Shown: positions 1 through 64,000 of the stretch, piece after piece
Numbering within the stretch: position 1 is the first letter of the stretch
Layout of the letters: every line of letters begins with the position of its first letter
Assembly (NCBI RefSeq): GCF_014203715.1
Contig: NZ_JACHJP010000001.1
Coordinates: 1,466,432 to 1,530,431, forward strand
Reading direction: 5' to 3'
Length of the DNA stretch: 64,000 nucleotides
From: Streptosporangium saharense
Lineage (GTDB): Bacteria; Actinomycetota; Actinomycetes; Streptosporangiales; Streptosporangiaceae
Translations under genes and position numbers: made by a program
Notes under the pieces: generated by a model
Told to the model about the DNA's origin: nothing
Database searches by the model: none
Seen by the model: only the letters and a program-made list of their open reading frames with translations

Positions 1-401
1 ACCAGCCTGGCCGCGATGGCGGGGCCGAAGATGGCCTCGCCGTCGGCGGCGGCCTGCACCGCCCTGACCAGTTCCGCCCTGCGCGCCCCTTTGAGCACGT
101 AACCGCGCGCCCCGGCCCGCATGGCGGCGAACACCGAGTCGTCGTCGTCCGACATGCTGAGCACGACCACCCGGATGTGCGGGTGGTCGCGGACGAGCTT
201 CCCGGTCGCCGCGACCCCGCCCATACCGGGCATCGTCAGGTCCATCAGCACCACGTCCGGCTGCAGCCGCCCGACCACGGCCAGCGCCTGCTCCCCGCTG
301 GACACCTCGTCGGCGACCTCGATCCCCTCCGCGGTCGCCAGCAGCGTGCGCAGCCCGGCGCGGAACCCGGCGTGGTCGTCAACGAGCAGGACACGGATCA
401 T
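1..401 (-). CDS. NarL/LuxR-type response regulator, 3' part cut by window edge
   Basis: The reverse strand encodes the first 133 residues of a response regulator. The receiver domain is intact: acidic pair D8-D9, phosphoacceptor D54 in the context VLMDLTMPGM, and conserved K104 in GYVLKGA. The C-terminal part, expected to be a LuxR-type helix-turn-helix, lies outside the window, so the subfamily is inferred from the receiver sequence and from the partner kinase. The ATG start sits inside the 3' end of the upstream histidine kinase gene, with a 23-nt overlap, which implies translational coupling and makes the two an operon and a cognate pair. Its targets cannot be read from this window. Confidence 0.9.
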   Translation of the reverse strand, partial: MIRVLLVDDHAGFRAGLRTLLATAEGIEVADEVSSGEQALAVVGRLQPDVVLMDLTMPGMGGVAATGKLVRDHPHIRVVVLSMSDDDDSVFAAMRAGARGYVLKGARRAELVRAVQAAADGEAIFGPAIAARL

Positions 402-2412
402 CGCGATCCCCTCCCTCACGCGCGGGAAGCGTGACCCTGACCAGGGTCCCGCCCTCGGGACGGTCCTTGGCCGCGAACGTGCCGCCGAGTTCGAGCGCCC
501 GCTCCCGCATCGACGCCAGCCCGAGCCCGGCTCTCTCGTCGGGTACGGCCCGCAGCCCGTCGCCGTCGTCGGCAACCTCAAGGGTGAGCGTGCCTCCGGA
601 CACCTCGACCCGCAGCCGCGCGCCGCTCGCCCCCGCGTGCCTGCGCGCGTTGGCCAGCGCCTCCGCCGCGATGCGGTAGGCCGCCACCTCCGTCGCCGCG
701 GGCAGCGGCCCGAGCCTTTCGGGGGTCAGCACGGTGACCCGCAGCCCGGGCGGCTGCCGTACGGCGTGGGCACGCAGGGCGCCGAGCAGGCCGAGGGTGT
801 CGAGCGCGGGCGGGCGCAGGCCGTCGACCAGGGTCCGCACGTCGGCGACCGCGGCCTCGGCGTCGGCGACGATCTCGGCGAGCAACCCCCGCGCGGGCAC
901 GTCCCCGACCAGGTCGCACGCGGCCTCGGCCCGCATGGTCAGCGCGGCCAGCGTGGGCCCGAGCCCGTCGTGCAGGTCGCGCCTGAGACGGCGGCGCTCC
1001 TCCTCCCTGGCCATCACGAGCCTCTCCCGCGAGCGCCGCAGGTCGGCGGTCAGGCGGGCGGCGTGCGCCGCGATGGCGACCTGCCTGGCCAGGTCGGTCA
1101 GCACCCGCAGGTCACGACGGCCGAAGCCGCTCTCTCCCGACCTGGGCGACAGGACGAGGTCACCGGCCCGCTCACCGTTGTGGGTCAGCGGCAGCCGTAC
1201 CGGAACACCCGTGGGGGAGCCGAAGGCGTGTCGCGTGCCCGCGGAGGTCTCCACCGCCGCGTACGGCAGCCGCAGCGCCTCGGCGACCGCGCGGGCGACC
1301 CCGGGCAGCACGCCGTCCGGCTCCCCGCTGTTCTCCAGGCGCCTGCCAAGGCGGGTGAGCGCCGCGTAGGGGTCGTCCCGCTCGCCGTACATCAGCAGGT
1401 TCACCCAGCCCTGGAGCCGTCTGCGCAGCGGCGCGAAGGCGAACGCGACGAGCCCGGCGGCCAGCACGGACACCGGTAGGTCCCCGCTGGGGAAGACCGC
1501 GCCCAGGTAGCCCGCGATGGCCACGTACCCGACGCTCACGCAGCCGGACAGCAGCGCGTAGACCAGGGTCCTGTTGGTCACCAGGTCGATGTCGAAGAGC
1601 CGGTGGCGCAGGATCGCGACGCAGACGGCGGCCGGGAGCAGCGCCGTGGTCGCCGAGCCGAGCTCCCAGAAGGTGTCGGTAACGGGCCAGATGCGCCCGG
1701 GGACCGCGTCGGTCAGCCCGGCGGCCAGGCGGGCGGCGACGACCACCATCTCGATCCCGACCGCGTAGGTGAGCCACATGATCTGGCGGCGTTCGACGCC
1801 GGAGCTGCGCAGCGCCCTGCGGACCAGGTCGGCGCCGCCGACGACGAACACCACCGCCATGAGAGCCGTCATCGCGGTCTCCGCGACGGGCGCCAGGTCG
1901 GCGAGCGCCGAGACCCCGAGCGGGTTGACCACCCCGGTGTCCGTGCCGACCTGGTCGTTCTCGCCCGGCCTGAGCGCGCTGAGGATCATGACCGGTACGG
2001 CGGCGGCGAGCGTCAGGCGGACCAGGCGCCGCAGCCCGGGGGAGGACAGCGTCCCACCGGGGAAGATCATCGGGATCAGGGTGATCGACAGGTTCGCCGG
2101 GACCCACAGCCACGTCTGCGGCCAGGCGGCGGCCTGGGCGAGCGGCAGCCCGTTGACCAGGCCGAGGATGGCGTACTGGCCGCAGGCCTCCATCAGCGCG
2201 AAGCACAGGCCGCCCAGCGCCAGCGCCCTGCCGACCGGGTGCTCGGGACGCCGCGAGCCGATCAGGCCGCCCGCGAGCGCGCAGGCGGCCACGAAGAGCA
2301 GGTGACCGAGGCCGAGCGGCCCGACCCCGTTGCGCGTGGCTAGTACGGCGGCCGCCACGACCAGCAGCGACGTCAGGGCGCAGCAGGACCACGCGAGGCG
2401 CGCCGTCGTCAT
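379..2412 (-). CDS. Sensor histidine kinase, HisKA_3 type, with multi-pass N-terminal membrane domain
   Basis: A 677-residue membrane kinase. The first ~330 residues form about eight to nine hydrophobic segments. A GAF-like region follows (~350-450), then the dimerisation/phosphoacceptor helix with the motif RRDLHDGLGP (His near residue 482) and a C-terminal HATPase domain ending in GLGLASMRERALELGG. This is the NarX/DesK-type (HPK7) architecture. I chose the ATG at 2412 because TACGGT lies 6 nt upstream, matching the leaderless promoters seen elsewhere in the window; a GTG two codons earlier (2418) is possible. The gene overlaps the response regulator downstream. The signal sensed by the membrane part is unknown. 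Confidence 0.92.
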   Translation of the reverse strand: MTTARLAWSCCALTSLLVVAAAVLATRNGVGPLGLGHLLFVAACALAGGLIGSRRPEHPVGRALALGGLCFALMEACGQYAILGLVNGLPLAQAAAWPQTWLWVPANLSITLIPMIFPGGTLSSPGLRRLVRLTLAAAVPVMILSALRPGENDQVGTDTGVVNPLGVSALADLAPVAETAMTALMAVVFVVGGADLVRRALRSSGVERRQIMWLTYAVGIEMVVVAARLAAGLTDAVPGRIWPVTDTFWELGSATTALLPAAVCVAILRHRLFDIDLVTNRTLVYALLSGCVSVGYVAIAGYLGAVFPSGDLPVSVLAAGLVAFAFAPLRRRLQGWVNLLMYGERDDPYAALTRLGRRLENSGEPDGVLPGVARAVAEALRLPYAAVETSAGTRHAFGSPTGVPVRLPLTHNGERAGDLVLSPRSGESGFGRRDLRVLTDLARQVAIAAHAARLTADLRRSRERLVMAREEERRRLRRDLHDGLGPTLAALTMRAEAACDLVGDVPARGLLAEIVADAEAAVADVRTLVDGLRPPALDTLGLLGALRAHAVRQPPGLRVTVLTPERLGPLPAATEVAAYRIAAEALANARRHAGASGARLRVEVSGGTLTLEVADDGDGLRAVPDERAGLGLASMRERALELGGTFAAKDRPEGGTLVRVTLPAREGGDRDDPCPAR

Positions 2413-2473
2413 TGGCACACCGTACCGGTGCTTTGTCCTGGATTGGGAGGGTCGGTGTCCCGGGACACCCAGG

Positions 2474-3922
2474 TCAGAACCCCTGGGGCAGCCGGAAGAG
2501 ACGGCCGGGGTCGTAGGCGGCCTTGACCCGGGCGAGCCTGGTGGCGTTGGCGCCGTAGTAGGCCGCGCGCCAGCCGGTCAGCCCGGGATCGACGTAGTTG
2601 ACGTAGGCGTGGTCGCCGTAGTGGGGACGCATCGCGGCGCGGGCGTTCGCGGTCCAGGAGGCCGCGCCCGCGCGGTGGGCGTAGTACTGGACGCTGTAGA
2701 GCGCCGCCCGGTGCGGGAAGGCCGTCGCGTCCGGCCGCACCCGGGCCACGGCCCCGCCGAGGGCGTCCAGCAGCACGGTGTGGCTGCCGGGCTTGGCGAC
2801 CTGGGCCACCAGGGTCTTCGCCCCCGCCTCGGACAGCGGGGCGTAGGCCATGTGCGACCTGCCGCTGAAGGAGTCACGCGGCAGTTTGCCGTCGCGGGTC
2901 TGGCCGGGCAGGGAGCCGGGCCTGTGGCACTGGGAGACCGTCAGCGTCGAGCAGCCTCCCATGATCATCATCGCGTGACCGTAGGACGTCTGCCTGACGA
3001 AGGAGGACGAGGTCGGGCCGATCGCGTCACCCAGCCGGTCGAGCAGCCGCTCGCACTCGGCCCTGCCGCCCAGGTGGAGGCCGCCGATCTGCACGTCCAT
3101 CCCGCCGTCGCTGCTCAGGTGCATCGTGGACCACAGCTCGTCGGGTACGGCCCGCGACCACGACTGCCAGGCCTTGAGCGCCTTGGCGGCCCTGGCCCAC
3201 GGCCAGTGCAGGAAGAAGACCGTGACCTCGCGGGTCGGATGGGTCCTGAAGCCGAAGGAGACCGCCACCCCGAGGTTGCCGCCGCCCCCGCCCCGGCTCG
3301 CCCAGTAGAGGTCGGGCTCGTGGTTGGCGTCGCTCGTCACCAGCCGCCCGTCGGCCGTGACGAGCTGGACGGACTCCATGACGTCGCACGTCAGGCCGTA
3401 CTTCCTGGACACCACGCCGATCCCGCCGCCGAGCGTCAGGCCGCTGACCCCGACCGTGGGGCAGGTCCCCGCCGGGATGCTCACCCCGTGCTTGGCGAGG
3501 CTGTCGTAGACGTCGACCAGCTTGGCGCCCGCCCCGACGCTCGCCCGTCCCGCGGAGTAGGAGACCTTGCTCATCCGGGAGACGTCCAGGACCAGGCCGG
3601 TGCCGGTGGACCAGCCCGCGTAGGAGTGCCCACCGGACCGTACGGCCAGCGGCACCCCCACCTTCCTTGCGAAGGTCACGCACTCGGCCACGTCTGAGGG
3701 GTTGGCGCAGTAGGCGACGCCCGCGGGCCGTACCGCGTCGAAGGCGGTGTTGAACAGGCGGCGGGCGGCGTCGTAGGAAGCGTCGCCGGGCCGTACGAGA
3801 GTGCCGTCGAGCCCCCGGCCGAGAGCCGTCCACTCCGCGGCGGCGGGGGAGGCTGCCCCGATGCTGAGCGCGGCCATACCGCCAAGCCTAAGGAACGTCC
3901 GCCTGTCCGGAGCGCGCTGCAT
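2474..3922 (-). CDS. Tat-exported FAD-dependent oxidase of the berberine-bridge-enzyme (BBE) family
   Basis: 482 residues. The N-terminus carries a twin-arginine signal (RRTFLR followed by a hydrophobic stretch and an Ala-rich cleavage region near residue 29), so the enzyme is probably secreted folded. The VAO-type FAD-binding domain contains RSGGHSYAG (H99) and AGTCPTVG (C154). In BBE-like oxidases these two positions attach FAD bicovalently, which I infer here. The C-terminus has the BBE-domain signature YDPGRLFR. Members oxidise sugars, alkaloids or other alcohols, and the substrate cannot be predicted. It stands alone between the two-component system and a long upstream non-coding stretch. 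Confidence 0.88.
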   Translation of the reverse strand: MQRAPDRRTFLRLGGMAALSIGAASPAAAEWTALGRGLDGTLVRPGDASYDAARRLFNTAFDAVRPAGVAYCANPSDVAECVTFARKVGVPLAVRSGGHSYAGWSTGTGLVLDVSRMSKVSYSAGRASVGAGAKLVDVYDSLAKHGVSIPAGTCPTVGVSGLTLGGGIGVVSRKYGLTCDVMESVQLVTADGRLVTSDANHEPDLYWASRGGGGGNLGVAVSFGFRTHPTREVTVFFLHWPWARAAKALKAWQSWSRAVPDELWSTMHLSSDGGMDVQIGGLHLGGRAECERLLDRLGDAIGPTSSSFVRQTSYGHAMMIMGGCSTLTVSQCHRPGSLPGQTRDGKLPRDSFSGRSHMAYAPLSEAGAKTLVAQVAKPGSHTVLLDALGGAVARVRPDATAFPHRAALYSVQYYAHRAGAASWTANARAAMRPHYGDHAYVNYVDPGLTGWRAAYYGANATRLARVKAAYDPGRLFRLPQGF

Positions 3923-4300
3923 GCTGGTTCTCCCCGTTGGGTTCCGAGTCGTCTGCCCGATGAGACGGCCGCGTCCCCGGTCTGGTTGGTTACATTCACA
4001 TCACGGTGCGACCGGTGAGGCTTTTGTCGGCATGGGAGGCATGGGAGGCGAGGGCGGTGTCGGCGTGGCGAGGGGGCCGAGGGGCGGGGGAGCATAATCT
4101 TGGGCTGGAAGGCTGAGACGGGGACGCGGTACGGCCGTCCGTGGGAGACTGATGACCCATCGGATACGGCTGGTCCGGGTTCGTGTGGCCGGCGAGGTGG
4201 CGGAGACCCCGGGCCTCGCGGGAGCCCCTGATCCCCCGAAGATCGGGAAGCCCTCGGCCCACCCGGGCTGGAGCGCTCCAATTCGCCGGATGTTGGCCGT

Positions 4301-4315
4301 ACGTCACATTGACGT
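4301..4315. promoter_or_regulatory. Inverted repeat ACGTCA-N3-TGACGT, candidate operator
   Basis: Exact 6-bp half-sites ACGTCA and TGACGT are separated by three bases, about 370 bp upstream of the glutamate dehydrogenase start. The symmetry fits a dimeric repressor or activator such as a GntR or MarR protein. No such regulator is adjacent, so the binding protein is unknown. Confidence 0.4.
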
Positions 4316-4663
4316 TTCACGGCTTTTCGGGTGGTATCAGAGCGGCGGTGTGCTCGGGTCAACGGGGACCGGGGCAGGTGGCCGCTGGAGGTGTTGTGCC
4401 ACGGGCCATGCCCGATGGACGGGGATCCGGAGAGGTGGGCGATGGGCGGTCACGTCCCGTCGCGCACGGCCGGGGACCGGCACGCCGTGAGCCCGCTCCA
4501 TGGCGGGCCGACCACGCGGTGGTCGAGTGACGGATCCACATAAGACCGGGCAGAGGCGACATGACGGGGCGTCTCTCCCGGTAAGCGGCATGTGCCGCAT
4601 TACTTCTCCCCGCTCGGGAACTACGACATTGATCGCAGATCCCTCATCTAATACGAAAAATCC

Positions 4664-4679
4664 CTCACAAAGGAGTGAG
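4664..4679 (+). promoter_or_regulatory. Small inverted repeat enclosing the ribosome binding site of the glutamate dehydrogenase
   Basis: CTCAC and GTGAG flank the Shine-Dalgarno AAAGGAG, so folding would partly hide the ribosome binding site in a short hairpin 6 nt before the ATG at 4686. Five pairs is weak. The Shine-Dalgarno itself is strong for this genome, and it decides the start codon. Confidence 0.35.
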
Positions 4680-4685
4680 AGCGAC

Positions 4686-7600
4686 ATGCCGCTCGACGAG
4701 GCGAAGGACGAGCTGCTGAGGAGTGCCGCCGAGACCTGCGCGCACACACCCGGCGGCGACCACGGGAGTGACGAGGAGGCACTCGAGTTCCTCAGGCTCT
4801 ACTACCGGCATGTCGCGCCAGAAGACCTGCTGGACCGCAACCCGGTCGACGTGTACGGCCCGGCCACGGCCCAGCGTCAGCTCGCCGACAAGCGCCCCCA
4901 GGGCCGGGCCCTGGTGCGCGCCTACACCCCCAGCCTTGAGGAGCACGGCTGGGACCCCGGCCGCTCGGTCGTCGAGGTGGTGACCGACGACATGCCCTTC
5001 CTGGTCGACTCCGTCACCATGGAGCTCGACCGGCACGGCATCACCACCCACCTGGTCGTCCACCCCCAGATGCGGGTGCGCAGGGACGTGACCGGCAAGC
5101 TGCTCGGCGGGGACCGCGACCAGGACGCCGGACAGGAGATCACCGAGTCCTGGATGCACTTCGAGATCGACCGGCAGTCCGACCCGGCCGTGCTCAAGCA
5201 GCTTGAGGCCGACCTGCAGCGGGTCCTCCAGGACGTCCGCTACGCCGTCGAGGACTTCACCAAGATGCGGGCGCTGGCCCTGCAGACCGCCGAGGACGTC
5301 TCGGTCAACCCGCCCCCGCTCGACCTCGCGGGCGTCGAGGACAGCCTGGAGCTGATGCGCTGGCTGGCCGACGGCCACTTCACCTTCCTCGGCTACCGCG
5401 AGTACCGCCTTGAGGCGGACGAGCAGGGCGACACCCTGCGCCAGGTCCCCGGCACCGGCCTGGGCATCCTGCGCCACGACAAGGCGGGCTCGGAGAGCTT
5501 CGCCGCGCTCCCGCCCGAGCTGCGCGCCAAGGCCCGTGAGAAGCAGCAGATGCTGATCATCACCAAGGCCAACACCAGGGCGACCGTGTACCGTTCCGCC
5601 TACCTCGACTACGTCGGCGTCAAGCTCTTCGACGGCACCGGGGAGGTCGTCGGCGAACGCCGCTTCCTCGGCCTGTTCACCCACGTGGCCTACAGCGAGT
5701 CGATCTCGCGCATCCCGGTGCTGCGCCGCAAGCTGGCCGAGGTCCTCGACCTGGCCGGGCTCGCCGCCGACAGCCACGACGGCAAGGACCTCATCGAGAT
5801 CCTGGAGACCTTCCCCAGGGACGAGCTGTTCCAGACCTCGGTCGAGCAGCTGCTGCCGATCGCGCTCGGCGTGCTCAGGCTGCGCGAGCGCAAGCAGGTC
5901 AAGGTCTTCCTGCGGCCCGACGACTACGGCCGCTACATCTCCTTCCTGATCTACCTCCCGCGTGACCGTTACACCACCCAGATCCGCATCAAGATGCAGG
6001 ACATCCTGCTCAGGGCGGTCGGCGGCACCTCCTGCGACTACAGCGCCATGATCGGCGAGTCCGCCCTCGCCCGGCTGCACGTGGTCGTGCGCGGCGAGCG
6101 CGGCAGGCCGCTGAACACGCGCGACCTCGACGTCGAGGAGCTTGAGGGCAGGCTGGCCGCCGCCACCCGCTCCTGGGACGACGACCTGGCCACCGCGATC
6201 ACCGAGCTGAGCACCGAGGAGGAGGCGCCCCACCTCGTCCGGCGCTACTCCACGGCCTTCCCCGAGGGCTACAAGGCCGACTTCCCGCCCCGCCCGGCCG
6301 TCGCCGACCTGCGCCGCCTCGAAGCGCTCGCCGACTCGCCCGACGAGATCGGGATGAACCTCTACGAGCCCTACGACGCCCCCGAGGGGGAGCGCCGCTT
6401 CAAGCTCTACCGGATCGGCGCGCCCATCTCCCTGTCGCACGTGCTGCCGCTGCTGCAGCGCCTCGGCGTCGAGGTGGTCGACGAGCGCCCCTACGAGATC
6501 GACCGTGACCGTGACCCGGCGACCAAGGACGCCTGGATCTACGACTTCGGCCTGCGCTACGACCTGTCGCCCGAGGTGGACAGGGACGAGTTCAAGCGGC
6601 TCTTCCAGGACGCCTTCGACGCGCTGTGGCGGGGCAGGGTCGAGAGCGACGGCTTCAACGCCCTGGTCCTGGCGTCCGGGCTGAACTGGGAGCAGGCCGA
6701 GATCCTGCGGGTCTACGCCAAGTACCTGCGCCAGGCGGGCACCACCTTCAGCCAGGACTACATCGAGCGGGTGCTGCTGGGCAACGTACGGCTCGCCCGC
6801 CTGCTGGTGCGCCTGTTCGAGGCCAGGCTCGACCCCAGGCGCGACGCCGAGGTCCGCACCGACCTGACCGAGGCGCTGAACGAGGAGATCCTCGGCGCCC
6901 TCGACGACGTGGCCTCCCTGGACGAGGACCGCATCCTGCGGGCCTATCTGGAGATGATCAACGCCACGCTGCGGACGAACTACTTCCAGACGGTCGACGG
7001 GGTGCGCAAGCCGTACGTCAGCCTGAAGCTCGACTCGCCGTCGATCAGCGTGCTGCCGCTGCCGAGGCCGAAGTTCGAGATCTTCGTCTACTCGCCGCGG
7101 GTCGAGGGCGTGCACCTGCGCTTCGGCAAGGTCGCGCGCGGCGGCCTGCGCTGGTCGGACCGCAGGGAGGACTTCCGCACCGAGGTCCTGGGCCTGGTGA
7201 AGGCGCAGATGGTGAAGAACACCGTCATCGTCCCCACCGGCTCCAAGGGCGGCTTCGTGGTGAAGAACCCCCCGAGGTCGGGCACGCGTGAGGACCTGCT
7301 CGCCGAGGGCGTGGCCTGCTACCGGATGTTCATCTCCGGCCTGCTGGACGTCACCGACAACCTCGTGGACGGCGAGGTCGCCCCGCCCGCCGACGTGGTC
7401 AGGCACGACGGGGACGACACCTACCTCGTGGTCGCCGCCGACAAGGGCACCGCGACCTTCTCCGACATCGCCAACGCGGTGGCCAAGGAGTACGGCTTCT
7501 GGCTCGGGGACGCCTTCGCCTCCGGTGGCTCGATCGGCTACGACCACAAGGCCATGGGCATCACCGCCCGCGGCGCCTGGGAGTCGGTCAAGTACCACTT

Positions 7601-9563
7601 CCGCACCACCGGCGTCGACATCCAGACCACCGACTTCACGGTGGCCGGGATCGGCGACATGTCCGGCGACGTCTTCGGCAACGGCATGCTGCTGTCCCAG
7701 CACATCAGGCTGGTCGCGGCCTTCGACCACCGGCACATCTTCATCGACCCCGACCCCGACGCCGCGCGGAGCTACGCAGAACGGGCCAGGCTCTTCGCGC
7801 TGCCGCGCAGCTCCTGGGCCGACTACGACCCCTCCCTCATCGGGCAGGGCGGCGGCGTGTGGTCGCGCACGGCCAAGTCGATCCCGCTCTCCCCGCAGGC
7901 GCGCGCCGCGCTCGGCATCGCCGACGGGGTGACCTCGCTGGCGCCGAACGACCTGATCAGCGCCATCCTGCGGGCCCCCGTCGACCTGCTGTGGAACGGC
8001 GGCATCGGCACCTACGTCAAGGCGACGAGCGAGTCCCACACCGAGGTCGGCGACAAGGCCAACGACGGCCTGCGGGTCAACGGCGCCGAACTGCGCTGCA
8101 AGGTGGTCGGCGAGGGCGGCAATCTGGGCTTCACCCAGCTCGCCAGGATCGAGTTCGCCCGCGAGGGCGGCCTCGTCAACACCGACTTCATCGACAACTC
8201 CGCCGGGGTGGACACCTCCGACCACGAGGTGAACATCAAGATCCTGCTGGACCGCGCCGTCCGCGACGGCGAGCTGACCGACAAGCAGCGCAACGAACTC
8301 TTCCTCGACATGACCGACGAGGTCGGCGAGCTGGTCCTGCGGGACAACTACAACCAGAACGTGGTGCTCGCCGCCGCCCGCGCCCAGGCGTCGGACATGC
8401 TGCACATCCACGCGCGGCAGCTGCGCAGGCTCGAACGGGCCGGGCTGGTCAACCGGGAGCTGGAGTTCCTGCCTTCGGACAAGGCCCTGGCCGAGCGGCG
8501 CCAGGCCGGGCTCGGGCTGACCGCGCCGGAGTTCTCGGTGCTGCTCGCCTACACCAAGCTGGTCACCGACGCCGAGATCCTCGCCTCCGACCTGCCCGAC
8601 GACCCCTACCTCGCGTCCTGGCTGGTGTCCTACTTCCCCTCGGCGCTGCGCGGGCGCATGCGCGACCACATGGACACCCACCCGCTGCGCAGGGAGATCA
8701 TCACGACCGGCGTGGTGAACGACCTGGTCAACTCGGGCGGCACCACCTTCATGTTCCGCCTCGGCGAGGAGAGCGGCGCCTCGGCGCCGGACATCGCCCG
8801 CGCCTACCTGGTCACCCGCGAGGTCTTCGACCTGCCCAGCTTCTGGCGCCAGGTCGAGGAGCTGGACAACAAGGTGGACACCTCCACCCAGATCGCCATG
8901 CTCCTGGAGTCCCGCAAGCTGACCGAGCGCGGCACCCGCTGGCTGCTCGGCAACCGGCGGGCGCCGCTCGACCTGGCCTCGACGGTGACCTTCTTCGCCA
9001 AGGGCATGAACGGCCTGCTGCCCCACCTGCCCAAGCTGCTCACCGGCTCCGACCTGGCGGGCTTCGAGGAGCGCCGCGACTCCTTCGTCGCCAGGGGAGT
9101 GCCCGCCGAGCTGGCCGAGCGGGTCGCCTCCATGGTCCCGGCCTACTCGACCTTCGACCTGGTCGAGGTGGCCGCCCAGGCGAGCCGCCCGGTCAACGAG
9201 GTCGCCGAGGTCTACTTCGACCTGGCCGACCGGCTCCAGCTGTCCAGGCTGCGCGAGCGCGTGATCGCGCTGCCGCGTGACAGCCGCTGGAACTCCATGG
9301 CGCGGGCCGCCCTCCGCGACGACCTCTACGCCGCGCACGCCTCGCTCACCCGTGACGTCCTGGCCCACAGCACGCCGGGACTGACCCCCGAGGAGCGCCT
9401 GGCACGCTGGACGGAGGCCAACTCGGCCGCCGTCGCCAGGGCGCGGCAGACGCTGTCGGAGATCTGGGAGAGCGACAACTTCGACCTCGCGACGCTGTCG
9501 GTCGCGCTGCGCGCCATCCGCACGCTGGTCGCCTCGACGAGCCTGCCGCTCGGCGAGGCCTGA
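4686..9563 (+). CDS. gdh: NAD-dependent glutamate dehydrogenase, large (GDH-180) class
   Basis: 1,625 residues, the expected size of the ~180-kDa NAD-GDH class (GdhB/LGDH, Pfam Bac_GDH) found in Streptomyces, mycobacteria and Pseudomonas. It deaminates glutamate to 2-oxoglutarate and ammonium with NAD+. The long N-terminal third holds ACT-like regulatory segments. The catalytic core is around residues 800-1200, with the signatures GGLRWSDRREDFRTE and VPTGSKGGFVV, the latter carrying the substrate-binding lysine. The later GEGGNLGFTQ segment belongs to the nucleotide-binding part. The ATG at 4686 is preceded by AAAGGAG, and the open frame upstream of it lacks homologous sequence. In actinomycetes this enzyme is catabolic and may be controlled by phosphorylated GarA-type proteins, but no garA is present here. 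The gene is monocistronic and ends at a strong hairpin. Confidence 0.96.
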   Translation: MPLDEAKDELLRSAAETCAHTPGGDHGSDEEALEFLRLYYRHVAPEDLLDRNPVDVYGPATAQRQLADKRPQGRALVRAYTPSLEEHGWDPGRSVVEVVTDDMPFLVDSVTMELDRHGITTHLVVHPQMRVRRDVTGKLLGGDRDQDAGQEITESWMHFEIDRQSDPAVLKQLEADLQRVLQDVRYAVEDFTKMRALALQTAEDVSVNPPPLDLAGVEDSLELMRWLADGHFTFLGYREYRLEADEQGDTLRQVPGTGLGILRHDKAGSESFAALPPELRAKAREKQQMLIITKANTRATVYRSAYLDYVGVKLFDGTGEVVGERRFLGLFTHVAYSESISRIPVLRRKLAEVLDLAGLAADSHDGKDLIEILETFPRDELFQTSVEQLLPIALGVLRLRERKQVKVFLRPDDYGRYISFLIYLPRDRYTTQIRIKMQDILLRAVGGTSCDYSAMIGESALARLHVVVRGERGRPLNTRDLDVEELEGRLAAATRSWDDDLATAITELSTEEEAPHLVRRYSTAFPEGYKADFPPRPAVADLRRLEALADSPDEIGMNLYEPYDAPEGERRFKLYRIGAPISLSHVLPLLQRLGVEVVDERPYEIDRDRDPATKDAWIYDFGLRYDLSPEVDRDEFKRLFQDAFDALWRGRVESDGFNALVLASGLNWEQAEILRVYAKYLRQAGTTFSQDYIERVLLGNVRLARLLVRLFEARLDPRRDAEVRTDLTEALNEEILGALDDVASLDEDRILRAYLEMINATLRTNYFQTVDGVRKPYVSLKLDSPSISVLPLPRPKFEIFVYSPRVEGVHLRFGKVARGGLRWSDRREDFRTEVLGLVKAQMVKNTVIVPTGSKGGFVVKNPPRSGTREDLLAEGVACYRMFISGLLDVTDNLVDGEVAPPADVVRHDGDDTYLVVAADKGTATFSDIANAVAKEYGFWLGDAFASGGSIGYDHKAMGITARGAWESVKYHFRTTGVDIQTTDFTVAGIGDMSGDVFGNGMLLSQHIRLVAAFDHRHIFIDPDPDAARSYAERARLFALPRSSWADYDPSLIGQGGGVWSRTAKSIPLSPQARAALGIADGVTSLAPNDLISAILRAPVDLLWNGGIGTYVKATSESHTEVGDKANDGLRVNGAELRCKVVGEGGNLGFTQLARIEFAREGGLVNTDFIDNSAGVDTSDHEVNIKILLDRAVRDGELTDKQRNELFLDMTDEVGELVLRDNYNQNVVLAAARAQASDMLHIHARQLRRLERAGLVNRELEFLPSDKALAERRQAGLGLTAPEFSVLLAYTKLVTDAEILASDLPDDPYLASWLVSYFPSALRGRMRDHMDTHPLRREIITTGVVNDLVNSGGTTFMFRLGEESGASAPDIARAYLVTREVFDLPSFWRQVEELDNKVDTSTQIAMLLESRKLTERGTRWLLGNRRAPLDLASTVTFFAKGMNGLLPHLPKLLTGSDLAGFEERRDSFVARGVPAELAERVASMVPAYSTFDLVEVAAQASRPVNEVAEVYFDLADRLQLSRLRERVIALPRDSRWNSMARAALRDDLYAAHASLTRDVLAHSTPGLTPEERLARWTEANSAAVARARQTLSEIWESDNFDLATLSVALRAIRTLVASTSLPLGEA

Positions 9564-9574
9564 GAGACACCTCG

Positions 9575-9607
9575 CACGTCCTGTACGGCCTGGCCGTACA
9601 GGACGTG
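9575..9607. terminator. Perfect 16-bp hairpin, bidirectional terminator
   Basis: The arms 9575-9590 and 9592-9607 are perfect complements with one central base, so the real loop is a few bases. It lies 11 bp after the glutamate dehydrogenase stop and abuts the stop of the convergent lipoprotein gene, so it can terminate both transcripts. There is no T-tract, as usual in high-GC actinomycetes. Confidence 0.85.
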
Positions 9608-10675
9608 TCAGTTGGCGGAGACCTTGGTGACCCCGCCCAGGTAGCCGATCACCCGGGCGGGACCCCTGCCGGTCTTGGCGGGGACCGTGCTCACGTACTG
9701 CTGCGTCTCGACCGTGCGCAGCTCCTTGCGCGCCCCGGTCGCCGAGGCCAGCCGCTCGGCGTTCGGCGGCACCCTGATGTCGGCGCACGGCTCGATCTTG
9801 GCCGTCACGGTCGTGGTCCTGATCAGCGAGTACATGACCATGGCGCCCCCGTCCGCGGTGCGCAGCGCGTGGACCGGGTAGTTGCTCGCGCCGAAGATCG
9901 AGTCGTAGCCGAGACAGTCGCCCTTGTACTTCGGCCGCTTGCCCGCGATCTCCTCGGCGTAGCCCGTGGTGTGCGGTCCCTTCTCGATCAGGCCAGCCGC
10001 GAAGCCCGCGCTGCCCTCCTCGGCGGAGGTCGCGTGCAGCGGCGCCATGAGCCGGGGGCTGATCGCGGTGGTCGGGTCGTCGTCGTCCAGCTCGGTCGCG
10101 TAGCCCCCCGCGTCCTTGGCGATCTCGGGGACCCGTTCCTCCGGGTCGAGCAGGGAGGTCGAGCTGAGATACCACTCGTGCTCGCCGTACTTGGTCATGA
10201 CGAGAACGGCCGAGCGTTTCTCACCCTTGCTGTCCTCGCGCTCGACGACCGCGGCGAACCAGAAGGGGTCCCACTGGACCCTGGGCACCAGCAGCTCGGG
10301 CTTGCCCCAGGTGTAGTGCGGCAGCGGCCCCGGCGTGCTGTTGAAGGCGGCCATGGTGAGCGCCTCCTGCGAGTCACGGGTCTGCGCGAGGAGGTTTCTA
10401 CGGTCGGCCTCCAGGTGTGGCGTCGCGCTCTCCAGCACCGCCTGCGCGCCGAGCGCGCCCGACAGCGCCCTCTCCGCCTCGGTCAGCGTCACGGGAGGCT
10501 CCTGCAACACGGCCGGGGCCGGGCTCGCCGTGAGTCCGGCCGCGCGTGTCCCCTGCTCCGGCGTGCCGCCGCCCCGGTCGGAGCAGGCCGTCACCGTGGC
10601 CGCCGCCACGGCCACCAGGACCGTCGTCAGGGTCATGGCGGGCACGAGCAGCCCTCGTCGCGCACGTCCCCGCAC
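9608..10675 (-). CDS. Putative lipoprotein of unknown function
   Basis: 355 residues. The GTG start has a textbook GAGGAGG Shine-Dalgarno 4 nt upstream. The N-terminus is basic, then hydrophobic, ending in a lipobox VTAC with the modified cysteine near residue 31, so the protein is predicted to be anchored on the outer face of the membrane. The mature part has no motif I can assign; it contains charged stretches and two further cysteines (in DCLGYD and EPCADI) that could form a disulfide. It stands alone and convergent with the glutamate dehydrogenase. Function unknown. Confidence 0.85.
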
Positions 10676-10756
10676 GTCGCCTCCTCACGGTCCCTCCGGC
10701 GCCCATGCTAGCCATGGCGCGGGCCCGGCCGTACACAACGGGGTGCGCCGGTCGCG

Positions 10757-10762
10757 TACCCT
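10757..10762 (+). promoter_or_regulatory. -10 element (TACCCT) of a leaderless prfB transcript
   Basis: TACCCT lies 8 nt before the GTG start of prfB and no Shine-Dalgarno is visible, the arrangement expected when transcription begins at the start codon itself. Confidence 0.55.
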
Positions 10763-10770
10763 TTACAGAC

Positions 10771-11889
10771 GTGGCACTCATCGATCCGGTAGAAGAGATC
10801 AACGAGCTCATCGGCACGCTGAAGAACATCCAGGACGTGCTCGACCTCGGCGCGATACGCAAGCAGATCGAGGAGCTCGAGGAGCAGGCCGCGGCGCCCG
10901 ACCTGTGGAACGACCAGGAACGGGCCCAGAAGGTCACCAGCAAGCTCTCCTACCTGCAGGGTGAGGTCAACAGGATCGAGTCGCTGGCCCAGCGCCTCGA
11001 CGACCTGTCCGTCCTGTACGAGCTGGCCGCCGACGAGGAGGACGACGACACCCGCGAGGAGGCCGACCGCGAGCTGGCCTCCCTCAGGAGCGACGTCGGT
11101 GCCCTTGAGGTGCGCACCCTGCTGTCGGGCGAGTACGACGCCCGTGAGGCGGTCGTCACGATCAACTCCCAGGCGGGTGGCGTGGACGCGGCCGACTGGG
11201 CCCAGATGCTCCTGCGGATGTACATCCGCTGGGCCGAGCGCAAGGGCTACCCGACGGAGGTCTACGAGACCTCCTACGCCGAGGAGGCGGGCATCAAGTC
11301 GGCCACCTTCACGGTCAAGGCCCCCTACGCGTACGGCACGCTGCGCGGCGAGCACGGCACCCACCGCCTGGTGCGGATCAGCCCGTTCGACAACCAGGGC
11401 CGCCGCCAGACCTCCTTCGCCGGGGTCGACGTGGTTCCGGTGGTCGAGACGACCGACCACATCGACATCAACGAGGACGACCTGCGGGTCGATGTCTACC
11501 GCTCCTCCGGTCCCGGTGGCCAGGGCGTCAACACCACCGACTCGGCGGTCCGCCTGACCCACCTGCCGACCGGCATCGTGGTCTCCTGCCAGAACGAGCG
11601 CTCCCAGCTGCAGAACAAGGCGACCGCGATGGCGGTCCTGCAGTCCAAGCTGCTTGAGCGCAAGCGGCAGGAGGAGGTCGCGGCGCTCAACGAGATCAGG
11701 GGCGAGACGACCACCTCGTGGGGCACGCAGATCCGTAACTACGTGCTGCACCCGTACCAGATCGTCAAGGACCTGCGGACGGGCACGGAGGCGGGCAACC
11801 CGAGCGCGGTGCTCGACGGTGACCTCGACGAGTTCATCGAGGCGGAGATCCGCTGGACCCGCCGCCAGGAGTCCGGCGCCGAGGGATAG
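10771..11889 (+). CDS. prfB: Peptide chain release factor 2
   Basis: 372 residues. Recognises UGA and UAA stop codons and triggers peptidyl-tRNA hydrolysis. The class-defining SPF anticodon-like tripeptide occurs in [10 protein letters not shown] and the catalytic GGQ in [10 protein letters not shown]. The N-terminal helical domain (about residues 1-100) is complete. The frame is continuous from the GTG, so the autoregulatory +1 frameshift found near codon 26 in many bacteria is absent. I chose the GTG at 10771 because the protein starts there with the usual actinobacterial N-terminus and a -10-like hexamer lies just upstream. A strong hairpin follows. In many actinobacteria prfB precedes ftsE, ftsX and smpB, as here. 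Confidence 0.97.
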
Positions 11890-11898
11890 GAACCCCCG

Positions 11899-11926
11899 TG
11901 ACGGCCCGCTGGTCAGCGGGCCGTCA
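11899..11926. terminator. 13-bp perfect hairpin between prfB and the convergent small membrane-protein gene
   Basis: The arms 11899-11911 and 11914-11926 are exact complements around GT, ending over the stop codon of the minus-strand gene. It can serve both convergent genes. Confidence 0.85.
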
Positions 11927-12115
11927 GAGTCCGGCCAGGTGCCTCAGGGCCACGGTGAGGAAGAACAGCGCGAGCAGCAGCAGCGCGATCATGGTGGGGG
12001 TCAGCCCGCCGAAGCCGTGCTGGTGCATGCGGTCGCGATACGCGCGGCACTGGGGACAGCGGCCCTCCGCGACGGGATGGGCGCACCGGGCGCAGACGAG
12101 GTCTTCACAGCTCAT
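11924..12115 (-). CDS. Small zinc-ribbon membrane protein
   Basis: 63 residues, ATG start. The N-terminal half carries paired cysteines (CARC and CPQC, plus Cys3) that look like a treble-clef or zinc-ribbon metal site. The C-terminal half is one transmembrane helix (about residues 41-60). A short zinc ribbon tethered to the membrane suggests an accessory or adaptor role, but no function is known to me. It is convergent with prfB and divergent from ftsE across a 235-bp region. The cysteine pattern and the fit between the terminator hairpins support that it is real. Confidence 0.75.
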   Translation of the reverse strand: MSCEDLVCARCAHPVAEGRCPQCRAYRDRMHQHGFGGLTPTMIALLLLALFFLTVALRHLAGL

Positions 12116-12198
12116 GAGAGCCTCCGTCTCCTAGGTCAGAACTACTTTATGTGGTCGTTACCGGGCGCCGAATCGTTTTGTTTCCGTTATGGACGTTC

Positions 12199-12337
12199 CA
12201 TGCCAGTCTTCCCCCTAGACTGGGCTCCGGCCAACCGGAACGTCGATCGATAGTAAAGACCGGCGCCCCCCGGCCGGCGAGAGGCGGAAGTGAACCTCTG
12301 CCACCACCGCGACTGTCCTAACCCCTAGACTGGCATG
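12199..12337. repeat. Direct and inverted repeat pair in the ftsE upstream region
   Basis: CCCCTAGACTGG occurs exactly at 12212-12223 and again at 12322-12333, 110 bp apart. CATGCCAGTCT at 12199-12209 is the exact reverse complement of AGACTGGCATG at 12327-12337. Each copy contains TAGACT, a plausible -10 hexamer. The second copy ends 19 nt before the ftsE GTG. The arrangement fits two promoters or a paired regulator site for ftsEX. The 12116-12350 interval otherwise contains no recognisable gene. Confidence 0.6.
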
Positions 12338-12350
12338 CCGTGATGCGCCC

Positions 12351-13040
12351 GTGATCCATTTTGATAATGTCACCAAGGTCTACGCGAACCAGAAGCGGCC
12401 CGCGTTGGACCACGTCAGCGTCGATGTCGACAAGGGCGAGTTCGTGTTCCTCGTCGGCCCCTCGGGGTCCGGGAAGTCGACCTTCCTCCGCCTGGTCCTG
12501 AAGGAGGAGCGCCCCGACTCGGGGGCGATCCACGTGGCCGGCAAGGACCTCGCCCGACTGTCGAACTTCAAGATCCCCCACCTGCGCCGCCGTATCGGCT
12601 GCGTCTTCCAGGACTTCCGGCTGCTGCCGAACAAGAACGTCTACGAGAATGTCGCGTTCGCCCTGGAGGTCATCGGCAAGCCACGCCGGTTCATCCGCAA
12701 GGTCGTGCCCGAGGTCGTCGAGCTGGTCGGCCTTGAGGGCAAGGCGCACCGGATGCCCGACGAGCTCTCCGGTGGTGAGCAGCAGCGGGTCGCGATGGCC
12801 CGTGCCTTCGTCAACCGCCCGATGATCCTGCTGGCCGACGAGCCGACGGGAAACATCGACCCCGCGACGAGCATCGGCATCATGAAGGTGCTCGACCGGA
12901 TCAACAGGACCGGTACGACCGTCGTCATGGCGACGCACGACGCCGCCATCGTCGACTCCATGCGCAAGCGCGTAGTGGAACTGGAGGACGGCAAGATCGT
13001 CCGTGACCAGTCGCGTGGCGTGTACGGCCAGGCGTACTGA
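12351..13040 (+). CDS. ftsE: Cell division ATP-binding protein FtsE
   Basis: 229 residues. Cytoplasmic ATPase of the FtsEX complex, which drives conformational change in FtsX and so activates peptidoglycan hydrolases at the division site. Walker A is GPSGSGKST, the signature motif is LSGGEQQR, and Walker B is ILLADEPTG, followed by the switch histidine in MATHD. All are intact. The GTG at 12351 gives the normal N-terminus ([10 protein letters not shown]). A TAGACT hexamer at 12326-12331 probably belongs to its promoter. ftsX follows after 36 bp. Confidence 0.97.
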
Positions 13041-13076
13041 CCCAGGACCTCAAGGAAGCGAAGCGACAGGAAGAGC

Positions 13077-13985
13077 ATGCGGGCAAACTTCATCTTCTCC
13101 GAGGTCTGGATCGGCCTCCGCCGTAACCTCACGATGACGATCGCCGTCATCGTGACCGTGGCGATCGGCATGGCGTTGCTGGGCGTCGGCCTGATGATCA
13201 ACTCCCAGATCTCCACCATGAGGGACTTCTGGGTGGGCAAGGTCGAGATCTCCGTCTTCCTGTGCAAGAAGAACGACGCCTTCCCGCAGTGCAAGGGCAG
13301 CGGGGGCGTCAACCCTCAGGAGCAGGCCGCCCTCAAGGCGCAGATCGAGTCCATGCCCCAGGTCGAGCGGGTGGAGTTCGAGAACGCGGCCAAGGCCTAC
13401 GCCAACTTCCGCGAGCAGTACAAAGACAACAACGTGTTGCTTTCGGTGCTGCAGGTGTCTGACATGCCCGAGTCGTTCAGGGTGAAGCTCAAGAACCCCG
13501 GCGACTACCCGGCCGTCATCGAGTCCCTCAAGGGGGCCAGCGGCGTCTCCTACGTGGTCAACCAGCAGGAGATCCTGGACAAGTTCTTCGGGCTGCTGGA
13601 GAGGTTGCGCTGGGCGGCGCTGGTCGTGGCCATCGTCCTGGTGTTCGCGGCCACCCTGCTGATCGGCAACACGGTTCGCCTGTCCGCGTACAACCGCAGA
13701 CGTGAGACGGGCATCATGCGGCTCGTCGGCGCCTCGAACCTGTACATCCAGCTCCCCTTCGTCATGGAAGGGGTCATCGCGGGCCTGATAGGCGGTGTGG
13801 TCGCCGCGGTGATGCTGATCGTCAGCAAGGTCTTCCTCTTCGACGGCGTGCAGCTCTACCTGGCCAACACCAGCCCGCTCACGTGGGAGACCGTCGCCTC
13901 GACGATCAGCCTCACGATGGTCATCGGCGTGCTCATCTGTGTGCTCGCCTCGTTCGTCACGCTCCGCCGCTACCTGCGGGTGTGA
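13077..13985 (+). CDS. ftsX: Cell division membrane protein FtsX
   Basis: 302 residues with the FtsX layout: one N-terminal transmembrane helix (about 23-45), an extracellular loop of about 125 residues that in mycobacteria binds the RipC hydrolase, then three helices (about 180-200, 225-250 and 270-295). The extracellular loop has two cysteines (in FLCKKND and FPQCKG) that may pair, as in the actinobacterial FtsX ectodomain. The ATG at 13077 has GACAGGAAGAG upstream. It forms an operon with ftsE and ends at a hairpin. Confidence 0.97.
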
Positions 13986-13990
13986 GCCCC

Positions 13991-14019
13991 GGGGAGCGCG
14001 TCCACGGGGCGCGCTCCCC
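13991..14019 (+). terminator. ftsEX terminator hairpin
   Basis: GGGGAGCGCG (13991-14000) pairs exactly with CGCGCTCCCC (14010-14019) around a 9-nt loop, starting 5 bp after the ftsX stop. It separates ftsEX from the smpB promoter. Confidence 0.8.
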
Positions 14020-14052
14020 ACGCGGGACGCGGTCGGCCGTCCCGGTCCCCGG

Positions 14053-14058
14053 TAGGCT
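14053..14058 (+). promoter_or_regulatory. -10 element (TAGGCT) of a leaderless smpB transcript
   Basis: TAGGCT is 7 nt before the smpB ATG, with no Shine-Dalgarno between. The spacing matches other leaderless starts in this window. Confidence 0.6.
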
Positions 14059-14065
14059 CGGGGGC

Positions 14066-14533
14066 ATGCCACGTGAGACCGGGCGGAAGGTCATCGCCCA
14101 GAACAAGCGTGCCTGGCACGACTACCACATCGAGGACACCTACGAGGCTGGTCTCGTGCTCCAGGGCACCGAGGTCAAGTCGCTCCGTCTGGGCAGGGCC
14201 TCCCTGATCGACGGATACGCCGTGCTCAAGGACGGTGAGGCTTGGCTGATCAACGTCCACATCCCCGAATACACCATGGGGACGTGGACCAACCACGCGG
14301 CGCGTCGCACCCGGAAGCTTCTGCTCCACCGCAAGGAGATCGACAAGCTGGTCGCGAAGACCAAGGAGGGCGGCCTGACGCTGGTGCCGCTCGCGATCTA
14401 CTTCAAGGACGGCAAGGCCAAGGTCGAGCTGGGTCTCGCCAAGGGCAAGAAGGACTGGGACAAGCGGCAGACCCTCGCGGAGAACCAGGCCAAGCGTGAG
14501 ATGGCTCGCGCTCTCAGGCACAGGAACAGGTAA
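14066..14533 (+). CDS. smpB: SsrA-binding protein SmpB
   Basis: 155 residues. Binds tmRNA and positions it in the A site of stalled ribosomes for trans-translation. The OB-fold core is present ([24 protein letters not shown]; motif around residues 18-41), and the basic C-terminal tail ([14 protein letters not shown]) that mimics an anticodon arm is complete. The ATG at 14066 follows a TAGGCT hexamer and gives the typical N-terminus. Its RNA partner ssrA lies 2.2 kb downstream. The next gene starts 2 nt after the smpB stop, so they share a transcript. Confidence 0.97.
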
Positions 14534-14535
14534 TT

Positions 14536-16419
14536 GTGACGGGGAAGGCTCGGCGGACCGTCGCCGCGGCACTGACGCTGGCGGCGACGGTCCCCATGCT
14601 GTCGGCCTGCCTTGAGGAGCCCTCGGCCCACGAGGCGGTGCGCGACTTCCTGGTCGGCTGGCAGACGGGCGACTACGTCGCGGCGGCCAGGCGCACCGAC
14701 GGGGACGAGCGGACGGTCAGCAAGGCCCTGGAGGACGCCAAGATCCAGCTTGACGCCGCGTCCTTCCGCTTCCGGGTCAAGGCCGTGCGCCGCGCGGGAG
14801 ACGAGACGGAGGCCGACTTCGACGCCGAGGTCGACCTGGGGGAGAACAACCCCCTATGGCAGTACACCGGCAAGCTCCCCCTGCACCTGGTCGACGGCCG
14901 CTGGAAGGTGCACTGGTCGCCAAGCGTGCTCCACCCCGACCTGCACGAGGGGCAGCGCTTCGCGGTCGACGTCATCCCCGAGGGGCGCAAGCCGATCCTC
15001 GACCGCAACGGCGACCCCCTCCAGCAGGAGGCGACGCTGTACGTGGCGAACGTCGTCCCGGCGACGCTGAAGGACCCGGTCGCGGTCTGCGAGCAGCTGT
15101 CGAAGATCACCGGCTTCCCCCAGGACCGCCTGCTGAGCCGCATCAGGTCGGCCAGGCCCAACGTCCAGGTGCCACTGGTGACCTTCGGACGCGCCAAGTA
15201 CGCCCAGATCAGCGACAAGCTGGCCGCCATCCCCGGCATCGTCGTCTCGCCGCAGAAGCAGCCGGTCGCCCCCGACTCGCCCGCCCAGATCGTCGGCACC
15301 GTCACCGCGGTGACCCCGGAGACCGAGCAGCAGCTCGGCGGCCCGCAGCGGGCGGGAGACACCGTCGGCAGGACCGGGCTGCAGAAGGCATACCAGGAGC
15401 ACCTGACCGGCTCGACGGAGACGCGGGTCATCACGGTCGACCTGAAGACGAACCAGCAGGTGGCCGAGCTGCGCAAGTGGCGGCCGAGCCGTTCGACCTC
15501 GCCGGTGCGCACCACGCTCGACGGCCCGGCCCAGAAGGCGGCCGACACCGCGCTCTTCGGCACCACCCCCGGCATGCTGGTCGCGGTCCAGGCCTCGACC
15601 GGTGAGATCCGCGCGGTCGGCAGCACCAAGGAGTACAACCAGGAGAAGGACGCCCTGGCGGGCAAGTTCCCCGCGGGCACCACGTTCTCGATCATGACGG
15701 TCGAGGGGCTGCTCAAGGCGGGCATCAGCACCAAGCAGCGCCTGGCCTGCCCCGTGGAGCGCAGCGTCGGCGGTGCCCGCTTCCGCCAGGCCGACCCTCC
15801 CGGAGGTACGGCGCCAAGCCTGCTGGGCGACTTCGCCAGCGGCTGCGTGACCGCGCTGACCGCGCTGGCCCGCAGGATCGACGGCACCGAGCTGACGGCG
15901 AGCGCCACCAGGTTCGGCATCGAGTCGCCGTGGACGCTGCCGCTGAAGTCCTTCAGCGGCTCGATCGGCCCCCTGCGCACCGACGCCGCGACCGCCAAGG
16001 CCATCGCCGGGCAGAACGTGCTGGTCAGCCCGCTGTCCATGGCCCTGGTCGCCGGGGCGGCCGCCTCGGGCACCTGGCGGCCGCCGACCCTGGTCACCGA
16101 CCCGAAGAGCCCGGACCCCGCGGCCGAGGCGGAGCCGCCGAAGCCGCCGAGCCCGATCAAGATCGACGACAAGGCGGTCGCCACGCTCCGCACGCTCATG
16201 CGCTCCGGGGTGGTCGCGGGCTCCGCCCGCTCGGCCACGGCGCCGGGTGCCCCGGTCCACGGGCTCACCGCCGCCGCCACGCAGAACCGCAAGCCGCTCG
16301 CGTGGTTCGTCGGCTGGCAGGGGGACATCGCGGTCGCCGTGCTCATGGAGAGCGCCGACTCGACGGCGGGGGCGGCCGTCGCGGGCCGTTTCTTCCAGAA
16401 GCTGAACGCCGGAACATGA
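14536..16419 (+). CDS. Penicillin-binding-protein paralogue (lipoprotein) with all three transpeptidase motifs lost
   Basis: 627 residues, GTG start 2 nt after smpB. A lipobox LSAC (Cys near residue 24) replaces the usual transmembrane anchor. The mature protein has an NTF2-like MecA_N domain (~30-150), a PBP dimer region (~150-300) and a transpeptidase-like domain (~325-620). The fold-level landmarks of active homologues remain (LVAVQASTGEI, the LVSPLSMA segment and LAWFVGW), but the catalytic motifs do not. SxxK reads T382-T-F-S385, SxN reads G436-C-V438, and KTG reads H575-G-L577. I therefore predict no acyl-enzyme chemistry or beta-lactam binding; a structural or sensing role is more likely. 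This reading rests on alignment by eye to typical actinobacterial PBPs. Confidence 0.88.
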   Translation: MTGKARRTVAAALTLAATVPMLSACLEEPSAHEAVRDFLVGWQTGDYVAAARRTDGDERTVSKALEDAKIQLDAASFRFRVKAVRRAGDETEADFDAEVDLGENNPLWQYTGKLPLHLVDGRWKVHWSPSVLHPDLHEGQRFAVDVIPEGRKPILDRNGDPLQQEATLYVANVVPATLKDPVAVCEQLSKITGFPQDRLLSRIRSARPNVQVPLVTFGRAKYAQISDKLAAIPGIVVSPQKQPVAPDSPAQIVGTVTAVTPETEQQLGGPQRAGDTVGRTGLQKAYQEHLTGSTETRVITVDLKTNQQVAELRKWRPSRSTSPVRTTLDGPAQKAADTALFGTTPGMLVAVQASTGEIRAVGSTKEYNQEKDALAGKFPAGTTFSIMTVEGLLKAGISTKQRLACPVERSVGGARFRQADPPGGTAPSLLGDFASGCVTALTALARRIDGTELTASATRFGIESPWTLPLKSFSGSIGPLRTDAATAKAIAGQNVLVSPLSMALVAGAAASGTWRPPTLVTDPKSPDPAAEAEPPKPPSPIKIDDKAVATLRTLMRSGVVAGSARSATAPGAPVHGLTAAATQNRKPLAWFVGWQGDIAVAVLMESADSTAGAAVAGRFFQKLNAGT

Positions 16420-16719
16420 CGTTCTGAGATTTTCTCCTCACCCTGAGCAACCATCGAGGGCCCGGTCTGCGTCTTCCCAGATGACCGGGCACCGCTTGGG
16501 GGGTTGCGGACCCGGTCACCTCGACGGGACCGGGGCCTCGTCTCGGGGGAGGTCCCGGCCGTCACGGCCGGTCAGACCCTGCCGGTCACCCCGGGGACGT
16601 GCGCGATCACGCCGCGTTCCCGGGGCCCTCCGTTCACCGGGAATCGAGTTGGCGTTACCGGTGTTGTACCGGGTATCTTCAGATTCCCGGTCCCCAGGGC
16701 CGGGTTGACAACTCAACAG
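16420..16719 (+). promoter_or_regulatory. 300-bp region before ssrA with a weak terminator and candidate promoter
   Basis: There is no convincing gene here. GCCCGGT (16460-16466) and ACCGGGC (16484-16490) can pair as a weak terminator for the PBP paralogue. A possible ssrA promoter is TTGGCG (16649-16654) and TATCTT (16674-16679) with a long 19-bp spacer. Low confidence on exact elements. Confidence 0.35.
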
Positions 16720-17104
16720 GGGGGTGACTGGTTTCGACTTTGGCTTTGCAAGTCAGGGGAAGCGAGTCGAGGACTGCGGACATAACCTCGTTAACACTGT
16801 GACCGCGACCAACAAGTGCCAATAAGACGCACTCCGAAGTCAGCCAGGCTCGCCTGGCACTCGCCGCCTAAGCAGCGAGTGACTTCTGCCGGCCCGGGAG
16901 CGCCTCCGGCCCGGATCCGGCATCGCTAGGAGGCTCAACCGTTCGACCCGGCCACGGGGAAGATCGGGAAATCAAACAGTGGCTGAGCCCGTCGGCGTCT
17001 TGCCTGTGTGATCGCCGGGGCTGAGAAAAGCAGAACAGGCTGCACTCGGAGAAGCCCTGCCTTGGAGTTGAAGGACGCGGGTTCGATTCCCGCCACCTCC
17101 ACCC
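16720..17104 (+). ncRNA. ssrA: Transfer-messenger RNA (tmRNA)
   Basis: One-piece tmRNA. The 5' end GGGGGTGACTGGTTTCGAC is typical. Its first seven bases pair with CACCTCC at 17094-17100, including a G3-U70 wobble, the alanine identity pair. The T-arm GCGGG-TTCGATT-CCCGC is at about 17077-17093. The tag reading frame runs 16818-16871 and gives ANKTHSEVSQARLALAA followed by TAA, ending in the LAA proteolysis signal. The 3' CCA is not encoded (ACCC follows the stem), so CCA addition is needed. It rescues stalled ribosomes with SmpB, encoded 2.2 kb upstream. A T-rich terminator follows. The 5' boundary could be one base earlier. Confidence 0.97.
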
Positions 17105-17139
17105 CCGTTCCGTGCCTGGGAGCGCGGAACACACCGTCT

Positions 17140-17188
17140 GAGGGCGGTCATGCGGACTCACGTCCGTGTGACCGCCCTCGGCGTTTTT
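17140..17188 (+). terminator. Rho-independent terminator of ssrA
   Basis: GAGGGCGGTCA (17140-17150) pairs with TGACCGCCCTC (17169-17179), and the run ends in GGCGTTTTT. It is one of only two T-tract terminators I recognise in the window. Confidence 0.92.
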
Positions 17189-17264
17189 CCCGGCCTGGCC
17201 GTACGACGAGAATCGAACGGGTTTTCCCCTCCGGGGGAGGATCCGAACTGGTTTACTGCTTCCC

Positions 17265-18098
17265 ATGACGAGTCTTCGTGAGAAAGCAGAGCTGTTCCAC
17301 TCGTTGCATCAGGGTGGTGGGCCGTTGGTGCTGGCCAACGCCTGGGACGTCGCCAGCGCGCGTCTTGTCGAGGAGAGCGGGGCCGGGGCGGTCGCGACGA
17401 CCAGCGCCGGGGTGGCGTGGAGCCTCGGCGCCCCCGACGGCGACCGGCTCGACCGTGACCAGGCGATCGACCTGATCGCCAGGATCGCCGCGGCCGTCGA
17501 GCTGCCCGTCACGGCCGACATCGAGAGCGGCTTCGCGGCCGACGCCGAGGGGGTCGCCGAGACGGTCAGGCGCGTGATCGCGGCCGGTGCCGTGGGGGTC
17601 AACATCGAGGACGCGCTGCGCGACGGGGGCACGCCGCTGCGTCCCGTCGAGGAGCAGTGCGAACGGCTCGCCGCGGCCAGGCAGGCGGCCGACGAGGCCG
17701 GGATTCCCCTCTTCGTCAACGCGCGGGTCGACGTCTACCTGCGCGGGGTCGGCGAGACGCCCAAGGAGCGGTTCGAGACGGCCGTCGAGCGCGCCACGGC
17801 CTACCTCGCGGCCGGGGCCAGCGGCGTCTTCGTGCCCGGGGTCGTCGATCCCGAGACCGTCGCCGCGCTCGCCGGGGCCGTCGCGGTGCCGTTGAACATC
17901 CTGGCTGGGCCCGGGGCTCCCACGGTCGCCGAGCTGGGCGCGCTGGGCGTCGCCCGGGTCAGCCTGGGCTCCTCGATCGCGGAGGCGGCCTACGCCCTCG
18001 TGCGCGAGGCGGCCAGGGAGGTGCTCGCCTCGGGCACCTACACGGCTCTTGAGGGCGCCCGGGAGTACGGCAGGCTCAACGCGATCCTGGGCGGGTGA
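17265..18098 (+). CDS. Isocitrate lyase / PEP mutase superfamily protein
   Basis: 277 residues, an (alpha/beta)8 barrel of the PEPM/ICL superfamily. Near the N-terminus ANAWDVASARLVEESG is the family hallmark. TADIESGF and VNIEDAL carry the Mg-binding acidic residues. The ICL signature KKCGH is absent, so it is not an isocitrate lyase. The short form fits the 2-methylisocitrate-lyase-like, oxaloacetate-decarboxylase-like or phosphonopyruvate-hydrolase-like members, whose substrates in actinomycetes are mostly untested. It is monocistronic, and its stop faces the HtrA gene only 6 bp away. I see no phosphonate genes nearby. Confidence 0.85.
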   Translation: MTSLREKAELFHSLHQGGGPLVLANAWDVASARLVEESGAGAVATTSAGVAWSLGAPDGDRLDRDQAIDLIARIAAAVELPVTADIESGFAADAEGVAETVRRVIAAGAVGVNIEDALRDGGTPLRPVEEQCERLAAARQAADEAGIPLFVNARVDVYLRGVGETPKERFETAVERATAYLAAGASGVFVPGVVDPETVAALAGAVAVPLNILAGPGAPTVAELGALGVARVSLGSSIAEAAYALVREAAREVLASGTYTALEGAREYGRLNAILGG

Positions 18099-18104
18099 GG
18101 CCCG

Positions 18105-19238
18105 TCAGTCGCCCGGGAGCTGGCCGAGCGTCACGGTGACCGTCGCCCTGGAGGCGTCGGCGCGCAGGAGCTGGATCTGGGCGTGGTCGCCGGGGTTGAG
18201 GCTCGCCATGACCTCGGCCAGCGCCTGGGTGTCCTTGGTGGGGGTGCCGTTGATCGACAGGATCACGTCGCCGCGCCTGATGCCCGCCTTCCCGCCGCTG
18301 CCGTCGGGGGCGACCCGTACGACGCCGACGCCCGCCGGTCTGCCGTCGGAGCCGATCACCGTCTGCACGGTGATCCCGAGGGCCGCCCTGTGGGTGTTGG
18401 AGACCTTGCCGTACCTGATGATCTGGTTGGCGATGTCGGTCGCGGTGTTCGAGGGGATCGCAAACCCGATACCGGGGGCCTGCCCGCCCCCTAGCTCCGG
18501 GTTGACGGCCGTCAGGGTCGGGATCCCGATGACCTCGTTGGAGAGGTTCACCAGGGCGCCGCCGCTGTTGCCGGGGTTGATCGCGGCGGAGGTCTGGATG
18601 GCTCCGGTGATCGTCGCCCCCGGTCCGCCCTCCTCCTGCGGTTCGCTGACCGTACGGCCAAGCGCGGAGACGATGCCGTTGGTGACGCTGCCGGACAGGC
18701 CGAGGGGGTTGCCCATGGCCAGGACCAGCTGCCCGACCCGGAGCTTGCGTGAGTCGCCGAACCTGGCGGGCCGCAGCCCCGTCGGGTCGTCCACCTTGAT
18801 CACGGCCAGGTCGCCCAGGGCGTAGGCCTTGACGAGCCGCGCGGCGCGAGGTTTGCCGCCGCTGGCCAGCGTCACCTCGAAGCTCGTCGAACGCCCGATG
18901 ACGTGGGCGTTGGTGATGATGTGTCCCTGGGTGTCGTAGATGACGCCGGAGCCAAGGCCGTTCTTCGTGGTGATCTGCACGATGGACGGCAGCACCGTGG
19001 CGATGACCTGTTCGTACTTGGACTCCAGGCCCTCGGGACCGACAGGGGAGGCGCCCGGTGGCGGGCCCACGGGAGCACCGGCGGACGAGTCCGCCGAGGG
19101 CGGGGGCGGCGTGGTGGCCGTGGTGCCCGGCTGTGAGGGCTCGGCGCCCAGCCCCGGTGGTCTCGCGCTCTGACCGCACCCCGCGAGCGTCATGACGACG
19201 GCGACCGACAGCGCGGCCCGTGAACTCCATCCCTGCAT
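18105..19238 (-). CDS. HtrA/DegP-like trypsin-fold serine protease with PDZ domain, lipoprotein
   Basis: 377 residues. A lipobox LAGC places the lipidated Cys at residue 21. A Pro/Ser/Thr-rich linker (about 25-70) spans the wall side. The protease domain has the full triad: H112 in TNAHVIG, D143 in GDLAVIK and S225 in NPGNSGG. The C-terminal PDZ domain starts near residue 285 and includes GKAGIRRGDVI and LNPGDHAQI. It probably degrades or refolds damaged exported proteins. Most actinobacterial HtrA proteins are anchored by a transmembrane helix, so the lipid anchor is less usual. It is divergent from the next gene across 136 bp. Confidence 0.93.
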   Translation of the reverse strand: MQGWSSRAALSVAVVMTLAGCGQSARPPGLGAEPSQPGTTATTPPPPSADSSAGAPVGPPPGASPVGPEGLESKYEQVIATVLPSIVQITTKNGLGSGVIYDTQGHIITNAHVIGRSTSFEVTLASGGKPRAARLVKAYALGDLAVIKVDDPTGLRPARFGDSRKLRVGQLVLAMGNPLGLSGSVTNGIVSALGRTVSEPQEEGGPGATITGAIQTSAAINPGNSGGALVNLSNEVIGIPTLTAVNPELGGGQAPGIGFAIPSNTATDIANQIIRYGKVSNTHRAALGITVQTVIGSDGRPAGVGVVRVAPDGSGGKAGIRRGDVILSINGTPTKDTQALAEVMASLNPGDHAQIQLLRADASRATVTVTLGQLPGD

Positions 19239-19361
19239 GCGGGAGTATCTTCCCAGCTCAGCGCGGAAGATGCTCTTGCCGGGTACGGCGGCGCGCCCTC
19301 CTGGGGGCGCCTCGTGGCCGAAGCGTGATGGGATGCGTTTCGCCCATCAGGCGAGGTGACA

Positions 19362-19367
19362 TAGCCT
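19362..19367 (+). promoter_or_regulatory. -10 element (TAGCCT) of a leaderless transcript
   Basis: TAGCCT lies 7 nt before the ATG at 19375. No Shine-Dalgarno is present, which supports that start. Confidence 0.5.
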
Positions 19368-19374
19368 GGCGGTC

Positions 19375-20595
19375 ATGGCGGACGTTGGTGGCGACTCCTC
19401 CGGGCGCCCTCATGATGGATACATCCCGTCCTATGACGCGCCCACGGCGCCCATCCCCGCCGTCCGCGCGGAGGACGGCTCGCTGATCAACCCCCGGGTG
19501 CCGCGCCGGTTCCCCATCGGCGACGGCGAGGAGACCGTGCTGGTCCCCAGACCCGAACCGGCCAAGGAGCCCGAGCCCGGGAAACCGGGCGAGGAGCAGG
19601 AGTCCGTCTGGCTCTTCCCCATGGCGGGCTTCCCCGGCCTCGAACAGGACGAGAGGGAACGCGCCCCCGAGGAGCCGGAGAAGGCGGACACCGCCCCCGG
19701 TGGGCTGTCCGGCATCTGGGCCTGGGAGGCCACCGCGAGGAAGGCGGAGGAGAGCTCTCCCTCGAAGCCCGTCTGGACGCCCGTTCCCGTGGAGAGGCCC
19801 GAGGCGCGTCTGGTGCCGGGGCCGCCTCCCGCGCCCTTCGCGCCCCGGAAGAAGACGCGCGGGGACGGCCTGCTGACGCGGATCGGGGACATCCCCATCC
19901 GGTTCGTCTACAGCGTCGGCGCCGCGCTCGTCACCGCCCTGGCGGTCTTCCTGATCTTCGTGGCGTTCTCCGGCGACCGGCCCGCCAGGATCGACCAGTC
20001 GGGCAGCGGGACCGGCGTCACGGTCCCGCCCTCGCCGTCTCCGACGGCGATCACCCTTCCCGGCCTGCCCGCGGCGACGACCCTGCGGGCGCTGCCCGGC
20101 ACGCCGAGCCCGGTGCTCGGCGCGGTCACCGACAGCAGGGCGGCGATCACCTACGCCAAGCTGGGCAAGCCGTGGCAGACGGCCGACGTCGCCTCCTTCT
20201 CCGCGGGCCAGCAGGTCGGTACGGCCCGGCAGCCGGGCACGATGATCGTCTCCGGCCTGCTTCCCGGTGCCTCCCCGCAGGCCGACCTGAAGACCGACGC
20301 CGAGTTCCGCAGGGCCGCGGCGGGCGCGGTGAAGTGGACGATCGCCAACCACTACCCGGCCGGGGCCAAGGTGGCCTGGACGGCGTCGCAGAAACCGGCG
20401 ACGGGCAAGGGCTGGACGCTCGGCTACCGGGTGACCTACACCGTGAAGGGCAAGCGGCACACCTCGCAGGCGGCGCTCACGCTGCTGGACATCGGCCGCC
20501 GCAAACCGGCCATGCTCTTCATCACCGTTCCGGACACCCGTAAGGCGCTCTGGGCGGATATCGCACCATTGGTGGCAAGTGCTCGGGCGCTGTGA
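19375..20595 (+). CDS. Single-pass membrane protein of unknown function
   Basis: 406 residues. A long acidic, Pro- and Glu-rich cytoplasmic part (about 1-165) includes GLSGIWAWE. One transmembrane helix follows at about 177-200, preceded by basic residues. A Ser/Thr/Pro linker leads to an extracytoplasmic domain (about 230-406). That domain has the composition of a small sensor or binding fold (AITYAKLGKPWQTADV, WTLGYRVTYTV), but I cannot place it in a named family. The start is supported by a -10-like hexamer 7 nt upstream. Confidence 0.82.
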   Translation: MADVGGDSSGRPHDGYIPSYDAPTAPIPAVRAEDGSLINPRVPRRFPIGDGEETVLVPRPEPAKEPEPGKPGEEQESVWLFPMAGFPGLEQDERERAPEEPEKADTAPGGLSGIWAWEATARKAEESSPSKPVWTPVPVERPEARLVPGPPPAPFAPRKKTRGDGLLTRIGDIPIRFVYSVGAALVTALAVFLIFVAFSGDRPARIDQSGSGTGVTVPPSPSPTAITLPGLPAATTLRALPGTPSPVLGAVTDSRAAITYAKLGKPWQTADVASFSAGQQVGTARQPGTMIVSGLLPGASPQADLKTDAEFRRAAAGAVKWTIANHYPAGAKVAWTASQKPATGKGWTLGYRVTYTVKGKRHTSQAALTLLDIGRRKPAMLFITVPDTRKALWADIAPLVASARAL

Positions 20596-20604
20596 CGGAA
20601 ACAC

Positions 20605-20633
20605 ATTCTAGAATCTGGTTCTGTCACTGAACC
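20605..20633 (+). promoter_or_regulatory. Overlapping palindromes upstream of the acyl-CoA dehydrogenase gene
   Basis: ATTCTAGAAT (20605-20614) is a perfect 10-bp palindrome, and GGTTC (20617-20621) with GAACC (20629-20633) forms a second. TAGAA and TTCTG at 20609-20623 resemble the half-sites of KstR-type TetR regulators of lipid and sterol catabolism in actinobacteria, but with a 5-bp instead of 4-bp spacer. The site lies 19-47 bp before the ATG and is a likely operator for a distant TetR-family regulator. Confidence 0.5.
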
Positions 20634-20651
20634 GTGTCTGGAGGCTCTGTC

Positions 20652-23030
20652 ATGGCGATCGGGTTGGGGGAGGAGCACCGGGCGCTTCGCGAGTCGGTGA
20701 CCGGCTGGGCGACCCGGAACATCTCCCCCGAGATCCTGCGGGCAGCCGTACAGGCCGAGGAGGAGACCGTCCCCGGCTTCTGGGCGAGCCTCGCCGCGCA
20801 GGGACTTCTCGGTCTCCATCTGCCCGAGGAGTACGGCGGCAGTGGATACGGCCTGCTGGAGACGGTTGTCGTCGTCGAGGCCCTGGGGGAGCGGGTCGCC
20901 CCCGGCCCCTTCCTGCCGACCGTCCTGGCGAGCGCGGCGATCCTGGCCTCGGACGGCAAGGCACGCGCCGACCTGCTTCCCGGGCTCGCCGACGGCACGC
21001 TGACCGGCGCCGTAGCGCTGACCGGTTCCCTGACGGGCACCCGTGAGGAGGACGGCACGCTGACCGTCGGCGGCGTCGTCGAACCGGTCCTGGGCGGCGG
21101 ACTCGCCGACATCCTGGTGCTCCCGGCCGCCACGGACGAAGGGTCGGTGTGGGTCGCCCTCGACGCCTCGACGGTGACCGTGACGCAGGTCAGGGCGCTG
21201 GACCTCACCCGGGGCGTGGCCAGGATCGAGGCCGGGGCGGTCGCGGTGCCGCCGGGGCGGGTCCTGGACGGCCTGCGGTCCGAGCGCGTCCGCGACCTGG
21301 CCGCGATCCTGCTCGGCGCCGAGGCCGCGGGCGTGGCCTCCTGGTGCGTGCGGGCCGCCGCCGAGTACGCCAGGGGACGTGTGCAGTTCGGCCGTCCCAT
21401 CGGGCAGTTCCAGGGGGTCAAGCACAAGGCGGCCAGGATGCTCGTCGCGCTCGAACAGGCCCGCGCGACCGTGTGGGACGCCGTCCGCGCCGCCCGCGCA
21501 GCCGGAGAGAACGCGGTTGGAGAGAACGCAGCCGGAGGGAACACGGCTGGGGAGAACACGGCCGGGGTGGGCGTCGCCGTACAGGCCGTGGAGAATGCCG
21601 CCACGGGGACCTCGGGGGAGGCCGTTGCGCGAAGCGCAGAAGTGGGCGTCGCCGTACAGGCCGTGGAAGAGGACGGTTGGGAGGCGGTTTACGCGGCTGC
21701 GGTCGCGGGGGTGGTGGCGCCTGACGCGGCTGTCGGGTGTGCCAGGGACGCGATCCAGATCTTCGGCGGCATCGGCTACACCTACGAGCACGACGCCCAC
21801 CTCTACTACCGGCGCGCGCTGAGCCTGCGCGCGCTGCTCGGGCCCTCCGCCGGGTGGGCCGACACGGTCGCCACGCTGGCGCTGGACGGCGTGCGCCCCA
21901 AGATGGAGCTCGACCTGCCCGAGGAGGCCGCGGGACTCCGCGAGCGCGTCCGCGCCGAGGTCGCCGGGTTCGCCCGCCTCGAAGGCAGGGAGCAGCGGCG
22001 GGCGCTGGCCGAGGCCGGTTACGTCATGCCGCACCTGCCGAGGCCGTGGGGGCGCGAGGCCACCCCCCTCGAACAGGTGCTCATGCACCAGGAGCTTCGG
22101 GCGGCCCGGGTCAAACCACCCCAGATGATCATCGGGGCGTGGGTCGTGCCGTCGATGGTCGCCTACGGCACCCCCGAGCAGCAGGAACGCTTCCTGCCCC
22201 GCACGCTCAGCGGGGAGATGATCTGGTGCCAACTGTTCTCCGAGCCGGGCGCGGGCTCCGACCTGGCCTCCCTCCAGACCAGGGCGGAACGGGTCGAAGG
22301 GGGCTGGCGGCTCAACGGGCAGAAGGTCTGGACCTCGATCGCGCACCTCGCCGAGTGGGCCATCTGTCTCGCCCGCACCTCCTCGACCGGCTCCAAGCAC
22401 GAGGGCATCACCTACTTCCTGGTGGACATGAAGGCGCCGGGCGTCACGGTCAGGCCGCTGACCGAGATGACCGGGGAGAGCCTGTTCAACCAGGTCTTCC
22501 TCGACGACGTGTTCGTCCCCGACGAGCTGGTCGTGGGCCAGGTCGGTGACGGCTGGCGGGTGGCCCGCAACACCCTGTCCAACGAGCGGATCCTGCTCTC
22601 CTCGGGGTCGGGCGGCACCGGCGCCTCGATCCGCGACCTGCTCGGGCTCGTGGGAAGGCTCGGCCGCGACCTCACCGCCGTCGAACGCCAGGACCTTGCC
22701 GCCGTGCTCTGCGAGGGACACTCGATCGACGCGCTTGGCCTGCGGGTGACGCTGCGGCAGTTGAGCGGCGCAGAACCGGGCGCCGACGGCTCGGTCCGCA
22801 AGCTGCTGTCCACCTCGCACGCCCAGCACGTCGCCGAGTGCGCGGTCGGCCTGCTGGGCACGACCGCCGTGGTCGCCGCCGACCTCACGCTCGGCGACGC
22901 CGGTTACTGGAACCGCGCCATCCTGGCCACCCGTGCCATGACGATCTACGGTGGTACCACCGAGGTCCAACTGAACATCATCGGTGAGCGGATGCTCGGC
23001 CTGCCCCGAGACCCGGAACCCGGCAGGTGA
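20652..23030 (+). CDS. Double-domain acyl-CoA dehydrogenase with an in-frame repeat insertion
   Basis: 792 residues made of two acyl-CoA dehydrogenase modules. The N-terminal module (~1-410) begins LGEEHRALRESVTGW and ends with FGGIGYTYEHDAHLYYRRA. The C-terminal module (~415-792) has LFSEPGAGSDLASLQT (FAD/substrate loop), GQKVWTS and the terminal YGGTTEVQLNIIGERMLGLP. Fused FadE proteins of this kind occur in mycobacteria (FadE34 type), where they act on branched or sterol-derived side chains; the substrate here is inferred only. Residues ~281-341 are a low-complexity Gly/Ala/Glu/Asn insertion made by tandem DNA repeats. The ATG at 20652 is the first start giving homologous sequence. Overlapping palindromes upstream suggest TetR-type control. 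Confidence 0.92.
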   Translation: MAIGLGEEHRALRESVTGWATRNISPEILRAAVQAEEETVPGFWASLAAQGLLGLHLPEEYGGSGYGLLETVVVVEALGERVAPGPFLPTVLASAAILASDGKARADLLPGLADGTLTGAVALTGSLTGTREEDGTLTVGGVVEPVLGGGLADILVLPAATDEGSVWVALDASTVTVTQVRALDLTRGVARIEAGAVAVPPGRVLDGLRSERVRDLAAILLGAEAAGVASWCVRAAAEYARGRVQFGRPIGQFQGVKHKAARMLVALEQARATVWDAVRAARAAGENAVGENAAGGNTAGENTAGVGVAVQAVENAATGTSGEAVARSAEVGVAVQAVEEDGWEAVYAAAVAGVVAPDAAVGCARDAIQIFGGIGYTYEHDAHLYYRRALSLRALLGPSAGWADTVATLALDGVRPKMELDLPEEAAGLRERVRAEVAGFARLEGREQRRALAEAGYVMPHLPRPWGREATPLEQVLMHQELRAARVKPPQMIIGAWVVPSMVAYGTPEQQERFLPRTLSGEMIWCQLFSEPGAGSDLASLQTRAERVEGGWRLNGQKVWTSIAHLAEWAICLARTSSTGSKHEGITYFLVDMKAPGVTVRPLTEMTGESLFNQVFLDDVFVPDELVVGQVGDGWRVARNTLSNERILLSSGSGGTGASIRDLLGLVGRLGRDLTAVERQDLAAVLCEGHSIDALGLRVTLRQLSGAEPGADGSVRKLLSTSHAQHVAECAVGLLGTTAVVAADLTLGDAGYWNRAILATRAMTIYGGTTEVQLNIIGERMLGLPRDPEPGR
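21501..21667 (+). repeat. 15-bp tandem array plus 26-bp direct repeat inside the acyl-CoA dehydrogenase gene
   Basis: Four 15-bp units lie at 21501-21560 with consensus GCCGGAGAGAACACG, encoding AGEN(A/T)-like pentapeptides. A 26-bp sequence follows at 21567-21592 and recurs identically at 21642-21667, 75 bp apart and in frame, encoding VGVAVQAVE twice. All spacings are multiples of three, so the frame is preserved. Confidence 0.9.
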
Positions 23031-23125
23031 GCCGCGCCGTCACCGTGCGCTTTCGGCCTGGATGACTTTTCCCGTCGTCAATGACCTTGTGGACGACGCC
23101 ACAGGAAGGCAAGAATCAGATCACC

Positions 23126-23188
23126 ATGCCCAAGGTGACAATTCCCCCCACATCTCCCTCGGGCGCCGTCCCAGCCGCGAAGCGGTGA
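23126..23188 (+). CDS. Possible 20-residue leader peptide overlapping the UbiA-family gene
   Basis: ATG at 23126 opens a 20-codon frame starting MPKVTIPP and ending AAKR, whose TGA overlaps the GTG start at 23185 as GTGA. This is the geometry of translational coupling, and GGAAGG lies upstream although rather far. It could be a genuine upstream peptide that sets translation of the DPA operon or a chance frame. I cannot decide from sequence alone. Confidence 0.3.
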   Translation: MPKVTIPPTSPSGAVPAAKR

Positions 23189-24120
23189 GCGAGGAGACGG
23201 TGCTCGGACGACCGCAGGCCGAGCCGCCTGTGGACGTCGAGCCTGCGCGGAGGTTCTCGCCCTTCGCCCTCCTGCGCGCCTGCCGCCCCCGCCAGTGGCT
23301 CAAGAACGGCCTGGTCTTCGCGGCGCCCGCCGCTGCGGGCGTGCTGTTCACCGTGCAGGGGATGCTGGACGCGCTGATCGCCTTCGCCGCCTTCTGCATC
23401 GCCGCCAGCGGGGCCTACCTGCTCAACGACGCGGCCGACGTCGAGGCCGACCGCCGCCACCCGCGCAAGCGCCACCGCCCGATCGCCGCCGGTCTGGTCC
23501 CGGTACGGCTCGCCTGGGTGGTCGGGATCGCGTTCGTGCTGCTGGCCCCCGCGGTCGCCGCGCTGTCCGGGGGCTGGCGGCTGCCGCTGGTCGTCGCGGG
23601 CTACCTGTCGCTGACCTTCTCCTACACCTACTACCTCAAGCACCAGGAGGTGATCGACCTCGTCGCGGTCGCGGGATGCCATGTCATCCGGGCCTTCGCC
23701 GGGGCGATCGCCGTACAGGTGCCGGTGACGAGCTGGTTCCTGGTGGTCATCTCGCTCGGCTCGCTGCAGCTCGTCGCGGGCAAGCGCGAGACCGAGCTGC
23801 GCGCCGCCATGGGCAACGCGACAGGCAACGCGACCCGGGCCATCCTGGCCGCCTACACGCCCGCCTACCTGGCGGGGGTCAGGGCGATGGCCTCCGGAGC
23901 CATGATCGTGACCTACTGCCTGTGGGCGCTGAACGAGCACTCCGGGCCCTTCTACCCGATCAGCATCGTCCCCTTCGTGCTGATCGTCCTGCGGCACAAC
24001 CTGCTGGTCGACCGTGGCGTCGGTGAGGAACCCGAGGAACTCGCCCTGCGCGACCGGCCCATCCAGCTCTTCGTCGTCCTTCTTCTCCTTCCTCTCCTGA
24101 TCGGGATCTACCTCACATGA
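23185..24120 (+). CDS. ubiA: UbiA-family prenyltransferase, predicted decaprenyl-phosphate 5-phosphoribosyltransferase
   Basis: 311 residues from the GTG at 23185, close to the ~300 residues of mycobacterial Rv3806c; an ATG at 23062 would add 41 residues of non-homologous sequence. About nine transmembrane helices. The aspartate-rich loops LNDAADVEADRRHP and a second KHQEVIDL segment are in the expected cytoplasmic places, and RPRQWLKNGLVFAAP is the N-terminal signature. It transfers phosphoribose from PRPP to decaprenyl phosphate, the first step of decaprenyl-phosphoryl-arabinose synthesis. Its TGA overlaps the ATG of dprE1 (ATGA), so translation is coupled. The family assignment rests on sequence plus the dprE1-dprE2 context. 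Confidence 0.9.
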   Translation: MSEETVLGRPQAEPPVDVEPARRFSPFALLRACRPRQWLKNGLVFAAPAAAGVLFTVQGMLDALIAFAAFCIAASGAYLLNDAADVEADRRHPRKRHRPIAAGLVPVRLAWVVGIAFVLLAPAVAALSGGWRLPLVVAGYLSLTFSYTYYLKHQEVIDLVAVAGCHVIRAFAGAIAVQVPVTSWFLVVISLGSLQLVAGKRETELRAAMGNATGNATRAILAAYTPAYLAGVRAMASGAMIVTYCLWALNEHSGPFYPISIVPFVLIVLRHNLLVDRGVGEEPEELALRDRPIQLFVVLLLLPLLIGIYLT

Positions 24121-25442
24121 CCCTGCTGACCGGCTGGGGCCGTACCGCGCCGACCGTCGCGCGAGTGGCCAGGCCTCGTTCGTCCGAGGAGGTGGCCGAG
24201 CTCGTACGGCGGGCCTCGGAGCGGGGTGTCGTGCCCAGGGGGCTCGGCCGGGCCTACGGCGACGCCGCGCAGAACGCCGGGGGGCTCGTCCTCGACTGCA
24301 CCGGGCTGACCACGTGGTCTCTCGACGAGTCCACCGGGCTGGTCACCGCGGGCGCCGGGATCAGCCTGCACGACCTGATGACGGCCCTGGTGTCCAAGGG
24401 GTGGTTCGTCCCCGTCACGCCGGGAACCCGGCACGTGACGGTCGGCGGGGCCGTCGCGGCCGACGTGCACGGCAAGAACCACCACGTGGACTCCTCCTTC
24501 GGCGCCCACGTGCGTTCCCTGACGCTGGTCACCGCGGACGGCGGCAGCCGTACGGTGACACCCGCCGACGAGCTGTTCTGGGCGACGGTCGGCGGCATGG
24601 GGCTGACCGGGGTGATCGTCGAGGCGGTCTTCCAGTGCGTGCCGATCGAGACCTCGCGGGTCAGGGTGGACGTCGAGCGCACCCGCGACCTGGACCACAC
24701 GCTTGAGACGATGACCGCGACCGACGACCGTTACCGCTACACGGTCGCCTGGATCGACCTGCTCGCCTCGGGGGCCAGGCTGGGTCGCAGCGTGCTCACC
24801 AGGGGCGACCACGCGAGCCGCGCCGAGCTGCCCAGGGGGACCGAGCCGCTGGCCTTCGCGCCCAGGACGAGGCTGAAGGCACCGCCGTGGGCGCCGAACG
24901 GCCTGCTCAACCCGCTGACCGTGCGGGCCTTCAACGAGGCGTGGTACCGCAAATCGCGTCCTGCGACCGGGCTCATCCAGGAGATCGGGCCGTTCTTCCA
25001 CCCGCTGGACTTCGTCGAGGGCTGGAACCGGGTCTACGGGTCCAACGGCTTCGTCCAGTACCAGTTCGTGGTGCCCTTCGGACAGGAGGCGACGCTGCGG
25101 CGGATCGTCTCCAGGCTCTCGGCCGAGGGCGTCGTGTCCTTCCTGACCGTGCTCAAGCGCTTCGGTCCCGGCACGCCGGGGATGCTGTCGTTCCCGATGC
25201 CCGGCTGGACCCTCGCCCTGGACATCCCGGCGGGCCGGGTGGGGCTCGCCCGGCTGCTGCGGGAGTTCGACGAGTGGGTCATGGAGGCGGGCGGGCGGCT
25301 CTACCTGGCGAAGGACTCGCGCATGTCGGCGCAGGCCCTGGCCACGATGTATCCCAGGCTCGACGAGTGGCGCAAGATCCGCGACGAGGCCGATCAGGGC
25401 GGGGTCTTCCGCTCCGACCTGGCCAGGAGGCTCGCGCTGTGA
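24117..25442 (+). CDS. dprE1: Decaprenylphosphoryl-beta-D-ribose oxidase
   Basis: 441 residues. FAD enzyme of the VAO family that oxidises the 2'-OH of decaprenyl-phosphoryl ribose to the keto form. The FAD domain has RGLGRAYGDAAQN and VGGAVAADVHGKNHH. The substrate domain has LTVLKRFGP, FPMPGWTLALD and the catalytic lysine in YLAKDSR. In Mycobacterium tuberculosis the Cys387 that benzothiazinones modify lies in the segment equivalent to GWTLALD; here that residue is Ala367 (codon 25215-25217). The start overlaps the ubiA stop. dprE2 follows after 46 bp. Confidence 0.95.
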   Translation: MTLLTGWGRTAPTVARVARPRSSEEVAELVRRASERGVVPRGLGRAYGDAAQNAGGLVLDCTGLTTWSLDESTGLVTAGAGISLHDLMTALVSKGWFVPVTPGTRHVTVGGAVAADVHGKNHHVDSSFGAHVRSLTLVTADGGSRTVTPADELFWATVGGMGLTGVIVEAVFQCVPIETSRVRVDVERTRDLDHTLETMTATDDRYRYTVAWIDLLASGARLGRSVLTRGDHASRAELPRGTEPLAFAPRTRLKAPPWAPNGLLNPLTVRAFNEAWYRKSRPATGLIQEIGPFFHPLDFVEGWNRVYGSNGFVQYQFVVPFGQEATLRRIVSRLSAEGVVSFLTVLKRFGPGTPGMLSFPMPGWTLALDIPAGRVGLARLLREFDEWVMEAGGRLYLAKDSRMSAQALATMYPRLDEWRKIRDEADQGGVFRSDLARRLAL

Positions 25443-25488
25443 GCTCTGTGAGCGCTGTGACGATGACAGGTTGTGGGAGGCTCGTCCG

Positions 25489-26232
25489 ATGAAGAACGCC
25501 CTGGGCTCGGTCGACACCGTGCTGCTGCTCGGCGGGCGCAGCGAGATCGGCCTCGCGATCGTCGAGCGGCTGGTCCGCGACGGCGCCCGCAAGGTCGTGC
25601 TGGCCTCCCGGGACCCCGGCGAGACGCCCCCGGTGATCGGCGCCGCCGAGGTGCACCTGCTGGAGTTCGACGCCTCCGCGCCCGAGACGCACGGGGAGGT
25701 GGTCGAGGCCGCGGCGAAGCTGGTCGGCGACCTCGACGTGATCATCCCGGCCTTCGGGGTGCTGGGCAGCCAGGAAGCCTACGACGCCGATCCGGTGGCC
25801 GCCGCGCGCGCGGTCGCCGTCAACTACGGCGGGCACGTCTCCATGGGCCTCTTCGCCGCCCGGCGGCTGCGCGAGCAGGGCCACGGCACGCTGGTGGTCC
25901 TGTCGTCGGTCGCGGGCATCCGCGTGCGCAGGGCCAACTTCGTGTACGGCTCGGCCAAGGCGGGCCTGGACGGCTTCGCCCAGGGGCTCGGCGACGCGGT
26001 GCACGGTTCCGGTGCCAGGGTGATGGTCGTACGGCCCGGCTTCGTGGTCGGCAGGATGACCAAGGGGATGTCCCCGGCGCCGCTGTCCTCGACCCCCGGC
26101 CAGGTCGCCGACGCGGTCGTGGCCGGGCTGCGCTCGGGCGCCGAGGTGGTGTGGGTGCCGGGCGCGCTGCGCGCGATGTTCGCGGTGATGCGCGTCCTGC
26201 CCCGCGCGGTGTGGCGGAGGATGCCCCGCTAG
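25489..26232 (+). CDS. dprE2: Decaprenylphosphoryl-2-keto-beta-D-erythro-pentose reductase
   Basis: 247 residues, short-chain dehydrogenase/reductase. The nucleotide-binding glycines are in LLLGGRSEIGLAI, the catalytic serine in VLSSVAG and the YxxxK pair in VYGSAKAG. With DprE1 it completes epimerisation of the ribose to decaprenyl-phosphoryl-arabinose, the donor for arabinofuranosyl transfer outside the membrane. The ATG at 25489 has TGGGAGG 9 nt upstream; this fits the 254-residue mycobacterial protein better than a start at 25471. It ends the operon, and its TAG overlaps the stop of the convergent TetR gene by 2 bp. Confidence 0.94.
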   Translation: MKNALGSVDTVLLLGGRSEIGLAIVERLVRDGARKVVLASRDPGETPPVIGAAEVHLLEFDASAPETHGEVVEAAAKLVGDLDVIIPAFGVLGSQEAYDADPVAAARAVAVNYGGHVSMGLFAARRLREQGHGTLVVLSSVAGIRVRRANFVYGSAKAGLDGFAQGLGDAVHGSGARVMVVRPGFVVGRMTKGMSPAPLSSTPGQVADAVVAGLRSGAEVVWVPGALRAMFAVMRVLPRAVWRRMPR

Positions 26233-26876
26233 TCCTTCCGCAGGAGGGCGCGCATGCCGTCGATGATGATCCGCAGGCCGTACTCGAAGCCCGCGTCGCC
26301 GTCGGCGTCGAACAGGCCGCCGAGGGCCTGTGTGGTGAGGGGGAAGCGCTCGGGGTCGAGGGTGGGGGCGAGTCGTCCCTCCTGGTAGGGGTTGTCGGCC
26401 TCGCCGTACGCCGAACCGGTGCGCGCCTGCTCCTCGATGGTGAAGCCGACCGTGTAGTGCAGGAGCGTGGGGAAGGCGCGGGCGGCCACCTCAAGGGGGA
26501 AGCCCGCCTCCCGCATGGTCCGCAGGGCCAGCTCGGTCATCCGGAAGATGGCCGGGTCGGTGACGTGGGTGCCCGCCATCATGCGTGCCCCGTCGCGATA
26601 ACGCAGCATCGTACGGCGCAGCCGCCTGAACCTGTCGGTGAGCCATTCGTCCCAGCGGGTGTGGCGTCCCGGCAGTTCGAGCCCCTCCGTGCTCTCGGCG
26701 AGCACGATGCCGGTCATGACGTCGAGTAGTTCCTGCTTGTTCTTGACGTGCCAGTAGAGGGCCGGAGCCTGTACGCCCAGCTCCCTGGCCACCAGGCGCA
26801 TGGTCAGCCCGTCGAGGCCGACCTCGTTGAGCAGCCGCAGTGAGGTTCGTGCGACCTGCTCGGTAGTGATCTTCAT
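26229..26876 (-). CDS. TetR-family repressor of the divergent flavin monooxygenase
   Basis: 215 residues. N-terminal helix-turn-helix (about residues 5-50) with the recognition-helix region ARELGVQAPALYWHVKNK, the pattern of the TetR(class)/TetR_C subgroup that answers to tetracycline-like polyketides. The C-terminal ligand domain contains TVGFTIEEQ, a feature of that subgroup. It is divergent from a flavin monooxygenase across 90 bp holding a good promoter overlapped by a palindrome, so I predict it represses that gene and itself until an aromatic or polyketide ligand binds. Confidence 0.92.
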   Translation of the reverse strand: MKITTEQVARTSLRLLNEVGLDGLTMRLVARELGVQAPALYWHVKNKQELLDVMTGIVLAESTEGLELPGRHTRWDEWLTDRFRRLRRTMLRYRDGARMMAGTHVTDPAIFRMTELALRTMREAGFPLEVAARAFPTLLHYTVGFTIEEQARTGSAYGEADNPYQEGRLAPTLDPERFPLTTQALGGLFDADGDAGFEYGLRIIIDGMRALLRKD

Positions 26877-26898
26877 CCTGTCCTCCGTCCTGGCGCGC

Positions 26899-26927
26899 TT
26901 GACAGCTTAACATTGTTCAGCTAATCC
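26899..26927 (+). promoter_or_regulatory. Promoter of the flavin monooxygenase gene
   Basis: TTGACA at 26899-26904 and TAATCC at 26922-26927 with exactly 17 bp between, the most canonical housekeeping promoter in the window. The start point would fall in or beside the palindromic operator at 26927-26955. Confidence 0.75.
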
Positions 26928-26955
26928 TTAACGCAGTTAAATTTAACGTCGTTAA
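26927..26955. promoter_or_regulatory. TetR-type operator, nested TTAACG palindromes
   Basis: TTAACGTCGTTAA (26943-26955 region) is a near-perfect palindrome, and TTAACGCAGTTAA lies just before it. Together they form a longer imperfect palindrome between the TetR ATG and the monooxygenase ATG. A related TTAAC/GTT pair overlaps the promoter spacer at about 26907. Position over the predicted start point fits repression by the adjacent TetR. Confidence 0.75.
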
Positions 26956-26966
26956 GGGAGAAGATC

Positions 26967-28430
26967 ATGGAGAAGACGGACGTGGTGATCGCCGGTGGCG
27001 GGCCGACCGGGCTGATGCTCGCGTGCGAGCTGCGGCTGGCGGGCGTCGAGGTCGTCGTGCTCGACCGGCTCGCCGAGCGGGGCCGGGATTCGCGGGCGGG
27101 CGGCATCCACGCGCGCACCATGGAGATCCTCGACCAGCGGGGCATCCTCGGCGGCTTCCTCGACGAGGGGCGGAGGCTGGGGGTCGGGCACTTCTCCGCG
27201 CTGCCGCTGGACTTCAGCGGCTTCGAGACCAGATATCCGTTCCTGCTCATGATCGTGCAGACGGCCATCGAGCGCCTGCTTGAGGAACGCGCCGCCCAGC
27301 TCGGCGTGCGGGTGCGCTGGTCGTCAGGGGTGACGGGCCTGCGCCAGGACGAGAGTGGCGTCGAGATCGAGACCGAGGGCGGCGGGAGGCTGCGCGCGGC
27401 CTACCTGGTCGGCTGTGACGGTGGCCGCAGCACGGTGCGCAAGCTCGCCGGGATCGGCTTCCCCGGCACCCCGGCGACGATGACCGCGCTGCTCGGCGAC
27501 GTCTCCCTCACCGACCCGCCTCCCGGACGGATCTTCCAGGAGCGCAGGGAACACGGCTCCTTCAGCGTGCTGCCCTTCGGCGAGAACTGGTACCGGGTGA
27601 TGACCGACGAGCACGACCACGTGGCGGACCGGGACGCCCCGGTGACCTTCGAGACGCTGCGGGAGACGTTCGTGCGGATCGCCGGGACCGACTACGGCAT
27701 GCACAGCCCCCGCTGGGTCTCCCGGTACGGCGACGCCGCCCGGCAGGCGGAGCGCTACCGCGCGGGCCGGGTGCTGCTGGCCGGGGACGCGGCGCACATC
27801 CACTTCCCCGCGGGCGGCCAAGGGCTGAACATGGGCGTGCAGGACGCCTTCAACCTCGGCTGGAAGCTCGCCCTGGTCGTCAACGGCACCGCGCCCGAGG
27901 AACTGCTGGACAGCTACCACGCCGAGCGGCACCCGGTCGCGGAGACGGTGCTGGGCAACACGCGGGCGCAGACGGTGCTCGGTCGGCCTGGCGCGCAGAT
28001 GAACGCGCTGCGCGAGACGTTCAGCCGCCTCATCGAGGTGGACGAGGTGAACCGGCTGCTCGGCGGCATGATCACCGCGCTGGACATCCGCTATCCCCTG
28101 GGGGACGGTCACCCGCTGCTCGGCCGCAGGGTCCCCGACCTCGACCTGCTCACCCCGCACGGCCCGGCCAGGCTGTACGGCCTGCTGCACGACGCCAGGC
28201 CGCTCCTGCTCGATCTGGGGTCGGGGGAGAGCGTCAAGGGGTGGGCGGACCGGGTCGACGTGGTCGAGGCGAGCTGCGCTGACCGGGTGTGGACGCTGCC
28301 GGTCGTCGGGGAGGTGCCGGCCCCCGAGGCGCTGCTCGTGCGTCCCGACGGCCACGTCGCCTGGGTCGCCGGTTCGGGCTCCCTGGAGACGGCCCTCACC
28401 ACCTGGTGTGGTCCGGCGACTACCGCTTAA
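26967..28430 (+). CDS. FAD-dependent aromatic/polyketide monooxygenase (PHBH fold)
   Basis: 487 residues. The Rossmann motif GGGPTGLMLA starts near residue 9, the DG motif is in VGCDGGRSTVRKLAG, and the GD motif is in LLAGDAAHIHFPAGGQGLN. A thioredoxin-like C-terminal region follows. This is the size and layout of RdmE/PgaE/TetX-like hydroxylases that oxygenate aromatic polyketides or inactivate them. No biosynthetic genes are nearby. A lone monooxygenase under a tetracycline-repressor-like TetR is more consistent with detoxification of an incoming compound than with biosynthesis, but this is inference. The ATG at 26967 is preceded by AAGGGAGAAG. Confidence 0.92.
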   Translation: MEKTDVVIAGGGPTGLMLACELRLAGVEVVVLDRLAERGRDSRAGGIHARTMEILDQRGILGGFLDEGRRLGVGHFSALPLDFSGFETRYPFLLMIVQTAIERLLEERAAQLGVRVRWSSGVTGLRQDESGVEIETEGGGRLRAAYLVGCDGGRSTVRKLAGIGFPGTPATMTALLGDVSLTDPPPGRIFQERREHGSFSVLPFGENWYRVMTDEHDHVADRDAPVTFETLRETFVRIAGTDYGMHSPRWVSRYGDAARQAERYRAGRVLLAGDAAHIHFPAGGQGLNMGVQDAFNLGWKLALVVNGTAPEELLDSYHAERHPVAETVLGNTRAQTVLGRPGAQMNALRETFSRLIEVDEVNRLLGGMITALDIRYPLGDGHPLLGRRVPDLDLLTPHGPARLYGLLHDARPLLLDLGSGESVKGWADRVDVVEASCADRVWTLPVVGEVPAPEALLVRPDGHVAWVAGSGSLETALTTWCGPATTA

Positions 28431-28458
28431 CGGGCAGGTCAGCGGGTACCAGCACCTC

Positions 28459-28815
28459 ATGCCTGATCTCCTGCCGGAGGAGACCCTGGAGGAGGTCGTC
28501 AACCTGCTCGTCCGCCTCGTCGAGGCGATGGGAGCGATCGTCATCTTCGCCGGGGCGGCCACGGCCTTCGTGCGGTTCGTGGTGGCCGCCCTGCGCGGGA
28601 ACGGCGACGGCTTCGTCACCGTCCGGCTGTTCCTGGGCAGGTTCCTCGCGCTCGGGCTGGAGTTCCAGCTCGCCGGAGACGTGCTGCGCACGGCCGTCTC
28701 GCCGAGTTTCGCCCAGATCGGGCAACTGGCGGCCATCGCGACGATCAGGACCGCGCTGAACTTCTTCCTGAGCAGGGAGATCGAGCGGGAGAGGAGCATG
28801 GTCGGCGGTGGCTGA
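28459..28815 (+). CDS. DUF1622-like small membrane protein
   Basis: 118 residues with two or three hydrophobic segments (about 20-45, 58-75 and 85-103). The segment RLFLGRFLALGLEFQLAGDVL is characteristic of the DUF1622 family, membrane proteins of unknown function. It lies 28 bp after the monooxygenase stop on the same strand, and the next small membrane gene overlaps it by 8 bp. Confidence 0.8.
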   Translation: MPDLLPEETLEEVVNLLVRLVEAMGAIVIFAGAATAFVRFVVAALRGNGDGFVTVRLFLGRFLALGLEFQLAGDVLRTAVSPSFAQIGQLAAIATIRTALNFFLSREIERERSMVGGG

Positions 28816-29056
28816 CCTGGTCCAGACGGCCGTCCCCCTGGTCGTCGCCATGGGACTGGCCGCCGCGCTCGCCGTGCTGGCACGTGGCGCCGGTCCCAGA
28901 GAGGCGATGGCGGTGCTGCTCGACTTCCTCGTCGCGGCGGGCCTGTTGCGCCTGTCACAGGCCCAGACGTGGACGGCGATCATCCTGGCGGCGCTCACGG
29001 TGGTCGTCCGCAAGGTCGTCGTCGCCGGGTTCCTGATCCGGCCGGGGGACCGCTGA
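28808..29056 (+). CDS. Small membrane protein, unknown function
   Basis: 82 residues, GTG start overlapping the DUF1622-like gene by 8 bp. Two or three hydrophobic helices fill most of the length. The overlap suggests the two products are made together and may interact. I do not recognise a family. It is convergent with the LysE gene, 4 bp away. Confidence 0.7.
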   Translation: MADLVQTAVPLVVAMGLAAALAVLARGAGPREAMAVLLDFLVAAGLLRLSQAQTWTAIILAALTVVVRKVVVAGFLIRPGDR

Positions 29057-29060
29057 GAGC

Positions 29061-29711
29061 TCAGGCCCGAGCCGCGTGGGCGCTCTCGCCGGTGAGGGCG
29101 GCCACGGCGCCCAGGCCGAGATAGACCACGCCGCTGGTGACGTCCAGGCGGCGCCGGGCGCGGGCCGAGCCACGCAGGCGTCCGGCCATCGCCGAGGCGA
29201 GCAGGGCGAAGGCGCCGTCGCTCATGGCGCCGAGCGCGATCCAGACCAGGCCGAGCACCACGACCTGCGGGGCGATCGGGCCGAGCGCGGGGTCGGTGAA
29301 CTGCGGGAGGAAGGCCAGGAAGAAGATCGCGGTCTTCGGGTTCAGCACGTTGACCACGAAGCCCTCCCAGAACAGCCGCGATCTTGAGGCGGCCGCGACC
29401 TCGACGGGGGCCTCCCCGTCCGCGCGGGCCGCCATGAGCTTGCGGACGCCGAGCCAGACCAGGTAGGCCACGCCGAGGTACTTCACCACGGTGAACGCGG
29501 TCGCCGAGGCGGCCAGCAGCGCGCTGATGCCCAGGGCCGCGGCGGCCACGTGGACCACGGACCCCAGGTGGATGCCCAGCACCGAGAGCAACCCCGCGGT
29601 ACGGCCCTGGGAGACGCTGCGGGTCACGATGTAGAGGACCGCGGGGCCGGGCACGAGGAGCAGGGCGAGGGTCGCGGCGGCGAAGAGGGCGAGCGTTGTC
29701 AGGTGCGGCAT
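29061..29711 (-). CDS. LysE/RhtB-family amino-acid exporter
   Basis: 216 residues, six predicted transmembrane helices. The signatures are PGPAVLYIVTRSVSQGRTAGL near residue 20 and NVLNPKTAIFFLAFLPQF near residue 120, both diagnostic of the LysE superfamily. It exports amino acids or homoserine-lactone-like compounds; the substrate is unknown. The ATG at 29711 begins the homologous region. It reads away from a 17-bp tandem repeat. Confidence 0.93.
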   Translation of the reverse strand: MPHLTTLALFAAATLALLLVPGPAVLYIVTRSVSQGRTAGLLSVLGIHLGSVVHVAAAALGISALLAASATAFTVVKYLGVAYLVWLGVRKLMAARADGEAPVEVAAASRSRLFWEGFVVNVLNPKTAIFFLAFLPQFTDPALGPIAPQVVVLGLVWIALGAMSDGAFALLASAMAGRLRGSARARRRLDVTSGVVYLGLGAVAALTGESAHAARA

Positions 29712-29755
29712 ATCCGGATCGTAGGGGCGAATCCTGACTGTCCGCCTCAGATTTT

Positions 29756-29840
29756 CCCGCCGTACGGCCCGGCCCGCCGTACGACCCGGCCCGCCGTACC
29801 GCCCGGCCCGCCGTACGACCCGGCCTGCCGGATGGCCCCG
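29756..29840. repeat. 17-bp tandem repeat, four good units plus one degenerate
   Basis: Units start at 29756, 29773, 29790, 29807 and, degenerate, 29824. The consensus is CCCGCCGTACGACCCGG with single changes. Each unit carries the short palindrome CCGTACGG or a variant. Further scattered CGTACGG copies continue to 29962. It fills the 255-bp gap 29712-29966 between lysE and the LysR gene; I see no gene in the gap. Confidence 0.9.
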
Positions 29841-29966
29841 CCGTTCTGCGGCCCGGCACCGGATGCCCCTCCCGCTCTGTGCTTCGGCCTGACTGTACGG
29901 CTCGCCGTCCACGGCCCCGGCCTGGTTGTACGGCCCCGCCGCACAGCCAGGCCGGGCCGTACGGGC

Positions 29967-30845
29967 TCATGGGATGTCGGTCGCGTGGGCCGCGGCTGCC
30001 AGGGTGGTCAGCAGGGCGGCCGTGGCAGGGGGCAGGGGCGGCTCGCCGTAGGTGGCGGCGTAGACGTGCCGGGTCGAGCCGGGCACCTCGACAGCGTTGA
30101 CCCCCGGATGGCGGTGCGCGCGCAGGGCCAGCCCCGGCAGGAGCGTCACCCCCATCCCGGCGGCCACGAGCGCCTGGACGGCGACGATGTCGTCGGTGGT
30201 GAAGGAGATGTCCGGTTCGAAGCCCGCCCGCGCGCACAACTGGAGCAGATGACTTCGGCAGCGGTCGCAGCCCCCGATCCAGGGGGAGTTACGGTGCGCG
30301 GGCAGGTCGCCCGTCACGCCCGAGGTGACCAGGTAGCTGGGGTCGTCCATCAGGTGGGTCAGCCGGACGCCCTCCGCCTCGGGGTCGGTGTCGGCGTAGC
30401 GGAAGACGACCGCCACGTCCACGTAGCCCGCCCGGAGCATCCGCAGCGCCTCGGGCGGCTCGGTCTCGGTCAGGCGCAGCCTGAGCCCCGGGTGCTCCCT
30501 GGCCAGCAGCGCGGCGGCCCCGGGCACGAACGTGCCGAGCGCGGAGGGGAAGGCGGCCAGCCTGACCCGGCCCGCGCGCAGGCCGACGTGCGCGGACAGT
30601 TCGGCGGCGGCGGAGTCGATGCGGCCGATGATCTCGGTGGCCCGTTCGGCGAGCAGGCGTCCCGCCTCGGTGAGCCGGATGCCCCGGCCCGCCCGCTGGA
30701 TCAGTTTGGCGCCGGTCTCGGCTTCGAGCCGGGCGAGATGGTGGCTGACGGAGGGCTGGGAGTAGTGCAGTTCCCTGGCGGCCGCGGTGACCGAGCCGTG
30801 CCGCGCGACGGCGGCCAGGACGCGAAGCCGTACGACATCGAGCAT
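29967..30845 (-). CDS. LysR-family transcriptional regulator
   Basis: 292 residues. N-terminal winged helix (residues ~1-60) with AARELHYSQPSVSHHLARLEAE, then the two-lobed co-inducer domain. The recognition helix differs slightly from the standard (HYSQPSVSHH). It is divergent from the cysteine-dioxygenase-like gene at 30921, and the 75-bp gap contains an AT-rich TATC-N9-GATA site, so control of that gene is likely. Confidence 0.92.
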   Translation of the reverse strand: MLDVVRLRVLAAVARHGSVTAAARELHYSQPSVSHHLARLEAETGAKLIQRAGRGIRLTEAGRLLAERATEIIGRIDSAAAELSAHVGLRAGRVRLAAFPSALGTFVPGAAALLAREHPGLRLRLTETEPPEALRMLRAGYVDVAVVFRYADTDPEAEGVRLTHLMDDPSYLVTSGVTGDLPAHRNSPWIGGCDRCRSHLLQLCARAGFEPDISFTTDDIVAVQALVAAGMGVTLLPGLALRAHRHPGVNAVEVPGSTRHVYAATYGEPPLPPATAALLTTLAAAAHATDIP

Positions 30846-30863
30846 GTATCAAAATTATCGATA
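30846..30863. promoter_or_regulatory. LysR-type binding site in the divergent promoter region
   Basis: TATC and GATA half-sites with a 9-bp AT-rich spacer at about 30847-30863 fit the T-N11-A rule for LysR proteins. It sits between the LysR gene and the divergent cupin gene. Confidence 0.5.
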
Positions 30864-30920
30864 GGTGAGCGGAAAGATAGGCATTGGACGTTATGTATTG
30901 GTATGGCGCACGCTGGCCGT

Positions 30921-31445
30921 ATGGCAACCATGACATTCGTCCGTCCCGGCCTCGCCGAGTTGGTCGAGCGGGTCCGGGGGCTGACCCGCGTGCCCGCGTC
31001 CCCTCGGCTGACGGCCTTCGCCGTGGCCGACGCGCTGCGCGGCCACCTGCCCCCGCCGGAGATCCTCACCGAGGAGGAACGGCTCGGCGACCCTGACCGC
31101 TACGTCGGCCACACCCTCCACGCCGAGAGCGCCTTCTCGGTCGTGGCCGTCGTCTGGCGGCCCGGCCAGGAGACCGTGATCCACGACCACGTCGCCTGGT
31201 GCGTCTTCGGGGTCCTGCGGGGCGCCGAGTACGAGACGATCTACCGCCTCGACGGCGACCACCTGACCGAGGCGGGCCGTACGGTCAACCACGTGGGGGA
31301 GGTCAGCGGCTTCGCCCCGCCGGGGGACATCCACCGGGTCCGCAACATCGGCGAGACCACGGCGATCTCCCTGCACGTCTACGGCGCCGACCTCGGGGCC
31401 ACCCCCAGCAGCGTCCGCCGCGTCTACGACCTGCCGGTCCGCTGA
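30921..31445 (+). CDS. Cysteine-dioxygenase-like cupin
   Basis: 174 residues. The cupin core has the three-histidine iron site of the cysteine dioxygenase family: IHDHVAW supplies two and PGDIHRVRN the third. PGQETVIHDHVAWCVFGVLRG matches bacterial CDO proteins. It would oxidise cysteine or a related thiol (3-mercaptopropionate) to the sulfinate. The ATG at 30921 is the first consistent start. Its 3' end overlaps the convergent PspA gene by 22 bp. Control by the divergent LysR protein is likely. Confidence 0.85.
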   Translation: MATMTFVRPGLAELVERVRGLTRVPASPRLTAFAVADALRGHLPPPEILTEEERLGDPDRYVGHTLHAESAFSVVAVVWRPGQETVIHDHVAWCVFGVLRGAEYETIYRLDGDHLTEAGRTVNHVGEVSGFAPPGDIHRVRNIGETTAISLHVYGADLGATPSSVRRVYDLPVR

Positions 31446-32191
31446 TCCCCCGGTCCCTCGTCCCGCTGACCGAGACCGAGACCGCGCCTGATCTCCTCAA
31501 GCCGGGCGGCGCCCTCGACGTCGAGACTGGCCCGCTCGACCTCCAGCATCCTGGCCTCGACGGAGTTCGTGGTCAGCTCCGCCTCACCGAGGGCGCGGGC
31601 GTAGCGCCTGTCGATCTTCTCCCTGACCTCGTCGAGGGTCGGGGTGTCTCCTGCCGGAGCGAGTCCTGACATCTCACCCATGGTCGTGTTGAGCTGCTCC
31701 TGCATCTCGGCCTGGTCGAGCTGTGAGAGCAGCCGCATCCGCTCGGCGAGCGTGCGCTGCAGGGCCGCGGCGTTGGTGTCGACGGCGGCGCGGGCCTGGT
31801 CGGAGGCCTGCCGGGCGCGGTCGTACATGAGCTTGGTGTCCCGCAGCGTGCTCTCGGCGGCGACGAGCTTGGAGGCGAAGGCACGGGCCGACTCCTCGTA
31901 GGAACGGGCCTTGGTCTCGTCCCCCTCCGCCCTGGCCCGCTCGGACAGCAGGATCGCCTGCCTGGCGTTCTCCTGGAGCCTGCCGGTCTCCTCCGTCGCG
32001 CGGGTGAGCCGCAGCTCCAGCTCGTGCTCGTTGCCGATGACCGAGGCGGCCCGCTGGCTCAGCACCCGGTGCCGCTCCTTGGCCTCCTGTACGGCCTGCT
32101 CTATCTGGACCCGGGGGTCGGACAGTTCGGACAGTCTGCCGGACAGGGCGAAGACGAGATAGCGCCAGGCCCGTCGGACGAGTGTGAACAT
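31424..32191 (-). CDS. pspA: PspA/IM30-family membrane-stress protein
   Basis: 255 residues, almost wholly alpha-helical coiled coil (about 25-225), with the amphipathic start FTLVRRAWRYLVF that binds membranes in PspA/Vipp1. It forms ESCRT-III-like assemblies that protect the membrane. It is the third gene of an operon with a coiled-coil membrane protein (17 bp upstream) and a vWA/solute-binding protein. The usual actinobacterial partners (ClgR, Rv2743c-like) are not adjacent, so this is a separate PspA operon. The last ~20 codons overlap the cupin gene. Confidence 0.9.
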   Translation of the reverse strand: MFTLVRRAWRYLVFALSGRLSELSDPRVQIEQAVQEAKERHRVLSQRAASVIGNEHELELRLTRATEETGRLQENARQAILLSERARAEGDETKARSYEESARAFASKLVAAESTLRDTKLMYDRARQASDQARAAVDTNAAALQRTLAERMRLLSQLDQAEMQEQLNTTMGEMSGLAPAGDTPTLDEVREKIDRRYARALGEAELTTNSVEARMLEVERASLDVEGAARLEEIRRGLGLGQRDEGPGDQRTGRS

Positions 32192-32208
32192 GGGGACTCC
32201 TTACCGCT

Positions 32209-32958
32209 TCACCGCTCCGGCGGGGGTTGCCGGTCCAGCGCGTCGCGAGTGATCTGTTCGGTTTCACGCAGGCCCATCCGGACCCCTTCGAGCCCGGCCG
32301 CCAGCTCGTCGAGCACCCGCGCCGGGTCGAGGACCCCGGTGGCCGACGTCGCCGCCAGCTCGACCACCCGCGCCAGGAGTCCCTCAATGCTGATCGTGCT
32401 CGACTCCATCCGGGCGAGCACCCGGTCCCTGGTCTCGGCGAGCCGGTCGACCACCTCAAGCTGGGTGGCCAGCGAGGCGAGGGCGCGGTCGATGTCCTCG
32501 ACGACCTCCCGCCTCGCCTGTTCCCTGGCGCCGGTCAGCCGCAGGCGTTCCCCCATGAGATGGTCGAGGTCGAACCTGGCCAGCGCGGTGCCGGTCAGCG
32601 ACGCCTGCTGGGCCAGCCGCCGCAGGGCGGCCATCGCGTCGTCCACCTGGGGACGCATCCGCGCGATCCGCCCGGCCAGCGGGCCCTCGTCCATCGAGGC
32701 TCCGAGCTCGTCGAAGCTCCGCGCCGCTGCCTCGGCCCGCCGCAGCCACCGCTCCTCCTGGCTGCCCGAGGTGACGGCCGCCGTACGGCTGCCGCGACGG
32801 CCCTGCAGGGCGGCCGTTCCCACCTTGGTCAGCCAGACGGCGGCTCCCACGAACACCGCGGCGGCCGGGGGCACGTTCACGGCCCAGGCGGCACCCGCCG
32901 CGGTCGCGCCGAGCAGCAGCCCCCACGGGTCGCGCAGTTCCTCACCGAGCCGGGACAT
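32209..32958 (-). CDS. Membrane-anchored coiled-coil protein, unknown function
   Basis: 249 residues. A hydrophobic region near residues 13-50 holds one or two helices. The rest is rich in Arg, Glu, Leu and Ala with heptad-like spacing. The ATG overlaps the stop of the upstream vWA gene (TGATG), so translation is coupled. PspA follows after 17 bp. It may tether or regulate PspA, in the manner of PspB/PspC-type partners, although it is not homologous to them as far as I can see. Confidence 0.78.
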   Translation of the reverse strand: MSRLGEELRDPWGLLLGATAAGAAWAVNVPPAAAVFVGAAVWLTKVGTAALQGRRGSRTAAVTSGSQEERWLRRAEAAARSFDELGASMDEGPLAGRIARMRPQVDDAMAALRRLAQQASLTGTALARFDLDHLMGERLRLTGAREQARREVVEDIDRALASLATQLEVVDRLAETRDRVLARMESSTISIEGLLARVVELAATSATGVLDPARVLDELAAGLEGVRMGLRETEQITRDALDRQPPPER

Positions 32959-34790
32959 CAGAAGTTGGACACCACCGCGGTGAACACCTGGTCGATGCTC
33001 CCCGGCTCCCGGGAGTCGTAGGCGGCGGCGTTCGTCACCTCGGAGATCTTCCTGAGCACGCCGAGGTCGGCGTCCTGGCCGTAGGCGATCGTGAACATCC
33101 GCACCGACTCCCTGGACTGCTCGGTCCGCAGCCCGGCCAGCAGCCCGTCCAGCGAGAGGCTGTTGTTGTCCTCGTTCCTGCCGTCGGTGAGGAAGACCAC
33201 CGCGTTGATCGCCTCACCGCTGTGCCGTCCCTGGACGTGCTGGTAGGCGGCCAGCGCCGTGTCGTAGAGCCCGGTCCCGCCGTCCGGGGTCAGCCCTTCG
33301 AGCCTGGACCGCAGCCGCCCGCGCTGGGCGTTGTCAACGGTCGCGATGGGGGCCAGCTCCAGATAGTCCTTGTCGCCGTCCCGCTGGGTGGAGAACATCC
33401 ACAGCCCGACCTGGTCGTGCGGGCCGAACTGGGTCAGCGCGTTGACGGCAGCCTGCTTGGCCAGTTCGAGCTTGCTCTTGCCCGTGTCGGGCACCTGGGC
33501 GCCCATCGAGCCGGAGACGTCGATCACCATGAGCACGTTGGCGGGCTTGCGCAGCTCGGCCCAACTGGTCAGCACCTTGTCGAGCACGTTGGGGGCGGGC
33601 GGGCTGAGCGTGCTCCTCGGCTCCGCGGGCAGCAGCCCGTTCGCCTGGGTGATGAGCTTGCCCGGCTTGCCGTCGTGCGACCTGAAGGCGTGGTCGGCGA
33701 ACTTCTTCTGCTGCGGCGCCGCCTGGAGGTAGGTGAGGAAGTCGGCGGCGACGGCGCGCTTGGCGTCGTCCACCCACGGCGTGGTCAGCACCGCGTACGG
33801 GTTGTCCGAGTAGAGGGTGCCCTCCTTGGGATAGATCGCCACCAGCGGCACCTTGGGCTTGGGGTGCTTGCCCAGCGTCGTGGGGTCGCCGGTCGGGTTG
33901 CCCTCGTTGTAGTCCCAGACGGACTTCTCCTCGACGGCAACGGCGGAGATGTAGCTCAGGCCGGTCCCGGCGTCGTCGGCCCGCTGGAGGTTCGACAGGA
34001 ACGTCAGCGTCGTGTCGCCGTAGTGCACGATCGAGTGCTCGACCCCCCGCACGAACTTCCGCGCCCCGGGGTCGGCCACATTGCGCTCCGTCAGGTCACC
34101 CGACAGGCCGGTGGCCGCGAAGTAGGTGCCGACTGTGGCGTTCAGGCCACTGGTCGAGAAGTTGGGGTTGGTCTTGCCGAGGCGGAACGCGCCCCACTCG
34201 GGGTGACCGTACTTGGCCCAGGAGCTCTTCGACAGTTCGAGCAGGTCGGACCAGCCGAGTTTCTTGCCCGGCCAGCCGAGCGCCTCGGCCATCGGCTTGG
34301 GCATCGCGATGACCAGCGGCGTCTTGGCGACCGACGGGTTGTCCCCGGAGACGGGGGAGGCGGTGTCAGCGGCGGCGGCACGCTGCCTGAGCAGGGCGAG
34401 CCAGCTACTGCTCGCCGGGGACCAGACGTCGGGGCGTGGGCCGTCCCTGCCCTCGTCCCAGCCCCTGGCGAGCGCCTGGATCAGGGCGCCGCTCGACCTG
34501 GTCACGGCGACCTCCGCGCACTGGCCGCCGACCTTCCTGCCGCTGTAGTCGGCCGCCATCTTGCGCAGCAGCTCGGCCTTCTCCAGGGAGGCGGCGACGG
34601 TCAGCCGCACTCCCTTGCCCTCGCAGGCCACGGGCTGGGCGTTGTTCGCGGGCTTGCCGCCCCCGCTCCCGCCGCCCCCGTCGTCCCGGCTTCCGATGAA
34701 CAGCCGCAGGCCGACGATCAGGCTCCCGGCGACGAGGATCGCGATGACGAACGGGGCGACGTTCCTGCGTCGTCGCTGCGGCTGCTGCAC
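32958..34790 (-). CDS. Membrane-anchored solute-binding and von Willebrand factor A protein
   Basis: 610 residues from the GTG at 34790, which has AGGAGG 6 nt upstream; a GTG at 34847 is possible but lacks a site. A basic N-terminus and one transmembrane helix (about 11-31) are followed by a Gly-rich linker, a periplasmic solute-binding-like domain (~45-400) and a C-terminal vWA domain (~415-605). The MIDAS metal site is complete: DVSGS, the Thr in GGTGLYD and the Asp in LTDGRNED. The architecture is like the substrate-binding/vWA proteins of actinobacteria linked to tellurite or stress operons. Coupled to a coiled-coil membrane gene and pspA, which suggests envelope stress, but the ligand is unknown. 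Confidence 0.9.
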   Translation of the reverse strand: MQQPQRRRRNVAPFVIAILVAGSLIVGLRLFIGSRDDGGGGSGGGKPANNAQPVACEGKGVRLTVAASLEKAELLRKMAADYSGRKVGGQCAEVAVTRSSGALIQALARGWDEGRDGPRPDVWSPASSSWLALLRQRAAAADTASPVSGDNPSVAKTPLVIAMPKPMAEALGWPGKKLGWSDLLELSKSSWAKYGHPEWGAFRLGKTNPNFSTSGLNATVGTYFAATGLSGDLTERNVADPGARKFVRGVEHSIVHYGDTTLTFLSNLQRADDAGTGLSYISAVAVEEKSVWDYNEGNPTGDPTTLGKHPKPKVPLVAIYPKEGTLYSDNPYAVLTTPWVDDAKRAVAADFLTYLQAAPQQKKFADHAFRSHDGKPGKLITQANGLLPAEPRSTLSPPAPNVLDKVLTSWAELRKPANVLMVIDVSGSMGAQVPDTGKSKLELAKQAAVNALTQFGPHDQVGLWMFSTQRDGDKDYLELAPIATVDNAQRGRLRSRLEGLTPDGGTGLYDTALAAYQHVQGRHSGEAINAVVFLTDGRNEDNNSLSLDGLLAGLRTEQSRESVRMFTIAYGQDADLGVLRKISEVTNAAAYDSREPGSIDQVFTAVVSNF

Positions 34791-34927
34791 CCGGCCTCCT
34801 GATGGTGTTGGTACCTGTCCGACGAACGAGCCCTCACCGGAGTTCACCGTGATGATTCACCGCATATCCCGGCACTGTGATCAGGGGAAGGCCGGGGCGC
34901 CGTCAGACGATCGTAGGAAGAACCGTT

Positions 34928-35548
34928 TTACTCGGACAAGAGGGGATCGGCCACCCGTCCGTGGACGAGATCGACGAGCGTGGCGTGCAACCGCTCGATC
35001 GGCCGGGCGGGATGCAGCGCCCTGCGCTCGATCGAGGTCGTCAGCACCATGCCGAACAGCGCGGTCGCCGCGGTCTCCACGTCCAGGTCCGCGCGGACGA
35101 CCCCTTCGGCGACCGCCCGGCGCAGCACGTCGGCGTAGACGCCCAGCACCTCCCGCCTGAGCGTGGCGACGGTCTCCTGCCAGGCCGTACGCCACATCTC
35201 GGTCAGCAGCACCCGGGCGAAGGCGGCGTACTCCTCGAAGAACCGCAACTGCGCCATGATCACCGCGTCCAGCGCCCCGAGCGGGCTCTCCTGGCCTTGG
35301 GCCGCCCGGGTCATCGTGTCCGCGAGCTGCCGGATGCCGTGTTCGAGCAGGGCGGTGAAGAGCCCCTCCTTGCTGCCGAAGTTGTAGAAGACCGTGCCCT
35401 TGGCCACCCCGGCGCGCTCGGCGATGGCCTCGACCGTGGCCGCCGCGTAGCCGTCCTCGGCGATCACCTCGACCGCCGCGCCGTACAGCCGCAGCCGTGT
35501 CGCGGCCCTGCGGCCGTCCTCCCCGCCTCCGGCACGCTGTCTCGTCAT
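34928..35548 (-). CDS. TetR-family regulator of the YhgE/Pip operon
   Basis: 206 residues. Helix-turn-helix in the first 60 residues (VEAIAERAGVAKGTVFYNFGSKEGL) with the typical TetR signature FYNFGSKEGLF. It is the last gene of a three-gene operon after the YhgE/Pip membrane gene (13-bp gap). A perfect TetR-type palindrome lies at 38372-38385 at the head of the operon, so the protein probably represses its own operon. Confidence 0.92.
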   Translation of the reverse strand: MTRQRAGGGEDGRRAATRLRLYGAAVEVIAEDGYAAATVEAIAERAGVAKGTVFYNFGSKEGLFTALLEHGIRQLADTMTRAAQGQESPLGALDAVIMAQLRFFEEYAAFARVLLTEMWRTAWQETVATLRREVLGVYADVLRRAVAEGVVRADLDVETAATALFGMVLTTSIERRALHPARPIERLHATLVDLVHGRVADPLLSE

Positions 35549-35561
35549 GCGGCCACCGTAG

Positions 35562-37736
35562 TCACAGCGACAGCTCGGGGTGCAGGCGGCGCATCGTCCA
35601 GGTACGGCCCCGCTGCACGGCGTAGGCGCTCAGGGCCAGGCCGAGGACGGTGAACAGGGCCAGCACCCCGCAGGCCTGCCAGACCACGGTCAGGTCGCCG
35701 CCGCTGATCAGCCTGCGCAGCGCGCTGACCACCCAGCTCATCGGCAGCCACGGGGAGATCGCCCTGAAGAAGCCCGGCGAGGTCTCGATGGGGTAGGTCC
35801 CGGCCGCCGAGGTGAGCTGCAGCATCAGCAGCGCCAGCACCGCGACCCGTCCCGGCGGCCCGAGCAGGGCGTTGACCGCCTGCACGATCGCCAGGAACGC
35901 CGCCGTGGTCAGCAGCAGAACCCCGGCGACCCCGGCCCAGTGCGCGGCCTCCATGCCGAGTGCGAACCTGATCACGGCCAGCAGCACGCCGACCTGAGCC
36001 GCGCCGAGGACGAGCCCGGGAAGCCACCCCGCGAGCGCGATCCGCCAGGCGGGAGCCGTACCGGCCAGCAGGCGGGGGTTGAGCGGGCGCAGCACCATGT
36101 AACTCACCATCGCGCCGACCCACAGCGCGAGCGGGACGAAGAACGGCGCGAAGCCGGTGCCGTAGTTCGGCACCCGGTTGGAGACCTGGCTGGCCAGCCT
36201 GACCGGGTCGCTCATCATGTCGGAACGCCGCGCCCGCTCGTCCCCGTCGTAGTCGGGGATCTCGGCCGCGCCCTCACCGAGTTTGTCGCTCAGCTCCTTC
36301 GAGCCGTCGGCCAGCCTGCCGATGCCGGTGCTGAGCTCTCCGGCGCCCCGGCTCAGCCTGCCGACCCCGGTGTCCACCCTGCTCGCGCCGTCGCTCAGCC
36401 TGACGATGCCGCCGTCGAGTTGGGCGAGTCCCCGGCTGAGCCGGTCGGCCCCGGCGCCGAGCTTCGTCAGGCCCTCGGTGAGCCGGTTGCCCGCCGTACC
36501 CGCTCTGCCGAGTCCCGCGCTGACCTTGGCCGAGCCCTCGGCCAGCTCGCCGAGGCCCGCGTCCAGCCGTTCGACGGCTTTCCTGGCCTTCTGGAGGCGT
36601 CCGCCCGCCTCGGTGACGCGGGCCGCGAGGTCGGAGACGCGCCGCAGCCTGGCCGTGTCCTGTCCGTCGAGGGGCGAGCGGGTCGAGGCCGCGAGCCGGT
36701 CGGCGATGCCGCGCAGCGCGGGGTCGGCCTCCGGGTTGGCGGCGACCCACTCCTGCAACCGCCGCGCCTGCCGTACGGCCTGGCCCGAGTCCTGCCCGCC
36801 TCCGCCCGAGCCGTCCGCGAGCACGGACTCGGCCAGGGACCGGAGCCGGGACAGCTCGTCGGCCGCCCTGTTGAGCGCCGCGACCTGGGCGTGGACCTGC
36901 CGGTAGACCTTGGCGTTGCCCGCGGCGACCTTCCTGGCGCCGTCGCCGAGTCTGTCCAGACCCCTGCCGAGCTCGCGGGCGCCGTCGCGTGCCCTGCCCA
37001 GGCCGCCCGCGAGCTCGGCCGCCCCCGACGACAGCTTGCCGGTCGCGGCGTTCGCGCCGTTCAGGCCCGTGACGAGCTGCCGGGTCCCGTCTTTTGCCCG
37101 GTCGAGCCCGGAGTCCAGCGCGGAGGCGCCCTCGCCCGCCTTCGCCGCGCCGTCACGCAGCTCACCGGCGCCGTTCGCGGCCTTGGCGGTGGCCTCGTGC
37201 AGCTCGCCGAAGGACACGAAGACCCGGTCCCAGTAGTCCTTCAGCGCCGTACGGCCCGCTGACTCCCTGACCTCGGCGAACACCGCGTCGGAGATCGTGC
37301 GCATGACGTAGCTGCGGCCGGTGTCCACCCGCACGCCCAGCTCGGCCGGGGTCGGCGTGCCCTCCCCGGAGGGAGAGGCGAGCTTCGCGCTGAAGTCGGC
37401 GGGGATGGTCAGCGACAGGTAGAACCGGCCGTCGTTCACCCCGTCCACGGCCTGCCGGGCGTCGGTCGTGTGCCAGTCGAAGATCCGGCGCTCGCGCAGC
37501 CTGTCGGCCAGCTCCCGGCCCGCGTCGATCGTCTTCCCGTCGGCGGTCGCAGGGCGGTCCTCGACGACCAGCGCCACCGGGATGTTCCCGAGGTTGCCCT
37601 GCGGGTCCCAGAACGACCACAGGTACAGCCCGGCGTACAGCAGCGGCAGCGTCACCACCCCCGCGAGCGCCACCCTGGTCAGCCGTGACCGGGTGAAGCG
37701 CCGCAGCTCAAGGTTGCCCAGCCGAAGTGATCTCAT
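35562..37736 (-). CDS. YhgE/Pip-type membrane protein
   Basis: 724 residues. One transmembrane helix near the N-terminus (about 21-40), a large extracytoplasmic part, then about five helices (about 540-705). Between them, a coiled-coil region (about 200-500) repeats a pattern like LxxGxxxLxxGLxxL, the hallmark of YhgE/phage-infection-protein (Pip) family members. The ATG at 37736 overlaps the TGA of the ATPase gene (ATGA). These proteins are ABC-2-like exporters or lytic-phage receptors in Firmicutes; the role in actinobacteria is not established. Function with the degenerate ATPase next door is inferred. Confidence 0.9.
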   Translation of the reverse strand: MRSLRLGNLELRRFTRSRLTRVALAGVVTLPLLYAGLYLWSFWDPQGNLGNIPVALVVEDRPATADGKTIDAGRELADRLRERRIFDWHTTDARQAVDGVNDGRFYLSLTIPADFSAKLASPSGEGTPTPAELGVRVDTGRSYVMRTISDAVFAEVRESAGRTALKDYWDRVFVSFGELHEATAKAANGAGELRDGAAKAGEGASALDSGLDRAKDGTRQLVTGLNGANAATGKLSSGAAELAGGLGRARDGARELGRGLDRLGDGARKVAAGNAKVYRQVHAQVAALNRAADELSRLRSLAESVLADGSGGGGQDSGQAVRQARRLQEWVAANPEADPALRGIADRLAASTRSPLDGQDTARLRRVSDLAARVTEAGGRLQKARKAVERLDAGLGELAEGSAKVSAGLGRAGTAGNRLTEGLTKLGAGADRLSRGLAQLDGGIVRLSDGASRVDTGVGRLSRGAGELSTGIGRLADGSKELSDKLGEGAAEIPDYDGDERARRSDMMSDPVRLASQVSNRVPNYGTGFAPFFVPLALWVGAMVSYMVLRPLNPRLLAGTAPAWRIALAGWLPGLVLGAAQVGVLLAVIRFALGMEAAHWAGVAGVLLLTTAAFLAIVQAVNALLGPPGRVAVLALLMLQLTSAAGTYPIETSPGFFRAISPWLPMSWVVSALRRLISGGDLTVVWQACGVLALFTVLGLALSAYAVQRGRTWTMRRLHPELSL

Positions 37737-38353
37737 CGTTCCTCCCCGCCCGGCAGGCGCAGTGCCTCCGTTGCGGCGTTTTGTGGGGGTTCGGTACACG
37801 AGGCGAGGAGGGTCAGTCCCAGGGCCGCCAGCTCCGTGAGCGTCGCCCAGAGCGCCGCGCGCCGTTCCGTGTCGAGCCCGGTGTCCACGTTGTCGAGGAC
37901 CAGCAGCCCCGGTTCGTCGAGCAGGGCCAGGGCGAGGCCGAGCCGTACCCGCCGCTCGCGGTCCAGGGCGCGCACCAGCGTCCTGTCGGTGGGGGAGCGG
38001 TCAAGACCCGCCAGTTCGAGTACGGCTCCCGCCCGCCGCCGTGCCCCCCGCTCGCGAAGGTGCTCGGCGACCGAGAGCGCGGGTTCCAGGTCGTTGACCC
38101 CGTCCACCAGGCCGAGCGCGGCCAGCCGCCTGATCGCCCTCGGCGTGTGCTTCCCGCCGACCAGGAGTGTGCCCGAGGTGGGTCTCATCCGCCCCGCCAG
38201 GGTCAGCAGGAGGCTCGTGCGTCCGCTGCCCGCCTGCCCGGTGACGGCCGTGAGCCCGCCGGGGTCGATCTCGACGGTGACGTCGCGGTAGACCCAGCCG
38301 TGCCCGCCCCGCAGGGAGAGACCGTTCGCGCGCACCGCGACCCCGGGGAACAT
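37733..38353 (-). CDS. Degenerate ABC-type ATPase paired with the YhgE/Pip protein
   Basis: 206 residues from the ATG at 38353, which is preceded by GTGGAGGCGGG; a TTG further upstream would overlap the operator. The fold is an ABC nucleotide-binding domain, but the catalytic positions depart from the consensus. Walker A reads GQAGSGRT (Lys replaced by Arg45). Walker B reads LLVLDNVD (catalytic Glu replaced by Asn155). The LSGGQ signature (around 126-134) is absent, and the switch His is replaced within LLASC. It may still bind nucleotide, but hydrolysis of the normal kind seems unlikely. The TGA overlaps the YhgE/Pip start. Confidence 0.87.
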   Translation of the reverse strand: MFPGVAVRANGLSLRGGHGWVYRDVTVEIDPGGLTAVTGQAGSGRTSLLLTLAGRMRPTSGTLLVGGKHTPRAIRRLAALGLVDGVNDLEPALSVAEHLRERGARRRAGAVLELAGLDRSPTDRTLVRALDRERRVRLGLALALLDEPGLLVLDNVDTGLDTERRAALWATLTELAALGLTLLASCTEPPQNAATEALRLPGGEER

Positions 38354-38371
38354 CCCGCCTCCACACTTCAA

Positions 38372-38385
38372 ACTGACCAGTCAGT
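38372..38385. promoter_or_regulatory. TetR-type operator at the head of the ATPase-YhgE-TetR operon
   Basis: ACTGACCAGTCAGT is a perfect 6-bp inverted repeat with a 2-bp centre, the classic TetR/QacR-family operator shape. It lies 19-32 bp upstream of the ATPase ATG, next to AT-rich sequence that can hold the promoter. The TetR gene at the end of the operon is the obvious binder. Confidence 0.75.
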
Positions 38386-38403
38386 ACAAAAACTAACACA
38401 ACG

Positions 38404-38430
38404 AAAAACCCCACCCGTTCCCGGGCGGGG
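38404..38430 (-). terminator. Rho-independent terminator of the M20 peptidase gene
   Basis: On the minus strand, CCCCGCCCG pairs with CGGGTGGGG (one G-U pair) around GGAA and is followed by TTTTT. It lies 20 bp after the peptidase stop and just before the promoter of the next operon. Confidence 0.85.
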
Positions 38431-38449
38431 CCTTTCACGTCACCGCGGG

Positions 38450-39811
38450 TCAGAAGGGCGCCGAGCCGTACCCCTGCAGGAAGAGCGCCTCCGTGGTGAT
38501 CGTACGGCGAAGCTCCTCGATGACGACGCGCTCGTTGGGCGCGTGGATCGAGGCGTCGTCGTCCTCGGCCCCGAAGAGCAGGATCGAGGCCGCGGGGAAC
38601 TGCCTGACGAGCGTGGAGACCAGCGGGATCGAGCCGCCCGCCCCGACGTCACGCGGCGGCCTGCCGTAGGCGCGCTCCATGGCCCGGTTCAGCGCCGAAC
38701 GGGCCACGCCACCGGTGTCGGCGAGGAAGCCAGAGCCGAGCACGTGGTCGCTGAAGCCCACCCTGACGCCCCAGGGAGCGACCTGCCTGAGGAAGTCGAC
38801 CACGGCCTCGGTCGTGGTCTTGGGGTCGCCCGCCGGGGGCACCCGTACCGTCACCCGCGCCCTCGCGACGGGCTGGACCGCGTTGATCGCGCCCGAGACG
38901 GTCGGCACGTCCAGACCGGTGACCGTGATGGCGTAGGAGGCCCACAGCCGGTCGGCCAGCGAGCCCGAGCCGACCAGGGAGACGTCGTCCAGCACGCCCG
39001 CCGTGGCCCTGAAGTCCTCCTCCGAGGGGCCCGCGCCGAGGAAGGTGCCCCGGGGCAGGCCGGGGACGCGGATGTCGCCGTTCTCGTCGTGCAGGGCGGC
39101 GAGCATCCGCAGCAGCGCGGCCAGGGCGTCGGGGGCGGCGCCGCCGAACGAGCCACTGTGCAGCGACTCCCGCAGCGTGCGCACCTCCACGGTGAAGGCG
39201 GCCAGGCCGCGCAGCGAGGTCGTCACCGCGGGGTCGCCGACGCGGGGGTTGCCGGTGTCGGCGACCACGATCGCGTCCGCGCGGACCAGCTCGGGGTTGC
39301 GCTCGATGAAGGACTCAAGGCGCTCCCCGGCGTACTCCTCCTGGCCCTCGATGATCACCTTGACGCCCACCGGGAAGCGGCCCCTGAAGGCGCGCAGCGC
39401 GGCGACGTGCGTGATGACCCCGGACTTGTCGTCGGCGGCACCGCGTCCGTGGATGGCGCCGTTGATCTCGGTCGGCTCGAAGGCCGGGGTGCGCCACAGG
39501 GCGGGGTCACCCGCGGGCTGCACGTCGTAGTGCGCGTACAGCAGGACGGTCGGCGCGCCGGGCGGGGCCGGGGCCTCGGCGTAGACGGCGGGGAAACTCC
39601 CTTCGACCGGTATCTGCTGGACGTGCGGCAGTCCCGTACTACGCAGCAGTTCCTCGGTCACCGCGGCCGCGGCGAACACCGGCTCCTCCGGGTGGCCGGG
39701 GAAGGCCACGGAGGGGATGGCGACGAGGCGCTTGAGGTCCTCTACCGCATGGGGCAGTCCCGCGGCGACGGCGCCCTCGATCTCGTCAGGAGTCACGACG
39801 TTCCCTCGCAT
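38450..39811 (-). CDS. M20-family metallopeptidase (dipeptidase/acylase type)
   Basis: 453 residues. Zinc ligands and the catalytic acid are in the expected order: LLYAHYDVQPAG (His and Asp), HGRGAADDKSG (bridging Asp), EGQEEYAG (Glu-Glu), and ADTGNPRV. An inserted dimerisation domain follows near residues 190-310. Members cleave dipeptides, N-acyl amino acids or peptides of the M20 dipeptidase type; the substrate is not set by sequence. Single gene, divergent from the aminotransferase region. Confidence 0.92.
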   Translation of the reverse strand: MRGNVVTPDEIEGAVAAGLPHAVEDLKRLVAIPSVAFPGHPEEPVFAAAAVTEELLRSTGLPHVQQIPVEGSFPAVYAEAPAPPGAPTVLLYAHYDVQPAGDPALWRTPAFEPTEINGAIHGRGAADDKSGVITHVAALRAFRGRFPVGVKVIIEGQEEYAGERLESFIERNPELVRADAIVVADTGNPRVGDPAVTTSLRGLAAFTVEVRTLRESLHSGSFGGAAPDALAALLRMLAALHDENGDIRVPGLPRGTFLGAGPSEEDFRATAGVLDDVSLVGSGSLADRLWASYAITVTGLDVPTVSGAINAVQPVARARVTVRVPPAGDPKTTTEAVVDFLRQVAPWGVRVGFSDHVLGSGFLADTGGVARSALNRAMERAYGRPPRDVGAGGSIPLVSTLVRQFPAASILLFGAEDDDASIHAPNERVVIEELRRTITTEALFLQGYGSAPF

Positions 39812-40070
39812 CTCAACATCTGGTCCGTCCTATTGGATCACAACGGGTGGACGACCTGCTTCGTCATTGGTGTCCGTTTCCAGCGTCAGGGGGTTCACGC
39901 CTCATTCCACGGGACGGAATCGCCCGGTTCATGTTCGCGGATTTCGTTGTCGTTGCGTACGGCGATTGCGGATTCCGATGTCCTTGCACTCTGTTGCCAC
40001 GTTTTCACTTGGCAAGGTGCGGTACGGCGTGCAGACTGTGGGGAGCCCAGCTCATCGAGGGAAGATCGCA
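39812..40070. other. Intergenic region before the aminotransferase
   Basis: About 260 bp between divergent genes. No gene is visible. It includes a small inverted repeat ATTCC-N7-GGAAT near 39904-39920 and a relatively AT-rich stretch near 39950-40015 that could hold the aminotransferase promoter. Confidence 0.45.
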
Positions 40071-41465
40071 ATGAACCACCCCGAAAACACCGACGTCACC
40101 TCGATCATGAAGGCCGCGCAGGACAACCTGTGGCTGCACTTCACCCGGCACGGCTCCTACCGGGACGCGGAGATGCCGATGATCGTGCGAGGCGAGGGCA
40201 GCTACGTCTACGACATCCACGGCAAGCGCTACCTCGACGGCCTGGCCGGGCTGTTCGTGGTCCAGGCGGGCCACGGCCGCAGCGAACTGGCCGAGGCCGC
40301 CGCCAAGCAGGCGCAGGAGATGGCCTTCTTCCCGCTGTGGTCCTACGCCCATCCCAAGGCCGCCGAGCTGGCCCAGCGGCTGGCCGCCCAGACCCCCGGC
40401 GACCTCAACCGCGTCTTCTTCACCACCGGTGGCGGCGAGGCCGTGGAGACCGCGTGGAAGCTCGCCAAGCAGTACTTCAAGATCACCGGAAGGCCGCTCA
40501 AGCACAAGGTCATCAGCCGCCAGATCGCCTACCACGGCACCCCGCAGGGCGCCCTGTCGATCACCGGCATCCCGGCCTTCAAGCAGATGTTCGAGCCCCT
40601 GGTGCCCGGCTCGGTCCGGGTGCCGAACACCAACCACTACCGCGCCGACGAGATCACCGGCGTGCCCGGCATGACCCCCGAGCAGTACGGCTACTGGGCC
40701 GCGGAGCGCGTCGCCAGGGCCATCGAGATGGAGGGCCCCGACACCGTGGCCGCCGTCTTCGTCGAGCCGGTGCAGAACGCGGGCGGCTGCTTCCCGCCCC
40801 CGCCCGGACACTTCCGGCGGCTGCGCGAGATCTGCGACGAGTACGACGTCCTGCTCGTCTCCGACGAGGTCATCTGCGCCTTCGGCCGCCTCGGCACGAT
40901 GTTCGGCGGGCAGAAGTTCGACTACGTCCCCGACATCATCACCTGCGCCAAGGGCATGACCAGCGGCTACTCGCCGATCGGCGCCATGATCGCCTCCGAG
41001 CGCCTCTTCGAGCCGTTCAAGGACGGCACCGAGATGTTCGCCCACGGCTACACCTTCGGCGGACACCCGGTCTCCGCCGCCGTGGCCCTGGCCAACCTCG
41101 ACCTGTTCGAACGCGAGGACCTGCTCGGCCACGTGACCCGCAACGAGCCGGTCTTCCGCGCCACCCTGGAGCGCCTGCTGGACCTGCCGATCGTCGGCGA
41201 CGTGCGCGGCTCCGGCTACTTCTGGGGCATCGAGCTGGTCAAGGACAGGGCGACCAAGCAGACCTTCGACCTCGACGAGTCCGAGCGCCTCATCCGCGGC
41301 TACCTGTCCTCGGCCCTGTACGAGGCCGGGCTCTACTGCCGCGCCGACGACCGGGGCGACCCGGTCATCCAGCTCGCCCCGCCGCTCATCTGTGGCCAGA
41401 AGGAGTTCGACGAGATCGAGTCGATCCTGCGTTCGGTCCTGACAGAAGCGTGGAATCGTCTCTGA
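40071..41465 (+). CDS. Class III PLP-dependent aminotransferase
   Basis: 464 residues, fold-type I class III (omega-amino acid:pyruvate type). Landmarks are FFTTGGGEAVETAWKLAKQY (phosphate loop), the aspartate in VSDEVICAFGRLG and the Schiff-base lysine K294 in IITCAKGMTSGYSPIG. The ATG at 40071 opens with homologous sequence. It resembles the putrescine- and beta-alanine-pyruvate transaminases that use pyruvate and yield alanine. The next gene, ald, consumes alanine, and the pair may recycle pyruvate and ammonium. Substrate not certain. Confidence 0.93.
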   Translation: MNHPENTDVTSIMKAAQDNLWLHFTRHGSYRDAEMPMIVRGEGSYVYDIHGKRYLDGLAGLFVVQAGHGRSELAEAAAKQAQEMAFFPLWSYAHPKAAELAQRLAAQTPGDLNRVFFTTGGGEAVETAWKLAKQYFKITGRPLKHKVISRQIAYHGTPQGALSITGIPAFKQMFEPLVPGSVRVPNTNHYRADEITGVPGMTPEQYGYWAAERVARAIEMEGPDTVAAVFVEPVQNAGGCFPPPPGHFRRLREICDEYDVLLVSDEVICAFGRLGTMFGGQKFDYVPDIITCAKGMTSGYSPIGAMIASERLFEPFKDGTEMFAHGYTFGGHPVSAAVALANLDLFEREDLLGHVTRNEPVFRATLERLLDLPIVGDVRGSGYFWGIELVKDRATKQTFDLDESERLIRGYLSSALYEAGLYCRADDRGDPVIQLAPPLICGQKEFDEIESILRSVLTEAWNRL

Positions 41466-41513
41466 CGTCACCTCGGCAGCAGCACAATGGTTCTCACCCA
41501 ATCGTCACGGCAT

Positions 41514-41540
41514 TCGCTGAAACGTCACCACGTTCGGCGA
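41514..41540. promoter_or_regulatory. Imperfect palindrome upstream of ald
   Basis: TCGCTGAAACGT and ACGTTCGGCGA are near-complementary arms with a 4-bp spacer, 40 to 67 bp before the ald ATG. Lrp/AsnC-family AldR proteins control ald in mycobacteria; whether this is such a site is untested and no lrp gene is adjacent. Confidence 0.4.
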
Positions 41541-41580
41541 GCGATGCGGTGACATCCTTTGGAAGCCGAAAGGACCGATT

Positions 41581-42696
41581 ATGAAGATCGGCGTGCCTGC
41601 CGAGGTCAAGAACCACGAGTACCGCGTCGCCGCTACTCCGGCGGGCGTCCACGAGCTGGTACGACACGGCCACGACGTCTACGTGCAGCGCGGCGCGGGC
41701 CTTGGCTCGCACCTGCCCGACGAGGAGTACCTGTTCGCCGGAGCCAAGATCCTCGACACCGCTGACGAGGTGTGGGGCGAGACGGACATGATCCTCAAGG
41801 TCAAGGAGCCGATCGCCGAGGAGTATCACCGCATGCGCCCCGGGCAGGTGCTCTTCACCTACCTCCACCTGGCCGCGGGCCCCGAGTGCACCGACGCCCT
41901 GCTGAAGCAGCAGGTCACCGGCATCGCCTACGAGACCGTCCAGGTCAACGGCACCCTGCCGCTGCTCGCCCCGATGTCGGAGGTCGCGGGCCGCCTGGCA
42001 CCGCAGGTCGGCGCCTACAACCTCATGCGCTTCAACGGCGGCAGGGGCGTGCTGCCCGGTGGCGTGCCCGGCGTCGCTCCGGCCAAGGTCGTCGTCATCG
42101 GCGGCGGCGTCTCCGGCCTCAACGCCGCACAGATCGCGGTCGGCATGGGGGCCGACGTCACCGTCCTCGACCTCAACATCGACCGGCTGCGCTTCATCGA
42201 CGCCGTCTACCAGGGCCGTCTGAAGACCCTCGTCTCGACCTCCTACGCCATCGAGAAGGAGGTCCTGGAGGCCGACCTGGTCATCGGCGCCGTGCTGATC
42301 CCCGGGGCCAAGGCGCCGACCCTCGTCTCCAACGAACTGGTCTCCAGGATGAAGCCGGGCTCGGTCCTGGTGGACATCGCCATCGACCAGGGCGGCTGCT
42401 TCGAGGACTCCCGCCCGACGACCCACGCGGAGCCGACCTACCAGGTCCACAACTCGGTCTTCTACTGCGTGGCCAACATGCCAGGGTCGGTGGCCAACAC
42501 CTCCACCTACGCCCTGACCAACGCGACGCTGCCCTACGCGGTCAAGCTCGCGGGCCTCGGGTGGAAGTCGGCCCTCCAGCAGGACGTGGGCCTCGCCCTG
42601 GGCCTCAACACCCACGCGGGCCTGCTCACCAACGACCAGGTAGCCCAGGCCCTCGGCCTGCCGTACACCCCGGTCTCGCAGGTCATCGCCGACTGA
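41581..42696 (+). CDS. ald: Alanine dehydrogenase
   Basis: 371 residues, the family's usual length. Catalyses reversible conversion of L-alanine to pyruvate, ammonium and NADH. Catalytic residues are K75 in LKVKEP, H96 in YLHLAAG and the Asp in VDIAIDQGG. The Rossmann glycines are in [14 protein letters not shown]. The ATG at 41581 gives the standard N-terminus [17 protein letters not shown] pyruvate-producing transaminase gene lies 115 bp upstream. Confidence 0.97.
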
Positions 42697-42752
42697 CCGT
42701 CTTTTCGCCGCGACCGTGCCCCGCGCTCCCGGCACGCGGGTCACGGCCCCCC

Positions 42753-43763
42753 TCACCGCGCTCCCGCCGTACGGCCGAGCCTGGCCCACAGCTCACGGGC
42801 CGTCACCAGGGCGGAGCCGACCTCGGCGGGTGAAGGCCAGGCCGGTCCACGGGGACGCGCGACCCCGGCCCTGACCGCCCCGAGGCGCTCGATGGCCTCC
42901 TGGGGCAGCCCGCTGCGGCCCGCGAGCCAGCCCGCCACGTCGGCGTGGTCACGCAACGACCTGGTGAGCAGGTCCCACGTGCCGAGGATCTCGGCCAGAT
43001 CGTCCGCCCGCAGCGGGACACCGCCCCGCCCGGCGACGGCCGAGGCCAGCTCGGCGCGGGCGGCCAGCTCGGGCTCGACGACCAGGTCCGACCCGCCCCG
43101 GGCCGGGGGCTCGCAGAAGAGAGGCCGCCGGGAGAGCAACGAGGCCACCTCGGCCGCGGCCCGCCGATGCCCGGTCTGCGCCGCCCTGCGCAGCCAGCGC
43201 AGCCCGCCCGGCAGGTCGTCGTCCTCGGCGATGAGCAGCAGGCCGAGGGTGAAGGCCCCTTCGGGATCGCCGCCCGCCGCGGCCCTGCCGAACCAGCGGC
43301 GCGCCGCAGGCACGTCACCGAGCTCCAGACATACGAACCCGGCCATCCGCTGGTCACCGGTACGGCCCGCCCCCGCGGCCCGCTCGAACCAGACGCGGGC
43401 CGCCCGCAGGTCGCCCCGCGCCAGCACGAGCCCGCCGAGCCGGGAGGCCGCCCCGGGATGACCCGTCCCCGCGGCCGGCAGGTAGCACGCCTCCGCGCCC
43501 TCGGGATCGCGGTTGGCCTGCAGGAACAGGCCGAGCTCGTAGGCCGCGCCCGTGTGGCCCCCACGGGCGGCCAGCTCCCACCAGCGCAGCGCCTCGTCCT
43601 CCTCGCCCCGGCCGTAGGCGAGGGAGCCCAGGTCATGGGCGGAGGTCAGATCGCCCCCGGAAGCGGCCTCACGGTGCCACCGCCTCGCGGCGTCGAGATC
43701 ACCGGCGTCCTCGCAGAGCAGCGCGCGCCGCCGGGCCGCCTCCGTGCCCTCCGGCCACCCCAC
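42753..43763 (-). CDS. Sel1-like repeat protein
   Basis: 336 residues, GTG start. At least five helical Sel1-type repeats (about residues 12-205) with the pattern AxxWxxxAAxxGxxxAxxxLGxL, each about 36 residues. It forms a superhelical protein-binding scaffold. The C-terminal third (about 215-336) has no repeat and no motif I know. Cytoplasmic, no signal peptide. Single gene; partner unknown. Confidence 0.88.
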   Translation of the reverse strand: MGWPEGTEAARRRALLCEDAGDLDAARRWHREAASGGDLTSAHDLGSLAYGRGEEDEALRWWELAARGGHTGAAYELGLFLQANRDPEGAEACYLPAAGTGHPGAASRLGGLVLARGDLRAARVWFERAAGAGRTGDQRMAGFVCLELGDVPAARRWFGRAAAGGDPEGAFTLGLLLIAEDDDLPGGLRWLRRAAQTGHRRAAAEVASLLSRRPLFCEPPARGGSDLVVEPELAARAELASAVAGRGGVPLRADDLAEILGTWDLLTRSLRDHADVAGWLAGRSGLPQEAIERLGAVRAGVARPRGPAWPSPAEVGSALVTARELWARLGRTAGAR

Positions 43764-43944
43764 GTCGTCCTCCTCGTGGCCCAGCGAACAGGGAGCACGT
43801 AACCATACGACGACGGGGTGTCACCGCGCCGGGCCTTCGGCTTTCCGGTTATTCACATTCGGGTGTCCGGCTTCCGGCGCCAATTCTTTTCGGACCGTGC
43901 CGATTTCGCTTTACGGCGGACTTGTCATTACACGCCAGTTTTTT
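43764..43944. other. 181-bp intergenic region
   Basis: No gene or clear repeat. It is more AT-rich than the surroundings, with runs of TTTTT near 43940, and may contain the promoter of the Sel1 gene on the minus strand. Confidence 0.4.
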
Positions 43945-44208
43945 TCAGAGCGCGCCGCTTCTGAGCACCGACATCCGCTCGAAATACTCCTCGGCGCCGA
44001 GCTCTCCTCTGGCGTACCGCTCGGCGAGAATCCGCTCGGCCGCCGCCGTCGTGCTCTCCTGCGGTGTCTGGACCGTCCGGCCGCTCCACGGCCCCAGGCC
44101 CCGCCGCCGCGCCCGCACCACCAGCGTCGCGACCCCGGCCCACACCAGCACCCAGAACAGCGGGAAAATCGGCCACCAGGGCGCGTGACCGACAGCGAGA
44201 ACGTTCAT
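43945..44208 (-). CDS. Small membrane protein with a SHOCT domain
   Basis: 87 residues. One transmembrane helix (about 12-32) after a short N-terminus, then a basic patch and a C-terminal SHOCT motif (ILAERYARGELGAEEYFERM). SHOCT tails are found at the ends of many small membrane proteins and bind nucleic acid or oligomerise. No assigned function. Confidence 0.85.
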   Translation of the reverse strand: MNVLAVGHAPWWPIFPLFWVLVWAGVATLVVRARRRGLGPWSGRTVQTPQESTTAAAERILAERYARGELGAEEYFERMSVLRSGAL

Positions 44209-44322
44209 CTCCTACCTCCTTCGACGCCTCCCACCCTCCCGCGCGCGAGGCCACGGGCCATCGCCCCCACGTCTCATCACGACGTACGGCACCGGGCGTA
44301 CCCGTGGCCGGGAGGCGTCAGG

Positions 44323-44931
44323 TCAGGAGCGCACGAAGACCGAGGTGTCCAGGGTGAAGCCGACCGGCTCCGGGAGGTGCACGGGCGACCCCATAGCGAC
44401 CCGGGTCGAGGTCAGGTAGGCCCCCTCCTTGGGGTCGCTGAGGACCGTCACGGTCGCCGGGCTGGCCACGGGGTCGATAACGACCATCACGGGAACCCCG
44501 CCTAGGGCGTAGATGCCGGGCTTCCTGTCGCGGTCGTCGTTGACACTGCCGGGCGAGACGATCTCGGCCACCATGATCAACCCGGACGACAGCAGCTCCC
44601 GCTCTCCCCAACGGGGGCAGTCGGGCGGGGCGAGCACGAAGTCGGGCTCAACGGGGTCGCGAGGCCCGTCGATGCAGACATCGACATTGCCCGTGTAGGC
44701 GTGCCAGCCGCGCTCCCTGACCAAGGGGTGCAGCTCGTAGGAAAGAAGTGTCGCGGTCCAGCCGTGCTCGGGGGTGCCCACCGGGCTCACTATGAGTCTC
44801 CCGTCGATGATCTCGGTACGAAGCCCGGGAAGCTGGGGGAGGGCCTCGAACAATTCGCGTGGCGTCCCGGGCAGGGGGTGGGACGCGGTTTCGGGAGTGG
44901 GCCTCAGAGTGGCGGGCCGTCGTGATGTCAT
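44323..44931 (-). CDS. Uma2-family restriction-endonuclease-like protein (DUF820)
   Basis: 202 residues from the ATG at 44931. The Uma2 core is present: EIIDGRLIVSP, VEPDFVLAPP and VMVVIDPV. The PD-(D/E)XK-like catalytic acids fall in PDFVLAP and AEIVSP. Uma2 proteins expand in copy number in actinomycetes and cyanobacteria, and their function is unresolved. It lies next to a response regulator gene on the same strand, 87 bp away. Confidence 0.9.
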   Translation of the reverse strand: MTSRRPATLRPTPETASHPLPGTPRELFEALPQLPGLRTEIIDGRLIVSPVGTPEHGWTATLLSYELHPLVRERGWHAYTGNVDVCIDGPRDPVEPDFVLAPPDCPRWGERELLSSGLIMVAEIVSPGSVNDDRDRKPGIYALGGVPVMVVIDPVASPATVTVLSDPKEGAYLTSTRVAMGSPVHLPEPVGFTLDTSVFVRS

Positions 44932-45017
44932 AAGCACGATTGTTTCCCTTCGTGTCCTTGAGAACACGCAGGGTATCGCCGACATGCCGTGCGGACACGG
45001 GTTTTCCCTGATCGGGC

Positions 45018-45665
45018 TCACAACCACCCCGGGCGGACCAGGCCCGACTCGTAGGCGATGACGACGAGCTGGGCGCGGTCGCGGGCGTGGAGTTTCATCA
45101 TGGCCCGGCTGACGTGGGTCTTGGCGGTCGCGGGGCTCATGAAGAGCCGCTGGGCGATCTCGTCGTTGGTCATCCCGGTCCCGACCAGGGTGAGGACTTC
45201 CCGCTCCCGCTCGGTCAGCAGGGAGAGGTCCTGGGAGGGGTGGGGCGCCTTGGCGCGGCTGGCGTACTCGGCGATCAGGCGGCGGGTCACCCCGGGCGAC
45301 AGCAGCGCGTCCCCGGCCGCGACGACGCGGACGGCCTGGATCAGCTCGGCGGGCTCGGTGTCCTTGACGAGGAACCCGCTGGCGCCGTTGCGCAGCGCCT
45401 CGAAGACGTACTCGTCCAGTTCGAAGGTGGTCAGGATGATGATCCTCGGCCCCGGGGGCATCTCCCTGGTCGCGGTCAGGCCGTCCATGCCGGGCATCCT
45501 GATGTCCATCAGCACCACGTCCGGCCGGTGTTCGGCGGCTAGGCGCAGCGCCTGGGCGCCGTCGGCCGCCTCCGCCACGACGGTCATCCCGGGCTGGGCG
45601 TCGAGCAGGGCGCGGAACCCGGCCCTGACCAGCGCCTGGTCGTCGGCGAGGACGATCTTGATCAT
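45018..45665 (-). CDS. NarL/LuxR-type response regulator
   Basis: 215 residues. The receiver domain has D8-D9, phosphoacceptor D54 in VLMDIRMPGM and K105 in GFLVKDTEP. The C-terminal LuxR helix-turn-helix has LLTEREREVLTLVGTGMTNDEIAQRL. The ATG at 45665 overlaps the histidine kinase stop by 4 bp (ATGA), so they are a cognate pair. Regulates unknown targets. Confidence 0.95.
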   Translation of the reverse strand: MIKIVLADDQALVRAGFRALLDAQPGMTVVAEAADGAQALRLAAEHRPDVVLMDIRMPGMDGLTATREMPPGPRIIILTTFELDEYVFEALRNGASGFLVKDTEPAELIQAVRVVAAGDALLSPGVTRRLIAEYASRAKAPHPSQDLSLLTEREREVLTLVGTGMTNDEIAQRLFMSPATAKTHVSRAMMKLHARDRAQLVVIAYESGLVRPGWL

Positions 45666-46804
45666 GCGGTTTCCTCCGGGATCGGCAGCCGCGCCTCGAC
45701 GCGGAAGCCCCGTCCGTGCGTGCCCGCGGTCAGGGTGCCGCCGAGGGCCGAGGCGCGTTCGCGCATGCCGGGAATGCCGTTTCCGCCGCCCAGGGATTCG
45801 GCGGCGCCGACCCCACCGGTGTCGGTGACCCGGATGAGCAGCTCGCGCGAGCCGTACCTCAGGAGAACCGTGACGGTCGAGCCGGGGGCGTGCCTGGCGG
45901 CGTTGGTGAGGGCCTCCTGGACGATGCGGTAGCCCGCCCGTTCGGTTCCCGGGGGCAGTGGCCTGACCCGGCCCTCGACCTTCCGTTCGATGGTCAGGCC
46001 GCCGTGCTCGGCGCGGCCGGTCAGCTCGTCGAGGCGGTCGAGCCCGGCCGTCGGGGAGCGGGGCGCGCCCTCGCGGAGCACGCTGATCACCGAGCGCATC
46101 TCGGTCAGCACGTCCTTGGAGGCGTGCTTGATCGTGGTGAGCGCGGTACGGGCCTGCTCGGGATGGTCGTCGATGAGGTGCAGCGCGGTCGAGGCCTGCA
46201 CGTGGATGAGGGAGATGTTGTGCGCGAGCACGTCGTGCAGCTCCTGGGCCATGGTCAGGCGCTCCTCGCTGGCCTGCCGTCGTGACTCCTCGGCCGCGAC
46301 CCGCTCCCGCTCGGCGAGCCGTTCGCGCCTGGCCCCGGTGTACTCCCCGGCCGCCAGCACCACGCCGACGAAGGCCGCCACGGCGAGGTTGTGGTACCAG
46401 GAGGGGATCGGCAGGTTGGCGAACCAGGACGCGTAGACCGAGAAGAAGGCGTACATCAGCCCCCCGGTCAGCCAGGCGGCCCTGCGGTGCCCCGAGGAGA
46501 CGGCGCTGTAGATCGCGATGACCGGGCTGGCGAAGACCGGGCCGTAGGAGTAGCCGAGGACGACGTACGCCCAGGTCACGACCTGTGTAGCGGCCAGGCA
46601 GAGGACGGGGTTGCGGTGCCGTACGGCCAGGGCGAGGGGGCCCGCGACCAGCAGCGCGTAACCGACGGCGTCCAGCGGGACCCGCATCAGGCCGGAGTTG
46701 TGCACCTGGTTCCACTGCGCGCCGGTGCTGCCCGCGACCTGGACGACGGCCACCAGGAGCGGGAGCAGGGGGAGGGACAGGCGGGTGACGCGCACGGTGT
46801 GCAC
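45662..46804 (-). CDS. Sensor histidine kinase of the HisKA_3 (DesK-like) type
   Basis: 380 residues, GTG start. Four to five transmembrane helices in residues 8-155. The dimerisation helix contains MAQELHDVLAHNIS (H190), followed by HATPase with RIVQEALTNAARHA and GNGIPGMRERA. It overlaps its response regulator. Direct repeats GTCAA at 46891 and 46900 upstream could be binding sites for that regulator; this is a guess. Confidence 0.93.
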   Translation of the reverse strand: MHTVRVTRLSLPLLPLLVAVVQVAGSTGAQWNQVHNSGLMRVPLDAVGYALLVAGPLALAVRHRNPVLCLAATQVVTWAYVVLGYSYGPVFASPVIAIYSAVSSGHRRAAWLTGGLMYAFFSVYASWFANLPIPSWYHNLAVAAFVGVVLAAGEYTGARRERLAERERVAAEESRRQASEERLTMAQELHDVLAHNISLIHVQASTALHLIDDHPEQARTALTTIKHASKDVLTEMRSVISVLREGAPRSPTAGLDRLDELTGRAEHGGLTIERKVEGRVRPLPPGTERAGYRIVQEALTNAARHAPGSTVTVLLRYGSRELLIRVTDTGGVGAAESLGGGNGIPGMRERASALGGTLTAGTHGRGFRVEARLPIPEETA

Positions 46805-46925
46805 TTTACGTCCAGGCCCTGACCTGCGCGTCCGCCCCCGGAGGCAGGCGTGGCTACGTCGCGGGGAGTAGGAGGGGGCTGACAGTTACGGTCAACTGAG
46901 TCAAGCTGGGCTGCGGGAGGCCAAC
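46805..46925. other. 121-bp divergent intergenic region between kinase and gamma-glutamyltransferase
   Basis: GTCAA occurs at 46891-46895 and again at 46900-46904 as a 9-bp-spaced direct repeat. CGGGAGG at about 46914 is the Shine-Dalgarno of ggt. No gene in the region. Confidence 0.45.
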
Positions 46926-48692
46926 ATGATCGGTCGAGGCTCAGCCGTGCTCGCCGCCGCGATTCTGGCGGGAAGCTCCGTCCTTCTCGTACGGCCCGCC
47001 GCCGCGGCTCCACCGGGGCCGGGACAGCAACAGCAGCAGGAGAAACGACCCGTCGCCGAGGGATACGGTGGCGCGGTCGCGACCGTGGACCTGGACGCCA
47101 GCAAGGCCGCGCTCGGCGTGCTGCGCAGGGGCGGCAACGCGATCGACGCCGCGGTCGCGGCCGCCGCCACGCTCGGCGTCACCGAGCCCTACTCCGCGGG
47201 ACTCGCCGGGGGCGGCTACATCGTCTACTACGACGCCCGCCACCGCAGGGTCCACACGATCGACGGCAGGGAGACCGCGCCGAAGGCGATGAGACCCACC
47301 TCGCTTGAGGGCATCCCGTTCGACGACGCGGTGACCAGCGGCCTGTCCGCCGGGGTCCCCGGCAGCGTCGCGCAGTGGGAGCTTGCCCTGAGGCGGTTCG
47401 GCACGCTCTCCCTCGGCGAGGCGCTCAAGCCCGCGATCGAGGTCGCCTCGCGGGGGTTCACGGTCGACCAGACCTTCCACGACCAGACGGCGTCGAACGC
47501 CGCCCGTTTCAAGGACCTCACCTCGACCGCGAAGCTGTACCTCCCCGGGGGCGCCCTGCCCGCGGTCGGCTCGACCTTCCGCAACCCCGAGCTCGCCGAC
47601 ACCTACCGGCAACTCGGCAGACGCGGCGGCTCCTGGCTGTACGGCGGGCGCCTCGGCGCCGAGATCGTGGCCACCGTCAAACGGCCACCGGTCACCCCGG
47701 GCTCGACCAGGACCGTACGGCCCGGCCTGATGGAACTGTCCGACCTGGCCGCCTACCGGGCGGTCGAGCGTGCGCCGACCAGGGTCACCTACGAGGACAA
47801 CGACGTCTACGGCATGCCGCCCGCCTCCTCCGGCGGCTCGACGGTCGGGGAGGCGCTCAACATCCTGCAGGCGCTGCCCAGGGTCGGCGTGCACGAGTAT
47901 CTGGAGGCCTCGAAGCTGGCCTTCGCCGACCGGGGCAAGTATGTCGGCGACATCCCCGGGGTGCCGCTGCGGCAGCTGCTGTCGGAGGGGTTCGCCAAGG
48001 AGCGCGCCTGCCTGGTCGGGGAGCGGGCGATCCCCGCCCCGGCCGCGCCCGGTGACCCGGACGGCTCCTACGGGCCGTGCCGTGCCGTACCCCCGGAGAG
48101 TCAGAAGCCGACGCCCGCGGAGGGGCCGGAGACCACGCACCTGGTGGTGGCCGACCGGTGGGGGAACGTCGTGGCCTACAACATCACCATCGAGTCCACC
48201 GGCGGCAACGGCATCGTCGTCCCGGGACGCGGGTTCCTGCTCAACAACGAGCTGACCGACTTCACCTTCGGCCCGGCCCCCGGCGACCCCAACCTGCCGG
48301 GTCCCGGCAAGCGGCCCCGCTCGTCCATGGCGCCGACGATCGTGCTGAAGAACGGCGAGCCGCTGCTCGCGGTCGGTTCGCCGGGCGGTTCGACGATCAT
48401 CACGACCGTGCTACAGATCCTGGTCAACCGCTGGGACTTCGGCATGACGCTGCCCCAGGCGCTGGCCGCGCCGCGCGCCACCCAGCGCAACACCGCCCAG
48501 ACCCAGGCGGAGCAGGGCTTCATCGACCGCTACGGCCCCGAGCTGACGGCCAGGGGGCACAGCCTCGTGCTGAACCCGGAGATCGGCGCGGCCACCGGCC
48601 TTGAGTTCCTCGGCGGCGGCAGGGTCCAGGCCGTGGCGGAGCCGGTCAGGAGGGGCGGCGGCAGCGCGCTGGTGGTGAGCGGACACCGCTGA
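46926..48692 (+). CDS. ggt: Gamma-glutamyltransferase, exported
   Basis: 588 residues. N-terminal signal sequence (about 1-28, hydrophobic core LAAAILAGSSVLLV, then AAA). The precursor self-cleaves before the nucleophile Thr403 in ETTHLVVADRWGN, giving the large and small subunits. Other landmarks are NAIDAAVAAAATLGVTEPYSAGLAGGG in the large subunit and SSMAPTIV and GSPGGS in the small. Hydrolyses or transpeptidates gamma-glutamyl compounds such as glutathione or mycothiol-like thiols outside the cell. Single gene, ending at a hairpin. Confidence 0.94.
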   Translation: MIGRGSAVLAAAILAGSSVLLVRPAAAAPPGPGQQQQQEKRPVAEGYGGAVATVDLDASKAALGVLRRGGNAIDAAVAAAATLGVTEPYSAGLAGGGYIVYYDARHRRVHTIDGRETAPKAMRPTSLEGIPFDDAVTSGLSAGVPGSVAQWELALRRFGTLSLGEALKPAIEVASRGFTVDQTFHDQTASNAARFKDLTSTAKLYLPGGALPAVGSTFRNPELADTYRQLGRRGGSWLYGGRLGAEIVATVKRPPVTPGSTRTVRPGLMELSDLAAYRAVERAPTRVTYEDNDVYGMPPASSGGSTVGEALNILQALPRVGVHEYLEASKLAFADRGKYVGDIPGVPLRQLLSEGFAKERACLVGERAIPAPAAPGDPDGSYGPCRAVPPESQKPTPAEGPETTHLVVADRWGNVVAYNITIESTGGNGIVVPGRGFLLNNELTDFTFGPAPGDPNLPGPGKRPRSSMAPTIVLKNGEPLLAVGSPGGSTIITTVLQILVNRWDFGMTLPQALAAPRATQRNTAQTQAEQGFIDRYGPELTARGHSLVLNPEIGAATGLEFLGGGRVQAVAEPVRRGGGSALVVSGHR

Positions 48693-48721
48693 CGATCTCT
48701 CGGCCCCGGAGAACGCGAAAC

Positions 48722-48747
48722 GCGCCGACGGCGAGTGTCGTCGGCGC
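48722..48747. terminator. Hairpin between ggt and the small membrane-protein gene
   Basis: GCGCCGACG (48722-48730) and CGTCGGCGC (48739-48747) are perfect arms with an 8-nt loop, located between two convergent stops. Confidence 0.8.
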
Positions 48748-48761
48748 TTCGGACCCCTGCC

Positions 48762-48929
48762 CTAGCGGAACAGCAGGAAGGCCAGGACCGCCACGACCAG
48801 GACCCCGACCACGATCAGGATCGGCGTGAGCAGCGACCGCTTGGCGGGGGCGGCCTCGGGCTCGTTACGCTGGGCGAACGCCTTGAACTGCTGGGTGTTG
48901 CCCGCCGGGTCCATCTGAGGTTCAGACAT
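48762..48929 (-). CDS. Small single-pass membrane protein
   Basis: 55 residues from the ATG at 48929. A hydrophilic N-terminus (about 1-31) and one C-terminal helix (LLTPILIVVGVLVVAVLAFLL). A TAGAGT hexamer lies 7 nt upstream on the minus strand, so a leaderless transcript is likely. The open frame extends upstream without homology. Function unknown. Confidence 0.7.
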   Translation of the reverse strand: MSEPQMDPAGNTQQFKAFAQRNEPEAAPAKRSLLTPILIVVGVLVVAVLAFLLFR

Positions 48930-49051
48930 GGGGCTGACTCTAGCGACATCCATGACCGCGTCACTACCGGTTCATGTCACTTTCGTGGGCATGCATGGTG
49001 CTTGGGCGTTCAGTGGGCGGTGCTGAAGACAGGACCGCCGGGTCAGGCGGA

Positions 49052-49057
49052 TAGCGT
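49052..49057 (+). promoter_or_regulatory. -10 element (TAGCGT) of a leaderless SURF1 transcript
   Basis: TAGCGT lies 6 nt before the ATG at 49064, with no Shine-Dalgarno. Confidence 0.5.
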
Positions 49058-49063
49058 GGTGTC

Positions 49064-49825
49064 ATGCTCCGGACCCTGTTCTCTCCCCGCGCGCTGGTGC
49101 TTCACCTGCTCGCGATCGGAGCGCTCGTCGCGTGCGCGCTGCTCGGCCGCTGGCAGCTTGGGGTGTTCGAGGACTCGGGCAAGCCGCAGGCGGCACAGGA
49201 CCCCGCGCCGGTGGCCGTCGCGACCCTCACCCAGCCGGGCAGGCACATGACGAGCGACGCGGTCAGCCGCAGGGTCACGGCCTCGGGGACGTTCGACGCC
49301 TCCCGGCAACTGCTGGTCGCCGGGCGGGACGGTGGGGCGTGGCTGCTCACCGCCCTCGACCTCGGCGACGGGACCTCCGTTCCCGTCGTGCGGGGCTGGG
49401 TCTCCGGGGCGGACGACCCGGCCGTGGGGGCGGGCGCCGTACCAACCGGAACGGTGACCGTGACCGGGCGCCTGCGTCCCTCTGAGGCGACCGACAGTGT
49501 GCGGCGCGGGTCGGAGCGGCTGCCCGAGGGGCAGGTGCTGACCGTCTCGTCCGCGGAGCTGATCAATCTGTGGCGCGGGGTGAAGCTGCGTGACGGGTTC
49601 GTGGTCGCGGCCACCCAGAGCCCGGCCCCCGCGGTGGCGGTCAAACCGGTCGCCGTCGCACCCCCGACCGAGCCGGGCGGGTTCACCTGGCGCAACCTCG
49701 CCTACGCCGCCCAGTGGTGGATCTTCGGCCTCTTCGCGGTCTTCATGTGGTGGCACTTCCTGCGTGACATGGTGCGAAGCCGTACGGCGGGGCGGGAGCA
49801 CAAGCCCGAGCCCGCAGCGGCCTGA
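49064..49825 (+). CDS. SURF1-family cytochrome oxidase assembly protein
   Basis: 253 residues. Two transmembrane helices, near the N-terminus (about 12-30) and near the C-terminus (about 213-232), flank an extracytoplasmic domain. Landmarks are GRWQLGVF, the VSRRVTASGTFDA segment, VVRGWVSG and the terminal AYAAQWWIFGLFAV, which identify SURF1. Assists insertion of heme into aa3 oxidase. Preceded by a -10-like hexamer. Confidence 0.9.
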   Translation: MLRTLFSPRALVLHLLAIGALVACALLGRWQLGVFEDSGKPQAAQDPAPVAVATLTQPGRHMTSDAVSRRVTASGTFDASRQLLVAGRDGGAWLLTALDLGDGTSVPVVRGWVSGADDPAVGAGAVPTGTVTVTGRLRPSEATDSVRRGSERLPEGQVLTVSSAELINLWRGVKLRDGFVVAATQSPAPAVAVKPVAVAPPTEPGGFTWRNLAYAAQWWIFGLFAVFMWWHFLRDMVRSRTAGREHKPEPAAA

Positions 49826-49878
49826 GGCACGCGGAAGCCGACATATCGTTTAGTGTCCGAACTCCCAGACCGAGGTAG

Positions 49879-50190
49879 ATGACCGTGGAATCCGCCCTCA
49901 AGCCCTTCCGCATCCTGGCGTACGTCGTCGGCGTGATGCTGCTCGTCCTGGTCACGTGCATCGTGCTGAGGTACGGCTTTGACATCGACGGGCCGTCGAG
50001 GGTCGTCTCCCCGATCCACGGCTTCCTCTACATGATCTATCTCGTGGCCACCATGAACCTGGGCATGAAGGCCCGCTGGTCGTGGCCGTACATCGCCGGG
50101 GTGATGCTCGCGGGCACCATCCCGCTGCTGTCGTTCGTCTTCGAGCGCAGGGTCACCCGGCGGGTCGAGGCCGAACTGGCGACGGCCTGA
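49879..50190 (+). CDS. DUF3817 membrane protein
   Basis: 103 residues, three transmembrane helices. The segment VVSPIHGFLYMIYLVATMNL matches DUF3817, a family usually found near respiratory or purine genes in actinobacteria, function unknown. It follows SURF1 by 53 bp on the same strand and ends at a hairpin. Confidence 0.9.
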   Translation: MTVESALKPFRILAYVVGVMLLVLVTCIVLRYGFDIDGPSRVVSPIHGFLYMIYLVATMNLGMKARWSWPYIAGVMLAGTIPLLSFVFERRVTRRVEAELATA

Positions 50191-50205
50191 CCTCTGTGGC
50201 GGAGG

Positions 50206-50228
50206 GGGCCGCGGGAGCGCCGCGGCCC
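50206..50228. terminator. Perfect 9-bp hairpin between convergent DUF3817 and small membrane-protein genes
   Basis: GGGCCGCGG (50206-50214) pairs with CCGCGGCCC (50220-50228) around a 5-nt loop. Confidence 0.82.
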
Positions 50229-50241
50229 GTCCGGCGAGGGG

Positions 50242-50433
50242 TCAGCGTCCGATGCCGCGCTTGCGGGCGCGCTTGAGCCTGGCGCGCTGCGAGGGGTCGA
50301 GCATCAGATAGCCCACGATCGGGGCGGCGATGACACCCACGAGCACGAGCGTGAACAGCAGGTTGGGCAGGAACAGCCACGACAGGAACACCACCGCGCC
50401 TGCGCCGAGCAGATACTTCTGGACGGGCGACAT
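50242..50433 (-). CDS. Small membrane protein with basic C-terminal tail
   Basis: 63 residues from the ATG at 50433. Two hydrophobic helices (about 6-22 and 27-46) followed by a strongly basic tail (SQRARLKRARKRGIGR). The frame upstream reaches a TTG that I reject as start. Function unknown. Confidence 0.7.
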   Translation of the reverse strand: MSPVQKYLLGAGAVVFLSWLFLPNLLFTLVLVGVIAAPIVGYLMLDPSQRARLKRARKRGIGR

Positions 50434-50554
50434 CGTCAACTTCCTCCGAACGCGGAGCGCGCGCCCCGCCTGTCGTTCATTGTGCGTCTCCTGTCCAACG
50501 CGTGGGCGCCCTCCCGGGTTCCATCCGAGATATATCGTGTTGACCCGTCCTGGA

Positions 50555-51892
50555 TCAGCGTCCCCGGCTGAGCGATTCGACAGCCCACCTGGCCGCGGCC
50601 AGGGCGTTGCGCGTGATCTCCTCGTCGGGTGGGCCCCCGGAGTTCTGGTACTGGACGGTCAGGAGCAGGTTGTTGACCCGGACGATCACGGTCACCGAGT
50701 AGCTGCCCCCGGTGACCTCGCCGACGACGGCCTCGTTGCCCAGTCCACTGACCGGCCGCAGGGGGGTCTGCGGGCTTCCGTACTTGTTCGTCCGGTGCTT
50801 GGCGGTGTAGGCCACGCTGCCGGCCAGTGACTCGGACGCCTTGTCCGCCGAAGGGAACAGCCGCTCCTCGACGGAGAGCTGGCGCTGGAGGCTGCGGGGG
50901 TCTTTCGAGTTCGCCGTGCCCCAGTGGGGTTCCTCGCCGGTGCCGCTCGGGACGGTCTTCACGCCCAGTTGGTTGAGCTGCTCGGCGGTGAAGAGCCCCC
51001 TGAGGTCAGGCTTCGTGGTGAAGGGCCCGGGGTCCACGTACGGCGCCGCCTCGACGGCGGGCGTGGAGGAGCGGGACACGCCCCAGACCACCCCTCCCGC
51101 GACCGCGAGCACGCAGGCCGCGATCGCCGCGACGACGAGCGGAGACCTGAGCCGGGACCTCGGGGGCTTGGGGGAGACCTGTTCGAGCGCGAGCCGGACC
51201 GAGGTCGCGTCCGGCCGCCGCGCGGGATCGTCCGCCAGCAGGCCCTCGACGATCGGCGCCAGCACCCCGGACCTCGTGGTCATCCCGCCGGTGAACTCGG
51301 AAGGGTCGGTGAGCGGCGAGCCGTCGGCCATCCTGGGGACGGTCTGCGACCCGGTGGTCGGCGCCCTGCCCTCCATGGCGGTGAACAGGGTGGTGCCCAG
51401 GTCCCGCAGCTCGTCGGTCCCCGAGAGACTCAGGATGCCGGTCAGCACGACCCGGCCGTCCGAGGTGAGCACCACGGTGTCGGGGGTCGCGGCCAGGTTG
51501 ACGCCCCGCTCGTGCGCGGCGTTCAGCGCGTCCAGCACCCGCAGGCCCACCTCGGCCGCCCGTTCCTGGGGGAGCGGACCCTCGTGCCTGACGATCTGGA
51601 CCAGCGAACGGCCCGTCACCGCCTCCGCGACCAGCCACATCCGGTCGGGGGCCGAGATCACGTCGTGCAGGGTGGTGACGCCCGGATGCCTGAGGTCGGC
51701 CGCCGCACGGATCTGCCCCAGCAGCCGGTCACGGCCGGGGCCGGGAGGCGGCAGCCGTACCTCGGCGATCGTGACCTCCCTGCCGAGCAGCTCGTCGCGG
51801 GCGCGCCACGAGGTGCCGGTGTGGTCACGGCGTTCGAGCAGCCGGTAACGCCCGGCCAGCAGACCCGGGTCGGGGGACGGCACGTCAGTCAC
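50555..51892 (-). CDS. Membrane pseudokinase, fourth of the kinase operon
   Basis: 445 residues, GTG start overlapping the preceding kinase by 8 bp. The kinase-like part (~1-235) keeps the fold but loses every catalytic motif. The Gly loop is RRDHTGTSW, the VAIK lysine is Ala43 (VTIAEV), HRD is missing in GVNLAATPD, and DFG is GIL (152-154). A transmembrane helix follows (~250-270), then an extracytoplasmic domain related to those of the three upstream genes (ending VTVIVRVNNLLLTVQY). Unlike them it has no C-x-W cysteine: the paired cysteines are replaced. I predict it cannot phosphorylate and may instead bind or regulate the active kinases. Confidence 0.9.
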   Translation of the reverse strand: MTDVPSPDPGLLAGRYRLLERRDHTGTSWRARDELLGREVTIAEVRLPPPGPGRDRLLGQIRAAADLRHPGVTTLHDVISAPDRMWLVAEAVTGRSLVQIVRHEGPLPQERAAEVGLRVLDALNAAHERGVNLAATPDTVVLTSDGRVVLTGILSLSGTDELRDLGTTLFTAMEGRAPTTGSQTVPRMADGSPLTDPSEFTGGMTTRSGVLAPIVEGLLADDPARRPDATSVRLALEQVSPKPPRSRLRSPLVVAAIAACVLAVAGGVVWGVSRSSTPAVEAAPYVDPGPFTTKPDLRGLFTAEQLNQLGVKTVPSGTGEEPHWGTANSKDPRSLQRQLSVEERLFPSADKASESLAGSVAYTAKHRTNKYGSPQTPLRPVSGLGNEAVVGEVTGGSYSVTVIVRVNNLLLTVQYQNSGGPPDEEITRNALAAARWAVESLSRGR

Positions 51893-53393
51893 GGCTGTTC
51901 AGCTCCTCGGCGACGAGCCTGGCGGCGCGCAGACCCCTGGCGCGCAACTCGGGGCTCACCTTCTTCGCCTTCTCCGACAGGTTGACCTCGACCAGCAGGT
52001 TGCTGATCCGGAAGCGGACCACCGTGTGCGCCCGGTCGAGGGCGCCGACGTCGTAGGTGAACGCCTCGGCGCCGACCCGGCTCACGTCGCGCAGCGGGCC
52101 GACCCAGCCGACAGGCGAGGTCCCCTCGTCCGCCTTGATCTTGGCCCGTTCCGAGGAGAAGAACGCGTGGGCGACCTCCGGCGCCGGTTTGCCGGACACC
52201 GGGGTCTTGCGGCTGAACTGCACCCTGAGCGAGGGATCGCTTCCGGCGTCGCTCCAGGCGCAGTACGCCTCGTCGTCCCCCTTCGCCTCCACGGAGAGCG
52301 GCGCGGAGGTCGGTCCGAGCGCGTGGACCTGGGCCTCACCGAGCAGCGAACACGGGTCGGGATCGGCCGCGAACCGCCCCACGCTCGTCCCCGAGGGGGA
52401 GGGCGAGGGTGACGGCGCCGCGGTTCCTCCAGTGGTCAGCAGCACGGCCGCGGTGACCCCGGCCGCCACGACCGCGACCCCGCCGCCGACGAGCCATCCG
52501 GTACGGCCCCGCCCCACCCGGGGGGTTCCCGTGGGCTCGGTGACCGGCTCGGCGGAGGGCGCCAACGGCCCCGGCGGCAACCCCTGCGCCACCCGCTGCA
52601 ACGCCGTACGGAGCACCGCCTCACCGGGCCGCAACCGAGGATCCTTCTCCAGTACGGCCAGCAGCACGGGAGCCAGGTCCCCCGCGTGGGCGGGGAACGG
52701 GGTCGGCTCGGTCAGCACCGCGCCCAGCGTCGCCACCGGGACACCCCGCTGGAACGGCCCCCGCCCCTCCACGGCGGCGTAGAGCGTGGCGCCAAGAGAC
52801 CACAGGTCGGCGGCCGGGCCGTCCCCGCCGCGCAGCCGCTCCGGGGCGATGTAGCCGGGGGAGCCGACCAGCGAGTCCGCCGAGGTCAGTTGGGCGTCCC
52901 CCTCGACCGTCGCGATGCCGAAGTCGGTCAGCAACACCCCGCCGTCGTCGGCGAGCATGATGTTGGCCGGTTTCACGTCGCGGTGCATGATGCCCCTGCC
53001 GTGCGCCAGGGCCAGCGCGTCGAGCACCGCGACGCCGATCGCGGCCACCCGCCGGGGCGGCAACGGCCCCTCCGCGCGGATGACCCGGTCGAGGGAACGG
53101 CCCCTGACGAGGTCCATCACGATCCAGGGGCGCCCCTCCTGGGCGATGACGTCGTGCACCGCCACGATGGACGGGTGACTCAGCCGGGCCGCCGCCCGCG
53201 CCTCGCGGAGGGTGCGCTCACGCGCCTCCGTCCGCTCGGCCTCGGTCAGGTTCCTGCCGAGCAGCACCTCCTTGATCGCCACCTCGCGGTGCAGAAGCTC
53301 GTCCCTGGCCCGCCAGACCACGCCCATCCCGCCCGCGCCGAGCCGGTCGATCGCCCGGTAACGGCCCGCGAGCACGGGTGCCGGGTCAGCCAT
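51885..53393 (-). CDS. Membrane Ser/Thr protein kinase, third of the kinase operon
   Basis: 502 residues, ATG start overlapping the upstream gene by 8 bp. Intact kinase: GAGGMGVVW, VAIKEV, HRDVKPANI, TDFGIA and GYIAPERLRG. One transmembrane helix (~302-322), then an extracytoplasmic sensor-like domain with the pattern DPCSLLGEAQV and a second cysteine in YCAWSD, which I infer form a disulfide as in DUF3558-like lipoprotein domains. It ends with VVRFRISNLLVEVNL. Probably senses a wall or envelope signal and phosphorylates cytoplasmic substrates. Confidence 0.95.
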   Translation of the reverse strand: MADPAPVLAGRYRAIDRLGAGGMGVVWRARDELLHREVAIKEVLLGRNLTEAERTEARERTLREARAAARLSHPSIVAVHDVIAQEGRPWIVMDLVRGRSLDRVIRAEGPLPPRRVAAIGVAVLDALALAHGRGIMHRDVKPANIMLADDGGVLLTDFGIATVEGDAQLTSADSLVGSPGYIAPERLRGGDGPAADLWSLGATLYAAVEGRGPFQRGVPVATLGAVLTEPTPFPAHAGDLAPVLLAVLEKDPRLRPGEAVLRTALQRVAQGLPPGPLAPSAEPVTEPTGTPRVGRGRTGWLVGGGVAVVAAGVTAAVLLTTGGTAAPSPSPSPSGTSVGRFAADPDPCSLLGEAQVHALGPTSAPLSVEAKGDDEAYCAWSDAGSDPSLRVQFSRKTPVSGKPAPEVAHAFFSSERAKIKADEGTSPVGWVGPLRDVSRVGAEAFTYDVGALDRAHTVVRFRISNLLVEVNLSEKAKKVSPELRARGLRAARLVAEELNSRD

Positions 53394-55047
53394 TGGTCTT
53401 CAGGGAGGTGGTGAGCCAGCGGGCGACCTTCTCCGCCCCCGCCGCGATCTGGCCGTCCGCGTCGTCCTTGACACCGCCCCGGCCGTACTCGACCTCCGCG
53501 ATCAGGTTGCTGACCCGGAGGACCACGGTGACCTTGTAGGCCCCGCCGTACAGGTTGAACTTGCTGTAGGAACCGGTGGTGAAGGCCTCCTCGCCGACGC
53601 CCTTCAGGTCCTTCGGGGGCGTGGGTTTGGGGTCGGAGGTGCTCGTCGCGACGTCCTGCCTCTTGCCCGCGAGGTACTGCTTGGCACGCGTCACGCCGGA
53701 GGCGTCCTGCTTCTGGGCGACCAGCCGTACGGTGAGGTCGAACTTCTCGGTGCTCGGCTTGCGCCAGTCCTGCTGGTTGAGCCAGTCGCAGGTGGTGGCC
53801 TCGACCTCGGAGCTGCGGAAACCGGGCACGACCTCGGCGACCTGCTTGTCGTCGAGCAGACCGCACGCCCTGGGCGCCGAGGCGAACAGGGCACCTCCCG
53901 GCCCTGGGACGCGGGCGTCGGCCTCCTCGGTGGGAGCCCCGAGCCGCTGGGAGAGCAGGACGCCGATGGTGACCGCCATGGCCAGCAGCAGCCCACCGGT
54001 CAATCCCACGATCGGGCGGGGGACGAGCACGCCCGATCGTGGGGTTGGCGTGGCCGGACGCGTGGGGCTCTCCTGGACGGGGACCAGCTCTTGTGAGACG
54101 GGCTGTTGGGGTTGCTGCGGTGGTTGGGGTTTCTGGGCCTGGTTCGGGAAGGGGGAGGTGGGGACGGCCTCCTCGGACGCGGGGGGTGGCTCCTGGGCGG
54201 GTACGGCCTCGTCCTGGGGGCCCGCGGGCGGGACCGGCCCCACTGGGCTCATCGGCTCCACCGGCTGTGGCGGTCCCACCGGCCCTGTCGGCCCCATCGG
54301 CTGTGGTGGTCCCATCGGCTGTGGCGGCCCCGAGCTGAACGGGTCCGAGCTGAACGGGCCGGAGGTGAACGGCCCCGAGGTGAACGCGACCGAGGAGAGA
54401 GGATCGGAGGAGAACGGGTCCGAGGGGAACGAGGAAGCCGGGGGGACCTGCGGAAGATCCGTGGGGAAGGGCGCGGAGGCCGCCCAGGTGGACGGCGGCG
54501 GCGCCACGTCCGCGCGGACCGGCGGCAGCGGGGTGTGGCCGCCGTTGCGCGACAGGTCGAGCAGGGTGTTGCGCAGCACCCCCGGCTCGGGCCGCTGGGC
54601 CGGGTCACCGGAAAGCAGGGCGAACAGTGCCGAACCCAGCGCCCCCGCGTTGTCCAGGGACCCACCGGGTGAGGGCGGACGTCCCTCGACGGCGGTGTAG
54701 AGGGTCGCGCCGAGCGACCACAGGTCGGCTGCGGGCCCCGTCACCCCCTCGGGGGCGGTGAACGCCGGGGAACGCAGGGTGGGCGCGGCGAGGGTGATCC
54801 GGTCGTGGGGACCGACCAGCACCGAGCCAGGCCGTACGTCACCGTGGAGCATCCCCCGGTTGTGCACGGCCACGAGCTGATCCAGCACGGCCAGGCCGAC
54901 GGTCGCGGCCTGCTGCGGGGTCAACGGCCCGAGCCGCTCGACCACCTGCTCCAGGGAGGTCTGTTCGAGCACCGCGGACCCGGGCACGTCCACCGCGTGC
55001 CTCCCCGAACGCCTACCCTGCGAGCCCGGGACGTCTGGACGGTTCAT
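53386..55047 (-). CDS. Membrane pseudokinase lacking the kinase N-lobe, second of the kinase operon
   Basis: 553 residues. ATG overlaps the upstream kinase stop (ATGA). The kinase-like region (~1-185) begins directly in the C-lobe: no Gly loop, no VAIK lysine and no alphaC. HRDVKPAN is HGDVRPGSV (68-76), and DFG is replaced by AAPT (87-90). The APE and alphaF parts (FTAPEG, DLWSLGATLYTAVEG) remain. A long Pro/Ser/Gly linker (~195-350) includes repeats, then a transmembrane helix (~358-380) and an extracytoplasmic domain with cysteines in RACGLL and TCDWLN. The N-lobe loss is real in the frame given: no upstream coding sequence is available because the preceding gene overlaps. Confidence 0.9.
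   Translation of the reverse strand: MNRPDVPGSQGRRSGRHAVDVPGSAVLEQTSLEQVVERLGPLTPQQAATVGLAVLDQLVAVHNRGMLHGDVRPGSVLVGPHDRITLAAPTLRSPAFTAPEGVTGPAADLWSLGATLYTAVEGRPPSPGGSLDNAGALGSALFALLSGDPAQRPEPGVLRNTLLDLSRNGGHTPLPPVRADVAPPPSTWAASAPFPTDLPQVPPASSFPSDPFSSDPLSSVAFTSGPFTSGPFSSDPFSSGPPQPMGPPQPMGPTGPVGPPQPVEPMSPVGPVPPAGPQDEAVPAQEPPPASEEAVPTSPFPNQAQKPQPPQQPQQPVSQELVPVQESPTRPATPTPRSGVLVPRPIVGLTGGLLLAMAVTIGVLLSQRLGAPTEEADARVPGPGGALFASAPRACGLLDDKQVAEVVPGFRSSEVEATTCDWLNQQDWRKPSTEKFDLTVRLVAQKQDASGVTRAKQYLAGKRQDVATSTSDPKPTPPKDLKGVGEEAFTTGSYSKFNLYGGAYKVTVVLRVSNLIAEVEYGRGGVKDDADGQIAAGAEKVARWLTTSLKTNG
54260..54440 (-). repeat. Repetitive linker-coding DNA in the pseudokinase gene
   Basis: Short in-frame units repeat here: an 18-bp-like unit coding PQPMGP/GPVGPP-like steps and 15-bp-like units coding (F/L)(S/T)S(D/G)P. 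The protein product is a Pro/Ser/Gly-rich linker between the kinase-like part and the membrane. Confidence 0.75.
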
Positions 55048-56600
55048 CCTCTCGCCTTCTGTTTGTTCAGCGTTTGCGCGACCCAGGTCGCCGCGGTGTG
55101 GGCGCCCGTCTGGATCGCGGGGCCGTCCTTGGAGCCGTCGACCACCGTGTAGGAGACGTCGAGGACCAGGTTGTCGACGCGGAGGACCACGTGGCTCTGT
55201 TCGAGCCTGCCGGTCTTCCTGTTCTCGTACAGGTCGTAGCCGAACGCCTCGTCACCGGCGGGCTTGACCGTGAGCGGTCCCGTGGTCCTGGCCGAGCGCG
55301 CGCCCGCCCGGATCTCGGACCAGCTCCACCCGATCTGTCCGCTGGGCAGTGTGGCGTTGCGCTGGTTGACGAGGAGTTCGTGGGCCTGGCGTGGGCTCTT
55401 GCCCCACTGCTTGTCGGATACCGGGACGACCTCAAGGCCGATCCCGGGGCTCGTCCACTGGCAGCCACCCCGGTTCGTCTGCTCGCCCGCGCCTTGCACG
55501 GCGGGCAGGAGCCGTTTGACGTCGGCCGCGGAGACCAGGTCGCACATGTTCAGCGGGACGGTGAAGGCGCCCGGCTTCTCGCTGAGCCTGGGTGACCCCT
55601 GCTGTGCCGTACGGCCGAAGGCGAAGTGGGCGACGCCCGTGGTGGCCGCGATGACCGCGACGACCGCGGTGACCTCGACCGCAGCCCACACGAGGGTACG
55701 TCTGCGGTTCGCCTTCGGGGGCGGGGCGCTCTCCTGCGCGGGTTCGTGGGCAGGGACGACGGCCACCTCGGAGCCTGGGCGGCCGAGGGCGACCTCCTGC
55801 AGGACGCGGGCGGCCTCCTCGAAGGAGGGCCGTTCCCCGGCCTCGGGCGCGAGCATCCGCATGAGGAGAGGACCGAGTCGGCCCGCCCGCTCGGGGGGCC
55901 TGGCGGGGTCGGTCAGCACCCGGCCGATGGCCGCGACGGGGCTCTCCGCCGGGTGCGGGGGCATTCCCTCAACGGCGAAGTAGAGCGTGGCGCCCAGGGA
56001 CCACAGGTCGGAGGCGGGGCCGCCGCGCTCACCGCGCAGGCGCTCGGGGGCGATGTAGTTGGGGGAGCCGACCAGGTGGCCGGTGCGTCCCGCGGTCTCC
56101 TCGCCCTCGACGGCCGCGAAGCCGAAGTCGGTCAGTACGGCCCGGCCCGTGCGGGTGAGGAAGACGTTGCTCGGCTTGACGTCCCGGTGCACGACCCCGG
56201 CGGCGTGGGCGGCGGCGAGCGCGCTGAGGATGCCCACGCCTACCCTGGCCGCCTGGTGGACCGGCAGTGGCTGCCGTCTGAGGACGGTCTCCTCAAGGGA
56301 GGAACCGGACAGCAGTTCCATGACGAGCCAGGGACGCTCGTGCTCGATCACCACGTCGTGGACGGTCACGATCGAGGGGTGCTTGAGGCGGGCGGCCAGG
56401 TTGGCCTCCCTGAGCGCGGAGGCACACGCCTCCTGCCGCCTGACGGGGTCGAGGCCCGGCGGGAGCCGTACCTCCTTGACCGCCACGTCACGGCGGAGCA
56501 TCTCGTCGGCGGCGAGCCAGACCGCTCCCGTCTCGCCCTCGGCGAGGGGATTGAGCAGCCGGTAGCGGCCCGCTAGCACTTGAGTGTCTATCCCGCTCAC
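55044..56600 (-). CDS. Membrane Ser/Thr protein kinase, first of the kinase operon
   Basis: 518 residues from the GTG at 56600; an ATG at 56648 would add 16 residues and is possible. The Gly loop is LAEGETGAVW (first Gly replaced by Ala). Other motifs are intact: VAVKEV, HRDVKPSNV, TDFGFA and NYIAPERLRG. One transmembrane helix (~310-330) is followed by an extracytoplasmic domain with cysteines in NMCDLVSAADV and GGCQWTS and a terminal VVLRVDNLVLDVSY. A TATGTT hexamer near 56627 is a possible -10 favouring the GTG. First gene of the four-gene operon. Confidence 0.93.
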   Translation of the reverse strand: MSGIDTQVLAGRYRLLNPLAEGETGAVWLAADEMLRRDVAVKEVRLPPGLDPVRRQEACASALREANLAARLKHPSIVTVHDVVIEHERPWLVMELLSGSSLEETVLRRQPLPVHQAARVGVGILSALAAAHAAGVVHRDVKPSNVFLTRTGRAVLTDFGFAAVEGEETAGRTGHLVGSPNYIAPERLRGERGGPASDLWSLGATLYFAVEGMPPHPAESPVAAIGRVLTDPARPPERAGRLGPLLMRMLAPEAGERPSFEEAARVLQEVALGRPGSEVAVVPAHEPAQESAPPPKANRRRTLVWAAVEVTAVVAVIAATTGVAHFAFGRTAQQGSPRLSEKPGAFTVPLNMCDLVSAADVKRLLPAVQGAGEQTNRGGCQWTSPGIGLEVVPVSDKQWGKSPRQAHELLVNQRNATLPSGQIGWSWSEIRAGARSARTTGPLTVKPAGDEAFGYDLYENRKTGRLEQSHVVLRVDNLVLDVSYTVVDGSKDGPAIQTGAHTAATWVAQTLNKQKARG

Positions 56601-56700
56601 CCCGTTCGCCGTCCCATCGCGGACAGCAACATAGCCACTTAGCGCCATATGAACCAATGAATGAGGACTTGCTGAAACAAAACGTGGTTACGCATGGGCG

Positions 56701-56727
56701 TTGTCCACAGGCGGAGAGTTATCCACA
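56701..56727. promoter_or_regulatory. Two DnaA boxes
   Basis: TTGTCCACA at 56701-56709 and TTATCCACA at 56719-56727 match the bacterial DnaA consensus; the first is the form preferred by Streptomyces DnaA. They are in the same orientation, 18 bp apart start to start. They lie upstream of the kinase operon and the acetyltransferase gene. No dnaA or dnaN is nearby, so this is not the main origin. Confidence 0.75.
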
Positions 56728-56983
56728 GAACGGGATTCGGTGCCGACGGGCGTCGCCGGGCTGGGACATCCTGTCGCCATGGCATCCACGGCAGATCGTC
56801 CGCACCCTGCCCCGAGGGCGTTTTATCCGATTGAGAGTCGGTCCCGAGGGGGTTAGTGTCCGCCTTCCAGATCTTCGAGAGGAAGGAGTGAGATGCGGAT
56901 GTTCACCGACCCGATCACGCGTCCCCGACTTGGGCGGCAGACCGCCTGAGATCCGGGAGGCGCACCGCTTTCTGGAGTTTCAC

Positions 56984-57910
56984 GTGTCCGATCTGTTGTT
57001 CCGTCCGCTCCGGGCGGACGAGTTCCATCTGTTCCACAGCTACGGTCCGCTACCCGCCTCGGGTGTCGGCCTGCGTGCCCGGCCGTTCGAAGAGCTCGGC
57101 TACCGCTCCGGCTGGGTCTGGGTCGCGCTGCGCGGCGACGAGGTGGTCGCGCGTGCGGGCTTCTGGGCGCCGCACGGCTCCGACCGTCCGGGCTTCCTCG
57201 ACTGGTTCGACCCCGGTCACGGTGATGACCGGGTCGAGGTGGGCGCCGCCCTGCTGGAGGCCGCCCACGCCGCCCTGGTGCCCGAGGGGGGCGTACGGCC
57301 CGAATACCACCTGTTCCTGCCCGCGAACTGGCAGGAACGGCCGGACGCGCTGGCCGACGCGACCGACCGGATCGACGCGGCCGAGCGGGTGGGGTGGCGC
57401 AGGGCCGTCGAGCGGCTCAACCTGCGCTGGATCCCCGAGTACGGCCTGCCGCCCCGGTCAACCCGCCTCACCTTCACCCCGGCCGACGACGACGAGACCT
57501 TGCTCGGCCTGCTGGCCAGGGTCACCGAGGGCAGCCTCGACGACTGGGACCGGCGCACCCGCGCCACGAGGGGGGCCATGGAGACCGCGCGGGAGACCGT
57601 CGCGGTGCTCGCGGGGATGGCCGGTGGGCGCTCCCGTTGGCGGCTGGCCCACGACGCCTCCGGGGCCCTGGTCGGCGCCGTGCTGCCGACGCGTAACGAC
57701 AGCTCGGCGACGGTCGGCTACGTCGGGGTCGATCCCGCGCACCGTGGCCACGGCTACGCCGACGACCTGGTCGCCGAGGCGCTGCACATCTTCGCGGCCG
57801 AGGGAGAGTCCCAGGTCAACGACAACACCGATGTGGGAAACGCCCCCATGGCGGCCTCGTTCGCCCGGCTGGGCTACCGCATTACCGGCCACCGGATGAT
57901 CCTCATGTAG
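56984..57910 (+). CDS. GNAT-family acetyltransferase
   Basis: 308 residues from the GTG at 56984 (GGAG upstream). Two GNAT-like halves: the N-terminal one (~1-150) begins SDLLFRPLRADEFHLF. The C-terminal one (~155-308) has the CoA-binding VDPAHRGHGYADDLV motif and the terminal NAPMAASFARLGYRI. Tandem GNAT proteins of this size acetylate small molecules or antibiotics; the substrate is unknown. The frame is open upstream to 56657 but without homology. Confidence 0.85.
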   Translation: MSDLLFRPLRADEFHLFHSYGPLPASGVGLRARPFEELGYRSGWVWVALRGDEVVARAGFWAPHGSDRPGFLDWFDPGHGDDRVEVGAALLEAAHAALVPEGGVRPEYHLFLPANWQERPDALADATDRIDAAERVGWRRAVERLNLRWIPEYGLPPRSTRLTFTPADDDETLLGLLARVTEGSLDDWDRRTRATRGAMETARETVAVLAGMAGGRSRWRLAHDASGALVGAVLPTRNDSSATVGYVGVDPAHRGHGYADDLVAEALHIFAAEGESQVNDNTDVGNAPMAASFARLGYRITGHRMILM

Positions 57911-57922
57911 TCCCGGCCCACT

Positions 57923-57968
57923 CCCGCGCCCCCCACGGTGTCGGCGCCGGCACCGGTGGGGACGCGGG
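57923..57968 (+). terminator. Imperfect hairpin after the acetyltransferase gene
   Basis: Arms of 18 nt (57923-57940 and 57951-57968) pair at about 15 positions around a 10-nt loop. GC-rich, no T-tract. Confidence 0.55.
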
Positions 57969-58018
57969 ATGCGCGAAACCTTCACAATTCATCACCGGTC
58001 ATCTGCACGCGGCCCCCT

Positions 58019-58024
58019 TACGCT
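58019..58024 (+). promoter_or_regulatory. -10 element (TACGCT) of a leaderless response-regulator transcript
   Basis: TACGCT lies 7 nt before the ATG at 58032. TTCACA and TCACCGG direct repeats about 35 bp upstream may be sites for the regulator itself. Confidence 0.5.
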
Positions 58025-58031
58025 GCGAGGC

Positions 58032-58718
58032 ATGACATCCCCTCAACAACGCCGTGTCCTCGTGGTGGAGGACGACGAGACGATCGCGCGGGCCGTCCGA
58101 CACCGGCTGGCGGCCGAGGGCTTCGACGTCCAGGTCGTGGGCGACGGTGAGGGGGCGCTCACGGCCTACGCCAGGACCGGGGCCGACGTGGTGGTGCTCG
58201 ACCGGCTGCTGCCCGGTCTCGACGGACTGGAGGTCTGCCGCAGGATGCAGGCGGCCAGGCCGGTTCCCGTGCTCATGCTGACCGCGCTGGGCGAGGAGAC
58301 CGACCTGCTCGTCGGCCTCGGGGTCGGCGCGGACGACTACATGGCCAAGCCGTTCAGCATGCGCGAGCTGGTCGCACGGGTGCACGCGCTGCTGCGCCGG
58401 GTGGAGCGGGCCTCCCAGCTCGCCGTGGAGGACACGGTCATCCGGGTCGGTCACGTCGAGATCGACACCGCCGAGCGCCGGGTCTACGTGCGGGGTGCCG
58501 AGGCACAGCTCACCAGGACCGAGTTCGACCTGCTGCGCCGCCTCGCGGAACGGCCAGGTCAGGTGTACGAGCGTGAACGGCTGCTCGCCGACATCTGGGG
58601 GTTCTCCGAGGCGGCGGCCACCCGGACGGTCGACAGCCACGTGCGCGCGCTGCGCCGCAAACTCGGCCCCGGCGTGGTCAGGACCGTCCACGGAGTGGGC
58701 TACGCCCTCGTCCGCTGA
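58032..58718 (+). CDS. OmpR-family response regulator
   Basis: 228 residues. Receiver domain with D14-D15, phosphoacceptor D57 in VVVLDRLLPGLDG and K106 in YMAKPFS. C-terminal winged helix (~135-228) with LTRTEFDLLRRLAERPGQVYERERLL and RTVHGVGY. It is followed by the fused kinase gene (57-bp gap), so they form a pair. Confidence 0.95.
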   Translation: MTSPQQRRVLVVEDDETIARAVRHRLAAEGFDVQVVGDGEGALTAYARTGADVVVLDRLLPGLDGLEVCRRMQAARPVPVLMLTALGEETDLLVGLGVGADDYMAKPFSMRELVARVHALLRRVERASQLAVEDTVIRVGHVEIDTAERRVYVRGAEAQLTRTEFDLLRRLAERPGQVYERERLLADIWGFSEAAATRTVDSHVRALRRKLGPGVVRTVHGVGYALVR

Positions 58719-58775
58719 CCCGTCATCCGAAGCTCTCCGAACCGCCATTCACTCGACCACCGGGACGGCCCCCCA

Positions 58776-61700
58776 TTGAGACCCCTCGACTTCCTCGGCA
58801 GGATCAAGGTCAAGCTCGGCATGGTCATGCTGCTCGCCGTGGCCGCCGCGTTCGTCGCCAACGAGGTCGGCATCAACGCCGGATACTCACGCAACGTCCG
58901 TGTCGCGGTCGCCGTCGCGTTCGCCCTGGTCATGATGCAGTTGCTCGCCCGGGGGATGACCAAGCCGCTGCGTGAGATGGCCGCCGCCGCGCAGACCATC
59001 GCCAAGGGCAGCTACGGCCTGCGCGTCACCGCCACCTCGCGTGACGAGGTCGGCGAACTCGCCCGTGCCTTCAACGCCATGGCCGCCGATCTCGGCGAGG
59101 TCGACCGGCAGCGGCGTGAGCTGGTCGCCAACGTCAGCCACGAGCTGCGCACCCCGATCACCGCGCTGAGGGCGGTCCTGGAGAACGTGGTCGACGGCGT
59201 CTCGACGCCCGACCCCGTCACGCTGGGAACCGCCCTGTCCCAGACGGAACGGCTCGGCAGGCTGGTCGCCCAGCTTCTCGACCTGTCCCGCCTCGACTCC
59301 GGAGCCAGGCCGATCGAGCTTGAGGAGGTCGAGCTTCGCCCGCTGTGCGAGCAGGCGTTGCGCGAGGCCGTGCTCGCGAGGGAGGGCATCACCGCCCGCT
59401 GCGAGGTGCCCACGGGCCTGTGCACCCGTGCCGACGCCGACCTGCTGGCCCAGGTGCTGGCCAACCTGCTGGACAACGCGGTACGGCACAGCCCGGAGGG
59501 CGGGGTCGTGGTGCTCGACGTCGTCCCGCAGGGGACCGGGACGCGGCTGCGTGTGATCGACCAGGGGCCCGGCATCCCGCCGGAGGACCGGGCTCGGGCG
59601 TTCGAGCGCTTCTCCCGGCTGGACGCCGGGCGGGCGGCGGACGTGGGCGGCGCCGGCCTCGGCCTGGCCATCGTCAAGGAGATCGTCGAGCTGCACGGCG
59701 GTTCCATCCGCTTCGAGGACGGCGAGGGCTGTCGTGTCGTGGTCGATCTCCCCGAAAGGAGCATGATGGACGTCCCGTCCCGCTCGTCTCTCAGCCGGGC
59801 GTCGTGCGTCACGGACTCCACGCCGGAGGTTTCCGAGTCCGCGACGTCCCCGGAGAAGGGCGATGACGGTTCCACCGAGGCTGCGGATCCTGTCGAGGGG
59901 GAGTTCGCCAAGGTCGTGTGGCCGATCGAGCGACCGGGAAGCGCCGCGCCGCCTTCCAGGAACGTGGATCTCGCGGGGGCGCCGGATGAGTCCGTGACGT
60001 CAGTCGTGAAGGAGGACGTCGTCCCCACGGTCGAGGGGGAGCCCGCTGAGGAGTCCTCCGGTGCCGCCGGGTTCGCGCGGTATGCCGAGGGGGTCGGGGA
60101 ACGTCCCCGGAGGAGTGAGTTCGGTGCCGGGGAGCCGTCGGTGCCGGGCGGGATGTACCCGCCCAGGCCGGTGCTGAGCGTGCCGAGTCGGTCCCGGTCA
60201 CCCCGCAACTGGGCGGGAGCGTTCGCCGGGCTTCTCAGCGGTGGGATCGCCGGGCTGGTCTGCGGGGTCATCGCGGGGATGATCATCGCCTCGATGAGCC
60301 CGATGCTGGGGGTGCTGGCCGGTTTCCTGATCATGCTGGGCGGCGGGTTCATCGGCACGGTGCTCGGGATCACCGACTCCTACGTCCGAGCCGCGGGGGA
60401 GCCGCCGGAGCGTCCCGCCGTACAGGGGCCGGTGGGAAGCGAATCGTGGGAGGCGCACATGGCCAGGCAGATGGGAACGGGCGGCCCTCTCGGAGGCGCT
60501 TCGGGGAGCGTCTCGGAAGGTCTTGCCGTAGGAGCCGCGGGTTCTACAGGGGGAGCCCCAGAAGGTCTGCCAGGAGGTTCTGTGGAGGGAACCTTGGAAG
60601 GTCAGCCGGGAAGCGTCCCGGTAAGTCCTTCGGGAGGCACCTTGGGGAGTCCCACGGGTGGCGTCCCGGGAAGCCTGCCGAGAGACGTCTCGGGGAGCCC
60701 TCCGGGAGGTGGTCCCTGGAGTGTTTCGGGAGGCAGCCCAGGGAGCGAGTGGGGGGACCCTCCGGGAGGGTATGTGGCTCCGCCGTTGTTCCCCCGGCCC
60801 GACCTGCCCGCCACCCCCCGCTGGCTGCTCGCCGCCTGCGCCGGTGTCGGTCTCGTCGCGGCGCTGGCTCTGCCGTACAGCAGGGCGGGGTTGGGATTCG
60901 TGCTCGTCGCCATCGTCATGGGTGTCGCGGTCCTGCCGGTCGCGCGGCAGCGGATCACGCCGTGGTCGGCCGGGCTGGGGCTGGTCGCGTACGGACTTGT
61001 CACGGTCGCGGTGTTCAGGGACTCCGACGGGCTGGTGGCCTCGCTCCTGCTGACCGGGTTCCTGCTGGGCGCCCTCGCCCTGTCGGGGGCGGGACGCAGT
61101 TGGCTCGGGGTCATCAGGGGCGGCGCCTCGGTGCTGATCGCGCTGCTGCCCGTGCCGTGGTTCCTCGCGGAGCCGGTCAAGGGGGTGCCCCTGCGCAGGC
61201 GGATCGTGCCCGCGCTGGTCGGGGTCGGGCTGAGCCTGGTGCTCGTGCTGCTGTTCGGCGGGCTGTTCGTCTCGGCGGACGCGGTCTTCGCCGACGCCGT
61301 CGAACGAATTCTGCTGACGCAGGACTGGGCGGCGTCGATGCCGGTGCGGATCGTGCTGTTCGTGGCCTTCGCGGTGCTGGTCGCGGCGGCGGTGCTGGTG
61401 GGGCTGCGTCCCGTGGCCGAGCCGACGGTTCCCACGCTGCGGCTCACGGTCGGCCGGGGCCTGTGGGTGCCCCCGCTGGTCGCCCTCAACCTGCTGTTCG
61501 CCGTGTTCGTGGGGATGCAGCTGACGGTGCTGTTCGGCAGCACCCGGTGGGTGGTCTCCGCAGCAGGGCTGACCTACGCCGAGTACGCCAGGTCCGGGTT
61601 CTTCCAACTCGTCGTCGTCAGCGTGTTCGTGCTGGCGATCGTGGCGGCGGCCTCGGTGCTGGTCGATCTCGGGGGGCGCGAGAGGTGGCTGATGGCCGGG

Positions 61701-62240
61701 CTGCTCGGCCTGCTCTGCGCGCTGACCATGGTGATCCTGGCCTCCGCGCTGCACCGGCTCGACCTCTATGTCGACGCCTACGGCTTCTCCCGGCTGCGCG
61801 CCTCGGTCGAGGCGGCGATCTGGTGGCTGGGTGCCGTCTTCGTGCTGGTCCTGGTCGCGGGGGCGGTACGGCTCACCCGGCGTGGCCGTGCGGCGTGGCT
61901 GCCCAGGGCGATGGTCATGATGACCGGGATCGCGCTGCTGGCGTTCGCCGCGTGGAACCCCGACCTGCGGGTCGCCGAGAGTCAGGCCGCCGTCCGGGGT
62001 GTCGAACGGCTCGACCGGGTCTACCTGGGCGACCTCGGGGCTGAGGCCGTACCCGCGCTCGACCGGTTGCCCGAGCCGATGCGTAGCTGTGTGCTGCGGG
62101 ACGTGGTCGCCGCCAACCAGCTCGCGACCCCCGACCCGTGGAACGGGTGGAACCTCGCCCGTCAGCGGGCCAGGGACCTGTTGGCCGAGCATCCGGTGCT
62201 CTCCGGCCCCGAGTGCGTGAACCGGGGGCCGTACAACTGA
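58776..62240 (+). CDS. Histidine kinase fused to a DUF4153-type polytopic membrane domain
   Basis: 1,154 residues in one uninterrupted frame. TTG start; no better start is visible. One or two N-terminal helices, HAMP (~55-110), HisKA with H122 in NVSHELRTPITALR, HATPase with N-box DNAVRH, G1 DQGPGIP and G2 GAGLGLAIV, ending near 330. Then an acidic, Ser/Pro-rich linker, two helices (~478-535), a Gly/Ser-rich low-complexity stretch (~565-670), and a C-terminal domain (~680-1110) of about ten helices with the DUF4153/4173 signature LTYAEYARSGFFQL. The two domains are commonly separate genes next to each other. Pairs with the OmpR regulator. Confidence 0.88.
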   Translation: MRPLDFLGRIKVKLGMVMLLAVAAAFVANEVGINAGYSRNVRVAVAVAFALVMMQLLARGMTKPLREMAAAAQTIAKGSYGLRVTATSRDEVGELARAFNAMAADLGEVDRQRRELVANVSHELRTPITALRAVLENVVDGVSTPDPVTLGTALSQTERLGRLVAQLLDLSRLDSGARPIELEEVELRPLCEQALREAVLAREGITARCEVPTGLCTRADADLLAQVLANLLDNAVRHSPEGGVVVLDVVPQGTGTRLRVIDQGPGIPPEDRARAFERFSRLDAGRAADVGGAGLGLAIVKEIVELHGGSIRFEDGEGCRVVVDLPERSMMDVPSRSSLSRASCVTDSTPEVSESATSPEKGDDGSTEAADPVEGEFAKVVWPIERPGSAAPPSRNVDLAGAPDESVTSVVKEDVVPTVEGEPAEESSGAAGFARYAEGVGERPRRSEFGAGEPSVPGGMYPPRPVLSVPSRSRSPRNWAGAFAGLLSGGIAGLVCGVIAGMIIASMSPMLGVLAGFLIMLGGGFIGTVLGITDSYVRAAGEPPERPAVQGPVGSESWEAHMARQMGTGGPLGGASGSVSEGLAVGAAGSTGGAPEGLPGGSVEGTLEGQPGSVPVSPSGGTLGSPTGGVPGSLPRDVSGSPPGGGPWSVSGGSPGSEWGDPPGGYVAPPLFPRPDLPATPRWLLAACAGVGLVAALALPYSRAGLGFVLVAIVMGVAVLPVARQRITPWSAGLGLVAYGLVTVAVFRDSDGLVASLLLTGFLLGALALSGAGRSWLGVIRGGASVLIALLPVPWFLAEPVKGVPLRRRIVPALVGVGLSLVLVLLFGGLFVSADAVFADAVERILLTQDWAASMPVRIVLFVAFAVLVAAAVLVGLRPVAEPTVPTLRLTVGRGLWVPPLVALNLLFAVFVGMQLTVLFGSTRWVVSAAGLTYAEYARSGFFQLVVVSVFVLAIVAAASVLVDLGGRERWLMAGLLGLLCALTMVILASALHRLDLYVDAYGFSRLRASVEAAIWWLGAVFVLVLVAGAVRLTRRGRAAWLPRAMVMMTGIALLAFAAWNPDLRVAESQAAVRGVERLDRVYLGDLGAEAVPALDRLPEPMRSCVLRDVVAANQLATPDPWNGWNLARQRARDLLAEHPVLSGPECVNRGPYN
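60480..60775 (+). repeat. Low-complexity Gly/Ser/Pro-coding repeats in the fused kinase gene
   Basis: Degenerate units of about 15-24 bp, such as GGGAGCGT-like steps coding SGS, GGS and PGS, link the two halves of the fused kinase. Length and unit number are likely to vary between strains. Confidence 0.6.
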
Positions 62241-62323
62241 TTCCAGCGTCACGGACAGTCACCGCCGGGCCGATGGAACGCTCGAAGATGCACGGAATCC
62301 CTCTTCAATGATTGAATCCGAGC

Positions 62324-63847
62324 ATGTCGTTTGATGTGCTGATCAGAGATGGCTGGGTGCTGGACGGCACCGGTGCCCCGGCCTTTCTGGCGGACGTCGG
62401 GATCACCGGGAGCGAGATCACCGCGGTCGGCAGGCTGACGGGGGCCGAGGCCGCGACGGTGATCGACGCCTCGGGGCGCCACATCATGCCCGGTCTGGTC
62501 GACTGCCACGTCCACGGCGACGCCCTCGTCTTCGACCCCGAGGTGCAGCTCGCCGCGCTGCGCCAAGGCGTGACGACCTTCGTCCTCGGTCAGGACGGCC
62601 TGTCCTTCGCGCCGACCTCGACCCGTGAGGCCTTCGCCTACGCCACCCGCTACTTCGCCGCGGTCAACGGCGCCCACCCCGGCGCGGACGGTCCGCTGAG
62701 CGTGGCGGAGCTGCTGGCGGGCTACGACGGGGCGAGCGCGCTCAACACGGTCTACCTGCTGCCGCACGGCACGATCCGCTACGACGTGATGGGCGCCGCG
62801 GAGCGGGCCGCCTCGTCCGACGAGCTGGCCGCCATGCTCGCCCGCGTCGAGCGTGGCCTGTCCGAGGGGGCGGCCGGGCTCTCCACGGGCCTGGAGTACG
62901 CCCCGGGACGCTACGCGGACGCCGCCGAGCTGGCCGCGCTCTGCGCGCCCCTCGGTGCTCTGCCGTACGTCACGCACATGCGCGGCTATGGCGCCAACGC
63001 CACGACCGGGATGACCGAGGTGACGGACATCGCCCGGCGTTCCGGTGTCGCCGTGCACGTCTCGCACTACCACGGACCCGCGGCGACTCTGCTGCCGCTG
63101 GTCGACCGGGCCCGCGACGAGGGGCTCGACGTCACCTTCGACACCTATCCCTATCTTCGGGGCAGCACGATCCTGGCGATGGTCGCGCTGCCGTCGTGGA
63201 TCCCGGCCGCCGACACGGACAGGGCGCTGGGGCTGCTGGAGTCCGAGCGGATCGAGTGGGACGAGACGATCTGGCCGAGAATCACCCTCTCGCACGTTCC
63301 CGGGGCCGAGTGGGCGGAGGGGCTGACGCTGCCCGAGGCGGCGGAGCGGGCCGGGACGGAGCCGGGCGAGTTCTGCCGCAGGATCCTGGTCGAGACCCGG
63401 CTTGAGGCCGGATGCGTGATGGCCCGTCCCGACGAGGGGCCGCAGGGGGAGGAGTCGGTCCGCGAGATCCTGCGGCATCCGGCCCACACCGGGGGCTCCG
63501 ACGGCATCTACGTCGGGGGGCACCCACACCCCAGGGGATACGGGGCCTTCGCCCGCATGCTCGGCCACCACGTCCGCGAGACCGGCGACCTGACCCTGGA
63601 GCAGGCCGCCGTCCACCTCGCCTCCCACCCGGCCCGCCGCTTCGGCCTGACGGGCAGGGGTCTGGTCCGCGCGGGCCAGGTGGCCGACGTCGTCGTCCTC
63701 GACGCCGCCCGCGTCCGGGACCTGGCCACCTACGCCGACCCCCGCGTCCCCGCGGCCGGTGTCGACGACGTCCTCGTCTCCGGTGTCGCGGTGCTCACCG
63801 GAGGGAAGCTCACCGGGGCCACCCCCGGCCGGGCGATCAGACCCTGA
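62324..63847 (+). CDS. D-aminoacylase-like amidohydrolase
   Basis: 507 residues from the ATG at 62324. The amidohydrolase metal site begins at PGLVDCHVHGD, and further ligands are in YVTHMRGYG and VHVSHYHG. STGLEYAPGRYA is a D-aminoacylase family feature. It should hydrolyse N-acyl-D-amino acids to the free D-amino acid. The next gene appears to be a D-threonine aldolase or D-amino-acid deaminase relative, which supports a D-amino-acid salvage role. Confidence 0.92.
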   Translation: MSFDVLIRDGWVLDGTGAPAFLADVGITGSEITAVGRLTGAEAATVIDASGRHIMPGLVDCHVHGDALVFDPEVQLAALRQGVTTFVLGQDGLSFAPTSTREAFAYATRYFAAVNGAHPGADGPLSVAELLAGYDGASALNTVYLLPHGTIRYDVMGAAERAASSDELAAMLARVERGLSEGAAGLSTGLEYAPGRYADAAELAALCAPLGALPYVTHMRGYGANATTGMTEVTDIARRSGVAVHVSHYHGPAATLLPLVDRARDEGLDVTFDTYPYLRGSTILAMVALPSWIPAADTDRALGLLESERIEWDETIWPRITLSHVPGAEWAEGLTLPEAAERAGTEPGEFCRRILVETRLEAGCVMARPDEGPQGEESVREILRHPAHTGGSDGIYVGGHPHPRGYGAFARMLGHHVRETGDLTLEQAAVHLASHPARRFGLTGRGLVRAGQVADVVVLDAARVRDLATYADPRVPAAGVDDVLVSGVAVLTGGKLTGATPGRAIRP

Positions 63848-63885
63848 CGGATAGGGTCCAGCAAGGGAAGCGAAGGGGGTAGCAC

Positions 63886-64000
63886 GTGAAGGGGATCGTC
63901 GATCCCGGCCGGGCAGTCGGGTCCTCACTGTTCGGGGGGGCCTTCAGCTTCCCCGTGATGGTGGCCAACCGCGACGCGATCGAGCACAACATCGCCACGC
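63886..64000 (+). CDS. D-threonine-aldolase/amino acid deaminase-like PLP enzyme (5' part)
   Basis: The frame runs off the window, leaving 38 residues. GTG start with GAAGGGGG upstream. The segment FPVMVANRDAIEHNIAT matches the N-terminus of the alanine-racemase-fold D-threonine aldolase/D-serine deaminase family. It follows the D-aminoacylase-like gene by 38 bp. Family assignment is tentative because only the beginning is present. Confidence 0.75.
   Translation, partial: MKGIVDPGRAVGSSLFGGAFSFPVMVANRDAIEHNIAT

Follow-up and report, generated by a model that had tools for sequence, protein, structure and literature searches.

A conserved locus of two kinases and two predicted pseudokinases with homologous ectodomains in Streptosporangium and its relatives: a possible receptor with an exchangeable sensor subunit

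Introduction

Bacterial pseudokinases are described as largely unexplored by experiment in the abstract of a review of their families (PMC12599244). The window analysed here, a stretch of 64,000 nucleotides from Streptosporangium saharense, raises the question of why two apparently intact Ser/Thr kinases should alternate with two apparently dead ones in a single gene cluster, and whether the four could work as one receptor complex, as an original prediction made from this DNA proposed. Kinase domains as such are common in this genome (48 matches), and the unusual feature is the layout.

Results

The ORF coordinates bear out the predicted arrangement of four minus-strand genes, here called A, B, C and D in reading order, that overlap by 4, 8 and 8 bp. 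The features are as follows.

55044..56600, minus strand: gene A, membrane Ser/Thr kinase, 518 aa from the GTG at 56600
55812..56561, minus strand: A kinase domain (Pfam, residues 33-282 of the 537-aa ORF)
55641..55697, minus strand: A transmembrane segment (hydropathy)
55047..55640, minus strand: A ectodomain, PknH-sensor-like/DUF3558-like
53386..55047, minus strand: gene B, predicted pseudokinase without N-lobe, 553 aa
54544..54960, minus strand: B C-lobe, residues 30-168 (AlphaFold2 model, Foldseek)
54019..54540, minus strand: B linker, proline-rich, length varying strongly among genomes
53941..54018, minus strand: B transmembrane helix (hydropathy and model helix 344-369)
53389..53973, minus strand: B ectodomain
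51885..53393, minus strand: gene C, membrane Ser/Thr kinase, 502 aa
52599..53360, minus strand: C kinase domain (Pfam), end approximate
52437..52493, minus strand: C transmembrane segment (hydropathy)
51888..52436, minus strand: C ectodomain (model pLDDT 92.1; best fold match the PknH sensor 4esq)
50555..51892, minus strand: gene D, predicted pseudokinase with the N-lobe kept, 445 aa
51188..51859, minus strand: D pseudokinase domain, approximate; residues aligned to PknB R10, L33 and D76 kept
51083..51139, minus strand: D transmembrane segment (hydropathy), near the recombination breakpoint of relatives
50558..51082, minus strand: D ectodomain, allele class I, without the Cys pair
56601..56900, no strand assigned: probable divergent upstream region between A and a GNAT-like gene

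The longest ORF of A, 55044-56657, begins at a TTG (56657) and encodes 537 aa; the GTG at 56600 is the start adopted here. The GNAT-like ORF of 417 aa overlaps 56601..56900, and most of its orthologues are about 310-316 aa long. Pfam kinase scores were 144.3 bits for A, 150.0 for C, 33.5 for D and 30.8 for B, the last covering only profile positions 80-199. Hydropathy places a membrane helix followed by an ectodomain in all four proteins, as described earlier, and the shared tail pattern VVxRxxNLxxxV is present. The C...C-x-W pair is likewise found in A, B and C and missing from D, where its absence is specific to strains: only the window and locus L032 lack it among 21 computed D ectodomains, L049 standing outside this count.

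The original prediction had proposed looking for the four-gene order in other genomes. A search with B over 149 genomes, the window's own included, gave 24 other genomes with strong matches, whose loci were read. In a family sample, B matched 34 of 200 genomes at E<=1e-22, in 12 of 68 genera, and gave no match at that threshold in the other 166; the 34 include the window's own genome and eight of genus g4, and the sample added six loci. The resulting 30 loci were chosen by their B match and are therefore not a measure of frequency. A, B, C and D stand in this order in 27 of the 30, in several genera, the exceptions being G015 without D, G003 with a D remnant and G029 with only A and B. That some lineages retain only A and B had not been part of the original prediction. 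Carriers among the matches listed belong to Streptosporangium, Planobispora, Planomonospora, Spongiactinospora, Microtetraspora and Rhizohabitans, and within the window's genus D was matched at E<=5.7e-103 in 14 of 16 genomes (that of the window included). No cassette was seen in the stretches read around four weaker B matches (G071, G034, G016 and G053; E 2.6e-22 to 2.8e-19). Two Streptomyces-like loci that were read (L232, L233) carry the sensor on neighbouring proteins without a kinase domain.

At least one shared flanking gene lies within the stretch read in 26 of the 27 ordered loci, and none in L043. The flanking set, encoded on the strand opposite to A-D, comprises SURF1, gamma-glutamyltransferase, a GNAT-like gene, a response regulator and a histidine kinase; Pfam gave no lead on eight neighbouring ORFs, and we draw no function for A-D from the flanking genes. 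A start codon permitting the same 8-bp B/C overlap is present in 20 of 23 other C-bearing loci, and the 4-bp A/B overlap is found in 18 of 24 other loci (19 if an alternative start in L053 is counted); the C/D overlap is less conserved, at 8 bp in 7 of 21 loci. Since the order recurs in other genera and the B/C and A/B overlaps are kept in most loci, the arrangement is more than chance.

Motif reading agreed with the original assignment of A and C as carrying the Gly loop, Lys, HRD, DFG and APE, and both qualify as Hanks-type Ser/Thr kinases by a PF00069 match above cut-off together with Lys, HRD and DFG. These three motifs are intact in all 24 C copies. The catalytic Lys/Asp/Asp set of A is intact in the window and in 22 of 25 copies overall, the damaged copies being L047, with Arg for Lys and HRG for HRD, L049, again with Arg for Lys, and L046, whose DFG reads GFG, and further changes occur in L043 (HHD) and in L035 and L040 (catalytic-loop Lys). 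The damaged A of L047 (G029) is found where C and D are also absent. B begins at the end of the N-lobe and lacks the DFG, as had been described, and its activation segment is shortened; its catalytic loop, HGDVRPGSV, retains the Asp, a point absent from the original prediction. The N-lobe and DFG are missing from all 25 B copies while the catalytic-loop Asp is retained in most; L049 and L051 have lost the C-lobe as well, and in L101/L182 B is only 265 aa long. The reported loss of Lys, HRD and DFG from D also holds (EVTIAEV at the Lys strand, NLAATPDTV at HRD and TGI at DFG), the helix-C Glu is missing too, and the activation segment is largely gone. Among 22 D copies the Lys is kept in one, the HRD Asp in none and the DFG Asp in one, the beta-3 Lys position being occupied by S in 10, T in 6, A in 5 and K in 1. 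The one exceptional copy, in L053 (Rhizohabitans), has Lys and DFG with HRG instead of HRD, a transitional state which indicates that D descends from an active kinase. Motif counts over 25 B and 22 D copies point to a status as pseudokinases that is maintained across orthologues, and we class both as predicted pseudokinases because every orthologue, or almost every one, has lost catalytic residues.

The dead domains of B and D are under purifying selection. Simple counting estimates of dN/dS from seven close pairs (six for the D kinase part) were 0.17-0.36 for the B lobe and 0.18-0.45 for the D kinase part, next to 0.10-0.31 for the C kinase and 0-0.37 for the A kinase. The B linker gave 0.43-0.84, and the ectodomains were less constrained at 0.18-1.74, the top value resting on few changes.

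AlphaFold2 predicts that the C-lobe of B folds even though the N-lobe is missing (pLDDT 77-95, taken in blocks of ten residues), and PknB structures were the top Foldseek matches to this model. PknB also came first when the D sequence was compared with the PDB; MviN was not among the best 60 of 496 PDB matches, which carries no information. Residues aligned to PknB R10, L33 and D76 are retained in 22, 21 and 22 of 22 D copies. L33 and D76 are the sites altered in PknB structures titled L33D and D76A; we take R10 to belong to the PknB interface as well. Other kinases of the genome, used as a control, keep R10 in 15/15, L33 in 13/15 and D76 in 13/15, and because ordinary kinases keep these residues too, their retention in D may reflect an inherited fold rather than a contact. 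L750 and D793 of MviN are described as analogous dimer contacts in the review (PMC12599244). We take the MviN and PknB positions to correspond one to one.

Profile-profile comparison supported the proposed homology of the four ectodomains (hhalign probability 99.4-99.9%), which form a sensor family private to these proteins and shared by all four. Of 52 ectodomains, 48 matched PF12079 (DUF3558) at E<=1, with the C ectodomain of the window at 31.2 bits against a cut-off of 34.1; at E<=1 the 52 together matched 12 Pfam families, none of them a PknH family, and the sensor profile had no PDB sequence match at E<=10. The proposal that duplications made two kinase/pseudokinase pairs was neither confirmed nor rejected by the trees. 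Among constrained ectodomain topologies, AC/BD was best (AU p 0.87) and AD/BC was rejected (0.042), but AB/CD was not rejected (0.162), and the free ectodomain tree, read as unrooted splits, gave AB/CD with support of 79. The kinase tree shows A and C as separate monophyletic groups (100 each) that share a clade (100) with nine further kinases encoded by this genome, the closest kinase to A being weakly placed (support 45, unrooted splits). We leave the order of duplication events among A-D open.

Judging from sequence comparison, close relatives have exchanged the ectodomain of D, and the breakpoint lies close to the membrane helix. Over pairs within the genus, the identity of the kinase part correlates with that of the ectodomain at 0.66 for A, 0.71 for B and 0.80 for C, and at only 0.26 for D. 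The D proteins of L035 and L040 are 94% identical in the kinase part and 29% in the ectodomain, and corresponding values are 91/28 for L032/L036, 83/27 for L031/L038 and 83/32 for the window and L034. At the DNA level L035 and L040 are 87-98% identical up to the end of the membrane helix, 33-57% in the sensor and 82-97% past the stop codon; in the other three pairs, identity drops near the helix and stays low over the 900 bp compared, and the downstream genes differ. Against a reference tree of A and C kinase domains from 18 of 28 D-bearing loci (ten were dropped, as the pattern for cutting out kinase domains missed them), the log-likelihood penalty was 464 for the D sensor, 24, 34 and 55 for the A, B and C sensors and 23 for the D kinase part. 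Each penalty is significant at AU p<0.05, so mild conflict is general, but that of the D sensor is of another order; the A and B sensors show no exchange of the D kind. The 13 D sequences of the genus fall into class I (window, L031, L032; split support 88), class II (L034, L035; 99) and class III, the eight others, which is the most diverse, and L049 from another genus groups with class I (support 89). Misassembly is unlikely, since the chimeric D genes come from separate assemblies, one of them a single contig (L031). Neither this exchange nor the erosion of the A active site had been foreseen in the original prediction.

The gap between D and SURF1 in the window holds small ORFs, two of which (65 and 103 aa) have conserved counterparts in relatives. 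Other genomes carry inserts in this gap; by reading of the translations, those of L031 encode an HxlR-like regulator as well as a class A beta-lactamase-like protein. No candidate for a co-exchanged ligand gene was recognised among the accessory genes downstream of D.

A fused protein of A-B type was matched in 54 of 54 genomes of one genus, taken to be Nonomuraea, at E no weaker than 8.2e-51, the background of other kinases in that genus lying at the 1e-33 level; three genomes named Nonomuraea match too, one in parts only. We read 23 Nonomuraea loci, each from a different genome. An A-type domain and a B-type C-lobe share one polypeptide in 20 of these, with a linker ranging from nearly absent to about 1,000 residues, and the remaining 3 carry just the A-type domain. 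In 22 loci both SURF1 and the response regulator are among the flanking genes, and in L196 the response regulator alone was seen. No sensor was seen in the 23 loci, nor any convincing membrane helix, the peak 19-residue hydropathy being 1.84 (in L207, within the kinase domain). The DFG Asp is lost in 23/23 and the HRD Asp in 21/23, and the Lys is Arg in 20/23; the A-type domain, here in loci without C or D, retains the PknB L33 equivalent in only 2/23. In a C-lobe tree one half of the fusion falls with A (0.906) and the other with B (0.924), both as monophyletic groups. The A-B pair persists in Nonomuraea although both domains lack catalytic motifs. Fusion of neighbouring genes is a classical hint of association between the separate proteins, and the Nonomuraea fusion suggests that A and B work together and fits a physical pairing.

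Discussion

The reading we put first, to which we give somewhat less than an even chance, is that A-D make up a single hetero-oligomeric receptor kinase of the membrane, with D as its exchangeable sensor and as a partner through the N-lobe. It builds on the observed order of the genes, on the pattern in which catalytic residues were lost, on sensors that are homologous and dead domains held by purifying selection, and on the fused A-B genes and chimeric D genes; from these we infer co-assembly, pairing partners, allostery and ligand binding, on folds that are predicted. The receptor would be assembled from four related subunits, each of which crosses the membrane once and bears a PknH-like sensor on the outer side. 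C would be the main catalytic subunit and A a second kinase, whose activity some lineages can forgo, while B could serve as a C-lobe-only platform pairing with the A kinase domain. D would be non-catalytic, its N-lobe with PknB-type back-to-back positions holding C (or A) in the active form and its sensor providing the variable, exchangeable input. A signal at one or more sensors would then change the pairing of the cytoplasmic domains and alter the activity of C. The A:B lobe contact would not be universal, since the B C-lobe is lost in L049 and L051 and B is so short in L101/L182; D is dispensable, as G015 lacks it, G003 has just a remnant and G029 has lost it together with C; and the sensors may not share one ligand, because those of A and B do not swap. 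It also counts against this reading that B has no match at E<=1e-22 in most of the family sample (166 of 200 genomes).

A more specific proposal is possible but doubtful: D as a polymorphic sensor subunit, whose fixed cytoplasmic half docks on an operon kinase while the outer half is traded between species to give different specificities, for a type of ligand or for recognition of kind. Nonomuraea would then have dropped the catalytic and sensing halves and kept the A-B pseudokinase pair as a cytosolic scaffold.

We consider it unlikely, if a serious contender, that the locus encodes four separate receptors in one transcript, with sensors that act alone or as homodimers and pseudokinases that are scaffolds or substrates recruiting FHA-type proteins. 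The precedent is MviN, where PknB phosphorylates the C-terminal tail of the dead kinase domain and the tail recruits FhaA, according to the review (PMC12599244). The long, variable, proline-rich linker of B and the occurrence of single-gene losses fit such independence, but the conserved order and overlaps, a sensor family private to the locus and common to all four proteins, and the A-B fusion all speak against it. The chimeric D genes can also be read as the mark of a hostile agent (a phage, predator, toxin or competitor) that exploits the ectodomain, or of the ectodomain being a marker of kind, with nutrient or wall sensing excluded and the kinase part secondary. At least three D allele classes among 13 sequences of one genus, the grouping of class I with a sequence from another genus (support 89), the L035/L040 breakpoint at the helix with identity recovering past the stop codon, and the absence of such exchange in the A and B sensors speak in its favour. 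We nevertheless find it improbable: the search turned up neither a ligand nor an attacker nor a partner gene exchanged along with D, the genes seen downstream of D were accessory ones, and the dead kinase domain of D is held by purifying selection.

That same selection bears on whether B and D are functionless, decaying duplicates. Of 24 loci, 3 have no D or just a remnant of it, the B lobe is gone in some, and the Rhizohabitans copy in L053, with Lys and DFG but HRG, could be a stage on the way; yet dN/dS is well below 1 both for the B lobe, over seven pairs, and for the kinase part of D, over six, frames are intact across genera, and a pseudokinase product is present in 23/23 Nonomuraea loci, so that we rate decay lowest of all. 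Only marginally less remote is nucleotide binding or catalysis by an unusual route in B or D. Most B copies keep the catalytic-loop Asp, and other bacterial pseudokinases with unusual catalysis, SidJ and SelO, are described in the review (PMC12599244), but against it stand the missing N-lobe of B and, in D, the loss of Lys, helix-C Glu, HRD and DFG.

Whichever reading holds, the locus brings together several natural experiments: intact kinases next to dead paralogues, a pseudokinase reduced to its C-lobe, a copy in transition, lineages without catalytic motifs that still keep the A-B pair, and swapped sensors on a retained dead kinase domain. It makes testable the idea of a dead bacterial kinase as an interchangeable receptor input.

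Among known systems, the PknB-type receptor kinases are close: in their kinase domains A and C score 208.4 and 225.5 bits on the PASTA-kinase model (NF033483), which is far short of its cut-off of 450 bits and places both outside the PASTA family. The sensor fold is predicted to be alike overall to that of the PknH sensor of Mycobacterium tuberculosis (4esq), which has two disulfides where the present family has one nearly invariant Cys pair, C29/C59; moreover, this locus has four paralogues, two of them dead. Most of the ectodomains match DUF3558 at E<=1, and the matching domain is here borne by kinase and pseudokinase receptors. In receptors of the ErbB3/HER3 type, a dead subunit is the allosteric partner of an active paralogue; the present proteins are bacterial Ser/Thr kinases, and their pairing is a proposal. 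In the review (PMC12599244), MviN (Rv3910, ActPs3) is characterised by degradation of all motifs, a shortened activation segment, a C-terminal membrane helix and N-lobe contacts. D matches this set, which is not exclusive to ActPs3; it adjoins its own kinases, has a private sensor and is not part of MviN. The same text gives ActPs2 an Arg for the beta-3 Lys and long insertions, and D has no Arg there; ActPs1 commonly but not universally has a PQQ-type domain after the kinase domain, and Pfam found none in B or D. Operons mentioned in the passages of the review consulted hold one pseudokinase gene each, and these passages contain no kinase/pseudokinase receptor array and no family lacking the N-lobe (PMC12599244). 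In the open-licence literature, no title or abstract opening described this four-gene layout, no pseudokinase paper concerned Streptosporangium or Nonomuraea, and nothing related was found on DUF3558. The parts of the locus are of known kinds, and their combination, together with the exchange of sensors on a dead kinase, appears to be new.

Around the kinase/pseudokinase operon (genes A to D), many of the genomes read have the same flanking pair, a histidine kinase and its response regulator, of which the former lies in the window as follows:

58776-62240, plus strand: 1154-aa ORF for the histidine kinase, whose kinase core is followed by a long hydrophobic region

At the other flank, an insert of about 900 bp lies 3' of D, the second pseudokinase gene, at six loci (L031, L034, L035, L039, L040, and L043). 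Since this insert is common to genomes that differ in the allele class of the D sensor (the exchanged ectodomain), the 3' end of D is a site of gene gain.

Two other regions contain candidate dead partners of kinases:

L227:8919-10184 (genus g4, genome G018): membrane protein of 421 aa, with a sensor and a mere scrap of a kinase C-lobe
G000:C1:369235-371322: kinase adjoining a sub-threshold kinase-like match

The 421-aa protein adjoins an intact kinase and possibly represents another birth of a dead partner. The G000 region may be a further kinase/pseudokinase pair in the window's own genome.

A second operon type was seen at L228, L229, L230, L231, and L235, where two kinases adjoin a kinase-less protein with two sensor domains; L235 has two ORFs of this kinase-less kind. 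Operons of this type carry at least four sensors in total.

In Nonomuraea, where the two pseudokinase parts are mostly fused in one protein, the translations of six loci (L196, L197, L175, L201, L198, and L199), judged by eye, display a short basic amphipathic stretch in the longer linkers between these parts. A pattern search matched only L196 and L197. The stretch resembles a candidate membrane-binding helix, located in proteins whose membrane helix was lost.
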